The position numbers were made by a program, and so were the translations under genes. Shown here piece after piece: positions 1 through 64,000 of a stretch of 64,000 nucleotides of DNA. Below the pieces are notes generated by a model. That model was not told where the DNA came from and did not search any database. It was given only the letters and a program-made list of their open reading frames with translations. Origin of the DNA: Halichondria panicea (lineage: Eukaryota > Porifera > Demospongiae > Suberitida > Halichondriidae); the NCBI RefSeq assembly GCF_963675165.1, contig NC_087390.1:3796001-3860000 (forward strand), in the 5' to 3' direction. Numbering within the stretch: position 1 is the stretch's first letter; each line of letters begins with the position of its first letter.

Positions 1-1200
1 GCACACGGCCCTGAGTATTCGTAGCCTTTTTTTTCTTTTGAGAAGAACTAGCACAGGACACACTGGTTGGGTCGAAGGGGCCATAGGAGGGTGAAGGAAA
101 CAGATTGTTGAGGGCATGAGATTCTAGCTTAGACGGTCTGCACAGCTGTTTTGAAACACTTAGAGCTTTCTTTACAAGCGAACCATTGATGACTGTTTAA
201 AGAATACATAAATGCCATGTTTAATTATAAAGAAGGATTGTAAACGAGGCTACCTCACAGCATACTTTTATGTTTCCCTGCGTTAAAGGCATGCACCAAG
301 CAAATAATTATAGTTGTATTGTAAGACTGAGCAATTATACGGTAGTGTCAAGTTAGTTATGGAGGACTTTTGGTATATAAAACTCCCAAAGACCAAACCA
401 ACAGTACTGTGTTTTCGTGTTTTGGGTGAGATCCAGAGGGGGGGGGGGGGGGGGAGTGTTTCTGTTTCTGCCAGCCAATCTTAATCCAAGTTATGTCTAA
501 GAAGTAGGAAGAGATTTAGTGCTAATGAAAGTTTCCTGACAGCATGGCTGTTAAAATCAAGACAAGAACAGGTCAAGTCAAGTCAAAATTTTACCCAACA
601 ACAGCCAACCCACCTGGGTCAAAAATGGTTTAGCTGTGAAAACACAAGGAGCTAATTCTGAGGTGTTTTACATGTTTGTGAGTTAAGCCTGTAGTTTCCT
701 ATCACCTCACTCTTAACATGTACAAGTAGTGCATGCATGGTTATTTTTACTATGCCACTATACAGCTGGCTGGCTATAGCTATAACCAGCAGATCACTCT
801 ACGACTTGATGCTTGTGGTTACGCAGTTCAATCTGGTTAAAGGGCTCGTATAACTTATGACTATGCAATCAGGGAGTCACATGTAACTGAGTGTTTATAC
901 CTTCCATTCTTTGATCTGGTACATGCTGTTAATTAATGAAAGCACCGCAGGCTAGGTGGAGCTAAAGCTACTAGCTATTATAGCAATCGTTATAATTATC
1001 ATGATGAACATCCAGTCCAAGTCTTAATTAATCGCTGCTATCTTACTAAGAGTGTAGCGACACTACATGGACAAGTTTTGCTACGCACTCTTCCGCTGCA
1101 ATGGTATTCCAATTAAGGCATAAATCGAGAATTATTTTGCGAATTAAAATCCAAGACTAGAAGCCTATAGAAACTTTTACTTGCACTCATTGATTCTTAG
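1..1200. other. No gene seen; 17-base G run
   Basis: AT-rich sequence with no convincing coding frame. The only notable item is an uninterrupted run of 17 G at 438-454, a class of homopolymer that recurs at 5979-5991 and 26355-26366. Confidence 0.5.
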
Positions 1201-1285
1201 CAGCTGTAGCAGTCTACACACACAGACACACAACCGTATACCTCGCTTGCACATGCTCACCAATTGCACATGCGCACCAAGGCAT
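1201..1285 (+). repeat. Dispersed repeat, copy 1 of 2
   Basis: This 85-base segment, running from CAGCTGTAGCAGTC through a CA-rich middle to GGCAT, matches 33226-33310 in the same orientation and at the same length, with scattered differences. The second copy lies inside the TTAA-flanked element nested in the Merlin transposon. It is therefore probably a piece of a mobile repeat family; its class is unknown. Confidence 0.7.
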
Positions 1286-1318
1286 ATGATGTCCCAAAGT
1301 AATAGATAGGATCTAAGA

Positions 1319-1509
1319 GGCCACTCCAACAAAGAACTTAGTTTCCCGTCCTGAGCGCGCATGCTTTCAGTGGTTGGATGTCATTTTAATTAATTAATAT
1401 GGCATCATCAAACCACAAGGCCATGTGGCTGCAGGCTGGTATTGAAGCTCGCCCTTGTTAAAATTCTGAGAAGTCAGGACGGGAAACTAAGTTCTTTGTT
1501 TGAGTGGCC
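1319..1509. mobile_element. Short inverted-repeat element (MITE-like)
   Basis: Positions 1319-1354 and 1474-1509 are inverted copies of each other over 36 bases with one mismatch, separated by about 120 bases. The length and terminal inverted repeats fit a non-autonomous DNA element or a hairpin. I see no clear target-site duplication, so a simple inverted duplication is not excluded. Confidence 0.6.
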
Positions 1510-1907
1510 TAATGTTTGCTACATTATTGTGAACACTAACTCTATACTATGGTTAACATTATCTAAAAGCTAGAGATTTTCTTTTATATGCCCCCAACTC
1601 ACTTCTAGTTCTATGGCAACTTGTACAACACTTCTATCACATCCTTTCCTATCATCCTCTAAGTCCACAAAGTTGCCCCTCGTGTTTAACTTGCAGAGCC
1701 AGGGTGGTAGCATCACTGTCATTTGGTAGCACGTCCTCCTTTCATCAACGGTGCCATTGGACATAAAGGTCACTGGACGCTTTGTAGCAAACAAGAACAG
1801 ACTTCTCAAACAGTTCCTTTTCCATCTTCAGATCAGAATAGACAGAGTTCTCACTTGGGCATGCAGTATGGAAGAGTCTCATGGCATGGTGGCATGCGCG
1901 ATAATAA
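1510..1907. other. No gene seen
   Basis: Open frames on both strands here show no recognisable motif or splice structure. Confidence 0.4.
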
Positions 1908-2799
1908 TTAACCCTTTCCCCGTTGAAGCCGTCATATGACGGCCACTCTAGTGGTCATTTTCAAAAATTCGTTGTGCCCACTGTGTTGGAGCTATGCACA
2001 CACTGTTGGTACCAGCACATGCCCATTGAGCTGCTCTTTCACCTGGTATCTTTAATATGCTGCCTTGAGGTACACTTTGTACAGTAATGTCGAAAGAAAA
2101 TTGACCGTTTGATAATGTTTCAAGATCTTCGTAGTACAATCTCAGTGAGGTTCTAAAGTAGCTAGACAGTGAGAATATCGATGCTTATGGCCTTGTTGAG
2201 TGAGAGGACTGTGACTGGGATCATAGCTAGATAAAAAGCTACCTCAAGCTAGAAAATATAGAGCCTGAAGGCCTGAGGAAGAAGCTCTTGCGATGGAACA
2301 ACTTCTTGGATCTGGTAAGTCTCGAGTAGCATCTGTAGTCTTGATAGCTTCAGTATAACTGTATATTTAGGCTAGTTAGTACAGCAGTGGACATCATGAG
2401 CCACCATTGAACTTGTAAACCTGTGTAGGTGAAGAAAACATTTCCCGGGAAAAGGGCGTCTGCTGATACGACCTCGCAAAGAACTTTCTGCAGATCCTGA
2501 TTGAACCATGTCACCGTGAGAACATTGAGAACACTTATTTAGTGTCTTTAGCCACTCTGTGCCTTCATACAATATTATTTGTGTACATAATTGTGAATGT
2601 TTGTAAACAATTGCTAATTAGTGGGGGTGGTCAGTTGCTAGGTAACGAAGATGGTGTCAAGATACCTCTGGGGTCTGCGCTACCTGTAGGAAATAGTTAC
2701 AAGTCATTTCAATGTATGGTTCATGACATACAAATTTTTAAAGAAAATTGTTATTTATTCTGTATTTTCTTGTTTTAATTAAAACGGGGAAAGGGTTAA
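1908..2799 (+). mobile_element. piggyBac-like non-autonomous element A
   Basis: The segment is bounded by TTAA at 1908-1911 and 2796-2799, the piggyBac target-site duplication. Immediately inside are perfect 13-bp terminal inverted repeats, CCCTTTCCCCGTT and its complement at 2783-2795. A 16-bp perfect palindrome, GCCGTCATATGACGGC, lies at 1928-1943, exactly 16 bases in from the left TTAA. At 892 bp with no transposase frame it is a MITE or deletion derivative. Related copies or fragments lie at 3448-3556, 46171-46391 and 51710-52514. The TTAA flanks and CCCTTT ends are seen directly; the superfamily assignment follows from them. Confidence 0.85.
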
Positions 2800-2817
2800 G
2801 GACCCTGAAGCAAAAGC

Positions 2818-2930
2818 TACCCCGGGGTAAAGTTCGCTTACCCCGGGGTAGGTTCCTCACCCCTACGTATATATAAGCTTCCAGTCACTAGCTTACCCCG
2901 GGTGTAAGGTGATCGTCACCCCGGGGTAAC
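2818..2930. repeat. Cluster of CCCCGGGG palindromes
   Basis: Four copies of TACCCCGGGGTA or a close variant occur at about 2818, 2839, 2894 and 2917, directly after element A. Related words occur at about 3452 and 9401. In an AT-rich background this spacing is not expected by chance. Function unknown. Confidence 0.6.
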
Positions 2931-3263
2931 TGTTTGTTACACTTGGCTTGCAGCCTGAAGTTTAACTATAGTGAACCTTGTGCAACCCTCGCTCTTTTGT
3001 TTATTGATGAGTTACGTACAGTACTTCTTTGAATAATATTCATAATATTCTTCTTTGATCTTTCACTAACTTCACAAAACAGAACATGATAGTATTATGC
3101 CCAGGCCGCCTGTATTTCTGTACAACTTGTGTCTATAATCATCTATATCTCATGATAAATATAGTTATACTGTCATTGTATACTGTCATTGTAAATTGGA
3201 TCCTGCACGTACTTGTCTGCTACCTTTAGTGCATCAAACCACACCCATAGGTCAAACGTTAAG

Positions 3264-3347
3264 ACTCAACTAGCTCTCAACTAGCGAAGGCTCAACTAGC
3301 GATCGATCACGCGAAGGCTCAACTAGCGAAGCGATCACTCAACTACC
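3264..3347. repeat. Short direct repeats of CTCAACTAGCGAAG
   Basis: CTCAACTAGC words, several followed by GAAG, recur about five times in 84 bases, interleaved with GATCGATCACGC-type words. It looks like a small degenerate tandem duplication. Confidence 0.5.
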
Positions 3348-3447
3348 AAGGTCTAGTTGTAATCATTATTTTATTATAAAACATACAACATAAAACAGAA
3401 TAAAACATAAAACAGAATAAAATTCGTATCTGAAATCACTCGTAGCC

Positions 3448-3556
3448 CAGACCCCGGGGTATCTTGACACCATCATCGTTACCTAGCAACTGACCACCCC
3501 CAACTAATTAGCGATTGTATACTGACTAAATAAGTGTTCTCAATGTTGTTTTCTTC
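3448..3556 (-). repeat. Fragment of piggyBac-like family A, inverted
   Basis: This segment is the reverse complement of roughly 2545-2690 of element A, with one internal deletion. It has neither terminal inverted repeat nor TTAA end. A short duplication (CTTCACCTACAC twice) sits at its right edge. Confidence 0.65.
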
Positions 3557-3599
3557 ACCTACACTTTTCTTCACCTACACTGAAGATATTTATAGTGGG

Positions 3600-4912
3600 A
3601 AAACTTCAGGTGATGAGCGATAATTATGATCATGACATGGATCTAATTATATAGAGCGGTATTAAACCCACACCAAAGAGGAAGGCAGCCGTTTCGAAAC
3701 CAAAAAATATATTGCTTAATATAACATGCGCAAGTTCCATGCATGCATTGATTATATTTTTAGAAACGCATTAGAAACGCACTACAATTCCCTACAATTC
3801 CGGATGTTGTCGCATTGTCTGATTCGGAAAGCTCTGTCTCCAGTGATTCAGATTCCTGGTCAGATATGGATCACGAAATCTAGTAATAGCTACATGTATA
3901 TACTTGATCCTTGATCCTTGAGACGCTCTGTCATCGATATTCCACCATGTCCTGTAGCGTATATATATACGTATACATTTAGCCCTTTCATGCTACACTT
4001 GTATAGTTTGAGGTCCGACGTCAACAAAAAATCGGAAATAATGCTTGAGTCTCTTGGCGTTCAATTACAGTTCTTAGCACTAACATAATTATTTATGGTG
4101 GTTACCACCATGGCATAGGTGTCGTCCACTGCTGCTTTTGCTCTATGTATAATAATTTTTTTAACGTAGATATATGCCACATGCACATATCCTCCTCTTA
4201 TAGTGGTATAATCCCTTGTATGCATGCAATTTATGATATGTATACTTTTATACTGAGTCAGAATAATTATATGTACATGGAAACAACTTGAAGGAAGTTT
4301 TGGTAAAAAAACAGTTGAAGCAGCTGAAACACCGGGACAATACAGTGCTTCCAATCACACCCGCAGATATCTGTCCTAGTGTGAAAGCTGCAGCATTAGA
4401 CCAGCCACTCCGTCAACTTTTCCGCTGAACAGCACTCAAAAAATTGACCATCAGCATCATGCCTGGACACCAACTGGTGGCATGATGGGCATTCTTATAA
4501 TTTTAATAATTTTTACGGCAATGATAACGTGTACCGTTTCAGGTTACTGGGTGGAGGGTGGGCTTTAGGTAACTTCAGCCAAGTATCTAGATATTGGCAC
4601 AGTGTTTCCTTTGATCTGCCCACAACAAGACTGTATAATTCATTGTATCATGCATCTACCATTAATTCACCAATTCTCATTATGATCAATATTATTATCG
4701 TGACTTATTGTATAAGCAATTAATAATTAATTATAGAATAATAATTATCTTGCACGATTAATACTAATAATAATACCTGCATGGCAAGACTTGTCATGCT
4801 ATGATTATATGACCTTGCAAGAAGACTTGCAAGTTACAAGATTGATAATCATGCAATGCCTGTACAATTCATGCAGCAAGATCTTGCAAGTATGCAAGCT
4901 CTTGTTACCTGG
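3600..4912. other. No confident gene; acidic-serine frame and short repeats
   Basis: Near 3815-3880 one plus-strand frame reads an acidic/serine stretch (SDSESSVSSDSDSW), and near 3660 another reads a basic PTPKRKAAVSKP. Either could be a degenerate transposase terminus, but there is no further support. About 4787-4905 repeats CTTGCAAG-type words. Nothing else is seen. Confidence 0.3.
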
Positions 4913-5230
4913 GTAAGATCAAGCTTCAAAAATAAGAACAGAGTAAACATAGCCTACCTCTAGAGTGGCATATTAATTTCCTCAGCTGCAAACATAATCA
5001 TGACAACGTACTCTATCTTTTAAAGTCTATCTTTTAAGGGCCTAAACAAGTAGCCCACCGCATTTGTTGCTAAAGATATTGGAGAATAGTTCCAGTACCT
5101 TGACTTCACTTGCAATGAATAACATTAATAAACATTATGAATCTCATTTAACACTACATAATCTACATTAATGTTGGCAATGAATAAAATTAATGGCCTG
5201 ACCCAGGCCTTAAGTACCCAGAGTACCTGT
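4913..5230 (+). repeat. Fragment of repeat family R1
   Basis: The segment matches, with gaps, the unit at 19021-19720: it shares the CAAGCTTCAAAA start, the CCTCTAGAGTGG block, the AATAACATTAATAAAC block and the GACCCAGGCCTTAA end. Other copies are at 20050-20663 (inverted) and 27896-28140 (inverted). It keeps one end of the family only. Confidence 0.75.
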
Positions 5231-6555
5231 AGGTGCTGTATCAGTACGTCTTTGTGAAAGGTGAAATTGATGCTCCATTCTGATTCTTGATGCCAGCTCA
5301 GAAGACGGTATAGAAAGTGTAAGAGATTCCATTTTGGCAAGATTTGGTGCAGTTTCAGTAATTAAATTTGACTGGCTTTGTATACATATCCAATAATTTT
5401 ACTGCGGAAGCTGTGTTGGAAGAGCAATCCAGATATTAGTTGTTCTAGCAAACGCGTGGGTGGGTGGGCGTAAATTTAGGGTGGTGTCGTGACATTTTCC
5501 TAATGAGTTATTCACGAAGGTTCCTAATGTTATGTTGAACTCAACTATCGGAGAAACTGAGAGACGAAGGTAAATAATGTTATTTTATGTCTTTGTCATA
5601 GACTTATCTTTGTCATAGGATTTTTAGGGGGAAACGTTTAATTGAGGGGGGTCTGGGCTTCAACCATACATTTTACTATAGGAAATAATCGAGGCCATCA
5701 CCTATTTCTACACCCAGTGCATAGCGTGCTTAGTCCGTGCTTAGTCCGTGCAAACTCACTTATTATTATTTCAAGGTCTACACTAGCACGCTTACACATG
5801 CATGTTTCCTTGGGAATTTGGAAAGTCTGGGTGTGGTCAGTCATTAGCAAATGTTATAAAAGCGTAGTTTTTGAGGTTCCACTGCAGATTGAATGTAAAA
5901 TCATCACGTATCCCTCTAACTATTCAATATAATTATGACGGTACATTTGGTTGTTATAATTATAATTATGACATCATTGGGGGGGGGGGGGAGGAATTTT
6001 GGCTGGGGGTAGGAAATCCCAGGGCAACAATAATATTATACAGTTGTAGGAATTACTCACCAGGTTGTCCGCACCAATATATTCGAGTCAGTGCTCTCAG
6101 GTCAACGCACATGCACATAAGTATCCCCAAGTTTTACTGGAGAAATGGCTGTCGATTTAGGTGGTGTTTGTAGAGATAATTATGTTGAATGTTGAAGCTT
6201 TTTTGAAGCGATGTATCGCACCATGTTACGTTTTACGTTCTGCTTTCACCTGTTATGCATCCTCAAATCAATCTTAAAACATTTTCAACCATCAATCTGG
6301 AGTTTTATCATTGCGAGTACATTGAATGTCTGCGAATGGTTTCATGAAGCTGACAGCTAGCAACTCAAAGAGAATAGTGAAGAGCTAAACTTGTAACGGT
6401 TCTCAGAGTTCCTGTGATAAGTCGATTTGGTTGTAGAGCTCAAGCACAAATGATTCAAATTGCTACCTTTGAATTTGCTATCCATAATACAATTCATGTC
6501 CCTTTTTGGCAGCAAGTCTGGAATTTTGTTTTGTCCAGGCAAGGGCGCTCGCTCA
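5231..6555. other. No gene recognised; G run
   Basis: Two overlapping plus-strand open frames (about 5642-5932 and 5871-6173) show no domain or splice pattern. A 13-base G run lies at 5979-5991. Confidence 0.4.
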
Positions 6556-6793
6556 GTTCTGAATATGCTGGAAAATGAGGAGGGGGAGAACAAGGCAATT
6601 TATTGCAAGCCTTTCTCGTGAAGACCTTCGACTGTTCCTCAGATTTTGTACAGGCAGTACTATAATAATGTACCGGGCTAGATTTGTCAGTATCGTTCAA
6701 TTAGGGTTCACTGGTTCAAATACTAAATTTTTTGCTGTAGGTATTTTGTTGGATAGGTGGATGATGTCTGTCCTAGCTGTAGGATTCCCCTAA
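6556..6793 (+). pseudogene. Possible HECT-like C-lobe fragment
   Basis: The plus frame reads a helical stretch followed by LRLFLRFCTGSTII. That resembles the conserved L..F...VTGS segment near the end of degenerate HECT-type ubiquitin-ligase domains in invertebrate repeat genes. The expected PxAHTC-type catalytic motif is not found downstream; the frame drifts after about 6730. This is pattern resemblance only. It may instead be an unrelated leucine/aromatic-rich exon. Confidence 0.3.
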
Positions 6794-6854
6794 TTTCTCA
6801 TGTCTAGGATCTGTGGCAGAAATGTAGCCAGCATGCACAAATGTCATAAACCAG

Positions 6855-7352
6855 TTATTTAAGCATACCAATACCAAAACAAAACACACAATAATTATTG
6901 TCAAAAGTCAACTGCATGATTGGGTAATCCAGGTGGAATGGTAATCCAGGTGGAATGGTACGCTGAGACTCATTGATCGATATCTTTCTTTGTTGAGCTT
7001 TTTTGTCCAATTCATTAAAGAAATTTTGGAATGCCAAGGGGAGGGGCTTTACAAAAACATTGTCAGATTCAGAGGTACTCTCTTCGCTTGACATGACCTC
7101 AGATATCATCACTTTCTTCCACTTGTCTTTTGATAACTCCGCTTTATCAAGAATACACGAACGTTCTTGCAATTTCTGCAAGCAAAAAAATGTCAATGAG
7201 CAAAAGGGTACAGTTCTAGTTATATTTTCTAAACAGCTATAATGGGGCTACCCTCAAAAGTCTTTCTCTTCTATTTCGATCGGCATAGACTCCTCTCTCT
7301 TTCAGGGACTGCTCCTGATGCTTACTTCGATAGTATGTGTAGGCAGCCGCTA
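6855..7352 (-). CDS. Multi-exon lineage-specific protein, minus strand
   Basis: Read on the minus strand, one exon (about 7340 down to 7243) encodes a basic segment with AAYTYYRSKHQEQ and RNRRERL. It is preceded by an acceptor ending TTTACTATAG and followed by a short intron whose acceptor ends TTTTTGCTTGCAG. The next exon (about 7193 to 6855) encodes KWKKVMISEVMSSEES, an acidic-serine patch, FVKPLPLAFQNFFNELDKK and a basic tail. A basic exon followed by an SSEES/PLP segment is a combination I associate with multicopy sponge and cnidarian genes. No function is assigned. The start of the gene is not found. Confidence 0.45.
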
Positions 7353-9537
7353 TAGTAAAAAAGAAGCACACAGACTAGCTAGCTAGTCTAAGCAGCTACA
7401 AAAAGACTTACATCGAATATCACATGACTGGAATTGTGGAATTGGAATTGTGGAATTGGGCCACCACCTCTTTAATCAGGGTACGGAAGGACTGTTGAAT
7501 GTAGCATGTAGCTCTGGAGGGTTAGGACGTATATGTATAATTATGGTTAAATGTGTAAGTATATATATACACCGTAACAGTACATAGAATCACCTGAAAT
7601 TGTAATTGTTTTACTATAACTGAGTACAAACGTACCCTATATTGAAGTCAAACCCGTTAAACTCAGTGTCCTCACTTCTAACAACATTTTATATGTTCTC
7701 CTATGCTGATTTGACAAAACTTCTTACACTGTCACACACTGCTCCAAGTTGTCTCCCATGATCGAAGATCGCTACTGTGCATCATGCAACACTTCCTGTA
7801 CGAATCCAACATGTATAGGAGGACACTATGCTGTCTTGATTCGTTTGGTCTAGACGGACTACCATGCGAGAACTCTTTTGTGGCTTGGCCGGCAGAATGT
7901 CTACGTATATTGTTAAATGGTAAAGGTCGTCATCTTAATTTTTGTATTTTAGTCATAATATTAAATGAAAATGGACTCAAAGTTTTAGTCTAAGTCAATC
8001 TAATTGCATCCAAGTGATACCGCTACGTGTCGAGATTCACACCATCGCTACGATTAGTGCAGGCCAAAATTTGAAATTTGTTCCAAAAGAGCCATGTCGA
8101 GTTCCTCGTGTGAAGGGCTACCATTAGCAAGTTTGCATCCACAGGTGTCACGCACAAAAGTTGTAACCTCCTCCTCCTCGTCTTCCATCACAGAATCACA
8201 GAGAGCTCCATTGGACCGAGAGCGTTACCAGTGGTGCGTGAAGGGATCCGTACAAGCGTTGCTTCCAATGGATCTGTTTCATGTGTAATGTCGTCATCGT
8301 CGTCATCGTTATGGTCATCGTCATCACCTAAACAAAGGCAAGAATTGTTAAAAGTTAAAGCCTAAATTGTTATTTCTTACCTTGCAGCGAGAGGATGTGC
8401 TCGTCAAACTCAAACCTAAACCTAGAGTCAGTACCTACATTGTAGCATTTTGTATTACATTTTATTTCATTACTTTATAATTATGATTACTGTGTTCTAG
8501 GTCTAGCCGATCTGAGATTGGTCTTTCCTGTCACATTAATTATTATGCTTTTCTAACTTCTGGAATTTTTTTTTCTGCCCGTGGGACAACACTCGGCCTG
8601 CTTACCGGTACAGGTGCCTTCGACCCACAGCTTCTTCCTTCTTCTTCCAAGTCCACACCAAAAATTAATTATAAACAGAAATTCCCCGCTTGGAATTTTA
8701 CCTAAAAAAAGGGTCAGTAAGCACATTTTGACAGTGCAAGTGCAGAATAAATCAAGGTGATTCAAGCTGAGTTGGAGCTCATTGGTGAAGGTGGAGTAGA
8801 TTGATCACAACATGATCACAACAGTTGAACAAATGTGCCACAGTGTAGGAGCTGAGCCGTCTCTGCCTCGTCACATAGATCCAACATTCCTGCTGAACTC
8901 ATTTCTCAGATTGAATCTCGTTTCACCAGTCACCACCAAACCAGTCACCACCAAACTGCCTCGGCTCTTCTTGTGAAAAAACCTGTGGAAGAGATGTTGC
9001 CAAAAATTGAGACATGTATGAAGACGACATACCTTCAGCCTTCCCAGTGTGTTTCTCTCCCAAATACACTCTACTGTAGAGAGAAGATGCAGATATTTTA
9101 TAGTCACATGTAGTAAAGGTCAAAGTTGTAAGGTGATGAGCCACACTATTAATAGTGTGCTCTGGGCTCTAGATCTAAGTACAACTCACTGCTTTAAGTA
9201 TACTGATTCGGGATCATCATGTAGATTTTTGACTAGTTTGACTAACTTGCACAATCAAATACATGGCTATGGGGTTCACGGCGTAAAGGGGTGTGTGGCT
9301 TCCAAGATAGATATAGATAGGATTGGATATAGATATAGACATAGATAGGATTGGCAACGGAAGAAATGAAGTCTATGTAGAAATGCCGTGTTTCGCTTTC
9401 TACCCCGGGTAAGTTTACCGGGAAACTTAATCATAGTCTATGCAAAGACAAATGCCTTTGGAAACGAAGAAAATACAATCTTGATTGTTTTTCGTGTTTA
9501 GCTACTTTAAAAAATCTACTTTAAAAAATCTATAGAA
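7353..9537. other. No confident gene; one open frame
   Basis: About 8848-9030 (+) is open in one frame and reads NIPAELISQIESRF and then KKPVEEMLPKIETC. It contains a perfect 15-bp tandem duplication (8925-8954). It could be an exon of an unrecognised gene. A cysteine-containing frame near 7765-7815 is too short to interpret. 9301-9352 is an AGATAT-type simple repeat. 9170-9260 shares a weak dispersed repeat with about 48160-48240. Confidence 0.3.
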
Positions 9538-10385
9538 TCACAGCAAGGTTTTGTTTAGATCAAGAAGCTCTCTAATGAAAATTTCCTCTCGGTCATACCG
9601 TAAGTCAACATTTGGCACCGTTGTAGGCATGATGTTACTCGTCAACTGCTGGTACTGAAATTTCTTTTGACCATTCCAGCAAAAAGTTCTCATGTTTCAA
9701 CAGCTAAAATCTGTATACGATCACATGTATCCGCATAAAGATATAATACACCTGTCCTACTTCTTCAATACTGATTGCTAGTGATTTAGTTGGATCTGTT
9801 AAACCTGGTCCTAACAACATCTCATCCTCCGTTATTATGGCACACTGGCCTTCCAACTGACAGTTAGCAAGCGACAGTTAAATGTAGGAAAACTATCTAA
9901 AGTTAAACCGCTGCTTGTCATCCACAGACTGAAACCTACTTGTTTGCATATGTGAATTGGAGAAAGCAACATCGATGCGCAAAAGTATGTCTAGATCTCT
10001 TCGAACTTGGTGAATTGCAGCCGTCAGATTTTCTCTGTGTGCTTCTTTGCGTTTTAGTAGCCATGCTCTAGGGTGGCTTGTTGTTCATTTCTTAGAGCAT
10101 CTCTTTCCTTGCGTAACTGTTCTTTCAATGTTACCTTTCTTAAGACTCTCTGCTGTCTCTTCCGCTTCTTTTTTGTACTGCGCTTATCTTCCACTGAATG
10201 GCGACTTGGTGCTTCTAGTGCTGCATATGATCTTCACATTCTTCATGTTGATGATCTGTACTGGGGGTGGGTAGGACTGGATGGTTCACCAAACAACTCA
10301 GAGCTCATGCTGGAACTGATGCTATCCGAGTCGAGTCTAGCTATAGCTCTACGTAGACTGTACGCAAGTACATATGAATCCCCTT
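9538..10385 (-). pseudogene. Coiled-coil protein gene, minus strand, frameshifted
   Basis: On the minus strand, exon 1 (about 10380 to 9925) reads a serine-rich N part (SDSISSSMSSELFGEPSSP), a highly basic stretch (KKKRKRQQRVLRKV) and a charged helical region (LKRKEAHRENLTAAIHQVRR), with at least two frame changes. Exon 2 (about 9885-9752) reads QLEGQCAIITEDEMLLGPGL and ends at a GTGTAT donor. The last exon reads YQQLTSNIMPTTVPNVDLRY and ends in REELL-type helix and a stop at 9538. The order basic region, coiled coil and conserved tail suggests a DNA- or protein-binding architecture. I do not recognise the family. Confidence 0.45.
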
Positions 10386-12560
10386 TTGTCTTGTCTTATC
10401 AGAAAAACTGAATGCAGTGGTTAGATCTGCAGATTGTGGTATGGCAAGGCAGCTCAGCTGACTGAGTAGCTAGATAGCCTATCATTTGCACTATAGGAGG
10501 ATTTTATAGACCTCTCTCACTAGACAACTACAGTCTAGCAACTCAGTCCTCATACCCGCCAAGACAATTTGATAATTGTATGCCTTTCAGCAGTTTGTTG
10601 AATTATCCTCAAGAATGGATGAGATGATGAAAATGATTAGTGACACTCCAGAAATTGCATTTAATAACCAGTGCTCAAACCATCCTTGAAGAACGAATTA
10701 AAGAAAAAACTGTACAAAGCTATGCTCTCGGTAAGTTGTCAATCTAACTGCAATGATTCCAGTCAGCAGTAAAGAAACTGCACGAAAGTGTCTCTGAAAA
10801 GTTTGCCCCTGATCTTGCGATGTGAGCTGATTACACTGTTAATTAACTGTTATAATCAGCAGAATCAAAACGTTGCAGATTTCCTCTTCAAGAAGAGGAG
10901 CTAGGCTTGTGTTATACATTATAATTATAGTATGGAATGCTTCACCGCCGTACTTTTAATGATAGCCAGCCTAGACGTCTTGCATCTGTCGAAAATATGA
11001 GGCGAAATTGGCTTCCAGAAGAGAGTAAGATTATAGTTGGTTGAGTATAGTGTTAATTGGTGTCTTCCTGTGCATGCAAGGCAAAAATGTTGGCCATTTG
11101 AATCAACGTTTTCCACCATGTAGCTAATATTCTGCATTTTATAGCACAAAGAGCAAAACTTTTAAGGGGAGAGGAAGAAAAAGGGAGATGGTCTCACCTT
11201 CTATATCTTCTATATATAGAACCTACAAATACTGGTACAGCACAGCACAGTGCATTTAGCAGCTCTGTCTGCCATGACAGTTTTGTGTTTATATCGTATA
11301 GAGCTCAATTAGAGGAAAGAGAAATTTCTGATAAAAGCTGCCTCCTGCAGGAGTACCATATCTTGGGCGATCACGCACTCCACAAGGGGAACAGCTACTG
11401 TAAGGAGGGCTGCAGTAGTAATCAACTCCTTATAGCTTACTCTTGCTGTGACAATTATTAATTGAACTGTGGGGCGGGATTACGCATGTGCAACAAAAGG
11501 CGCCATTGCTAGCTGGCTGTACTGCACTGTGTAGCTGTAGGATCTAGGATGGATCAGGACACTCACTGTACTAATAGGTTACGTTAGTACTGCTAAGTAA
11601 TAGTAGCAAGGAAATGCTATCCTAGCAAGGTGTACATGTAGTCTATGTGTATCTATATACCATATATAAAATTAGCATAGGTTCACCGTTGTGTGCCAGT
11701 GGTGATTTATCTTTAGGCAGGGGGGTTCTGGGGGGTTCTGTGTGCGTCTGTTCTGTGTGAGCCTTGGTTGTCAAGATGTGTCGTCTTTAGGCAGGAGGGT
11801 TCTTGTATCCAATACATAGGTAGTTTTTGCCCCTACCCCTGGATCCGCCCCAGTTGGAGTCCAATCCTCCACGTATTGGTTGGACTCCGCCCAACTAACT
11901 TGGACATATTTGTGTAGACACGCCCATACCTGCTTGATCGGAGCCGCTGCTACTGTTTTTAGTTTTTAAACAAGTGGGTTGTTTCAAGTGGGTTGTTTCA
12001 ACATTGACACGCGTGTCATTTGATATCCACCAACATTGTGAAATTCGCCAGAGGTACAAGGAAAAGCATATAGCTAGGGAAGTCTTAATATCTTGGAACA
12101 TTACAATCCATTTGTAAATAATTACTCACGTGACAATATGGCCATGATACTGTTTGTGCGTTTTTTCCCACTTCTTTATCTTTGAGTCACATTCTCTGTA
12201 TAGATTTTTAGTACCATTGTTGAAGTGCTGCTTTCGATCTCAAGGTATTGTCTCTTTAGAAATTGGGATTGTGTTTGTATACTTCCTTGGTAGGTTGTTT
12301 TGTTCTCTTTTCCAAACAATTTACGGTAATGCCGTTTGGAAGGTGTAGTTCGTATCAGATGGTTTCGCATTCAAACGGCGGTATGTGAAGCTCCAACACA
12401 TTGTGTGTTAGTTTCTAATAATGCAGCCTACTTCATTGGACGGCCCGGCCTGATTTTCATTATCAATCTCCAGAACCGCAAACTCATCTTCTTACGTGAT
12501 AGTAGTGTCCAATTTGTCAGGGTCGTCGCTTTCATTCTGTATTGTTATGTCTTTGTCGTG
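10386..12560. other. No confident gene
   Basis: A possible plus-strand exon near 10612-10735 reads MDEMMKMISDTPEIAF and then a charged helix in another frame. It is not supported by neighbours. At about 11854-11889 GGAGTCCAA and TTGGACTCC form a small inverted repeat. Perfect duplications occur at about 11730 and 11972-12000. Confidence 0.35.
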
Positions 12561-12706
12561 GCGATGGCGTCGGTTCGTGTCGTATCTGTGGGATCAACTT
12601 TTCGTCTCCAAAGGGCGACCAACAGAGGCCGTCCGGAGTGCAACTGTGTCACATCTGTCTCTTAGTTGAGTCACGTCTTTCTTCACACAGTCCATCCATG
12701 TACTCA
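12561..12706 (+). other. Possible CxxC...CxxC zinc-binding segment
   Basis: One plus frame reads SCRICG, then about 17 residues with QRPSG, then LCHICLLVESRL, giving two CxxC pairs spaced as in a zinc ribbon. No start, splice sites or further domain were found, and the opposite strand is also partly open (ending EDEFAVLEIDNENQAGPSN). Which strand codes, if either, is unresolved. Confidence 0.25.
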
Positions 12707-13840
12707 AAAGGTAAGTGCGTACAGTTGATGAGCGAAAGTATGGGATTAGATGGATACCTTGAGTTGTTGGCATTGTGATATCAAAAAATTCTATATTTCC
12801 GTTAGGTAATTCACCATGTGCCTTCGCCCTCAATTAGATAGTCTGAGATGGTTTCTAACAGGGAGTGTTTCTTCATTGTGTTTTGTTCTATCACTGTGTT
12901 AGCTTACTGGGCAGTACTTTGTTGCTTTAGCTCCTCTTGTACTGATAAGGGCGATGTCCGTTTTGTAATGTCCGTTTTGTTATGTCCTTTAGTGTTCCAA
13001 ACATTCGTTCCTCGCTGTCTGCGTTTAGTAGTCGGGGGGATATCACTCAATTGGAGAATGAGCTAGTAGTGCATGTCCCCAGAGCTTTCGTTGTGTCAGC
13101 TTTTTGGGGATTGGGGATGGGAAATAACTTTCTTAGTAACATCCAATGTTTCCATGGTATAGTGTATCCTAATGTATCGAGACAAATGTATCGAGACAAT
13201 TAGCTTGATTCCTTCTGGTAGTAATACTGCTGCATCTCGGTAGAGTAAGGCATCATATGTCGACCACACCCTATACTCGAACGGTCGCCACGGCTAAGTG
13301 ACTGATCAATATGCCAGGCCAGACGACGGGTCGGTTAACTTGCAGTAGCGTTAGATCTTGGATATCACAGAGATCGTTGCACAAAAATAGGTGGGTGTGG
13401 GTGTTCGATAATTCATAAAATTGGTCAAACGTATTCAAATTAGAACAGCTGCACATACATGCATCGACTTATCACAATTTTAACTAGCCTAGCTATTGCT
13501 GCAAGCCCGAGCTCAACCCTTGCTTGCAGTGCAGTTGGCAGCCAAGTCTTGCAAGGCACTATGGAATAAGGCTTCGAACAGGGCGGGGCCAAAATTGTCA
13601 CGTGAAACACATGCGTTATCCACCTGTCTCTCTGCTCTAGTCTACAGTCTAGCTCTGGTTTGGAAAGATGGTATACTAGCTGTTAATTGTTGTTTAGACT
13701 TTAGTGTATAGTGTTAATTTATAGTCTATTTAACAGCCCTAAATTTTACTCTTTATTGACAATTTTAATGACAGTGTTGCCGGTGAATATCAATAATATT
13801 GTGTTCTGTACTTGCTGCGGTATTTCTTTGAAAATAGGAA
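12707..13840. other. No gene seen
   Basis: Short frames only. Perfect short duplications occur at about 12953-12983 (ATGTCCGTTTTGT) and 13171-13199 (AATGTATCGAGAC). Confidence 0.4.
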
Positions 13841-13888
13841 TGCACCCTTATAATTATGCACCCTTATATATGCACCCTTATAATTATT
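13841..13888. repeat. Three tandem TGCACCCTTATA units
   Basis: TGCACCCTTATAATTA or TGCACCCTTATATA occurs three times in 48 bases, just upstream of the decayed pogo-like transposase. It may belong to that element's end, but no matching inverted end was found downstream. Confidence 0.6.
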
Positions 13889-13938
13889 TGTTGATAATGG
13901 TTCAAGTTTATTAGGCTGTGTTTCATGAGCGAAATCTA

Positions 13939-15270
13939 CAACAACGTACGGCATATGCACGAGATGTTCGGGATAAGCAACAAGTTTCGTGTAGTGAAAC
14001 CATGTGTCCACCTTTGCGTCCCCCTACATACCACAATTGGAGGATCTGAAAACCTGGCTAAAGCAGTTGAAGCATACAAGCTTCTGAAGTATATGGAGTT
14101 CCGAAGACTACACTCTATGACCATGCGATGAAGCATCTCTATCTCTCTGCGCAAGGACCTGAGCGATATCTGAATATTACTTTGCAACTTTTTGATTGGT
14201 GTGAGTCAGATCGGCACAAGACCGCAGGTTATGAGATTGTACAGCAGTACATTGATAAGAAAAACATCAACAAAATAGTGTCAAATGGCTGGTGGCAACG
14301 TTTTCGACAGCACTCTCCCTGGTCAGATCTATGGCCATGGACAGATCTTCTCCTTTTGGAGAATACCCTCAGGACCAATAATCTGCTAGACAAAGCTAAG
14401 ACTGAACAAAAGGCGCCAAGAACCCCACAAAGGCTCAAATAACTATTTTATCTTGTGTCAATGCTGCGGGGGACTGCATTCCTCATCTTCGACCGGAAAA
14501 AACTAAATCCGCAACACTGAGGTACAGGTACCCAACACTGTTTGTCCAACAAAGGGTGGAGCTCTCTTCCAAGACTGGTTTTCACAGCACTTCCTGTGTT
14601 ATGCTCCTCCCCTTTTACTCTTAATGGATGGTCATTCCTCACACTACTCTGCAGAAATGATCCGTATAGCCGTATAGCAGCTGTGATTCTTTTTGTTCTG
14701 CCCACTTGACAAAGGCATGTTTTCGGCATTGAAATCCAACTGGAAGCACGTCTGTCATGAGTTTATTACACGAAACCCAGGGCGAGTCATCAGCCGTTAT
14801 GACTTTCAACACTCTTCCACAAGGCATGGGATCTGTCAATGACAATCATCAATATCAAGGTTGGGTTTAAAATAACCCCATTCAATAGTAGGGCTATCAC
14901 ATTGCCTGGCGAGGATAAATTTGAACGGTTTAACCCGGACTCGTTGGCTGAGCAAACAGGGCTCAAGTACAAGTACATTCCAATTTGTCAGAGGCCAAGT
15001 CACCAAGATGCCAATGAGGGAGAACAATCAAATCAGTCCGCTACATTGTGATTTGGGAGGTGGAAACGATTCTGATGACAGTTTTGCACTGATGACAGTT
15101 TTGCAGAGGCACTTCTTCAATATCACGTTTTCCAATATGCTTACTTTGCCGCAGGAACCCTGTAAGATTCCGATAAAGCATCCCAAGTCATCTGGGCGTG
15201 CGTTGAGTCTAGAACAACAGTTAGCTGCAGATGATGCAAAGGCAAAGGCGACGGCAAGAAGCAATTAAAG
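13939..15270 (+). pseudogene. pogo-like (Tc1/mariner) transposase, decayed
   Basis: Recognisable pieces lie in order but in changing frames: an N-terminal ENLAKAVEAYK and GVPKTTLYDHA segment (psq/CENP-B-type helix-turn-helix, about 14049-14128); IVQQYIDKKN and GWWQRFRQ (14238-14310); DWFSQHFLCYAPP and LLLMDGHSSHY (14567-14650), whose D is the second catalytic aspartate of the DDE fold; MFSALKSNWKHVCHEFITR (14718-14775); and DKFERFNPDSLAEQTG (14916-14965), typical of the C-terminal part of these transposases. A basic tail follows to about 15320. Several frameshifts and a deletion of the H-T-T-H-L-Q-P-L-D region make it non-functional as written. One break is a perfect 8-bp tandem duplication at 14663-14678. 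Confidence 0.75.
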
Positions 15271-15326
15271 AGAGATCAAAAGAAAAAGCAAGGAAAGAAA
15301 GGAAAAGCAGTCAACAGTAGAGCCAA

Positions 15327-16526
15327 GTGGAGAACCAAAGGATGGTGCCTGCAGTGGTAAGTGACCTCATGTTCACTCGATTTTCTTATTATTACACTCT
15401 CATTTCAGTGATCGAAGATGCTGATCTTCTTGCTGGCTTAGTGATATGTGTAACCGGTTCAACTAAGGGACGAGCAGTAGTAGAATGTCGTGGTGGAGTG
15501 TACATGGTCTCAAATAAGTGTACTCACTTACTGGTGTGGACAAACACAGGTATTTTACTCCATGGTAATTATTCGGACAATCAACTGACATATGGTACCG
15601 TACACCCAAAGTGGTTGCTAGACAGCATTGACAAGAATGAAGTTCAATCTGAAGTCGACTATTTTGTACACACTGATGGTATGTACATCATTTTAATGCA
15701 TACACATAATACATGCATACACATAATACACTTTTCTTTTATAGATGATGACTACTATCCTCCTGGTCCAAATATAAGCAATTTTAGAATTTTAGTGACG
15801 GTTAACTATGCATGTATTATATTTGATAGAATTTGTGGAGAAAATAATTATATGCAAAAAGGAGCAGTTCCTTGAATGGTAATAAATTGAGTACTTCCGA
15901 GATATACTGTTAATGTGATGCTTCTTATTTATTTATGCAGCGAAGCGTACTTGATGCAACTTAGCCGAGGATATTGACACACCTGCAGATTCAAATGGTA
16001 GAGTGTAGAATGTTCTACATCGCACTATGCTTTATTGTCCTTCTGCAGTGAGACAAGAAGATTCTATACCAGACAACAGTAGTCCGCTGAAGAAGAAAGG
16101 TAAATCCTTGTTATCTTTGTTAGTTCTTTGTCTAACTTTGTATTGTACTTTGTATTGTACATAATTATAATTATGTTTTTAGGAAAACCTCCTGCAAAGG
16201 CGGCAACTCGCTCCGTGTTTTCTGTAAATCCCGCGTCTGGTAAGGGGTTGCCATAGCACCCACACACATACACGAACAACTGACTGCTGCGAAGAGAAGC
16301 AATGATAGCAAACAAGTCACAGTTGCTTTATGTGCTACTTTGTCTATTGCAGTGAGACAAGAAGAATCTTTTTCAGAGGATGTAGTCCGCTGAAGAAGAA
16401 AGGTAAATCCTTGTTAGTTCTTTGTCTAACTTTGTATTGTACATAATTATATGTTTTTAGGAAAGCCTCCTGCAAAGGCGGCAACTCGCTCCGTGTCTGG
16501 GAAATCTTCTGTAAAGCCCGCTTCTG
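15327..16526 (+). CDS. BRCT-like domain gene, multi-exon
   Basis: Exon 15409-15678 sits between a 52-base intron (donor GTAAGT, acceptor TTTCAG) and an intron with donor GTATGT and acceptor TTATAG at 15744. It reads LLAGLVICVTGSTKG, ECRGGVYMVSNKCTHLLV, TYGTVHPKWLLDSI and a Y near the end. These match the BRCT pattern: a hydrophobic strand ending in TG, a GG turn, a THL strand and the W of the last helix. A charged exon (EFVEKIIICKKEQFLE) and small basic KPPAKAATRS exons follow. BRCT domains are phosphopeptide and DNA-repair scaffolds; the role here is unknown. The gene starts just after the pogo-like relic, so its first exon may be shared with or derived from it. Confidence 0.5.
16049..16526 (+). 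repeat. Tandem duplication of an exon pair
   Basis: Exons 16049-16099 and 16183-16239 are repeated as 16353-16402 and 16461-16526, introns included, about 304 bases apart. Both copies keep their acceptors (CTGCAG or TTGCAG, and TTTTTAG) and GTAA donors. The encoded peptides are VRQE(D/E)S..., SPLKKK and GKPPAKAATRSV, with a small insertion in copy 2. Copy 2 has drifted in the middle of its first exon. This is a genuine exon-level duplication, longer than the 8-17 bp duplications seen elsewhere. Confidence 0.8.
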
Positions 16527-16936
16527 GTAAGCTTCAAAACGAACTTATCATTGCTAGTACTAATATCCGGCGGGGGAAGTTATACTGTATTCTCTGTGCA
16601 GTTAAAGGTGCTGACCCATAGTAACAAATTGATAACATTTAACCACAAGAATGCAGATAGTATGGCTGCAATAATTGCACACGCAATGTTTACAATCACT
16701 GCGTGCGCATTATATCTCATTAGTTGTGGCTGCGCTCGCACGTACACTGTACTACCATACTACCGCAATATCATTTGGGGGCGTGGCTTTCATTTGCGAG
16801 CTATTTAGCCATTACCGTAGAGGGTAAGCGTTAAAACGTTCGATCTGGAGTTCCACGTGCAGGATAGGGCCTATATTTAGCATAGTTAACCCATGATGTC
16901 ATGTTAACAACATTACAGAGAGGTTTGATCCATATA
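16527..16936. other. No gene seen
   Basis: A short plus-strand open frame (16551-16808) has no recognisable feature. Confidence 0.4.
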
Positions 16937-16947
16937 TGGTCTAGATT

Positions 16948-17034
16948 CAGAGGAGGTCCGACAACAGTGCGCCTGAGCTTTCTGAAGCAACGCTCTTTAG
17001 TAAAAAAAGGATCATTATGCCGATTCAGCAAAAA
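16948..17034 (+). repeat. Left 86-bp inverted repeat of X
   Basis: It begins CAGAGGAGGTCCGACAAC and is matched in inverted orientation by 18938-19024 with about four differences, including the length of an A run. Confidence 0.85.
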
Positions 17035-17227
17035 GCTAAAGAAGATAAATGTCACACAAAGTTAATTTTGGCAGGCTGCTGAATATGAATAAAATGCAAT
17101 GTGCGCTACAAGTTCTATACCAGACACTTCAGTTGACATTGCCATTAATAATGAGGTAAACGTCTCTGTGCTGAACATAGGTGTACAATTCACATGCAGA
17201 ATTCCAAGCTTTTCTGTAATTGAAGTT

Positions 17228-18013
17228 GAACTGCACTGAGGCAAGGAACATTAATTTTCAGTTTGAACATTTAGATGGATCTGTACGTGTGTATGATGGA
17301 TTCTTGAGATCAGACCAGAGCTTTCCAGACCCTTCTAGACCGTCTACCACCCCTTTTGCTATCACTATTAAAGACCATTGTTTTGTTGATGTAAGTGCTT
17401 CCCAATTTTGTTGTACTGGCGCATACTCAAATACTATGTACTTCTCTTACAGGTTGAAGAGTTTTGTAAAGTTGTGTATGTACGACACCTAAAGGCTTTT
17501 GACAAGCTTGGTTTTCTAATCGTATGAGATTGGCTACTTAATGATGGAAACTGTGACGATGATACTGATAGTAGTGTGTGTGACAGAATATCTAGTAAAG
17601 AGTTTGCATCCCAAGAAGAAGACACTTAAGAGAGCTATGTTCCATTTAAATGCATAGGTGTCACTCGTGATATGGAGTATCAGAACATTCTCCATGAAGT
17701 TAAGGATATAATTAAAAGTGGTGACATTGTTCCAGTGAAGATGAAACCTGAGCCAGAGAATATTGTTGATCCTGAGGCAATTTCTTTTCAGTGCCTTCAT
17801 AATGGGGTTTGGCGGACAATTGGTTATGTTGTTTCTGAAATTTGTGAGGAAGTACACACAGCTATCAAACAAGGGGACATATTAGTAGTCGAGTTCGTGT
17901 GGGTAAAGTTCAAGCTTTGGAAGAAACAGCCTGGCTATTATGCTTGTATTGGAGTCACTCGGAGAGGAGAATGGTCGATAAAGGTTAAAAGATGTTGTAG
18001 CACCTTTACTTGA
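17228..18013 (+). pseudogene. HIRAN-like domain gene inside X
   Basis: An upstream exon reads HLDGSVRVYDGFLRSD and AITIKDHCFVD. An intron (donor GTAAGTGC at 17391, acceptor TCTTACAG near 17451) joins it to VEEFCKVVYVRHLKAFDKLG. After in-frame stops comes FKCIGVTRDMEYQN, then a long open stretch with MKPEPENIVDPEAISF and WRTIGYVVSE (about 17650-17850). The order GVT..., a P..N..DPEAI motif and a GYV segment resembles the HIRAN fold (HIP116/Rad5 N-terminal domain), which in known proteins binds DNA 3' ends. The stops at about 17525 and 17629 suggest decay. Compare the HIRAN-like gene at 61676. Confidence 0.45.
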
Positions 18014-18154
18014 ACTGCAACTTGCAATAATTGTATGGTCATCATCTGTCACAGTTGTTAATTTTGAACGTATGACATTGGATAATTAACGCATGCAAAT
18101 GACGTATGAATACAAGGTAAAGAATACATAATAGCAATAATACGTCCTCGAAAG

Positions 18155-18770
18155 TTAGACATACGAGTGTTCGGAGATGTAATTGGGAATATTAGGTGGT
18201 GGCGGCAGCTCTTCTGGTGGATTGTGAAAAATTGCTGTTTTGTGTGATGGAAGGGACGTAGAAGTGGCCATCGATTCAGCTCTCGGGACTCTAGGCATTT
18301 TTCTAGGTGATTGTGTGGATGGAATGTCAAAATCAGGTCTGTCACCCTCATAGAAGCGGTCGTGATTGGAGGTATAATAAAAATACGGCAGATCGGGGTC
18401 ATTCCGTTTCTCATACTGTTATAGGTCTCTTTGTGCCTATTGCTTTCGCCAAGTTGTACATCACATTGGTTCCACCACCACGATCCAATTGTACCATAGC
18501 CTCAAGAGAGAGAATTAGATAATCGGAAGGATAAACTCTTTCATAATAAAGAAGTGCATATTTCTGGAACAGCTTAGTCACCACAGCGATCTGTTCTTCT
18601 CGACAGAGCTCTGATATTGTCTGACCAGTGCCTGATAAAACACAATTGTTCATCATTGGGCAAGAAGAGTTTGTTTTATTGGTCAAATTGTATTCAGCCT
18701 TGGCATTGTCAGGAGAGGAGAAACGGTTTTGCAGCTCCCTCTGAACAGTGTTTCGACAGGCATCAGCTAG
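18155..18770 (-). pseudogene. C-terminal part of large lineage-specific gene, copy 1
   Basis: The minus-strand exon begins after an acceptor at 18771-18776 and reads LADACRNTVQRELQNRF, SELCREEQIAVVTKLFQKY, LILSLEAMVQLDRGG and MYNLAKAIGTKRP. After a break near 18412 it continues with NDPDLPYFYYTSNHDRFYEG, a proline/basic linker, FHNPPEELPPPP and EHSYV, then stop. The tail FHNPP...PP...EHS is shared with the gene at 44648-45735, which identifies both as one family. The D/E-rich conserved blocks could be the end of a transposase catalytic domain, but that is inference. Confidence 0.6.
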
Positions 18771-18937
18771 CTACAGTAGATGAGATAGAAAATTCACCAT
18801 TATTTTTATGATACTAACATCTAGTAGCAGTTTACCTGTGCGTACTGCTTCCATGCTTCCATGTTTACAAAAAGAAATTCAGAGGTATATTTCCAAAACT
18901 GATGTTTTCTTCCAAATGCTTGCATGCACTGCACTGC

Positions 18938-19024
18938 TTTTGCTGAATCAGCATAATGATCTTTTTTTTTACTAAAGAGCGTTGCTTCAGAAAGCTCAGG
19001 CGCACTGTTGTCGGACCTCCTCTG
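18938..19024 (-). repeat. Right 86-bp inverted repeat of X
   Basis: Reverse complement of 16948-17034. It ends at CCTCCTCTG, immediately before the R1 unit, with no intervening target duplication. Confidence 0.85.
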
Positions 19025-19720
19025 CTCTGCGCACTTAAGGCCCGGGTCCAGATTTCAACACCAAAATTTACACTATGTTCATACTGCTGTATTGCAATAT
19101 ACAGTGTATGCTGCATCAAAATGATCCAAAATGAAGCTCAATGTTTTCTTTTTCCAAAAAACTAATTAGCTTAATTCAATTATGCTAATTAGTCCCATAA
19201 ATGGTGATGACGTCATGGCACTTTCAGAAAGAGAAGTGCAAATACGGCGTTGAAGATGCCAAGATCAAGCTTCAAAAACAAGGCTAGATGAACATCTCAT
19301 AGCTAGGTACTAGTATCCTTGATGGGAAGAGTAGGAGTTATTGTATTCTTGAGATACACAAAATAGCCTACCTCTAGAGTGGCTGTCAGAGCTAAAGAAG
19401 CTAGCATAGCTAAAGTTTTGGACATTTTTACTTCCCATCAAGGAAACATAATCATAACAACATACTCTATCTTTTGAGGGCCTAAACAGCTACTCTTACC
19501 TTGTTTAAGTCCGCCGTATTTGTTGCCAAAGATTATCTATAATAGTTCTAGCAGCTAGCTAAGCAAATACATTGACCTTATGACGTCACATGCAATGAAT
19601 AACATTAATAAACATTATGAATCTCATTAACACTACATGATCTACATGATCTACATAAAATGTTGGCAATGAATAAAATTAATCTTATCAGTGCCTGACC
19701 CAGGCCTTAACTGCGCAGAG
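19021..19720 (+). mobile_element. R1 repeat unit with terminal inverted repeats
   Basis: The unit begins TCTGCTCTGCGCACTTAAGG and ends CCTTAACTGCGCAGAG, so its own ends are inverted repeats of about 24 bp with a few mismatches. It has no coding frame. It forms the left arm of a large palindrome with 20050-20663. Other copies are at 4913-5230 and 27896-28140. A non-autonomous DNA element is the simplest reading. Confidence 0.75.
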
Positions 19721-20049
19721 TGGTCTAGATTTTTCTAAACTGGGTGTGTCACAGCAAAAAAAGTCTATAAATTGAACACAGGAGGTTTCTAAAAAAACTT
19801 TCAAACAACATAAAATGATATAAATGATATAAAAACCAAGTCCCTAGCACTAGTGGTTTTCTAAGCGGAACCATTTTTAGCTATTCACTAAAAATGGCTT
19901 GCTGTACCTATTCTGGATGATATTTCTTCTTGATTCTTGAGGTAGGCACTAGTAGGATAGTGCTTTTAAGTATAGTGAAGGACCTATGTCTCTACTGGCA
20001 GCAGTTTCATAGTTAGTTTTCCTTAGCAACAGTGTGGTGGGCCAGCACT

Positions 20050-20663
20050 GATAAGATTAATTTTATTCATTGCCTACATTTTATGTAGATGTAGATCGTG
20101 TAGTGTTAATGAGATTCATAATGTTTATTAATGTTATTCATTGCACATGACGTCATAAGGTCAATGTACTTGCTTAGCTAGCTGCTAGAACTATTATAGA
20201 TCAACAAATACGGCGGACTTAAGACTTAAACAAGGTAAGAGTAGCTGTTTAGGCCCTCAAAAGATAGAGTATGTTGTTATGATTATGTTTCCTTGATGGG
20301 AAGCAAAAATGTCCAATACTCTGACAGCCACTCTAGAGGTAGGGTGTATCTCAAGAATACAATAACTCTTACTCTTCCCATCAAGGATACTAGCTATGAG
20401 ATGTTCATCTTGATCTTGGCATCTTCAATGCCGTATTAATTGCCGTATTTGCAGTTCTCTTTTCTCTTTCTCTTTCTGAAAGTGGCATGACGTCATCACC
20501 ATTTATGGGACTAATTAGCATAGGGACTAATTAGCATAATTGAATTAAGCTAATTAGTTTTTTGGAAAAAGAATCATTTTGGATCATTTTGATGCAAATA
20601 ATACAGGACATAGTGTAAATTTTGGTGTTGAAATCTGGACCCGGGCCTTAAGTGCGCAGAGTT
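20050..20663 (-). mobile_element. R1 repeat unit, inverted partner
   Basis: Reverse complement of the unit at 19021-19720 over nearly its whole length, with small indels and a few short duplications. Its outer end keeps the GACCCGGGCCTTAAGTGC form; the inner end is degenerate. The spacer between the arms (19721-20049) is AT-rich and non-coding. Confidence 0.8.
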
Positions 20664-20734
20664 CTTAGAGTGCTTGTTCTCGAGGTAAACACCAAGCTGG
20701 TCTCAAGGTGAAGCTTCAAACACTAAAACTAGGC

Positions 20735-21189
20735 TTAACCCTTTAACCGTCACGGGCCACGATCGTGGCCCGCAATAGTGACTTTTTTTGAGAAATTCTA
20801 ATTCTGCGATACTACCTGTATAGAGGAAGAGCTGTAGAATCACGTGTCTAGAATTTTCCAAGCCACGTTGCTATGTTAAAATTTCATTAGCATCTTACCG
20901 CACGAGATTGTTTACTTGTGCCGATGTGCTTGAACAGCTTGAGCACAGCAATGGCGATGTCTCCTCTGGTGATGACAGTGCCTATGGATACCTCCCCAGC
21001 TTTATGCCAGACGCTGATGAACTGTGAGGACATCACGGACCTAGACGCTAGCGCTATAAAATGATAAAAACGGGTGAGCGTAATAACCGTGGTTGTTATG
21101 GCAACACATGTTGCACCATTTTATTCCTTGTTGTATGGGCGTATATAATTATGGTGCTCTGGAGAGACAATTAAGAATTCGACGGTTAA
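20735..21189 (+). mobile_element. piggyBac-like element, internally deleted
   Basis: TTAA at 20735-20738 is followed by CCCTTTAACCGTC, and the right end reads GACGG then TTAA at 21186-21189. A 20-bp perfect palindrome CGGGCCACGATCGTGGCCCG lies at 20753-20772; its 16-bp core again starts 16 bases from the TTAA. The interior (about 20925-21050) keeps a transposase-like N-terminal exon reading ADVLEQLE(H)SNGD, DDSAYGYLP and PDADEL. The element then jumps directly to the 3' region (GATAAAAACGGGTGAGCG). Comparison with 38329-39176 and 59934-60985 shows the missing middle. Confidence 0.75.
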
Positions 21190-21650
21190 GTAGTCCTTAA
21201 GTAGTCCGAACGAGAAAACTAATTAGTGACCTTAGTTAAGTGCTTCAATCTTGCTTTTTCAATTCTAACACCTTCCTCTGGTTAGTGAGTTGCATGTGAA
21301 GGAGGCTACCAGATTCACGCAGTGGCGGATCCAGGAAAAATGATAGGGGGGTTCCAAACTACGAGCGCGAGCGCGCAGCGCTCCACTTCCGGTCACACGT
21401 GACTAGGGAAAATCCCATACTCAGCCAGCCCATAATAGACTTGCGTAGAGCTAGCTAGCTGAGCTAACCTGAACAGGCAGTTGGTGCATCAAAACAACAG
21501 GTACGATCATTGAATCAAATTACAATAGCTACAATAGCTACAAAACAGATAAATAGCTAGCTGGTACTGCTGAGTAGACTTTGCAGTTGTAACCACAGCA
21601 TGCTCAGTGCACTTTAATTTGCAAGTTCAAATCTACATTCTACAACCATG
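21190..21650. other. No gene seen
   Basis: Contains a GTGGCGGATCCAGG word of the type often flanking mobile elements, and a CGAGCGCGAGCGCGC stretch near 21363. No coding frame is supported. Confidence 0.35.
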
Positions 21651-22445
21651 ACTTCAGCACAGCCTCAAAATGAAATCCGATGGAGAATGGTATATCAGTA
21701 TTTTGGACTACAGCTAAGTTTCAAGAAAATTGCTCAAAATTTGAATGTTGATACCACCTTAGACTAATCAAACGATTTGAGGCAAGTGGTGACAAGCCTG
21801 GACATGATCACCATCTGAAGTGAGTTTTTGATTTTAGAGTTAGTGGCTGAACACCCTGGAATATACTATTACAAGACGAGGTTTTCAAGACAACTGGTAC
21901 TCCATCTGTTCTTTTTTGCACAAGAATAGCTGGCCAACGCTCCAGGAGTGTTTACATGATGGATCTTTGTATCTTCGTATTTTTTCCCTGGTGTTCATTG
22001 ACGAAAGTGGTTTCGATTGTCGAGATATCTTGCGCAAGTATTGTTATAGCATAGCTTTAGCTTAAGAGGTCAACCGTGCCAAGCTGTTAGTCATCTACAT
22101 AGAGGAAAGCGATTGTCTGTAATTGCTGCAATGTGCACAGACGGTGCTCTAATCTTTGAGGGAGGGAGGAGTTAATGCTGAATGTTTCCAAACCTTTTTA
22201 GAAGTGGAACTAAGCAGTAAACTTCTGGAGTAAGTGTGCTTGTAATGGACAATGGACTATAACAACTAGTGTACTTTTTACCTCCCTATAGTCAAACCCA
22301 ATATAAGAACTATTCTCAAAGGTTAAATACGTTATGAAGGGCAATGAGAACATTTTAAGGGATATGATTTAGAGACAAATATTTTGTGCGGAGTAACTTC
22401 AGAAGATTGTGTCAACTGGATTGATCATTCTGGATATTGAATGTA
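21651..22445 (+). pseudogene. Tc1/IS630-type transposase, decayed
   Basis: It starts with an ATG at 21648-21650 region reading TSAQPQNEIRWRMVYQYFGL and SFKKIAQNLNVD, an N-terminal helix-turn-helix. EASGDKPGHDHHL and LVAEHPGIYYYKT follow. The catalytic core is visible in pieces: FIDESGFDCRDILRKY (first D, about 21995), NAECFQTFLEVELSSKLL (about 22170), VLVMDNGL (second D, about 22240), YFLPPYSPNP (22270-22300) and ELFSKVKYVMKG, whose E is the third acidic residue but is preceded by a stop. It ends SEDCVNWIDHSGY. Several stops and frame changes are present. The layout is a standard DDE_3 transposase. Confidence 0.75.
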
Positions 22446-22714
22446 TAATTAATTGAATGTATAATTATTAACAATTATTATTTACATCATGAACAGATTA
22501 AGTTCACGTAGCGATGACAAAATGCTTGCCTTCTGCTACCATCTTCATACAGACTGTGAAGTGTGCGTAGATCTTTACGCCTTAAATTCGCCTGATTATT
22601 TGGTGAGTAGGTCCTACTCATGGACATCGGCACACAACTGGGTTCTGATTAGGTGATCCCTTGAGTGCGCTAACAATAGCAGCGGCAGCACCTGCCACAA
22701 CTTCCCCAACTGAG

Positions 22715-24147
22715 GGGTGTCTCTATTCACTGGACTGGACCACTGGACTGGACTACTGGACTCACCTTTGAACCCAATTTTTGATATATTTTGTGCAATT
22801 TTCATTTATATGAAGTGATCTATCAGACACCAAAATTTTTCTGTACTTCTGTTAGTTCACTTACAATGTCAGATAGAATTATTGAGGAAGGATTGAAGGA
22901 TCCCCATCTAAGCCAGACACATTGGGGATTGCAGTGGTAGTAAACATTAGAGAATTTTTTTCGACTTCCTGTTGGTATAAACTCACTCCATTCTTGGTTA
23001 GGTGGCTTCAGATTCTTTTCGTACTGATTTTTACACCCAAAGCAACCCAAAGCATACTTTAATGTTTCCGTTCCATTTGAATGAGGTGGACCATATGGAG
23101 TGCTCGTATACCAGGCGAAAAATATGGAGATGGTGGATGGTACGGAGCGCTTAATCCACTTGTGAGTGCTCGATCCACCCCGAAAGTATGAAGTATGGAT
23201 AAGATGGAGTGCTTGGTCCACTTGGAGTGCTTGATCCAATTGGACAGTATGGATAAGATGGAGTGCTTGATCCACTTGGACAGTATGGAGTGCTTGATCC
23301 ACTGGAATGCTCGGTCCACTTGGACAGTACGGATATGGAAGTAAAGTGGTATGAAGGACTGCGGTATGAAGGACTGCTTTTATCTTGAAACGTGGCTCCT
23401 ACTGAAATACTTTGCGTATTCGATTGTGTAACAGTCATTGGCACACGGGTACAAGTTTCATCATCGTGATTCTGCTTCCTCTTGCGAGGAGGAACACCAC
23501 CTTTCCTGTCTCTTCCTTTTGGCATGTTTGTGGTGAGGCATGTTTGTGGTGACAAGGGATGGGTGGGGATGGGTGCCTTCTTTTTCTTCAAATACGAAAT
23601 AAATTCTTGAAGTTTTCCATTAACATGTGCTACAGCTATGTGAACATAAACCAAAAGATTTCCAATTTGGGCAACTACTGTCACAATTAAAACCTCCTGC
23701 CTTGGTTGGTGTAACCATATGTGGTACCTTGGTACTGTAACTAAGCACCATTCTAGTCTCTGCACAGTGACCAGGTGCGGGGACTATTGCGTCTTGTTTG
23801 TGTATAAGTTCTGATGCTTTAGTAACAATTCCCTCAATACAAGGCAACGGCAGTTTAACCCTCTTCGCAATGGTTTCTGGGTCAACATTAAGAATAGGTG
23901 AAACAGGTGTCCGAGGGGTTATCGACGAACAGTTTTCCTGCCCTTCTGAAAGTGTTATCGAGTGTACTCTTGAAATATATTTTTGACGTTGTTGCATGCT
24001 CATGGTCAAAGGTAAAATTGTAAAAATTTGCTATAATAGAGTATCTACTATATACTTTTGTTCTATTACTTTTGTTCTATTAAAGAAAAATCTGGGAGTC
24101 CAGTAGTCAGTCCAGTCCAGTGGTCCAGTCCAGTGAATAGAACACCC
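22715..24147 (-). mobile_element. MULE-type element carrying a SWIM gene
   Basis: The element begins GGGTGT and ends ACACCC. Its long terminal inverted repeats (about 55 bp) contain the iterated word CACTGGACTGGAC. The 9-base sequence CCAACTGAG lies immediately outside both ends, at 22706-22714 and 24148-24156. A perfect 9-bp target duplication with long inverted ends is the hallmark of Mutator-like elements. The 1433-bp interior holds one minus-strand gene and no visible DDE transposase, so the element is presumably moved in trans. Confidence 0.8.
22823..24009 (-). pseudogene. SWIM-type zinc-finger protein in MULE element
   Basis: The minus frame opens at 24009. It reads DPETIAKRVKLPLPCIEGIV, KASELI, YSTKVPHMVTPTKAGGFNCD and CPNWKSFGLCSH, then (after a 2-base frame change near 23640) AVAHVNGKLQEFISYLKKKK. 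C...C...CSH followed by a VA.AH helix is the SWIM zinc-finger pattern found in MULE transposases. A basic PPRKRKQ patch, low-complexity repeats of GSSTPSYPYCP, and a C-terminal CFGCKNQYEKN ... YYHCNPQCVWLRW module ending near 22823 follow. At least two frame changes are present, one in the low-complexity tract. SWIM domains bind DNA or proteins; the target here is unknown. Confidence 0.65.
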
Positions 24148-24156
24148 CCAACTGAG

Positions 24157-25127
24157 TCTGCCTTTCGTGTGTCAGTACAACCAGTTATTAGCCGCTTTGA
24201 CTGAATAAATTTCCCCCATAGCGAGGATCAGTCAGTGTAAGTGCCAAGTGCCTAATTTAAGTTTGCCCATGATTTCCAGCAATTCATCACTTTCTCTGAC
24301 GGCGTAGAGGTACTCTTTCACTTTCGAGGTCGAGGTGGCTGCTCTTGGTCACTATCAATCACACCATAGAATAATCTCAGCACCATACATATATAGTACA
24401 TCGCAACTAAGTCTTCTCGTGCAAACACGGGTTGTATCTTTCAATTTTAGTTTAAGTTCTGAAACGGTTTCAAATCTGGAACTGACTTGATGCCATGTTA
24501 ACAATATGAAATCACAATATGAAATCACAAACAATATGAAATCACACTTTAACTTTGTAGCCTGCACAGGCACCTGTACCTGGCTTGAAGGATTTCTGCT
24601 CATAATGAAAAAAATAACAGCTAATTTATAACCAGGCAGTATATATAGTACGGCGATATAGTACAAACTGTTAACTTACTGCATTCCAAGGAGCAAGTTA
24701 CTATCAACTCACTGCATGCGGTTACCAGTTTATCACTGAGCATGAACAATATATAAAGCACAATGTGTTTCCTGCATGACAGCTATACCTCACCTGGGCA
24801 AGGGCCTACACTCACAAGATGGAACACCTTCTCGGTAGCAGTCCTCAAGGAACGTCAAGTACGTCAACACCACCTCCACCCCACTTGGGGAGTAACTGAT
24901 GTTGCCCATGAACTGATGTTGCCCATGAACAAGGATTTTAACCAGGCTGCAAAGCAAGGATAATGTTTCAGCAGTGGACTGGAGTCCTTCTCGCTGAAGA
25001 GGGTCCTGTCCTCTTTTAGTTGATCAATTTGTGCCTTGCTTGGCTGTAACAATTCCTCTCTGGTCACTCAACTGCACCTGGGAAGGTCGCTACGCGAATC
25101 TACACAAAATTCAATGAATCACACAGA
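24157..25127. other. No gene recognised
   Basis: Contains a near-triplicate AATATGAAATCACA at about 24505-24546 and a perfect 17-bp tandem duplication at 24894-24927. No coding frame is supported. Confidence 0.35.
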
Positions 25128-25420
25128 TACCTGAATGGCAGTCTCTCGGACGGGTATATCACTGCCACCAACCATGTACTTGTACACTCTAGGGTGAAAG
25201 TAGGGGAAACCACAGCCACCCTGGACCAGGCAGATTGACGTTCTATCTTCAGAAACTCTTTGTTCTAAAGGTGAAAATGAGCACTACATAACACGAGATA
25301 CATGTACCTGCAAAGCGACGTATCTAGTCCTGACCCCAGACGCAAAGAGCCGACCCTCTCCATCTTCTCCAGGCTCACTCAACCTCAACCTGTATACAAT
25401 GGATCCTGCCAAATTACACT
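25128..25420 (-). pseudogene. Two-exon remnant, unknown family
   Basis: On the minus strand, the exon ending at about 25316 reads CNLAGSIVYRLRLSEPGEDG and GVRTRYVALQ and is followed by a GTACAT donor. A second open stretch (about 25262-25128) after an acceptor ending CACCTTTAG reads TSICLVQGGCGFPYFHP, YKYMVGG and PVRETAIQ, ending at a GTATCT donor. The phase across the intron does not join cleanly in my reading. The LVQGGCGFP segment is reminiscent of degenerate HECT-like proteins, but I would not assign a function. Confidence 0.3.
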
Positions 25421-26505
25421 CATGAATTTTCAAAATGTTCAAAATGTCAATGCAGTGAACCGGTTTTTCCCATAAATGGATTACTGTACACATACAGACA
25501 TGGATGATGAAAAAAGTTACACTCACAAATTTTGCGCAGATGGTACAGAGAACGAGTTCTGACATAGTTCTGACATAGTTCGGAGTGGCTAATATTCGTT
25601 TGGACCAACCCTTCGTGCCATTTTGATTTTTTTGCATGAAAAACCGAGCAGAAAATTTGGCAATTGTTTGAAATGTTTGATGCTCGCAAAACATTCGGTA
25701 GGTTATTTTTCAGATGCCTTTCAGCCTTGGAATTGTTGAACCGTCATTTGATGTAGACATGCATGCACAACCTGAGTGGCACTTGAACTTGTTTTGACAC
25801 ATTTGAGGGCATACCAGTGGGTGCAAAACGTGCCCCAACGGGAGGGGGGGGGATCTGGGGCACTCCCCCAGACCCAGAAAATGTTTGTTATTACATGCTC
25901 TGAGATTGTTCTAACGCAATAAGAATCTGCCTATGAAAATGCATAGGTGCGGGACAGTCACGGGGCTCTGTCCTGTTTACCTTGCTTTACCTGAAATGTC
26001 CCTGATTTTCAAGGTTGCTGCTGGGATAATACAGTTCAAAGAAGCTCAAAAATACTGAAGCTATGGCTTGAAAGCTTAAATCATGAACAGAATTCAGTTT
26101 CTTTCACTATGTTCTTGCACTCTGTCCGTCTATCCTATGATCAAAACATTGATTAGAAAAGAGGGGTAGGGGTAGGGCTGCTGAACTGTGGGGCAAGTTT
26201 TTGTGGGTGGGGTGCAGAAAGCAACTGGAAAATTTTCTTTGGAGGTTGGCACCTATGAAAATGCATTGCTTTAAGTTGTGACAATTAAATCATGCAGCTG
26301 CTAACCAAGTTCTGCCACTTGCAAGCAGTGCTGCTCTGCTGCTAAACAGTCTATGGGGGGGGGGGGACCTTGGTCTTGCGCATGTGCACTGGATGCGGAT
26401 GCGAATGAATATTTGGAGGTGGAGCTAGCTAGTTGGAGGTGGAGTTTTGAGTTGATCGCAACTATATTATTTATTATAGTTATTATAATTATAGTCACTA
26501 TCATT
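25421..26505. other. No gene seen; G run
   Basis: AT-rich, with G runs at 25846-25854 and 26355-26366 and a 10-bp duplication near 25560. No coding support. Confidence 0.4.
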
Positions 26506-26842
26506 TACCGTAATTGATGTACAGCGCCACGTCAGCATCAGCATCAGCATAATATTTAGGTCCTAAAAAAGCGCCAACCGTTATTGAAATTATTTTTTTC
26601 TGGCACTTATAAACATCCTACTACCCATAGCTATATACAGTCAATGAACGTTGTCCACTCAGCTCTCAACGGTGCAGTGAAACTGAGCTAGACCACGCCC
26701 ATTTTCTGTACAAATTCTATACTAGTTGTTGAACATAATAATTTAGGCGCCAGCTTGGGTTCACGCCAGCTTGGGTTCAACGCAATTTTTTGCAGAAGTG
26801 AAATTAATTTTTTCTGGCGCTGTAATTACATCAATTACGGTA
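26506..26842. mobile_element. MITE with TA target duplication
   Basis: TA at 26506-26507 and 26841-26842 bracket inverted ends CCGTAATTGATGTA... and the complement, both followed by CAGCGCCA; the right copy has six extra bases. At about 333 bp with TA flanks it is typical of a Tc1/mariner-type MITE. Internal GCGCCA words and a 16-bp tandem duplication (about 26748-26779) are present. Confidence 0.75.
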
Positions 26843-27895
26843 GTAAAAGGAGCAGAATCTGAGGCACCTTCTGCACCCCTCTGGCTACGCCACTGCCCGG
26901 TATTAATGAGTGATTGACATTCAAGCTATCACACGCTACTGCATCACCACCTTACCTTCACCATTCTGAGACCGCATCCGTCACCACCCTCACTTCAATA
27001 AAACAAGGTGTGCCATACTGCGCCGCGAGGGGACCAAGGACTGCCAAGAGTGTTCTGAAGAGGGCAGTTGACCAAGAAAACTCCTAATAATACAAACCGA
27101 ACGAGTTTGGAGTATTTTTCTGACTCTGGCCTCTTGTATCATTGCCTCCTCTGCACACCTGACACTGATTGGTGGCAAGTCATCGTCGCTGGAGTCAGAC
27201 AGGTCATGTCAGGTCTCTTCCATGAGAAAATAATCAAGATTGTGAGGCTCCAGGGAACACGAAACTCATTATAGTAGCTGATGCATACCTCGACAAACGC
27301 TCGCATTCCTCTAAGTGTTCCGATAACCTTGAAATGTCGATACTCTGGTGGGAATCAAACACGTGTTCAACACATAGCAAGCCTTTTTGACAGACAAATC
27401 AAGAATGTAGCCCACACACAACTATCTATGTTACCTATGTTACCTTACCCCAGACGGAAGTTCAGTTACTGGAGACAGGTCTAAGACTTTCTCAATAATA
27501 GGTCCGGGTGTTCCCAACTCTTGGGGACGACAATGGTTCCAGAGACCGTGTGTTTGCCCGGCACTCCGGCACTGCACTCCGGCACTCCACAATTCTCAAG
27601 TTTGGAGACCAGGAAGAGGCGGAAAGCAGCATAATCGTGTACTAATAATCGTTAATCGTGTATAGTACAGGACTTTGCCTGCGGTATCTTTCTCGGCGTC
27701 AGTGGTGGGGATGGTGTCCTGGCCTCTCTGGTCTAAGCACACAAATTTGTGTGACCATGAAACGACTGCCCTCTTCGGTGGTGGCTTACTCCGGAAAAGG
27801 CCCCTTACGTCCGACACAGCACACACCTCTACCTAGATGCACTTACACGTGGGGCTGTGTTTGGCGACCAGGATAAGTATCTCTGTGTCTGGGTT
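26843..27895. other. No gene recognised
   Basis: Only short, motif-free frames. Repeated CACTCCGGCACT words occur near 27560-27585. Confidence 0.35.
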
Positions 27896-28140
27896 AGGCA
27901 CTGATAAGATTCATTGCCTACATTTTATGTAGATGATGTAGTGTTAATGAGATTCATAATGTTTATTAATGTTATTCATTGCACATGACGTCATAAGGTC
28001 AATGTATTTGCTTAGTATTATAGATTATCTTTGGCAACAAATACGGCGGACTTAAACAAGGTAAGAGTATGTTGTTATGATTATGTTTCCTTGATGGGAA
28101 GTTCTTAGCTCTGACAGCTATTTTGTGTATCTTGAGCATC
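27896..28140 (-). repeat. Fragment of repeat family R1
   Basis: It matches the inner half of 20050-20663 from GCACTGATAAGATT through ATTTTGTGTATCTTGAG, with internal deletions. Both outer ends are missing. Confidence 0.75.
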
Positions 28141-30298
28141 TGATGCCGGTGGTGGTTGGTCTGGGCTCGGTAATAGGTGCTTTCTATGCATGTGCTTTTC
28201 TTTTCCTGCATTCTAAATGCTCAGAACAAAGAAAATCAATAGGTGTTATGTACTCTGCTGCATCTGCGTGGTTGTCTATCCACCGAGTACATTCCAGAAG
28301 TGCTTATAATAAAATTCTTTGCTGCAGACATAACTGCCAGCATGCTTTTAAGCCTGAAAATTGTGTTTTTGTACTAAATGTTTGATTGCCAGCAGGAGGG
28401 ATTGGGAAGACCTTCATCGTGAATGTCGGTCCGTATGTTGAAGAAGTTGGGCGAGCAAGCAAGGCAAGAACTCTACGACAAGGGCTGCATTGCTGATCTT
28501 TAGTTCATCTTTTGGAACTAAAGGGTGATTGGAACCAACAACAAATTTTTGAGACATTAGAGTGACATTAGAGTGTACCTTTGCAATTGAACTTCAAAAA
28601 TATTAATTGATTGATTGATTGATTGATTGATCACCGTGTGTGATTTGTGTTGAAAAAACCCAATGTTCCATGAGTGGGCCACAACGATAGCGTGTACCTA
28701 TGTTTCGAGCTCTGAAAATGAGGTGTCATACAGCCCCCCCCCCTAAAATTTGCATTCAAGTACTAGTTGTAGTGTCCAGGGTTCTGCCTACAGTAGGGTT
28801 CTGCCTACAGTGGTCGTTTAGGTAACTACCACCTCTAGATATTTTTTGACCACTGCTCTGGCTAGCTTTAACTGCCACCAAATCAGTTAATTGACTAGCT
28901 GCAGTATAGTATGGCAGTGCTGCAGCTAGCTATACTAGAGCTCAAAATATAGCTGGCAATTTTACATACTAACAGACTATTGAGTTGATACTTTTTTTAG
29001 CAACATTTCTGATTACTTTTCAGTTTTCCCTTTACTTTTCCCCTCTACCTCTCTACCTGTATGTTACTTTACTTTATATAACACAATAATTCCATGCAGG
29101 CATCCATGTTCCCTACAACACCAATGTTGTCTACTTGTGCTAGATGTAAATCGTGATGTTTGGATTAATTATTTGGATTAATGCAAATAGGGACTAGAAT
29201 TGAAGCAATGAAAAACAATCCAAATATACAAAACCCAACCCGGTTTTTATCTAAAAATGCTCTATACAGTATTAAGTATAATTGTCAGAAAAATGAAATT
29301 CAGAACTGTGCATAAGCACACACAACTGCATCTGAAAATTAGCTATACACTATACTATATATTTACCATCTGAATTCAATTGGTTGCTAAAATGGATTTG
29401 AAAATGAAAAATGAAAGCTTAGCTAGCTATATAATAAAAAAGTTCCCGTTAAATGCGCCGCAAAACGAACGCATTGAGCGAACGCATTGAATTATGCTTC
29501 CGTTTTACCGTTTTAACGCATTAGGCTAAATAACTGAGTAAGCGGTTTCTTATCGTTTGTTTAGCTATACACAGTATCCATAGTATGTAGCCAATGCCTC
29601 TTCGACAGTTAACAATGCATTGCCATCTAGTGTAATAAAGAAGGACAATCTAGTTCCTGTCACGAGATAATTAGTGCTGTATAAATAGTAACTATGTCAA
29701 TACAAATTGCAAATTCCGGAGTAGGTATGAAGAGGGATAGATAATGTATTGCTACTGCCACGGAAGGGACCAAAGAGTAACTAGCAAAGCTAGGGTGCAA
29801 AAAGCAATAACAATATTCACGCATTTATTTCACCTCTTGTGTTCCTGCAAGCCTAGTTTATGATTGTAAGTTTATGATTGTAATAGCTATACTTTTGACA
29901 CAAAAACAATATCATCAACACAATATCATCAACAGCACTCTGGAATTGTAACTTTAGACACAGACAGTGTTTGTGCAGCCATCACTGAATAAAGTGGGCG
30001 TTGTCATGTGACAATTAATTATTGTGTAATTTTCGCGCTATGCGCATGCGCTATCATGTCAACAATCAAGCACTAGCACTCCATCCCAGTATATCCATCC
30101 CAGTAGTAATTATTGTCAATAAGAATTAAGAATTAATAAATAATGCTATTTATTATAGGCTCAACCGGCCAGTCTTTCTCGAGGGATATCGTCACTGTAC
30201 TGGTAAGTTGCTGTAGAAAGTGATTATATATAGTACATTTATATATAGTACACAGGTATTACATGATACAGTGATGTAGGACACATTAAATATTATAG
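28141..30298. other. No gene seen; simple repeat
   Basis: A (TTGA)n tract lies at about 28605-28630. The frame near 28395 reading AGGIGKTFIVN looks like a P-loop, but nothing around it supports a helicase or NTPase. Several perfect short duplications occur (about 28550, 28788, 29860 and 29905). Confidence 0.4.
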
Positions 30299-30560
30299 GA
30301 TCACTAACGGTGTTCGCCTCCAACTTTTAATTGCTTCCGGAAGCGGGAGCGTAGCTTCATTGCATACTCTGCTAAATGACCTTTGACCTCGGTGCATACT
30401 GCCGGGATATTCGCTCACACATGGCATTCTGAGATCTTTGATAATCCATCCATCCATCCACTCTATCAGTATGTCTATATTGAGCATGTCAACAGAGGTG
30501 GGACAGGGGGTATTATCAGTTATCTTAGGGGTAAAGGACTGCTTGCAACTACCTGCGACT

Positions 30561-31700
30561 TAGCCTCGATTCCAGGCCGCTGAGAAAGGCGGCCTGGTAT
30601 ACACTGTTTATGCATGCGCCAGAATTACCAAGAATCTTGGTAATCGTAAATTGTAGTATATTTATCAGTATTCTTATTCCGCATTTAGTTGTAAAACATT
30701 GATATCCGTTTCATTTATAATGATGTCATTGAAAAAAGAAATCTAGTCCAAGTTGTGTAATGGCTGCTACCTTCTCTTCTGCTCTCGCGTACAAGTTATC
30801 CTGTGTTGGAAAACCAGGTCTAGTCTTGAAAGACAAGCAGCTGGAGGTGTTGAAGTGTCTGTACGGTACCGTACCGACCGGCTATGGCAAGTCCCAGAGC
30901 AAGTCCATCTGCTTTCCAGACACCTTGATTGATGTGAAGCTTGACAGGACCAGTGCACCTCTCTCTGAAAGAAGTGTTGTGATGGTGATTTCTCCTCTTG
31001 TTTCTCTGAGTGAAGCCATCTTCAAAGTGTTAGTGTGTCTGTTCGACGTTCAGTGCCATTCTCTCTGGAAGGAAGTATTGTTGTGACATTTGCCGAAAAT
31101 TGGTCACAGAGTAAGTACGTGGTATCTGATCCGAGAACTGTGTGGCCTGAATGTGTCTACAATCCGAGGGACTTGTGTGTATCCGATCTGTATCCGATCC
31201 GAGGGACTTGTTGCTTGAGTGTGTATCCGGACTTGTTGCTTGAGTGTGTATTAATAGTGTGTATTAATGGATAGTGCTTCAATGGATAGTGCTTCAAATA
31301 GTGCTTCAATGGTAAATCTATTGTGTGAATCAATAAGTAGTCCTCACATTATGTTACGTCACAGCCACTGTACTTATCCACATTTATTTTTTACCCACAG
31401 GTTTAACTAATTTCTTATGAGATTAACTTGTCGCCTGAGTGTGTATCCGATCCGAGCCTCAAGTTAATGAATAAATCTACAGAGCTGATGTTTTACTTAG
31501 CTGTCTCTGTCTACAGTATATACAGAGAGGTAGCCTCTCCTTTTTCTTTTTTCTGTTCTTTATCACAATAAGATAAAATAAGATAAAATACTGTTTTAAC
31601 GTTCAATGAGATAAAATACGGTGAATAATAAATTAATTGTCCACCCACGTGCCAACAGTAAATACCAGGCCCACTATTCAAGGGGCTGCAGTCGAGGCTA
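30561..31700 (+). mobile_element. Nested element with 9-bp TSD and helicase fragment
   Basis: The ends read TAGCCTCGA and TCGAGGCTA, continuing as imperfect inverted repeats that share GGCCTGGTAT and ACTGTT further in. CCTGCGACT lies directly outside both ends, at 30552-30560 and 31701-31709. This 9-bp duplication suggests a Mutator-like element. The interior carries a RecQ-like helicase fragment (30760 on) and short internal direct repeats of TATCCGATC / GAGTGTGTAT at 31120-31460. No transposase is visible. Confidence 0.75.
30760..31090 (+). pseudogene. RecQ-like helicase N-terminal fragment
   Basis: The frame from ATG 30760 reads LVLKDKQLEVLKCLY, a Q-motif-like segment. Shortly after comes VPTGYGKS, a Walker A motif of the TG.GKS type found in RecQ helicases. 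RTSAPLSERSVVMVISPLVSL follows, matching the motif Ia region, and SAILSGRK in another frame near 31050. The spacing between the Q motif and Walker A is shorter than normal, so a few residues are lost. Motifs II-VI are absent. RecQ enzymes unwind DNA 3' to 5'. This is a fragment captured in the nested element. Confidence 0.6.
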
Positions 31701-32168
31701 CCTGCGACTGTACAAGGTAGGTATAATTATTATATTAATAATAAGCATTATAATAAAGGAAAAATAGGTGTGATCAAAATAATAAACAAAAATAGCCAAT
31801 GACCGAACGGCGAAGGTCTTCAGCAGGGTAGGATGGCGTCTGTTGGTCCTGCAAACAATGTAAGACCACCAGGAGCATCAGACACCTCAGTTTCTTCTCT
31901 AAGAGTAGGATTACTCTCCAACAGTGGTTGGTAGCCATTTTGTGGTGGTCCAGAGAATACCCTGTGACAGACATGGCAATGGAGGCTGAGGTGAGACCAT
32001 CCACGGGGTGTGATATATACCAATGGCTCAGGGAGGTATGCTCAGCAAAGCTAATCGCAACTGTTATCCGTCTTGGAGGAGCTGGTGTTATTGTTCAGAT
32101 CGATGAAAGTCTGTTCCGACACAAACCTAAGGTAATATTGTGCTCACAATAATATTGTAAACACTTAA

Positions 32169-33949
32169 ACGAGCATGTTGGCTATAATTACCGGATTAGC
32201 AACTTCCGGATCCCGGAGCGAGTTTTGAGTATAAAAAGAGCTGCCGTGGGCGCGACCTTTGACCCCAAAATTTTCATTCAAGCCTTAGTAACGAGCTGTT
32301 TTTTTCTCTTGCGCAAAAGCGCTCAGAACCCACTCACTACTACACACTGTGAACACTAAAAAATATACACAAAGGGAAGGGAAATACATTCTTGGTAGTT
32401 TTTCTTTTTTACCAGAAGCAGAAACAAAAAAACAAAAAAATAAAATGATTATCATAATGGCTGACAAAATACTTTATGAATAGATACAGCAAAAGGCTAT
32501 GCACAATAAAGGAGCTCCAGGTCAGCTACAGTGAGCGTACTCCAGGGAACGTTGTGGAAGAGTTAGGAAGCTTGCTTTCTTGAGCATTGAAAATATGCCA
32601 TTGTGGAAATTCATCGTGGAAATTCATCGAAAGTTCGATTCTGAAAAAGAATTTATATGAATATCAGTACATCTATATCAAACAAATTTTTTACTACCAT
32701 TTTAATAGGGCAAGTGGAGTGCATGCCACCAGACAGTGAGGCTCTCCTCTCCCCAGCAAAGAGCTAGGGGATAATTGCTAGATACACTGAGAAGTAATAC
32801 TTACATTTTCTACATAGGTTGATGGTGTACCCAGGGAGACTGTCAACAAGCAAAGGCAGTCGCAGTCCTTCAAAGCGTCTTCAACGCGACCTGAGAAAAA
32901 AATGAATGTTACTGAAAGGGTGATGATGTCTCGGTGTAGGCAATGAAGCTACATGCAGTACCATTATTAATGAATACACTGTACATATAATTTACATTTT
33001 AGATGGATTCATCGGCCCTGGCGGATAATACTTAATTTTTTTTATTTTACTTTATTCTCTCGTTGTTCCCCTATTTTGCTACACACAAGTTGTACTAGCT
33101 TTCAAAGTAAGCAAACATAATCATAAGCATTATTTTGCAAACCCAACTAATTGCAATTCAAGAAAATTAATAATTATGATTAGCAGCCTACAATAATTAT
33201 ACAGAAACTCTTCATTATCATCGAGCAGCTGTAACAGTCGATCTACACACACACAGACACACTACCGTATATCTTGCGCATGCCCCCTTGCGCATGCCCA
33301 ACTGAGGCATAATGACTGTATATATGAATGAGAATGAACGAACAAACTGCAAATAGATATTATACAAAGGTCCTTCCCTACAGACTTTCAACTCTCCTGT
33401 TCGTACTACTTTATCCGTAAAATGAAATGCAAATGTTAAAAAGCGTTCGCAGGTTAATGAAGTCACATTACTTTATACTAGACTACTAAGTTTACTATAG
33501 ACCTATGGACTACTTACTTGAGTTATTTATGTCCACATCAGCATCAGTTTGTCAGATCCTCATGCTGGGCCAATAAATGTCTGGCAGCAAGACAACGCTT
33601 AGCACTGTCAATTAAACCTACAAAGACTTGCTTGGTATCTTCAGTCTCGAACTTTAGCTCCTGTGGAACCCCCAGTAGGAGGTTGAGAACAGACTTCTTC
33701 ATGCGCATGCTTCTTGAAATAAACTTTTGACAGCCATTTTTTGTTTTTAGTTTGTGTCTACTATCTTGTGAGAGAGCGGAAGAAGGCGTATCAAAAGAAG
33801 AATGTAAAAATGTAAAGAATGTGCATTATAACTGTCAAGGGCGTCTTTTTGCAAGACTCAAGAATATTCATTGTTGCCATTTTGTCATTTTTTGGTTGCT
33901 TCCGGTCGGAGCTGCCCACGGCACGCCCTTTTATAGTCAGCATGCTCGT
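32169..33949. mobile_element. TTAA-flanked element nested in Merlin
   Basis: TTAA at 32165-32168 and 33950-33953 bracket inverted ends ACGAGCATG(T/C)TG(G/A)CTATAA. A GCCGTGGGC word also recurs inverted near both ends (about 32243 and 33912). The TTAA duplication fits piggyBac or Kolobok. No transposase was found in the 1.78-kb interior, which includes one copy of the dispersed repeat at 33226-33310. It separates the two transposase segments of the Merlin element. Confidence 0.75.
33226..33310 (+). repeat. Dispersed repeat, copy 2 of 2
   Basis: Matches 1201-1285 (same length, same orientation). Confidence 0.7.
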
Positions 33950-34681
33950 TTAAACACAATAGGGTGGACGGGGTAGGCGACCCAGGAGTGACTTGTGGGT
34001 GTTTGGGTTGGCTGACACGTCAACAACCCCTGCCACTGGCTTTGTCCAGTTAGTGGCAGATAGAAGAGCAGTCACTCTTGCCTATAATACAGGCACATGT
34101 ACAACCAGGCATAGTGATACATTCTGCACAGTGATACATTCTGACTGTTGGGCCGCTTACAATAATGTAGCATCGTTGCCAAATGTTGCATCCCATGGCA
34201 CCGTCAACCACAGTATTGAGTTTGTGAACAGCGTCACAGGGTTACACACAAAACATTGAGAGCTATTGGAATAGGATCAAGCTGAAGAGGATGCGGGGGG
34301 TGACAGAACAACAGTTGCCATCATACCTTGACGAGTTCATGTGGAGAGAGCGTTCATGTGGAGAGAGCGTTCATGTGGAGAGAGCGACTGTCAACCCCTC
34401 AATCGAAACAAGCTGCATTTACCCAAGTAATGGCTGACATCGCCACACAGTATCCAGTCTAAGCCAAAATCATATATCCGTCCATCCATCAATCATGATT
34501 GTATTATTCACTCGATTAACTCTTCATTGTTTTCATCCATCCAGGAACATCAGTATCATATCACTTTCCCTTGTTTTGGTCAAAGGTCATTTAGCTACTA
34601 CGGTTAGTAGAGTATGCAATGAAGCTACGCCCCCGCTTCCGGAAGCAATTAAAAGTTGGAGGCGAACACCGTTAGTGATCC

Positions 34682-35256
34682 ATATTAATTTATTATAGTT
34701 CCATTCCACATATACACGGGAGCATCACTCTAAGGCAGGTCCAGTATAACCTGTATGTTTGCATGTGTTAGGAAATAATAATAGCTGTTATAAATATATA
34801 CATGTACATTTATTATGCAAATTAATTTGAACAGGAATACAATTTGAACAGGAATGCAAAACTAAGACAGAAACTAAGACAGGAAAACAAATTCCTAGCA
34901 TCCAGTCAATCATAGAACAGCCGGAAATTTATATGATTGCTCCAAGCAGCTCATCACCAGGATCTTAGCATACCGGGGTAGATCAAGCTTAGGTTTTTTT
35001 GTGGAGACAAACCTGCTCAACAATTTGAGCGAGGAACACAAGCTGCGGACACTATGATGCCAGATCTCCCCCATGCACTTCGGCGGTCGCTAACAGCCCT
35101 AGTGCTAGCAGGCCGGTGTACTGAAGCCTTCGAGACATAAAAGACACATAACTACAACATTGTTAGGAGCACCCAACCCTTCCACACTAAACCTTACACA
35201 ACCACTTTCAAAACTCAACACTTCCAACTCCCTCTATCAATCCCTCTATCAAGATA
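34682..35256. other. No gene seen
   Basis: Contains a duplicated AATTTGAACAGGAAT (about 34825-34857). Otherwise unremarkable. Confidence 0.4.
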
Positions 35257-35660
35257 TATGTGACAGTGACAGGCTCTGGGAAAACCAGACATTTGGAGCA
35301 GACTAAAATTTTGGTGATTAATGTACCAAGTGATAGAACAGAGCATTGCCTGATATGCTTAGTATGCTTAGTGTTCAAATACCTAATTTTATACCCGAGT
35401 TATGCGCGTTAGAAGCGCGTTAGAAACTCGAAGCCGTAAAATGTAGTATCGACCTCTCAAAGATTGCTCAATTAGGAAAAATAAGGTAATTTAGAGCATC
35501 AAATTTTACGGAGAGGTAGTAGAAGGACTGTTGTAGATACTTATACATTTTATTTGAGATTTTACACTTTATTTTTTTTGAGATTTTTATTTTATTTTTT
35601 TATAGCTCAATACTAAATTCTACTCCAAATGTCTGGTTTTCCCAGAGCCTGTCACATATG
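35257..35660. mobile_element. Inverted-repeat element, GACAGGCTCTGGGAAAACC ends
   Basis: The left end (about 35257-35302) and the complement of the right end (about 35614-35660) share TATGTGACAGGCTCTGGG and AAAACCAGACATTTGGAG; the left copy has GTGACA duplicated. Related ends occur at 43970-43993 and 48726-48850. It is non-coding, about 400 bp, with GCGCGTTAGAA duplicated internally. The class is not determined. Confidence 0.65.
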
Positions 35661-36427
35661 ATGTCTACATATGATGTCTACGGGGAGATTACAAAGGGAC
35701 AAGAACTTTTAAACCTAACGAGCACCAGCAAATGAAGAAGAATTTGAAAACATTGCTCAATCAGCTACTGCACATCAGCTACTGCACATCACCAAACTTT
35801 GGCAATTGTTGGGTAATAATTTGTCACAGGTTCCCGATGAACGCATAGCCAACGTGACCCGTGATAGTACAACCCACTTGTGACAGTGCATTATTAACCA
35901 GCACCGAGGAGTCAATGTATAAATTACAAACCAAAGCAGCTAAACTGATTGAGAAAATTACAGGATACACAAAAAACCCTCTGAAGAACAGAAAGAAGAA
36001 TACTCCTAGACAAAGTTCATCAGCCAAACAGAGTGTGAAAGAGTTCGAACCTACTACAAACTACAAGCAACTACGTAAACGAATGGACTTGGCCAAATAC
36101 ATATGGTCCACATTCATTTAGTTAGTTATAGCTAGGTTAGTTATAGCTAGTTTACAATTTTGCTTATCAATTAACTCATTTGTTGCGGTGCTGTTTTTTT
36201 CATACATGTATGCACGCGCCTTAAAAATAAAAAATTCAAATACAACGCATCTCACATGACTACATAACGAGTGATAATTACATAACTCCAAAATAATGCT
36301 AGTGGCTTTCAATAATAATTATAACCACCATGTAATGGAGGCCGGTATATATTCTAGTGCTCTCAAGCCTCGTGTAACAGTTGTATACCTGGATCTCCAC
36401 ACCTAAGTAGTGTGTTCTAAATAATGC
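35661..36427. other. No supported gene
   Basis: A plus frame at 35861-36121 encodes a lysine-rich 86-residue peptide with no recognised motif and no splice context. Confidence 0.35.
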
Positions 36428-36620
36428 CAAGGGCGTAGAGAGGGCATGCAGTTCAAACGTGGGCATATGAATGTGCATGAAATGCTAAAAATAGAAATTT
36501 CTATTTTTAGCACTTCATGCAAAGCACACATACTTCACATACTTCCGCCCACGTTTGAACTCTGCTAGCTACGTGTACTGATAGGAAGTTGCATGCCCTC
36601 TCTTCTTTTATACGCCCTTG
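36428..36620. mobile_element. Near-perfect hairpin (foldback)
   Basis: CAAGGGCGTA (36428-36437) pairs with TACGCCCTTG (36611-36620); GAGAGGGCATGCA and GTTCAAACGTGGGC pair with their complements further in. The centre, GCTAAAAATAGAAA and its complement, is a perfect palindrome. The whole 193 bases can fold into one stem with small asymmetric bulges. A foldback MITE is likely. Confidence 0.75.
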
Positions 36621-37387
36621 ATAAATAAACTGTGTCGTCGTCGTTACAACCCAAACATGAATGGCAGCTGACCTGGTACGCGTACATCATAAAGGGAAAA
36701 TTCTGTGTAGGTGCTGTATTCAGTGTGCATAATTCTCCCTTATACTTGGGTGTCCTATACACCATGCCCTACTGCTCACCTCCATAAATTATCGTGTTAG
36801 CAGCTCGTTGTTGGAAAACTGGACCTACAAAAACTGGACCTACAAAAACAATAATTTAATTGCTAGCTATAATGTATGGAGAGATAGATCTAGACTCAGG
36901 CGCACATAGGCAAATGATTAATAATAGCAGTAGATTGTTGTATTGAGCACTCGAGTCTAGATTACCTTACACACACTAGATCTAGCCTCTAGAGACAGCT
37001 AGGATCAGAGTAGGCAGGCTGGCCTCTTCACACAGGAACAAAAATGTGCATGCGTGCATTGCGTGCGTCAACTGGATGCGTGCGTCAACTGGATGTGATA
37101 ATAAAAGTGCGATCACATAAGTGCGATCACATGAGCTAAACCATCACATGAGCTAAACCAAACCACACACGTGGGCGGAAACCATATGGGCGGAGCTTCC
37201 TTTCCAAAGTCAGCAATAATTGAAAGTTAATGCACCTGAGCACCTTCCGTGTGTCTCAGAATATGAATATGTATTATTTAGCTATATGTGTGCGCTGTGC
37301 AACACTGTAACTCGTAACGGGTAAGATACAGCATGCACGTTAACCGTATGATAATCTCACTTCCTGATCAACCTGAGATACGGTATG
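36621..37387. other. No gene seen
   Basis: Contains short duplications (about 36818-36848 and 37066-37095). No coding support. Confidence 0.4.
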
Positions 37388-37862
37388 CATTCGAAGTGGA
37401 ACTGTGCACCTGATATTGATATGAGGCTGTGTTCAAGATTAACCATTCGAAACTCAAAATTGGAAATCGTTGGAACGGAACTGTGCACCTGATATGAGCA
37501 TCAACTGTATCAACAGGCTGTGTTCAAAGTATCAGACCGCTCTCACAACTTTTCAAAAAACTTGTAAAAAAATTAACCAAACTCAAAATTGTGGAAATCG
37601 TTGGAACGGTGGAACGGACCAGGCTGTGTGTATCAACAGGACCGTTCCTTTTCCTTTCAAAAAACTTGTAAAGGAAATCGTTGCAACGGAACTGTGCACC
37701 TGATATGAGCGTCAACAGGCTAACTGTTCCCACAACTTTTAAAAAAATTGGAAATCGTTGGAACGGCTGTGTTCAAAGTTTCAGACCGTTCCCACAACGT
37801 TGTAAAAAATTCGAAACTCAAAATTGGAAATCGTTGAAACGGAAATGTGCACCTGTCTGGGA
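37388..37862. repeat. Degenerate tandem array, left block
   Basis: Repeated words in constant order: GGAAATCGTTGGAACGG, AACTGTGCACCTGATATGAG, CATCAACAGGCTGTGTTC, CAGACCGTTC, CACAACTTTT, AAAAAACTTGTAAA and CGAAACTCAAAATTGG. About five partial units of roughly 70-135 bases are visible, each with different deletions. The same words make up 39183-39590. Confidence 0.75.
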
Positions 37863-38165
37863 TCGAACCAGACTGTAGAAACACCTGGAGGTTCGGAGGT
37901 TTCGAACCACACCGAACACCTGTAGAACACGTCGAACCACAGGTGTCACACCGAACACCTGTCACTAAGTGTTTTCCAAGTCGTCCAATAGTGAAGTTCG
38001 AAGAGGTTCGGAGGTGAACCACACCTCTCGTTCACACCTCTCACCAATATTTGTTTATTAGTGTAGGGGTCCGAACACCTGTGGAACACTCTCGTTTTCC
38101 AAGTGAAGTTCGAAGAGGTTCGGAGGGATCAAACCAGACCGAACACCTGTAGAACATTATCTTGC
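37863..38165. repeat. Second tandem array: GAACACCTGTAGAACA
   Basis: Units built from GGTTCGGAGG, TCGAACCACAC and CCGAACACCTGTAGAACA recur about five times. It directly adjoins the first array and is distinct from it. Confidence 0.65.
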
Positions 38166-38516
38166 TGCTCCAAAAAATCTGAAACCTACCATTGGAACTC
38201 TGGAGCACCCGCCAAAGCAGGTTAAAGGTCAAAGTTTAGTGGGCAACCACTGGTGATCGGAGTAGCCCCTGTCTAGGTAGCCAATGAAGCCAATGAAAAG
38301 TAACCCCTGGGCTAGCCTTGTCATGTTGCGAAATTCTAATTCTGCGATACTTAGCAGCGGATCCAGAAGCAGCGGGGTATCAGAGGAGGGTCCATGAGGA
38401 AGTAGCTCGAACTACGCACATCCCTGTATACAGGAAGAGCTGTAGAATCACGTGCAATTTAGTCTAATTTCCAAGCCACGTTGCTATGTTAAAATTTCAT
38501 TAGCACACGAAGCTAT

Positions 38517-38690
38517 GGCTTGTGCCGATGTGCTTGAACAGCTTGAGGACAGCAATGGCGATGGTGATGACAGTGCCTATGAAGGAGCCAGACGCTGATG
38601 AACTGTCTGGGACGCATGACATGGACCTAGACGCTAGATGTATGGACCAGGACGGTGAAAGACCAGGAGAGGGCTCACTGTGTGACTCTG
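38517..38690 (+). pseudogene. piggyBac-like transposase N-terminal exon
   Basis: From the ATG at 38514-38516 region the frame reads ACADVLEQLEDSNGDGDDSA, then after a frame change PDADELSG, HDMDLDA, MDQDGERPGEGS and LCDSGK, followed by a GTAGTA donor-like site. Acidic N-terminal regions like this are usual in piggyBac transposases. The same exon is at about 20930-21050 and, inverted, at 60840-60935. The catalytic domain is absent in all three. Confidence 0.55.
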
Positions 38691-38902
38691 GCAAGTAGTA
38701 TAGTATAGCTAGAATATCAGTATAGTATAGCTAAAATAGAATTAGCAGTAATCAACAGTCTTTATGTGAGCTTTGTAAATTTCATAGCGATATAGTAATA
38801 CATGTACGTATTGTACTTCAAATTGATATAATTTATAATTATCTTAGCACTGTTACATTGAAAATCAAGCTTAGTCAATTGAGCCTTTTACCATATGATA
38901 GG

Positions 38903-38951
38903 CTGATCCATATAACCCTAACCCTACCCTAACCCTAACCCCTGATCCATA
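38903..38951. repeat. Interstitial telomeric tract with target duplication
   Basis: CTGATCCATA occurs at 38903-38912 and 38942-38951; between them are 29 bases of TAACCCTAACCCTACCC-type telomere repeat. The related element at 59934-60985 has a single uninterrupted GGATCAG site with no telomere repeat, so this is an insertion into element D. Confidence 0.85.
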
Positions 38952-39182
38952 AAAAAAATTTTTTGGATTTTACCGCCGAGCATTTAAAATGATAAAAACG
39001 GGTGAGCGTAATAACCGTGGTTGTTATGGCAACACATGTTGCACCATTTTATATTTTATTCCTTGTTGTATGGGCATTCTATTTGCTAGGCATTGTATTG
39101 CTCTGGAAACCCGACAGAGAATTTAGACATTTCACTGTTAATTAAGAATAAAGGGTTAAGAAGGTTAAAGGGTTAAGAACCC

Positions 39183-39590
39183 AAATTCGAAACCCAAAAT
39201 TGGAAATCGTTGAAACGGAACAGTGTCGTGTCACCAGGCTGTGTTTAAAGTTTCAGACAAAAAACTCAGAAACCCAAAAATTAACCAGTCGAACCGAAAT
39301 CCTTGGAACGGAACTGTACACCTGATATGAGCACCTGATACGAGCATCAACAGGCCACAACTTTTCATACCATTCAGAACCCAAAACATTGAAACTCAAA
39401 ATTGGACTGTGCACCTGATAAGAGCATCCAACAGGCCACAACTTTTCAAAAACTTGTACCATTCAGAACCCAAAAATTAACCATTCGAAACTCGTCCAAC
39501 AGGCAGACCGTTCTCAAAAAACTTGTAAAAAATTAAAAAATTAACCATTCAGAACCCATAAATTAACCATTCGAAACTCTGTGCACCTGA
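39183..39590. repeat. Degenerate tandem array, right block
   Basis: Same words as 37388-37862, including AATTAACCATTCGAAACTC and GAACCCAAAAATTAACC, in about four broken units. Confidence 0.75.
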
Positions 39591-39639
39591 TATGTATGGA
39601 GGGCCATTTGGGTCAAAAATAAGGGAATATAAAACTCAT

Positions 39640-39775
39640 GTCAACACACGGTTAGAAGACACGCTCAGGCAGCGCGCTCAGGCAACACACGCTCAGAAAA
39701 CGCGCTCAGGCAACGTGCTAAGGCAACACACGCTCAGTAAACGTGCTGAGGCAACACACGACGCGTTCATACGGT
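39640..39775. repeat. Tandem CGCTCAGGCAACACA units
   Basis: ACACGCTCAGGCA, GCGCTCAGGCAACACA and CGTGCTGAGGCAACACA-type units repeat about eight times in 136 bases. CpG-rich for this region. Confidence 0.65.
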
Positions 39776-39807
39776 GGCCGATAGGGGTCACCCGCCTCCA
39801 CTTGCCA

Positions 39808-40005
39808 ACTAATACCGCGAGCGGTAAATCATTTACCGCCCGCGGCTAATACTATTACCGCGAGCGGTAAAGGGTCACCGCCTCATTTTGCCGCGAGCGG
39901 TAAACGAGGAAATGCCGCCAGCGGGTAAAGGGTCGCCGCCTCATTTAGCCGCCAGCGGTAAAACCTTTACCCGCCTGAAACGGTAAACCCCTTACCGCCC
40001 TAAAA
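39808..40005. repeat. CpG-rich cluster of TTTACCGC/GCGGTAAA palindromes
   Basis: At least nine GCGGTAAA or TTTACCGC words, many paired as TACCGCGAGCGGTA-type hairpins, lie within 198 bases. Local G+C is far above the surroundings. The cluster ends about 345 bases before the start codon of the kinase gene, so a promoter or CpG-island role is possible; a repeat with no role is equally possible. Confidence 0.7.
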
Positions 40006-40081
40006 TGACGACATTGCAAGAGGTCAAAAGGTCAATGTTTATAATTAAAGCGCACCTGTACCACAGTTAAGTCTACTAGTC

Positions 40082-40345
40082 TATAGAGAATCGTACTGGA
40101 GACACAAAGAGGAGCAGAGGAGGAGCAGGAGAGACAAAGAAAGGAAGGAAGAAAGGAAGGAAGGCAAGAGATCTAATACGGAGGACTGAGACACAAGGAC
40201 CAGAGGAGAGAAAGGCAAGAGATTGAATAAGGACACAAGGAGCAGAGGAGCAAGGAGCAGAGGAGAGAAAGGCAAGAGATTGAATAAGGAGGACTAAGAC
40301 ACAAGGAGCAGGAGCAGAGAAGAAGGAAGGCTAGGGATCCAATAG
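40082..40345 (+). repeat. Polypurine tract with internal tandem repeats
   Basis: Almost purely A/G on the plus strand for about 260 bases, with a unit ACACAAGGAGCAGAGGAG / GAAAGGCAAGAGATTGAATA repeated about three times. It stops a few bases before the ATG at 40350 and is probably 5' leader of that gene. Confidence 0.7.
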
Positions 40346-40349
40346 GACA

Positions 40350-43130
40350 ATGGCCGAAGGAAGTGCTGAACCTGATGAGGAAGTTGGTATATTGATGGAA
40401 TTGTCTGATATGTTGTCTGAACAAGCAAACAAGTTGGCAATAAAGCGTTCCAGATATAGTCAAGTATCAGTATCTAGATCTACAGGTAGCAAGAGTCCAA
40501 CTGAAGAAGGTTTGTTGTCTAAAATTGTGAATCTATAATACACATACCTATTGATTAATATGCCCCCCCCTGGGGAGCACATGGGGGAAATCAGAGGAGG
40601 ATTGTCAGGGTCAAAGGTCTTAATCATAAAGCTGCTTCCTGAGGACTTTTCCACTCTAGGTGGGCAGGTATTCTGTTGTAGCCGCCCTCGACCTTTGTTC
40701 CCTAAGTAACTGAGAGTACTACAAGAGAGACAGTTTTATTGTCAAATGCGTGGGGGGTGAGTAGGGGAAAGTACAAAGCTGATACGTGAGGTAGGTAAAA
40801 GTCACTCTAGTAATAGGTTGTCAATTCCCCCCCCCCACAGATGGGGTGGGGCATAGCACATTCTTGTGATGTAATGCGCCTTAATTGTTCTTTTCATTAC
40901 AGAGATATTGGCAAGAGCAGGTAAAATGCAGAAGGTTCTAAAGCGTGGTCGGTCTGGTAGCTCAAAGGATGATGCAGGTGGTGATGATTATGTGAGCACT
41001 TACTACTAGTGTTGTGCATTATATTCATAGATAACTGTGTGTGAAATGATGGAACAACCATCTCGACATAATAAGGAGCAACCAGTGGAGCTACAAATCA
41101 AAAGGAGTAGTTCTTACGAACAGTTTGCAGATAAAGCTGCAAATGCTCTTATTCTCCGACCATTACCCTGTAGTTCAATCCGCTTGTTTGGTGCTTTAAT
41201 CCGTGCAAGGGAAAAATCGACGTTGGACAGTTGGCAGTTATTTGTCTTTGCTAAAAAAAAGTTCTGGCTCTGTAAAGATTGGAGTTTCCTACATTATTGA
41301 CTCTAAAACTAAAATCAACTCAACATCAACCTTTAGTAGTACTCTTCCTCCGAGTGGCAAAGAGGGCCACAGCACACGTTGGAGGAGTGTTGTTTCTCAG
41401 GTTATAATCATGTCTAGACTACTGTTACAGTATAATAATCGTTGAAATATTTCTCTAGAATGAAGGGATGCTCCGTAAGATGCGTGGTGGAGCCAGTGCT
41501 AAGGACACAGGTATAATTGACATGCAATTGTATATAATAAAATTATATATAATTATAATTATCTCCATTGTTATCTCAAATCGTACGTATGTGCAGAAAA
41601 CCCTGTTTTGATTGACTCTGGGCATGGTGTAAGTTAATTTAAAATGTAAATTATGACTCTTTTCAGTCTCGTTCTTTTCAGTCTCGTTCAGTGAAGTCAG
41701 CAGAACCGATAAAAGCTACATGTAGTGGTGAGTGCATGCGGTCATTTCAATTCAGTGTTATTTAAGTATAGGTATTGGATTTCTTCAATTTGATGAAGAG
41801 ACACTTCAGAAAGCAACTGACCGTTTCAGCTCACTGAATAAGTTGGGGGAGGGAGGAGTGTTTAAAAGATACCTAAATGGTTGCTATAACTAAATGGTTG
41901 CTATAAAGCGTCTATCAAAAGTGTGTTGCTAGTCAGAGATAGTTTAAACAGTTGGTGCATGTAACTATCATTTAGGCTGGAACCCGGGCATTTGCTGGGT
42001 CGAGAATCCACATGATCTACAAGTTCGACTTGAAGCTATAATTGTAGCACTGAGTAGGTATGGCATTGGTGCATGTGGTATCAACATGTATTATTATGCA
42101 GATGTAGACACAAGAATCTCGTCGACCTAATGGGATACTGTGAAAGGCCTCCAATGATTGTATATGAATATATGGAAAAGGGCAATCTGTACTATACCGT
42201 ATAGCGCGAAATTTTCGAGGGGCTTAATTGTCGTGGGTTAGCAACCCTACACGAAAATTGTTTTTTATTAAGTGCTATAATGTGCAAAGATTACAGGCGT
42301 GGCAAGCAGTCATTCCACGAACATTGTGCAACGAAATGCGTTTAGCAGCCATTCCACGAAATATAAGTGCCTCGAAAATTGTGCGCTCTACGGTACATGC
42401 GCTCTACGGTACATGGTGTAATAATTATTATTAAGGCTAGACAAACGTTATTTATCCATTCAGATGTATTATCCATTCAGTCAACAGTAGTACTGACTTG
42501 GCAACAGCGTTCAAAAATTCTCAAAGATGTTTGTCGAGGGCTTCACAGTGCACAACCCCCTATGTTACATGGTGATCTAAAACCGTTAAGTCTATTAATT
42601 ATGAAGTAATTATGTATCTCATTATTATTTGATTTTTGTTATACAGTAGCAATGTATTGCTCGATGCAGGGATTTTGGATTTACCATGGAAATGCCCAAG
42701 TCACTCTCAGATTCAGTGACTCTCAAGACAGCTGCGTGTATAGCTAAAACTCTGGGATACGCTGCACCAGTACGTGTAGGCATTCTGTAAAGAGTGATGT
42801 TGTAAAGAGTGATGTATACTCTTACGGAGTGGTAAGTTACGTTCTTGTGTTCGTATAGCATTGCAATATTAATTTATTTGCCAAATGTGCCTCGAAATGT
42901 TCACTGGATTGAAAGTGTATGATTCAAAGCGAAAAGATCCATTACTGGTATAATTATATACACTACTTATGTATATGCTTGTGAATTAATACAGCCAGAG
43001 CACTTCGACGAACAGCTGTTGAGTAAAGATACATTTTCTACAATTGGCTCTTCTGATGCTGGAGAATTGCCACCATATTTGTTGCTTCTGTACTTTAAAA
43101 TTATTACATGCTATGAAGAAGCATAGCAAC
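40350..43130 (+). pseudogene. IRAK/Pelle-like protein kinase, multi-exon, damaged
   Basis: Exon 1 (ATG 40350) reads MAEGSAEPDEEVGILMELSD. Small exons follow with clear acceptors (TTCATTACAG, TTCTCTAG and CTTTTCAG among them). A larger one (about 41030-41399) reads SSSYEQFADKAANAL and SSIRLFGA. The kinase begins near 41790: DEETLQKATDRFSSLNKLGE with the glycine loop LGEGG, VAIKRLSK (catalytic K), CRHKNLVDLMGYC and MIVYEYMEKGNL. Then LTWQQRSKILKDVCRGLHSA, LHGDLKPLSLLI (HGD in place of HRD), DFGFTMEMPKSL, KTLGYAAP, KSDVYSYGV, CLEMFTG and a short tail to about 43125. The DETLxxATxxF start and GYCE...MxxGNL are typical of Pelle/IRAK kinases. Damage: a 17-bp duplication at 41873-41906 that brings a stop, loss of the αC region, frame changes near 42660 and 42775, and a MITE at 42197-42393. 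Confidence 0.7.
42197..42393. mobile_element. pogo-type MITE inside the kinase gene
   Basis: TA at 42195-42196 and 42394-42395 flank inverted ends CCGTATAG(C)GCG...AATTTTCGAGG, about 24 bp with three differences. Inner TCGTGG and CCACGA words are also inverted. The ends resemble those of the pogo element at 61460 (CCATAAAAGCGCGTAATTTT). It lies directly after the kinase GNLYYT codons. It could be in an intron if GTACTA at about 42189 is a donor, or it could interrupt the exon. Confidence 0.75.
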
Positions 43131-43420
43131 CGAGCATCAAGTAAACATGCAAGCAACAAATCAAATCATATTTCATTGTATATACATTGTTCGTAGGTCA
43201 TGGTGTGGTGGAACGAACGAAACAAATTTTTGAACTAGATACCACGTTCTTTAAACTCAAAATGAGGTTAACCATAACAAATTATGTATTCCGTCACTTT
43301 ACATAATAATGTACATGAATTCCTTATGAATTCCTTCAATCAATTACAATTCATTCACATAATTCATTAATAACATCAACTGTGTCCAAATACACTTGCC
43401 TGCAGTTAGTACGGTTTATT

Positions 43421-43870
43421 TCATGGAGTGACAGTCCACTTTAAAAACAACAAAGCGTTCTCTGAAAACTCAGGAGGACATAAAGGCAGTGGTTCAGTAC
43501 TCAGTGTCATCATTGCTGTTGCCCATATCCGAGGGTCAGCTTCAACAATGCAATCAACAGCACCTATTACATTATAGAAATAGTATATAGTACATTGAAT
43601 ATAAACAAGAAATGATTCATTCATATAGGTCAGCTGGTCGACCACAAGGAACGTTCCTACACGTATGTTTGTTTTTTCTGATGTAATGATTATTCCAGTC
43701 ATCTAGAAATTCACTCATATCCCTCTGGAGGACGGTTCCAAACACAAGCGCAAGTGTATACCTATTAGATGTAATAAGATAACAGCTTAAAACATAATAA
43801 AAATTCACCGTTGAAGGATGTTGTCTTTGTTAATTTGTTAAACTGACCAGTCTCAACCAAGCTCTGAAAT
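43421..43870 (-). pseudogene. Integrase-like (rve-type) C-terminal fragment
   Basis: The minus strand reads SLVETGQFNKLTKTTSF, then after a short intron (acceptor TCTAATAG) YTLALVFGTVLQRDMSEFLD, DWNNHYIRK, and GRPADLYE. A further block reads DCIVEADPRIWATAMMTLS and LPLCPPEFSENALLF. A W-N-x-H-x-I/V-R segment following two strands is typical of the end of the integrase-like domains found in invertebrate multicopy genes (Ginger-like). The catalytic D-D-E residues are not in this fragment. Family assignment is tentative. Confidence 0.45.
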
Positions 43871-44647
43871 AATCATAAGACTAGATAACTATAAGCTAAG
43901 AAAAATTATTATGAGATTATACACTGCAGTCCATAAATCTGGCTATTGCTCAATACCAATATCTGCTCCTTTTTCCCAGAGCCTGTCACACATCTTATAA
44001 CAACCTGCTGCTATACTTTTTTGATGAAATGAAACATTGACTTCCATTCTCTAAAAATGAAGCCACGCCCACTAATTTATAAGTGGGGGTGGTCCTTTTT
44101 GTCGAGGCACTATTTCACTATTTCACTTTTCTATTGAAAAATCGGCGTTTAAACACCAACTGCTGCTTAGTTCTACCTAAACTAAAAACTCACCCTAGCG
44201 CTTTGCTCTCCTGGTCTCTGAAACGGAGAAATAGTAGGCTTCCCAGGGATACGGTCAACAATTTTTCGACAAAGTACAAGGGCTTATGGAAGTCATCTAT
44301 TATCTTACAAGCTTTACTAGAGGGTGTTTTAAACTCCGACTAAATCACTTCACTAAACTACATACTATGAACAGAATTACTGCAAAATAAAGGGGGTGTG
44401 GTACAAAAGGCAGGTATCTTATCCTTAGACACACCTCTAAATCGTTTTTTTTCAAAAACTGGAGAATGGTCGCAGAAAGTAAGAGAAGCAAGAAGTACAT
44501 TTTCATAGCAATAAGCAATACATAGTCGTGTATAGTCACACGTATCATATGTTATACATTATAATTATGTTGTCACACCCAATTGAACCGTTAACAGATA
44601 GCAATTAATGACTGTTCGGCTACTATAATTATGAAAGTTCAAATGTT
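43871..44647. other. No gene seen; end of an IR element
   Basis: 43970-43993 (CCCAGAGCCTGTCACACAT) is one end of the family at 35257-35660. No coding frame is supported. Confidence 0.4.
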
Positions 44648-45735
44648 TTAACAGATAACAATAAATGACTGTTGAGTCTGAACGTTCAGAGGAATTTTAA
44701 TTTGATCGGAATGTTCAGTGACGTTAATAGGAACACTAGGTGGGCTCATTGGTGGATTGTGGAACCTTGCTCTCACATTTAGTGATCAATTTAGAGGCAG
44801 AGATGCTCTACCACTTCGGCTCCTGCTTCCAAGACTGGCAGTCGTTGGCCCTTTTTCTGCCTTGCTGGTTGATCGTCGAAAGAAGGTCTCTGTCTCTCAC
44901 CCTCATAGTAGAATGGTAAGTCGGGGTTGCAACATATCTTCCTCCACCCGATCTGGGCCTGTTTGAGGGTAAAATTCTTGCCCACAAGATCTCTTGTGAC
45001 GCTGAAAAAGCACTCCACATCATCTTGCACGAGGATGTTCTGAATTCGGTAGTTTCAATATGGGCGACAACTGCAATCAAAACTTGTCGTGTAAATCCTC
45101 GAATACCAGTGATACTCCTACATATGGGCAAAAAATGGGCAAAAAAATGCTTTACATAAATAAAATTATGCTGGTGTGAAAACTTACTTGTTGACCTCTA
45201 GGCTGGAATGCCACGGCATCAACTTGCAGACTTGAAAGCCCTCTTTCATCAGCAGCCCTCCTCCAACCATTGACGGCATAGATGTATTTAGCCTCTTCAG
45301 TTATTTAGCCTCTTCAGTGTAACCTTTCCGGCCTTTCCGGTCCATGAACTCAGCTAGAGGCGAAGAAAATATCCTCTCCGCATCTTGCACATGCTTGCGA
45401 AGCCCAACCAGAGCGGGGTAGGTGAGGCCAGTTTTTCTTTGATTGCCTCGACATATCGTTCAAACTTGACGGTTTTAGGTCCACCCTGTCTAGTACAATT
45501 CGCCATTCTCTTAATACAATGCATGTGCACGCACAACAGACAAACCTTCTCCACATGACCTGGATCTTCCCTCGATCTTCCCTCTCATACCAAGTGTGAC
45601 CTGTGTCCGGATGTGTTTCTGGGACATGTAAGCACCTTTCTGGTCATAGTCACGGATAGTCTGGGTAAACTCCAGTTGGGCCAAAATAGACCTGAGTTTG
45701 TCTTCACATTCAATCTTTTGTCCTGCGCACCTGCG
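44648..45735 (-). pseudogene. C-terminal part of large lineage-specific gene, copy 2
   Basis: In minus-strand order: CEDKLRSILAQLEFTQTIRD, YDQKGAYMSQKHIRTQVTLG, a broken middle, EFMDRKGRKGYTEEAKYIYA, VNGWRRAADERGLSSLQVDA, then IRGFTRQVLIAVVAHIE, QDDVECFFSVTRDLVG, FTLKQAQIGWRKI, NPDLPFYYEGERQRPSFDD, and the tail ARFHNPPMSPPSVPINVTEH ending at a stop at 44648. The tail matches the gene at 18155. The DDVECFFS...LVG..FTLKQ block resembles the acidic-helix end of several eukaryotic transposases, so a transposase origin is plausible but unproven. One frame break is a perfect 17-bp tandem duplication (45285-45318). Confidence 0.6.
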
Positions 45736-46170
45736 CATACATAATAGGTACGTACATTCCTGTACATGTATATTAATAATGGTTGTGCATGTATACTGTT
45801 ACAGGACATTAAAAAGGTATATACTAATCACCGTCTTTCCAAGCATGATAGACGTATCCACTTGGAACTGTTCGTGGACGAAGACGTGAAACAATGTCAT
45901 GGCAGGCCATGCATAATTATGACCATGGGCATACTAAAATTAGTAACCTTTTGAATAACAGTAACCTTTCGAATACTGTGGGCGTGGTGAATACTTTTTA
46001 TCTAAAGTTGCTTTAGTTATCACCTATCCCTACAATACCCTGTAAAGAATGACACAGCACTGTCATTAGAGGATGCCAGTCCACCTGCAGACGAACCATT
46101 TTTAGGAGTTGACTTACTTGCAATTGGAAGCACCGCCACCCAGAGGAGGTTGGTCACTATAAGTACAACA
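45736..46170. other. No gene seen
   Basis: Short frames only; duplicated AGTAACCTTT near 45940-45970. Confidence 0.4.
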
Positions 46171-46391
46171 ACTTGTAAACCTGTGTGTCCCGGGAAAAGG
46201 GTGTCTGCCGATACAAACTCATAGACAGGATCCTGATTAGTGAGCCATGTCACCGGTAACATCATACAATAATTGTTTGTGTACATAATTGTGAATTTTT
46301 GTTAACAATTGTTATTTGTGGGGTGGTGGTTGGTTGTTGCAAGTATACGGTTCATGAGTTAAATTTTTAAACAATAATAATTTACTTTTAA
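46171..46391 (+). repeat. Fragment of piggyBac-like family A
   Basis: Matches the right half of element A (about 2410-2780) from ACTTGTAAACCTGTGT through ACTTTTAATTAA, where the next element begins. Its right terminal inverted repeat is missing. Confidence 0.7.
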
Positions 46392-46830
46392 TTAACGCCA
46401 ATGACGCCTATTGGCGTATTGGCGTCACTCTGCGTCACTCTGGTAAGTGGCCGAGTGGCCGACACGGCCAATTGGCGTTATATGCAGCGATCCGGCTTCT
46501 CTCTGCGGTAAAGAAACCAGGGTGAGGCTGCAGCTAGTTTAACGCTACGACTACGTCCAGTTACTGTTCAGGTAAGTATATATGCAGTCAAAAACTCATA
46601 CTATGTAGAAAATATTTTTGCAATAGCCAAATTAAATATTAATTATTGGCATAAACAAACACTTTCAAAAAATTATATAGAGCTACAATCATGGCCAAGA
46701 GGCCACACTAGACCAGTGAGGAGGTGCTGTAAGAAATTTTGGACAATGGGGACCTGCAGAGATTGACATAGAAGATCTAACAGCTGAAATAGACAGAGAC
46801 GTGCCAGTCATGGAGGCATGAATTTTCTGA
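46392..46830 (+). mobile_element. 5' part of another piggyBac-like element
   Basis: TTAA at 46392-46395 is followed by CGCCAATGACGCC and a partly palindromic GCGTATTGGCG cluster. Downstream is an exon-like leader ending GTTACTGTTCAG, a GTAAGT donor at about 46571, and an ATG at 46691 reading MAKRPH, then TSEEVL, EILDNGD and (frame-shifted) EIDIEDLTAEIDRDVPVMEA. Acidic N-terminal segments of this kind begin piggyBac-type transposases. The rest of the gene and the right end are missing. The insertion point is a TTAA within the family-A fragment. Confidence 0.55.
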
Positions 46831-47033
46831 TCAATAACAGTTTAGAGAGGAGCTGGACAGTTACATTACTCCAACCAACAAATAAAATAGCTTCACTCAA
46901 TGCATGGACTAAAAACAAGACCACAAATACAACAATAATCACAACAATAGAATAATTACAACAATAGATCTACTGAGAGGAATACTGCTGACCACTGTTG
47001 TGACAGTCCTACCACGAACGTCAACCTAAGTAA
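46831..47033. other. Spacer, nothing seen
   Basis: Short non-coding stretch before the microsatellite, with a duplicated ACAACAATAGA word. Confidence 0.4.
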
Positions 47034-47290
47034 TGTGCGTGTATTTGTGAGAGTAGTGTATTTGTGAGAGTACGTGTGTGCGTGCGTATGTGTGTGTGCG
47101 CGCGTGTGTAAGTGTGCGCGCGTGTGTAGGTGTGTGTGTGTGTGTATGCTTGCGTGTGCGTGTGTGCTTGCGTGTGCGTGTGTGTGTGTGTGTGAGTGAG
47201 TGTGAGTGAGAGTGTGTGAGTGAGAGTGTGTGTGGTGGTGTGTGTGTATGTGTGTATAATTATGCTTGCGTGTGTGTGTGTGTGTGTGAA
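47034..47290. repeat. (TG)n microsatellite, imperfect
   Basis: About 255 bases of TG with GCGTGTG and GAGTGTG variants. Frames read through it are artefacts. Confidence 0.95.
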
Positions 47291-48339
47291 TTTAGGCGAG
47301 GATGTGTCTAACCATGTATTCCACCCTTGACAGGGCACTGGGCAGTGACAGCAAGTACTCACGGACAGCAGTAGCCACAGACACAGACACTTTTACCTAT
47401 TGTTACGCAAAGAATTATATTATTGTTATACTTGATAGTCAAAAAAATGTTTTCAAGGCTCAAAGAACGAAAGGAGAGGCTATTTACTATTTCAAAAAAC
47501 ACTCTAGGTTAGTAGTCAACACACATAATATGTACCCTGGCTCACCTCGCTGCTACTGCCACTGTTCCTCTGTTCACGTTCACTGTACATACGTGGCCCC
47601 ATCTCTGATTATTGGATCCAGCCACACCTACACGTAGTGTATGTATGTACGTACACAAAGAAGGCTCTAAAAATTCTAGATACAATTACTATCTATCATG
47701 TACAGTCAGGTACAGTCAGTACTAACCATACAGCTTCTAGCGATTCTACATACAATGTAGGCATGCAACACAGTACTGTAAGCAACTACAACCAATTGAA
47801 TTTTTAATATTTTAATCTTACGGCCTGATTTTAAGTCTATAATAGGTGATGCAGGCAGACTCTAAACATTCAGTAGAGTCAACACATACAGCTTAGGAAG
47901 CTTGTACTCACCTTTTTGCCACTGCCAGTGCTTCTTTTTACACATAGCTGCCTCTGGTTATAAGCCACACCCAGTACCTTGTTTAGCTGCACAAAAAAAC
48001 GCTAAGCAACGCTTCTTAGCACTACAAACTCTACAGCTACGTCCTTTATACTTACTACAATAAGTATTAGACTGTATCTTCTAGCGAATCTAAAAAGCCT
48101 TGTAACAAAGTAGTATTATACGCAACTACTACTTACTGCTTGACAGAAGCAGATCACTTCGAGATAGTAAGCGATTTGGACATCATCTTGTAGATCTTTG
48201 ACTGGTATATCTTCCTAGCCTAACTTGCATAATCAAAAGTCGAAGCGCTTTCGAGTTACGACGCTTTCGAGTTACGAGCAGTCAGTTTTCTAAGAACTAA
48301 CTAATTTTTGCATTTTTAAAAAATTAATATGGCGGTGGG
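47291..48339. other. No gene recognised; weak repeats
   Basis: A plus frame (47302-47637) has no motif. CTTCTAGCGATTCTA-type words recur between 47660 and 48090. 48160-48240 shares a weak repeat with 9170-9260. Confidence 0.35.
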
Positions 48340-48406
48340 GGTGTAACCCCCCTGACGTAACAATGCGGCGTATAATCGGTTAAAGCAGGAGCAGGGAAAG
48401 GGTTAA
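48340..48406 (-). repeat. Solo piggyBac-like right end
   Basis: GCAGGGAAAGGG followed by TTAA (48403-48406) resembles the right ends of elements A and C, with a degenerate palindrome (GCGGCGTATAATCGGT) where the subterminal hairpin should be and a 6-base duplication between. No matching left end was found. Confidence 0.5.
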
Positions 48407-48725
48407 TTATTCCTGTGGGGTAATTATTCCTGTGGATGTAATGGCTCGTGTGAGAAAATAATAATAACAGAATCATCCAGGTCATACATTGAACCTGGAA
48501 GAAGAATCAATCTTCTATAGAATGTAAATAAGATGCATGTAAATATCTCAATGACTTTGACTTTATACTTTATAACTTTATACTTTATAAAATAATTTTT
48601 TTTTTTTACAGATAAGCTGACTTTAATAATTATAGAAATAGAATAATATAGAAATAGAAATAGAAATAGTTAAATAACATGGCGAGAGGCATTAGCAAGC
48701 GCATGCTCGTATATTGTTCAATCAG

Positions 48726-48850
48726 GTGACAGGCTCTGGGAAAACCAGAGCACAGCTAAATTAATGCCTACCAAATCTGACAAATTCTAAATCCAACTCC
48801 TCCCCATTATTACCTTATTTTTCCTAATTGAGCTATCTTTTAGAGGCGTC
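48726..48850 (+). repeat. Partial copy of the 35257-35660 family
   Basis: Starts GTGACAGGCTCTGGG and AAAACCAG and also matches the inner CCTTATTTTTCCTAATTGAG block in inverted order. Confidence 0.6.
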
Positions 48851-49525
48851 CTGTGTGGCGCCTAAATACTAGCAGCTAGATCGTGCGCAGCACCCCCATA
48901 CAAAATGCACCCCCATACAAAATATAATTTGGGACAAGAGCTAGATCTATAGTTTAATAGGGTTAGAGCTAGATCTGTAGTTCACTTTGCTACTATAGTG
49001 TCAAGAGCATCGATGTCATCTGACTCCAGAAGGGTGCTTCCTAGTTTGGATTGATAGCCTGTTGAGCTCTGTAGTTGAGCTCTGTAAAGTTCTGTAACCT
49101 TGAGACCGCCATTGTAGTTTGTGCTGCCGTATCGTGCTCTCATCATCTCGTGCTCTTCTCATCTGTTTCTCAGCATCTTTGTGAATAGAATTTCACATGC
49201 ACAAGAAATTATTAAGCTACAATTTTGTGCCTTACTCTTTTCTGGAATCTGTGTTCTGCGCAACATAATTATCGTTATAGGTTCGTCCAGCATTAAATCA
49301 TGCATGCCATTTCACAATGACAAGGGCACTGATCTTAATAATTATTAATGAATCGCACCTATATGAATTCACATGATAACTATTATAATAACTAACTAAC
49401 GTTCGATCTTCACAATGAGGATTGAATTACTCAAACACAATCAAGGATGCTCCAATATAATTATGTAACACCACGAATTTTCATCTGATTCTTGGATGAG
49501 CATTTGCCCTGAGACTCCCAAACTT
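48851..49525. other. No gene seen
   Basis: No coding support; duplicated GAGCTAGATCT words near 48937-48975. Confidence 0.4.
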
Positions 49526-49690
49526 GCAGTCCCAACCACGAAGAAAGAAGTCCGTACATTTCTTGGACTCACCGGATACTGTTCATAATGAACTACGCCA
49601 GTAAGAGTACAGTGGTCACCGGAGTGTCAGGAGGCCCTTGTCACAACACTGAAACGTTTACTATGTACAGACCCAGTGTTGAAGAGCTCT
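49526..49690 (+). pseudogene. Ty3/Gypsy reverse transcriptase-RNase H remnant
   Basis: One frame reads VPTTKKEVRTFLGLTGY, the conserved junction after the reverse transcriptase thumb. FIMNYAS follows in another frame, then VQWSPECQEALVTTLKRLLC and DPVLKS, the start of the RNase H domain. The order and spacing are those of Ty3/Gypsy pol. Only about 165 bases survive, with a small deletion at about 49582. No LTR was found. Confidence 0.75.
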
Positions 49691-49737
49691 CTAAAAAACA
49701 CACCACACACCACAAAATACATACGCCCGCGCACTCT

Positions 49738-49834
49738 AGGGTACACGGTACGTATGTTTGTCTATGTGTGTGCATTGTGTGTGCAGTAAATAAAAAATGC
49801 ACTTGCCACATACGCCCGCGCACTCTAGGTATAA
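49738..49834. repeat. Two copies of ACATACGCCCGCGCACTCTA
   Basis: Perfect 21-base copies lie about 70 bases apart around a TGTGTG tract; no function suggested. Confidence 0.6.
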
Positions 49835-49929
49835 AACATGGCTTTGTAGGTGCAAAGAGAAATTAGAGCACACTTTTTTCCCCAGTGTATGGGTTCTTCC
49901 TTTCTGCAGCTATGTGCCTGGATCCTGAA

Positions 49930-50310
49930 GTTGGTGCAGCTACAATCTGAGGTCCATCCTCATCTTTTTGATGTGTGTAGTTGTAAATATTGTAGAGCAG
50001 GGGCCACCATTGTTACGTGTACATCCGCAGGTATTACGAATGAATTTCGTAACCTTCTTTCTGGTAGAGAGAGTCTCACAGGAAGAACAGTCAGTGGAGA
50101 GTCGTGCAGTCCCCATCGTTCTCACATTCATCAATTATTATTGTAGAGTTTGTCTCACCTTGCAGTGAGGTCTCCTGTTTAAGAAAAAAATAATTATGAA
50201 CCTGTGCCATCCTTATCCAAATGATTGTCATCCTCGTAACTATCATCATCATCCCTATCATTCTCATCATCTGAACTTCCCTCTCTCCCATCAAGGTCGT
50301 CACCTAGGTC
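49930..50310 (-). pseudogene. Acidic plus cysteine-rich protein fragment
   Basis: On the minus strand an acidic exon reads GREGSSDDENDRDDDD and EDDNHLDKD up to a likely GTTCAT donor. A downstream frame reads CSSCETLSTRKKVTKFIRNT, CGCTRNNGGPCSTIF and HIKKMRMDL. C..C...K.V..FI..TCGC..N.G.PCS is a cysteine-rich module I associate with multicopy invertebrate genes; it probably binds zinc. No start or stop is assigned. Confidence 0.45.
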
Positions 50311-51354
50311 CTGCTGAGGGATATCATTAAGGATATCATTAATAGCTTTAGCTGTCTCAGAAGCACTACTTGACTTTATTTAAATGCAAGCAGCTGCTTG
50401 TTGCGCAACCGTTTGCGCATGGGGAAAACGTGGAAAGTGGCTGTCTTTAGACCGTTCGCCTGCGATCCGATGTTAATAATGTTAATTAGTATGATTTGTG
50501 CACGATAAAAATGCTTGCATACCTATACTGCCGTAGGTATGCCGTTTTTGGTCTCTAGCTCAAAATTGATATCTGCGCGAATATGGCCCAGAGCCTGTGA
50601 AGGCTGCATTTCTAAAATGTTAGTTAAGGTCAGTCATTTTTGGTCACAGCTAAAGCACACAACACCATGGTTATGTCCCCATGGTTATGTCCACAATACA
50701 TTTTGGGTCAAGATAATTATTATACAATAAATCTTAGTTGTATACAGTACACTTCATCTTCAGTCTAGACATCTAGACTACTTGGTGTGTGTACGTGTGT
50801 TTATGTTTCTCTTGTAAAAGTAGTGTGTGTGTGACTAGACTGTGCATACTCTGTGCATACTCTTGCTTGGCAGAGAGTGTGTGAGTTTAGTCATGATTTT
50901 CTTACTATAAGTGCAGTTTGAAGCACATACATAAGCTCTGTGTAGCTCTGTCGTATATGATGAAGCTTCTTACCATTCTAGAGGGCGGGTCGAAGCGTTT
51001 TTTTTTCCAGGCCAACAAACTCTCACAAAATAAGACTCAGAAGTTAGTAAAATGTATTTTGTAATAAAAATGTAGCCATGAAATGACTACTGCGTTGCAG
51101 CTGGACTTCCAGCTCATTCGAGCTGGAAAAGATCACTAGATCTAGCCCATGAATAATTAACGTAACCTTAACTTAAGAAACATACTATCGCTAGCACACA
51201 AAAAAAGCTGTTTAACAGGGAGTATCCGACTCGACGAAGCATCACACTAGAATATGACACTTAAGTGCTTGTATTACTTCTACCAACGCGGCCTAGGAGG
51301 ACCTGGAGGCTGCTGGGTTTGGTGCCAACGAACAGTAAAGTCTTAGAAACTAGA
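50311..51354. other. No gene seen
   Basis: Only motif-free frames and small duplications (CCATGGTTATGTCC near 50664-50692). Confidence 0.4.
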
Positions 51355-51446
51355 ATAGTGTGTGTGTGAGAGAATAGTGTGTGTGTGTGTGTGTGGTGTG
51401 TGTGTGTTGAGTGTGTGTGAGTGTGTGTGAGTGTGTGTGAGTGTTG
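51355..51446. repeat. (GT)n microsatellite
   Basis: About 90 bases of GT with GAGTGTGTGT variants. Confidence 0.95.
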
Positions 51447-51709
51447 ATTGTGAATCTGATTTTTTGGCACAATTTAGTTTTGTATTTTTGTGAAATATCG
51501 AGCAGATTTCCGCAAGATCGCATTTCAAATCTCTTTTAAAACAATGTGTGTTGATACGCTGACGCTGTTCTTCCGACTTGAGGTTACCACGACTTGAGGT
51601 TACCACTTTTTTTGACCCAGCATCCCCTGCTGCTTCTCGTATGGTACTTTGTAAAATATAACCCCTTATCTCGAATTTCTTAGTATTAAGAAAAAGTGAT
51701 GTGAAGTGT

Positions 51710-52514
51710 ATGCCTTTCCCTGCTTTAATTAAAAGTAAATATTTGCGTAGTTTGTTTAACTCATGAACCGTATATTGACCGTATATTGAAAACACTTGTA
51801 ACAAAGTTCCACAGGTAGAACCGGACCTGTCGCATCCATGGAATCATCATTGTTGCCTAGCAACCAACCACCACCCCACAAATAACCAATTATGTACACA
51901 AACAATATTGTATGATGTTACAAAGTACATGATAAAAGTGTTCATCAGAATGTGACATGGCTCACTCAGGACTGAATCAGGATCTGCAGAAACTTGTCTG
52001 TGAGTTTCTATCGGCAGGCACCCTTTTCCCGGGAAATATTTTCTTCACCTACATTTTCTTCACCTACACACAGGTTTACAAGTTCAATGGTGGCTCAACA
52101 AACCTATAGTGAAGCACTACAAATGCTACTCTATAGTGACTTACCAAGTGACTTACCAGGTCCAGGAAGATGGTCCACCTCAAGTGCAGGAAGCTTCCTA
52201 CCTCGCTATGATCCCAGTCACTGTCCACTGTCCTCTCACTCTATATTCTCACTCTCTAGCTTCCCTAGAACCTACCTCCCTGACTATCAAACGGTCACTT
52301 TTCTTTCGAACAGAAAGCTATTAATGATATCCTGAAGATTCTGATCGAACCGTACCTCGAAGCAAAATATTAAAAATACCATGTGGAAGAGCAGCTCAAT
52401 GCGCATGTGCTGGTACCTGCAGCGTGCGCATAGCTCCAACACAGCGTGCACAATGATTTTTTTAAATTTATCAGCCATGCCGACTATAGTCGGCTAAAGC
52501 GGGGAAAGGGTTAA
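51710..52514 (-). mobile_element. piggyBac-like element C (family A, inverted)
   Basis: Reverse orientation of family A. Its right end is CGGGGAAAGGG then TTAA at 52511-52514. The 16-bp palindrome GCCGACTATAGTCGGC lies at 52479-52494, 16 bases from that TTAA. The left end (about 51710-51730) is a degenerate CCTTTCCCTGCTTTAATT without TTAA. The interior shares the GGGAAATATTTTCTTCACC and CAACCACCACCCCAC blocks with elements A and B. It is non-coding. Confidence 0.75.
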
Positions 52515-52795
52515 GAGCAGGATATCATCCATACGATCAGGTGACGTTAACATTCAAACACAGTACATAATAGATGAGGCGAGCAGAACTTGGCAGTTGT
52601 GGGCAGAATCATATGCAACACAGCGTGCACAATGATTTTTTTAAATTTATCAGCCATGCCGACTATAGTCGGCTAAAGCGGGGAAAGGGTTAAGAGCAGG
52701 ATATCATCCATACGATCAGGTGACGTTAACATTCAAACACAGTACATAATAGATGAGGCGAGCAGAACTTGGCAGTTGTGGGCAGAATCATATGC
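52437..52795. repeat. Perfect 179-bp tandem duplication
   Basis: 52437-52615 is repeated exactly as 52616-52794. The unit spans the right end of element C, its TTAA, and the adjoining end of the minus-strand gene. No differences were seen between the copies. Confidence 0.9.
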
Positions 52796-54775
52796 TTCAA
52801 TCAGCTGTGCCACTTTTTCCGGTGTCTCGGGGTCCATCTTCCTGGTACGGTGCAATCTGGGTTGGAAATTTCACGCTCCTTCATTGTTTCTTTCATGAGT
52901 GCCTAGCCTTGACTCCTGCTGTTTTCTTCCTCTTCTCTTCGACGCTCCTCTTGCTGCGTCTCTCCTGTTGAAACTTGGTAAGTTCAGTAAGTTCAGTCAA
53001 TGCAGCTGCTAGCTGTTCCATGTCTGCTCTCCCTAGGTAGTTCTTGACTAGCTTGAGTTGTCGATCGTCTCGAGGGGTGTCCACTGTTGTCCACTGTAGT
53101 CTTTCTTAGATAAGTTCCTCAATGAGTATCTTGCTTGCTTGTCTCTGCTCCCGGACATAAATTCCAATACTAGATCCGTAGTAGTATTTAACTGGGTCTC
53201 CTCTACAACTGTTCCGAGGTATCGCACCGCTGCCGTCACAGGTTGACTTATTTTATTAGCACTCAGATACAAGGACACACGTGTTGTTCTCACGTTTAAA
53301 TAGAGAGTAATATTAACAAGAAAGTTCTAGATAGTTCTAGTCCAGTCTGTCACACTACAATAAAGAAAACATCAAATGGATGGCCAGGCTGGCCAGGCTG
53401 CAAACAAAATAGGAACAAATACAATAAAACTAGAATCCTCGAACCAACACCCTCTAGGAAAAGAGTTAGACACAACTCTGACGAGAACACCCCCCCCCCA
53501 GCAAAAAGACATGGTTTAAGAAAAGAGAAACTTAACTTTGACAAGGAAAACCTAGGGTTGCTACTGAGCATGGTGTAACTGGTGGACCTTTGAGGTCATG
53601 TAGTGGTTCGCAATTCAATATTTCATAGTCTTGCAAGTTTAACTCGTGTAGTGACTGGGTTGGGTTTGTTATCAGCAGTGCTGGGACTCTTTGTGCTCCT
53701 TTTAGCTCCTCTGTGAGTAAGCTTTGCATTTCAGGCTTTTTCATAGATGAAAGTTGATATCCTCTAGCTGTGAGCTCAGCTTTTAAGTCTGCTATTAGAA
53801 GCTTATCGAAGGGTTTAAGTTTACTGGCTACCGTTCCAAGCGTTTGCAAACATGTCACATTTTATCAACGCAGCCACAGCCTCCACATTTGTATGCCCCT
53901 CCTATTTGAGTCCCTCGCTCAAATTGCTGAGCGGGTTTATCTCCAAAGAAAAATCTTGCCTTGTCAGTTATTGGTATGCCATTATGTGTTATTGTCTCAG
54001 ATAGTTCTTTAAGGCATTCAATTCTGTCTGGTGTCAGTGCTAATTGGCACAAAACAGCTGATGTACATGGAGCTATCATGTGGATACTGGGTTGCTCTAT
54101 TTCTTCTTGCAGATTCCTCGCTCCCAGATATGCCTTTAACTCCTCCTCGGTGAAAAAAACTGCTGGATCGTACAACCGTTACAGCAAACAAGATGTATCC
54201 TTGTTGGAGAATAGTGGAGTGGTCATGCCAAAACGCTAGTGTTCTTGTTCGTTGTAGTCGAACGAGCTGAAGTTGCAACTCACCAATGGATGCAGTGTCT
54301 GAAACTGGGTGGTGTGCACGGTTCATCAGGTCAGTAATTTCACTTCTGTTAAGTAGCTCAATCTGTTCGTTAGTCATGAGGCGCATGTATGGCTGTTGTT
54401 TTTCTATTAGTTTTTTTCGAATTTCGAATTTCTAGTAATGAGAGTTTTCGGTTTACCTCTGTGTTTGAACCTCCCCATCGGATGTGACAACTGATCTTTT
54501 TACAGTGTAAGGGGAACATGGTTCACCTAATGACAGCCTTCCACTGGCAACCATCTCGTTCTTTTCAGTGGTGATTACTTGTGGCAGTGGTAAAGAGGGG
54601 ATCGATACCTCTCTGCCTGGCAGATTAGGTAGGTTCTAGTGCAAGAATGTTAAAGCCTTCTTTTGATGCATATTCTTTTAATATCTGGCCTGCATTTTTT
54701 CCTGGAATGTTGAGCATTCTTGCTGAGTTTGTCCAGTTAATTTTTGCATCCACTGGTTGAGATGCTAGCAGCTTC
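52796..54775 (-). pseudogene. Large lineage-specific gene, N-terminal and middle parts
   Basis: In minus-strand order: KLLASQPVDAKINWTNSARM; VSIPSLPLPQVITTEKNEMV; SLGEPCSPYTVKRSVVTSDG; an intron; PYMRLMTNEQIELLNRSEIT; LAFWHDHSTILQQGYILFAV; YDPAVFFTEEELKAYL; EQPSIHMIAPCTSAV; FGDKPAQQFERGTQIGGAYK with CGGCGC; then LKPFDKLLIADLKAELTARG, a SAP-like helix pair; RVPALLITNPTQSLHEL; and CEPLHDLKG. Distal exons read SLYLSANKISQPVTAAVRYL and LVKNYLGRADMEQLAAALTE. The WHDH block and the CGGC knuckle recur in the plus-strand copy at 54800. With 18155 and 44648 (C-terminal parts), this looks like one long multicopy protein, possibly transposon-encoded. Frame changes occur at about 54185 and 53570. Confidence 0.55.
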
Positions 54776-54799
54776 TTCGTGGCTCCATGCATGTGTTTC

Positions 54800-55440
54800 C
54801 TTAGAGGGGGTGTGAGATTTGGGTGGCATGACCACTCTGCAGTTGCCGGACATGGTCACTTGCTGTTTATGATCGAAGAAGCAAAGCAGAAGTTTAGGAA
54901 AGATCAAAGCACAATTGAAGCTCCAGAATTACATATTCTAGGGAGATCTACCTCATCGTTACAAGCTTGCAGAAAGGAGTGCAGCTATCTTAAGACCGAA
55001 CTACGACAGCTGGACGTTACCGACATTATTCGTTTTTTTCACGGCGATGGACCGTTTTGGACCGTTTGAGAGCGGAAACACTGTTGGCGGGAATTACAGT
55101 TGTGTTGGTTGTAAGCGACAGATTGGATGACCTAGACAGATGTGACCTAGACAGATGTACAAAGCTCACACTATGACAGGCATTTCTACTGAATGGTAAG
55201 GCCTGGAAAAATATAGCAAGTTGCTTCTAAAACCTGCTTTGGAAAAAGAATTCGAGGAACTAAGAATGGGAATCAGTAACTTCCCTGCATTGACAGTCCG
55301 AGAGCTACACTTGCATCACTACACTTACGAGATTTCCCCGACCTAAAAGGACACCTCCACAATATCATTGATGAGGCTTCTCAACATCATATCAACAATC
55401 ATATCAACAGACAACATATCAACAGACAACGCAATTTCAG
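54800..55440 (+). pseudogene. Second copy of the same family, plus strand
   Basis: The plus frame reads FGWHDHSAVAGHGHLLFMIE, APELHILGRSTSSLQA, TELRQLDVTDIIRFFHGDGP, then (after a frame change) FESGNTVGGNYSCVGC, LEKYSKLLLKPALEKEFEEL, SNFPALT and, in another frame, LRDFPDLKGHLHNIIDEASQ. Each block aligns with the minus-strand gene at 52796-54775: WHDH, FFxGDxP, QFExGxxxGGxYxCxGC and LKGH. The two copies point away from each other from a junction near 54780. Short duplications (about 55130-55160 and 55390-55435) interrupt it. Confidence 0.55.
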
Positions 55441-56654
55441 CTGTTGTTCTATGCAAGGACACAATTGGACTTAAGAAAGGCTTATTTACGTCAAGCTAAA
55501 TACTATCAGTCACCTATATCAGTCACCTATAACACAGCACAGCTGTCGACTACCTCCTCAGTCACCCAAGACAATCCTGTGTTTACACAATCGCACTTTT
55601 CTCCACGCACACCAATGCACAGTTCTCTTCACTAGACGAAAAATGTTCGGGAGATATTTGCATTCGCTAGCCTGCCATGCTGCATTAATGTTCAGAATTT
55701 GTTTAGAATTGGCACGGAAGCACGGAACAACACGAACGACAATTCCAGCAAGCTAAAGGCATATTGAAAAACACAACAATGCACAACATGTCATACCAAA
55801 TATTATCCAGAGGTTTGGTGGAAGGCATGGTGGGAAGGCATGTTCTGGGGGAGTGGAATTTTTGGATGGTAGTCACGAACTTCACTACAAAGAGACTGGC
55901 CCACAGCTAAACCACTTTCGCAATGCCATTATTGAGCTGGATTTAATTAACAAGTGGGAGTCCTATCAAGCGGACAGCTGCGTACTCACATCCGATACTA
56001 CAACCAACAAGGAACTGGCCACCATAAATGTTGCACAGTAATACAGTAATACCTACAAAATTAATGACATCAAAAACATTTTTCTCAATAGGCGCATCGC
56101 TTTTTAATAAACAAGAGGCCAGGTGGCGCATGCATGATCAGAATTCCGGTATTGTAAAATGTTATGTCGTATAGGCTCTAGATAAAGAAATCATGACTCG
56201 TATACATGTACATGATGCAAGCCTAGTTGGTCCCTCAGTGAATGTACAAAATTAATAGTCATCTTCCAACATGCCTAGATATAGAAGTATGAATGGCATT
56301 CCTACATGACATAATTTTATAATTAATAACAAGTTATAGCTACCAATAATTTCAAAGCTTCATACTATGCAACACTTACCTTGTAGGAGAGCTGTTAACT
56401 CGCACCTAAGACATAGCTAGTCTGTCTCTCGCTATACGCAAAAGTCACTATACCGTCGATCTACACTATTGTTCTTTAGCTAGCTAGCTAGCTGTCTATA
56501 TCTATATCTTTATCTATATTTATAATGGGCGTGTCGCTAAAAATAGCAAGCGCACGTGATTTTCGGAAGCTCCGCCCATTAATATTTGCAATCAAACTTG
56601 TAGCTTGCCTTAGGTACATTGAGCAGTGGTTTTGATTTCTGGGACACAGTTGGG
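55441..56654. other. No gene recognised
   Basis: Short frames; several short duplications (for example about 55507-55530). A GCTAGCTAGCTAGCT word lies near 56479. Confidence 0.35.
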
Positions 56655-56768
56655 CTGGGGGTGAGATCATGTTCTGCATCGGTATGATTGGGCTGAGGGT
56701 GGGAGGGTTTTGACTGTTCTGCATCAGTATGATTGGGCTGAGGGTGGGAGGGTTTTGAATGTTTTGCA
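56655..56768. repeat. Minisatellite, about 54-bp unit
   Basis: GATTGGGCTGAGGGTGGGAG and GGTTTTGA..GTTCTGCAT repeat about 2.5 times. On the minus strand the unit keeps an open frame (repeating NPPTLSPII), but nothing shows it is expressed. Confidence 0.75.
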
Positions 56769-59154
56769 TTGGGCTGGATCTTGCAGGGGCTGGGGAGAAT
56801 CAGACTTCGTCAGGTCGCTGTTGGTCGTTATAATAGGTGTTTTCGTTTTAAGTTCCTTTTTGTAGGTTCTGTTTGCGTCTATTCTTTTCTTGGGTGGTTC
56901 TTCAGTAGTTGTGCGTCTTCATCAGCTCAAACTTTTTGATGTCTTCTTCTTCTGTTCCTGTGAACAAAAAAAGATAGTAATTCTCTACACAGTACAGATA
57001 TTATAACGTGCTGTGCTGGATGTGCTTTTCTTGAACAACAGTGTGAAAGACCACTCGACAAGGAAAAATTTCTCTGTGTTTAATAGAGATTCTCTATTTA
57101 CTGTAGTTAATAACTACAGTGTATGTATTATAATCCAGACTGCACTGGCTGAACACACTCACTGTTTCGAAGCTGCTGACAGTTCCAATCAAAGAGTCCA
57201 AGGGTCCGGGTGTAGATCAATCATTTGTAGACCTGGAAATTAGACCTGGAAATGTAACCTGCATGGTTCCTTTCCAAGCACTGAAAGGCTACGAAAGCTA
57301 GCTAGCCACTCAGCAATTAATTTCACCCGTTTTTATCCCGTTTTTATCCCGTACAATGGTACGCACAACGGTGCGTGCGCACGCACGTTTATGAATAATA
57401 CCCTACCTACAGTTGTTTTTTCGACTCGTAAAAACGGAACGGTGCGTGCAACGGTACGGGACGGGAACTGAGGGCTCAGCACTCACTTTTCACAAATCAT
57501 CCTAGTTGTTGATATCTCTCTGCTTTGAATCGAATACAGTCGAGTCTACCTTGCTATAGCTAGCTAGCTAGATCGATCTTGTCTAGTCTCATGACTTTGA
57601 CCGAATGCAATTCTAAAAATAAACGCGCATTAAAATGCAGAAATAACTGCAGATATAACTGCCTTAACCCAGGGGCTACATGATGGGCGGAGATTATACC
57701 GATTATACCGAAAGTGGGCGTAACCCAAAATTTTTTTTTAATAATTTTAGTATTTTAATCTTTAACAGCCAAAAGACAGGCAGGAAGGCTACTACTGACT
57801 AGCCAGAAAGAGACATGAGACAGGCAGGAAGGCTACTAGGATCAAGTTAGGCTACTAGCTTCCATTCGTGTTTCAGAAGTTAGTATTAGAGGAGTTTTCG
57901 CCATTGTATGAAATAGTTTACAGTGGGATCAGACACAGTGTTATTAGAAGTTCAATTAATAGAAGTTCAAGAACATGTTAACTTCTCTTTTATAGATCTA
58001 GATCATAAACAATTCATTATACAAACAATTTAACATAATTATTGTATGTCTACTATAATGATGCAATTTTCTTGAACGTCCTCTTTGGTATATAGTGGTT
58101 CAGTGAACGTGCTACAGTCTGCCGATGTAAACTCTGAAGAAGCATCATCAGATGCACACAATCTGAGATTAAAAACAGTATCAGTTTGAGATAACAGTTA
58201 CCTTGGGTCTTCCACAACTGACACTTCCGTCGTTTATTCTCTCATAACTCTTCCCCAAAAACTTGCCGATCCATTCGTTGTACAATAGCATGTAGTAACA
58301 TTAAAGGGTCACTTCTAGCCTATATACATTTGCTACTTCAACACCTACACTTCCACAAAATCCCACAAGTGAAAGTCATGAGTGTGATAATAAATTTGTC
58401 AGCAAATACTACCATGGAGAGTCCATGGAGAGTCAATCACAAAGTTGCTACATTTAAAAAACACTTAACATACCACTGTACTTGTCTTCAATCTCAAACA
58501 GGCTGTACTTCTTTTTGGAGAGATAAAAAAATCCCACAATCCTCAGCCAGTCAAGGAAAGCTTAAAAAAAACTCCTTTAGTAGACACTTCTAGGTTAAGG
58601 TTACAACTATACTAGGTACTAAGAGCATAGTACTAACTGGCATAGCCCTGTGCAATATCCCTGAGGCCAAGGCACTTCTCTGTCCTTCTAAAAAGATGCC
58701 TTGCTTCAGTTACCGCTACAGCATTGCGTGGGCGTAGGCGAGACACGGATGGGCCGAAATTGTACGGAACTCTCAATTTTGCTATTTGTGACGATCCACT
58801 AGCTGGGTTTAGCAGGTAGTGACCTTAGTACATCTGTAGAATAGGTAAGATATGACTACTATTCTAATAAAGGTTCCTTTGCTCCCTTGGATCTCCCCCT
58901 GGATCCGCCACTGATCCGCCACTGACTCTACTTAGTAGTAGCTAGAACGCTAGGTGAGAAGAGAGCTGCAAAAATCGATCGTTTTTAACAACAATCATGG
59001 TCAATCATTACCCACTCTTTGAGCATGATTGTGGACTGCTATCTAGCACCTGCGGTGATTTTCAATAATGGATTATAATATTGACGACTATTACCAGAAA
59101 CTCGATTTTAAATTATTACCTACCATGTCAGGCCAAAGCCTGACCAGCCTGACC
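56769..59154. other. No gene recognised
   Basis: Notable small structures: ACTGTAGTTAATAACTACAGT (about 57097-57118, a perfect palindrome), GTGCGTGCGCACGCAC (about 57371-57386, a palindrome in a GTACG-rich stretch), and a duplicated GAGACAGGCAGGAAGGCTAC near 57772-57838. A plus frame near 58330-58593 has no recognised motif. Confidence 0.35.
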
Positions 59155-59890
59155 GCTTGCAATGCTACGGCCTTGCAATAGACCAGTTGCGCATAAGCCA
59201 TGAGGAATTTAATTAGCCGTGACGTCACGATTGGACTGCTCCGAAAAATTCAAATCAATGTAAAAATTGCACTGCATGCGCTTTGACCAGTGTTTTAAAG
59301 ATCTGTTTATATATTTAAACAACATACAGCTATTTCTACTGCATGTGGAGTTTGAAGTAGCTCTAGAAAGCAAGTTGAACTGGGCTAAAATCTGGAGTAA
59401 AGAGATGTCTGGCAAGCCTTTGTTTATGAAATGGTGACCTTTGTAGTAGAGAGTGGGAGTGGTTGGAAGTGTTAGAAGTCCAAGAACATGAAGTAAACGA
59501 GAGTCTTTAAAGACACTTTCTTCTGGTGATGCAAAAAACCTACCCAGTCGAATCCCAACTACTATCTACTCTGCTCTGGGAAGCAGTACAAAGAGGTATG
59601 GGGGCCCATCTTCTTCTAAACAGAGGCAGCAGATCTTGCCAGACATCTCTTTACTCCAGAATTTAGCCAGTTCAACTTACTGCAGTAGAAATTATTACTC
59701 TCCAGCTGTACGTTGTTTAAATAGATAAACATATTAAATAGATAAACATATCTTTATGATGCAGGTTAAAGCGCATGCGCATGCAGTGCAATTTTTACAT
59801 TGATTTGCCAGTGAAAGGAATTTTCCGGAGCAGCCCAGTAAATTAATTATCCTCATGGCTTATGCTCAACTGGTCTGTAGCAATTAATAC
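59155..59890. mobile_element. Foldback element, about 735 bp
   Basis: Arms 59155-59425 and 59630-59890 are inverted copies with indels. They share GACCAGTTG(C/A)GCATAAGCC, AAATCAATGTAAAAATTGCA, CTGCATGCG and GAGTAAAGAGATGTCTGGCA. The spacer is about 200 bases. Non-coding; no clear target duplication. Confidence 0.7.
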
Positions 59891-59933
59891 AGAGCAACTA
59901 TGCGGCATGAAGTCACCGTCATAACGTAAGCAC

Positions 59934-60985
59934 TGCTCTATCGGGTTTCCAGAGCAATAAAATGCCTAGCAACCAAATACAACAAGGAATAAAATGGTGC
60001 AACATGTGTTGCCATAACAACCACGGTTTCCACGGTTTATCATTTTAAATGCTCGGCCAGCGGTGAGATAAAATCCCAAAATTTTTTTTTATGGATCAGC
60101 CTAACGTAAGCTTGATTTTCACATCATATGAATGTAACAGTGCTAAGATATATCAATTTGAAGTACAATACGTACATGTATTACTATAATTATCGGTGAA
60201 CGATCTATGAAATTTACAAGCCACATAAAGACTGTTCATTACTGCTAATTCTATACTATACTATACTACTTGCCAGAGTCACACAGTGAGCCCTCCTCAG
60301 GTATATTAAGGACTGGGACCTTCAATTATTGCTGAATCAGCTAAAACGCAGCCACGCCCACGATTTTTAATATGTTTTGTGTGTAAAAATTTTGTGCAGC
60401 TACTGATCTTTTCTAGTTCTAAAAACGGTGTTCTAAACCTTCCTTTTAGCTCTTAATTCTTAGTGTAGTAGGTAGTTCAAAGGCTTAAGCAGACATATCT
60501 GCTGGGAGAGAGCCACTTCTTTGGCCAAAGGTGAGATTTTGCACAAAACTTAGTCTTACAGCTGACAATAAGTGACATTTTTATTTTTATAGGCTAATAA
60601 CTTACTCTAAATAGAACATGATGCTCTCTCCCAGCGGATATGTCTGCTTAAGCCTTTGAACTATCTACTACACTAGAGCTAAAAGGAAGGTTTAGAACAC
60701 CGTTTTTAGAACTAAAAAAGATAAGTAGCTGCACAAAATTTTTACACACAAAGCATATTAAAAATCGTGGGCGTGGCTGCGTTTTAGCTGATTCAGCAAT
60801 AATTGAAGGTCCCAGTCCCCTTAATATACCCGAGTCTCCTGGTCCATAGCGCTAGCGTCTAGGTCCATGTCATGCATGTCCTCAGCCCCAGACAGTTCAT
60901 CAGCGTCTGGCATAAAGCTGGTAGCCTTTGGGAGGTATCCTACTATCCCAAGTAAACAATCTAGCCATAGCTATAAACTTCGTGC
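59934..60985 (-). mobile_element. piggyBac-like element E, interrupted
   Basis: Reverse orientation of the D family: 3' region at 59934-60110 (GGTTTCCAGAGCAATA, CCACGGTT, CATTTTAAATGCTCGG), middle at 60110-60305, exon remnant at 60840-60935 (complement reads PDADELSG, HDMDLDA). Both terminal TTAA ends are lost. A foldback element sits at 60306-60836 inside the exon. Confidence 0.7.
60306..60836. mobile_element. Foldback element nested in element E
   Basis: Starts GGTATATTAAGGACTGGGAC and ends with the complement. The two halves are inverted copies over more than 200 bases each (GGTCCCAGTCC, CAGCAATAATTGAAGG, AAATCGTGGGCGTGGCTGC and CATATCTGCTGGGAGAGAG all pair). The central spacer is about 60-90 bases. 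Its position inside the exon shared by D, E and the element at 20735 shows it inserted after E. Confidence 0.75.
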
Positions 60986-61263
60986 AAATTTTTGTGCAGT
61001 ATTAATTTTTTGCAGTGGAGTTTACCTTCGCTTGCCTGGTCAGCCATAGGAGAGCAAGGAAGGGCGGGCTCAATGCAGAGAGGGGGAGTGGCTCAGTGGG
61101 GAGGAGCTGGAAGGAGCCAGTTTGTGGGAGTGGCAATTCCTGGGCAGCCCGTCCATTCGCACATACCAATGCAACGCATATACGCCATTGTTTTTTTTTT
61201 GCAGTTTAGTATGTTGCGGTAGTTATGGTGGTCATTCAGCAACCAATCAGATGGGACATATAT

Positions 61264-61370
61264 CAGTTAATGCACAGTGCCTCGGGGTTTATGACACACC
61301 ACCCCTCGGGCTCACCTCGTAGTCGGGAGGTTTACTGTCATAAACCCCTCTACACTGTGCATTAACTAAT
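61264..61370. repeat. Hairpin, arms GTTAATGCACAGTG / GGGTTTATGACA
   Basis: AGTTAATGCACAGTG...GGGTTTATGACA pairs with TGTCATAAACCC...CACTGTGCATTAACT around a loop of about 40 bases. Likely a small foldback MITE. Confidence 0.65.
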
Positions 61371-61675
61371 ACATATAATTATATGTACATGATATATATA
61401 ATTTATATAGTATGTACATGATATACAGTATGCATGATATAGTATGCATGATATAGCTACCATAAAAGCGCGTAATTTTCGGGGGACAAAATATTCGTGG
61501 TTCAGCAATATTGAGACATTTCGTGGATAATATTTTCGTGGTAGCAGTTTGATGAAACCACACCCATCCAATAATTACAATTAGAAAACGTAGCTAAGGC
61601 ATCTGGCTGCATGCTGGAACCTCTGTACCGTCTTGCAAGCTTGTCTAACTTGCAAGCTTGTCTAACATCATATTA

Positions 61676-62541
61676 TGGCTGTCTTTTTTGAAGTCAGAGC
61701 TATGATACGAGGATATCATGAGTACCAACACATTTGGAATGCTGTGATAGTAGCAATTCTCATGATCTCTATGCTGTGGCCATAATGAAGTCTGGAGTTG
61801 TCGTCGGGCATGTTCCACGCAAAATATCATCTATATGCACACTGTTTCTTCGACGTGGAGGAACCATGTATTGTACGGTTATAGGGATAAGGCACTATTC
61901 TGAAGATTTAGTGCAAGGTGGTCTTGAAATACCTTGTGTTCTACGCTTTGAAGGTAGCGAGTTTTATGCTTCTAAAGCTGAAATACTGATTAAATCTGCT
62001 CTTGGTTCTATTAAAAACGTATCCGAGCAATCTGATGTTGGTGCTGAAGCTGTGACAGTTAAAAAGAGAAAGTTGATGGATGATAAGCCGATGACTGTAC
62101 AGTGTCATCATGATTGAAAGGTGATAAGTTAAATGATCTCCACGTCAACTATGCTCAGAAGTTATTGAAAAGACAATTTCCCAACCTCAATGGGTTTCAA
62201 TCAACGCTCTTACAACAAAGGGGTGTAACTGAAAGTGCATTACAGTTACAGTACAGTTACAGCTACAAATCATACATTGCCGAGAAGACCACTGGATTGC
62301 AGCATCCACTATTGGTTGTAGAGCAAATGAGGTGAATGTATACGATTCTGTGATGTTTCATACGCGAAACACTAAAATGCAGCCTTTACAGAAACAAATT
62401 GGTGGGGCAGATTGTGGTCTGTTTGCCATAGCAGTAATTACCTCTATTGCATATGGCACTGATCCTTGCCAAACACATTTCAAGCAAGAAGATATGAGAA
62501 AACATATCCTGAAATGCTTTGGAGAGGAACACAAATTATGA
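61676..62541 (+). CDS. HIRAN-like plus Ulp1/C48 SUMO-protease-like protein
   Basis: The start at 61676 reads MAVFFEVRAMIRGYHEYQHI, then (after one frame change at about 61735) CDSSNSHDLYAVAIMKSG, VVVGHVPRKISSICTLFLRR and GGLEIPCVLRFEG, resembling a HIRAN-type domain. A basic KKRKL patch follows. The second half reads LNDLHVNYAQKLLKRQFPNL, IIHCREDHWIAAST (catalytic H), NEVNVYDSV (D), PLQKQIGGADCGLFAIAV (Q and C) and ends with a helix at 62541. H-D-Q-C in this order is the Ulp1/C48 cysteine protease triad plus oxyanion Gln; such enzymes cut SUMO-like modifiers. Frame changes at about 61735, 62115 and 62241-62262 (an 11-bp tandem duplication) split it; whether these are real is open. Confidence 0.65.
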
Positions 62542-62689
62542 TTGATCATGAACTTAAGTTGACTGCCTGTTACTTGTTTAATATATATACACATGCATGG
62601 AGTGGTCTTTATTTATTTTATGTTTTTCAGGCCGTAGAATCTTACTATACCCTTGTCCAACCTCCCAATGTCGTGCGTGCTTATATATA

Positions 62690-63886
62690 AAATTTTTCAA
62701 CTGCCAAAAATAGTCAAGTAAGTAATCAGCTGTAATACCCGCTCCAGTAAATCCGTTCTTTAATAATATCTGGATGTGATTTGAGGAACCATCTGGCCAC
62801 TAGTGGTTTAACAATGCTCAGTCTCAAATCTACAGGCTATTTGCTGCCTTAATCTGACGCATAAACACTTTGGCACATCTAACATCTAGGGGCTGTAAGC
62901 GATCAGTACTGTAAGCGATCAGTACAGTTGGCGGGTATATCGAAATTGCTTTTCTGCAGAAGCTCCAAAATTGCTGGTGTACATTGGCCCTTAAATTTGT
63001 CGTAAATAACCAGAGCATGACATAGGGCACAAGACAATATAGTCTTTCATCGTAAGTTCATTTGACCAATGATTTGGACTGTGGATTATATGCCAATCGG
63101 TTGGAAAATTGTACACAGGGTGGGTGGTATAACAGTTGCATAGGCAAGAAATCACCACTCATCGAGACCCCGAAAACAGCTGCCTTTTGTCATCAATCCC
63201 ACAAATCTCAACACGCTTAGATCCCATTGTCCAGGATGATACAGGGACATTCCTGTTAGGTCCCAATTGATAACTAGGTCCAAAGGGATACTCTCCATGC
63301 TGACACAGGCTTTGATGTCCAATAAAAATTGCTCTTTCTTGTCGATACCTTAGCCTTAGTGCTAGCCCTTCGTTTAACCATTCCCATTTCCCCACCATTT
63401 AGTATATGACCACCATTACAGGTAAGCATGTTGGCGTCTACACTTTTAACTATTCCTTCTGCACAAGCACCACGTTCTCGAAAGTTAGTTAAGTATTCCC
63501 GCACCGCACTTGCCTATCCATCTCCTCGCCAAGCAATAGTGGTCTACCTTTCTTGTTACACCTGTAGATCTACTTGATATCTTCTTTCTTCAATCCGATA
63601 TGCCAATCTCTCACAGTATTTTCTTTTAAAGCTGGAAATTCTTTATATAATTCCGAACCGCAGCAGTTACACCATTCTCTGCAGCAAAGACGGCTTTTTG
63701 CTTTTGGGTAAATTTGGCATAGAAGCCCCTAGTCTTAGTAACAGTAGTTGAGCTTGTAGACAGGTTTGATTCTTTTAAAAGTTCCCTCACTTTAGAATTG
63801 GCACCTAGAATGGAACTCTTTGGGATAGATCTTGCAAGTAGACCACGCTTTCCTCCTTGCTGAAGTATTTCCAAAGAGCCATTCAT
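62690..63886 (-). CDS. pogo/Tigger-like transposase
   Basis: The start at 63886 reads MNGSLEILQQGGKRG. Next comes the helix-turn-helix: YAKFTQKQKAVFAAENGVTA, FPALKENTVRDWHIGLKKED and KKGRPLLLGEEMDRQVREYL, then NGGHI and VKRRASTKAKVS. Catalytic core: CGIDDKRQL (first D), VFGVSMSGDFLPMQLLYHP, NHWSNELTMKDYI, LVIYDKFKGQCTPAILELLQ (second D region) and CTDRLQPLDV (the conserved pogo motif). The tail is KPLVARWFL...NGFTGAGITADYLL, to about 62690. Domain order and length (about 400 residues) fit a complete DDE_1 transposase. It is broken by a few single-base shifts and by a perfect 16-bp duplication at 62893-62924 within the TDRLQPLD region. Confidence 0.8.
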
Positions 63887-64000
63887 CAGAGAGCAGCCAC
63901 AGCGCAGCAGGCAGGTAAAAAATGTTATTCGTGGGATATTCGTGGTCCAGTGTTCAACCACGAAAACCACGAATATTTTGCCCCACGAAAATTACACGCT

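Follow-up and report, generated by a model that had tools for sequence, protein, structure and literature searches.

The pogo superfamily (Tigger and others, within IS630-Tc1-mariner) is the closest described group to the element analyzed here. As set out in the available part of a published survey, pogo transposons measure 1.2-5.2 kb, have DD29-56D transposases and contain one or two open reading frames encoding transposases; outside the Fot group, the target duplications are mostly TA (PMC7386202). The word 'protease' is absent from the main text of that survey in the form obtained, and neither 'protease' nor 'sponge' occurs in the available text of a second one (PMC7325037). The element shares with the superfamily a DDE_1 transposase, a TA duplication, inverted ends, a length of ~2.5-3 kb and, in the best preserved copy (locus L050), a DD35D spacing. 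In contrast to the surveyed elements, whose open reading frames encode transposases as far as the available text goes, those described here add an unrelated gene encoding a HIRAN domain and a Peptidase_C48 (C48, Ulp1-type) domain.

Mutator-like elements, which belong to a different superfamily, have a MULE transposase and longer target duplications, whereas the element described here combines a DDE_1 transposase with a TA duplication. Available passages of one account state that an Ulp1-type protease is encoded by Mutator-like elements of plants and animals, and that Ginger1 comprises animal transposons with an Ulp1 domain, once together with a PHD, for which the authors proposed that Ulp1 or OTU serves repair after transposition (PMC2836005). 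In Ginger1, which is again of another superfamily and for which those passages report no HIRAN, the Ulp1 or OTU domain is located at the C-terminus of a Gypsy-integrase-like transposase, in contrast to the separate protease gene on the strand opposite the DDE_1 transposase seen here.

Searches of the open-licence literature for HIRAN with transposase, Ulp1, pogo, Tigger or mariner yielded no such element among the matches listed, and an earlier naming in Repbase Reports is possible. Pogo combined with Ulp1 and transposase returned Ginger and Crypton work and no pogo-Ulp1 case, and HIRAN combined with Ulp1 returned articles that, by their titles, concern nucleases and toxins. Among the matches listed for pogo elements in sponges, none was relevant. 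A published account of TET/JBP genes in fungal transposons is without pogo, HIRAN or SUMO. The original prediction had put the locus forward as an undescribed system. This holds insofar as no printed pogo or HIRAN case was found; it does not hold for Ulp1 in transposons, already known from Ginger1 and Mutator. The pogo-HIRAN-Ulp1 element is a new combination of known parts.

The locus is a two-gene DNA transposon of the pogo superfamily, with TA-flanked inverted ends, a DDE transposase and a convergent gene for a HIRAN-Ulp1 protein.

Boundaries and gene content of the element

The window, the 64,000-nucleotide stretch analyzed here, corresponds to C14:3796001-3860000 of the host genome, which was searched over 131 Mb in 39 contigs. 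This genome yields at least 213 SRCR matches, a number in keeping with an invertebrate animal such as a sponge. It contains at its right edge a TA-flanked pogo-type transposon of 2547 bp, the last 6 bases of which lie past the window edge, and whose left and right ends are inverted copies of each other. Fourteen short copies with the same two ends, each ~200 bases long, were fetched and are non-autonomous copies (MITEs). The left end, TA followed by CCGTATAGC, occurs in 13 of the 14 (the exception, L048, is without the TA), and the right end, GCTATACGG followed by TA, likewise occurs in 13 (the exception, L041, shows one change). Because these ends are common to the short copies, the window element is fixed at 61460-64006. 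The start at 61460 proposed in the original prediction is therefore exact, and its TA-flanked left end and inverted right end are borne out by the short copies and by reading of the flanks; past 64000, the element stops at 64006 with the expected TA adjoining (Table 1). A 23-base end with its TA, TACCGTATAGCGNGTAATTTTCG, has 1079 exact matches in the host genome, and the reversed pattern has none. Presumably, the MITEs were moved by elements of the window type.

Table 1 Features of the pogo-type element in the window.
Feature	Position in the window	Strand	Evidence
TA target-site duplication	left 61458-61459; right 64007-64008, beyond the window	.	both genomic flanks read
Left terminal inverted repeat	61460-61502	+	end type common to dispersed copies
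HIRAN-Peptidase_C48 gene relic	61684-62520, in four pieces: 61684-61737, 61740-62069, 62117-62221, 62260-62520	+	tblastn with L050 protein, joint E 1e-52; Pfam
HIRAN part and start of linker	61740-62069	+	Pfam, tblastn with L050, alignment
Ulp1-type (C48) catalytic part	62260-62520	+	His codon 62290, Asp 62344, Gln 62395, Cys 62413
Pogo-type DDE transposase relic, in pieces	62762-63844	-	tblastn with L050 transposase, E 2e-22 and 2e-19, 31-48% identity; place in 12-row clade
Right terminal inverted repeat	63965-64000, continuing to 64006 past the window	-	end type common to dispersed copies

The plus-strand HIRAN-C48 gene is convergent to the minus-strand transposase. Frame changes break both genes, and the window copy is thus a relic; frame changes or gaps also separate the four pieces of the HIRAN-C48 gene. 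The C48 part nonetheless contains H (EDHW), D (VYD), Q and C (GGADCG), all in Ulp1 order. Pfam Peptidase_C48 matches the second open frame with 23.6 bits, above the cut-off of 20.7, and Pfam HIRAN matches the first with 20.6 bits (E 4e-4), below the cut-off of 24.7. The transposase frames scanned against Pfam gave no match, and their identity derives from the match to the L050 transposase, which itself scores 43.4 bits with DDE_1 (cut-off 22). The original prediction had placed a pogo transposase on the minus strand and, on the plus strand, HIRAN blocks followed by an H-D-Q-C protease. Both assignments stand, the former through the L050 tblastn match and the clade placement described below, the latter through Pfam, with HIRAN below cut-off in the window, and tblastn with L050.

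The nearest relative of the window copy is found at C3:5463022-5471988 (L002, L003). Its parts follow one another as in the window copy and are 69-81% identical to it in DNA sequence, and ~6.5 kb of other DNA lies inside the HIRAN part of its gene. DNA match and tblastn make it the eighth locus with HIRAN and C48. Comparison of the two copies over five pieces of 33-46 codons gave dN/dS values of 0.36-0.87 for four pieces and no synonymous change in the fifth, from which nothing firm follows.

Both ends, with both genes inside, were found in three elements: the window copy, L012 (2955 bp) and L050 (3011 bp). The ends of L050 (C5:639300-645000), TA followed by CCGTATAGCGCG, are at 1214 and 4224 of that stretch. 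Its genes lie end to end as two open frames, of 334 residues for HIRAN-C48 (plus strand) and 504 residues for the transposase (minus strand, DD35D spacing counted by eye), and it is the only locus among those read with both genes uninterrupted. In L012 the matching ends lie at 1544 and 4498 and enclose both genes, with a frame change that breaks the protease frame near the cysteine, so that the Cys region is lost. An element with HIRAN alone, L008, has TA followed by CAGTAGAACCTCGATTATCCGG at both ends and spans 2670 bases; its genes are convergent, a 456-residue DDE_1 frame, preceded by a 131-residue frame, facing a 126-residue HIRAN frame. Pattern searches located a single CCGTATAGC-type end at each of L010, L056 and L063. 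A pair of ends was sought without success at L009, L056 and L063, and an exact-pattern search at L015 and L062 found no ends. At the transposase N-terminus, L010 matches HTH_Tnp_Tc5 with 16.8 bits, below the cut-off of 22.2, and the L050 transposase has no CENP-B_N, HTH_Tnp_Tc5 or psq match at E 0.01.

Pairing of the genes across the host genome

Three merged genome searches gave at least 37 HIRAN loci, and two merged searches at least 63 transposase loci. Fifteen of the 37 HIRAN loci, the window counted, have a pogo transposase less than 6 kb away, where a random place would be expected to have one in 0.6% of cases; none of 75 dispersed end-copies, taken as a control, is that close to a transposase. 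The two genes are convergent at 12 of these 15 loci, divergent at two and on the same strand at one. Seven of them carry both HIRAN and C48 (L010, L056, L009, the window, L012, L015 and L050) and eight carry HIRAN without a detected C48 (L057, L007, L051, L060, L059, L008, L058 and L011). C48-like genes are common in the host genome, where the L009 protein as query detected 105 loci, 15 of them near a pogo transposase. Since 22 of the 37 HIRAN loci and 90 of the 105 C48-like loci are away from any pogo transposase, neither gene is exclusive to pogo.

A maximum likelihood tree of all 37 transposase rows, rooted at the midpoint, places the window copy in a clade of 12 loci with support of 100/100. 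C48 is present at 10 and HIRAN at nine of the 12: eight loci have both, L061 and L063 retain C48 remnants, and L051, which is on a long branch and has the divergent gene order, has HIRAN only. The remaining member, L062, shows no partner gene within the 4.5 kb read. The HIRAN and Ulp1-type gene claimed in the original prediction is thus a standing partner of this pogo lineage. Entry of the gene into one copy by chance, or copies with the same ends that never carry it, had been named as what would speak against the claim, and the 12-locus clade came out in its favor. A chance neighbor or a single capture was rejected on the grounds of the repeated pair inside matching ends, the retention within the clade and the empty control.

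The group joining this clade, with support of 98/95 under the midpoint root, comprises five HIRAN-only rows and L077. HIRAN-only L007 and L008 are placed in the other half of the tree, which implies either that HIRAN is old and was lost in places or that pogo elements acquired it on two or more occasions. The HIRAN tree, built on 17 rows after removal of L003 and L013 because of their length, has few resolved branches and does not separate one origin of HIRAN from several. In the C48 tree (22 rows, without L061, removed because of its length, and without L004 and L026, which gave no match) the HIRAN-linked C48 sequences group together with support of 80/88, and the unlinked L006 falls inside that fork. 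As HIRAN occurs without C48 in other pogo lineages, it seems to be the more widespread and perhaps older partner, to which the protease may have been added in one clade.

Sequence, selection and predicted fold of the HIRAN-C48 protein

Uninterrupted HIRAN-C48 frames are found in L009, L010 and L050, with 334-349 residues from stop to stop and 43-44% identity. Among these frames synonymous change is saturated (0.78-0.83), with dN of 0.54-0.60; the transposases of L050 and L010 differ by a dN of 0.34, with synonymous change of 0.84. If dS is taken as 3, dN/dS becomes 0.18-0.20 for HIRAN-C48 and 0.11 for the transposase. Because dN is well below the saturated dS, the alignments indicate that both genes have long been under purifying selection. 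The close pair L009 and L015 gives a less clear picture: dN/dS is 0.67 over most of the HIRAN-C48 protein, 0.19 over its end and 0.24 for the transposase.

Pfam HIRAN (PF08797) scores above cut-off in L009, L010, L012, L008 and L011, and below it in L050 (22.1 bits) and L051 (16.8 bits) as well as in the window. Pfam Peptidase_C48 (PF02902) scores above cut-off in the window, L009 and L050, with no match in L010 and L012 at E 0.01. Read by eye, the C48 rows of alignment A2 that reach each place show no exception for His (17 of 17), Asp (16 of 16) or Cys (15 of 15) and one exception for Gln (15 of 16). The window, L050 and L009 have all four catalytic residues, L010 has Glu at the Gln place, and L031, outside A2, has Asn in place of Asp.

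An AlphaFold2 model of the L050 protein, built on a 23-row alignment, has a pLDDT of 84.7 and a pTM of 0.63, with residues 16-19 and 124-152 low. Residues 157-324 superpose on SENP5 with Z of 16.4 (2.6 Å over 155 residues), and SENP5 and SENP3 make up the four highest rows (Z 15.8-16.4). They are followed by Ulp1 (15.7), SENP1 (15.6) and, tied with these, the NEDD8 protease NEDP1 (15.2), and ubiquitin-acting proteases match too. This tie and the ubiquitin-acting matches mean that SUMO is not singled out. By sequence, the best solved relative of the C48 profile is SENP1. Residues 1-120 superpose on the DNA-bound HIRAN of HLTF (6kcs_A, 4xzf_A) with Z of 13.4 (2.4 Å over 111 residues). The L050 protein is thus predicted with confidence to carry both a HIRAN fold and an Ulp1-type protease fold. 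A profile search on better copies, the check attached to the original prediction, agrees, with HIRAN and C48 both above cut-off in L009 and both folds in the L050 model.

The fold and the catalytic residues are those of the SENP/Ulp1 (C48) proteases, from which the protein differs in its compact catalytic part of ~170 residues behind an N-terminal HIRAN. With HLTF/Rad5 it has the HIRAN fold in common; unlike these proteins, it is without helicase or RING and is fused to a protease. In HLTF, according to the available part of the structural account, Y72 and Y93 border the cavity for bound dinucleotide DNA (PMC4666394). These places were set on the alignment from their 21-residue spacing. By this sequence alignment the HLTF tyrosines are not kept in the HIRAN-C48 proteins, which have V, I or T and R, H, A or Q in a profile alignment whose register may be off; HIRAN-only L008 has F and Y. 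Close to these places are W22, the nearly invariant N38 and the invariant D41 (L050 row numbers).

SUMO-acceptor motifs in the linkers of four HIRAN-C48 proteins number two against 0.47 expected (p 0.075), and those in eight transposases are at chance. These counts give no support to the transposase or the HIRAN-C48 protein as the protease's own SUMO substrate. A pattern search of viral contigs for relatives, based on alignment A1, gave 22 matches, of which none was confirmed.

A second pogo-linked Ulp1-type gene

Four other loci, L052-L055, combine a pogo transposase with a same-strand Ulp1-type gene that has a PHD-like end. Scans of the L052, L053 and L054 transposases gave matches to DDE_1 and HTH_psq. 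In the Ulp1-type genes, PHD exceeds its cut-off in L052 and L053 and falls just short of it in L054 (22.5 versus 24), with none reported for L055, whose frame is shorter; Peptidase_C48 exceeds its cut-off in L055 alone, with L054 just below (19.5 versus 20.7). By tblastn with the L054 query the Ulp1 proteins of these loci are 43-47% alike, and the catalytic residues are kept. Nine of the best 15 rows for the L054 protease (at least 47% identity, L054 included) have a same-strand transposase within 8 kb, at distances of 0.7-6.4 kb. At seven other loci with the same transposase (L064-L070), no Ulp1-PHD gene was found in the 5-8 kb read. In the C48 tree, the pogo-linked C48-PHD sequences form one branch with support of 100/100, apart from the HIRAN-linked set. 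On this branching, the simplest reading is that Ulp1 was taken up twice, separately, by pogo elements.

Possible role in transposition

The protein is most likely a DNA-directed deSUMOylase that helps transposition, an assignment held with evenly balanced confidence. Movement would follow the usual cut-and-paste route at TA. Through its HIRAN part the protein would dock on DNA, at broken ends or at the excision intermediate of the element itself, and through its Ulp1 part it would strip SUMO or a related modifier from neighboring proteins. Candidate targets are the transposase, proteins that repair the donor break and silencing proteins on the element, whose demodification would let transposition be completed. 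On a broader reading, offered tentatively, HIRAN is a general pogo partner in this genome, which one lineage fused to Ulp1; the resulting deSUMOylase, aimed at DNA ends, would clear SUMO from the donor break or from the complex formed by the transposase and thereby tilt excision and repair in the element's favor, and a second lineage would independently have taken a chromatin-aimed Ulp1-PHD protein for the same purpose.

The protease could instead act as an anti-silencing factor that removes SUMO from the machinery by which the host silences transposons, in heterochromatin or the small-RNA pathway, without taking part directly in excision; HIRAN would then be a mere tether to chromatin or DNA. 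SUMO acts in transposon silencing, and a SUMO protocol reportedly exists for the Drosophila Piwi pathway. The PHD finger, a chromatin reader, which takes the place of HIRAN in the Ulp1-type gene of the other pogo elements, also fits a chromatin-aimed protease. The presence of HIRAN without a detected protease at eight other pogo loci argues against this explanation, as it points to a DNA-binding task without deSUMOylation, and anti-silencing as the sole function is considered rather doubtful. Action on a modifier other than SUMO, such as NEDD8 or ubiquitin, or processing of the transposase by the protease, is improbable: NEDP1/Den1 scores within 1 Z unit of Ulp1 and SENP1 and same-clan deubiquitinases match as well, but the four highest structural rows are SENP5 and SENP3 and the best solved relative by sequence is SENP1.

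The decay of the window copy and its C3 relative, the missing partner gene at L062 and the dN/dS of 0.67 over most of the L009/L015 pair would suit a passenger, that is, a gene acquired from the host in a single event and playing no role in transposition. Such a passenger would hardly be expected to persist at 10 of 12 clade loci, or to remain uninterrupted in three lineages only 43-44% identical with dN well under the saturated dS, and this explanation is given very little weight. The relic state of the window copy, and nothing further, is in keeping with a chance juxtaposition, whether by insertion of the plus-strand gene into one copy or by a neighboring host gene. Recurrence of the pair inside matching ends, the 15 of 37 HIRAN loci near a transposase against none of the 75 control copies, and the 12-locus clade reduce its probability to a negligible level. 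The DNA-directed deSUMOylase remains the preferred assignment.

Implications for pogo transposons

Host genes such as CENPB and POGZ derive from the pogo group, according to the available part of the survey (PMC7386202), and the usual picture of the group's cut-and-paste elements is that of a transposase and ends. A conserved second protein with DNA-binding and deSUMOylase folds would demonstrate interference by these elements in the control that SUMO exerts over silencing or break repair. As uninterrupted genes of both kinds are present in one genome, the suggestion made for Ginger1, that Ulp1 helps transposition (PMC2836005), becomes directly testable with one small protein. The HIRAN-Ulp1 gene suggests that the element supplies a tool of its own for acting on host proteins at sites of DNA cutting or silencing.

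Related gene pairings in the host genome

A second pogo lineage carries a Ulp1-PHD-type gene downstream of the transposase and on the same strand (L052–L055 in the table). Its transposases are of the DDE_1 type, with a psq-type HTH in all three that were scanned (L052–L054), and among the 15 closest matches to the lineage's protease, 9 have a same-strand pogo transposase within 8 kb. C48-PHD-like frames of 190–193 residues also occur as near-identical multiple copies (L005, L029, L030, L034 and L035). At L005 one such frame comes after an integrase-like frame that contains a GPYF string, an arrangement that may be compatible with Ginger1, and at the other four loci the preceding frame is a tandem-repeat one (QPPERDDP).

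Pogo transposases with HIRAN nearby and no detected C48 are represented by an element at L008:1010-3679 (C6:450209-452878), both ends of which read TA followed by CAGTAGAACCTCGATTATCCGG, with frames for DDE_1 (456 residues) and HIRAN (126 residues), and by seven further loci. A HIRAN match at C4:4694596 adjoins a 355-residue frame (L019:149-1213; C4:4692748-4693812) that, judged by eye, looks like a Tc1/mariner-type transposase.

Immediately left of the window's pogo element, an inverted-repeat unit recognized by eye at 61255-61375, gttaatgcacagtg ... cactgtgcattaac, is possibly another short mobile element.

At three places (L013, L014 and L024) the HIRAN frame lies within a repeated multi-gene unit whose neighbouring frames are the same each time, with no DDE_1 match within 6 kb of it; this unit is perhaps another HIRAN-bearing mobile element.

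Loci (L) of the host genome, with contig (C) positions
Locus	Position	Feature
L052	C6:748456	pogo transposase and same-strand Ulp1-PHD-type gene
L053	C9:1840605	pogo transposase and same-strand Ulp1-PHD-type gene
L054	C1:14029408	pogo transposase and same-strand Ulp1-PHD-type gene
L055	C16:3838732	pogo transposase and same-strand Ulp1-PHD-type gene
L013	C8:4928427	HIRAN frame in repeated multi-gene unit
L014	C12:3243716	HIRAN frame in repeated multi-gene unit
L024	C6:6923726	HIRAN frame in repeated multi-gene unit
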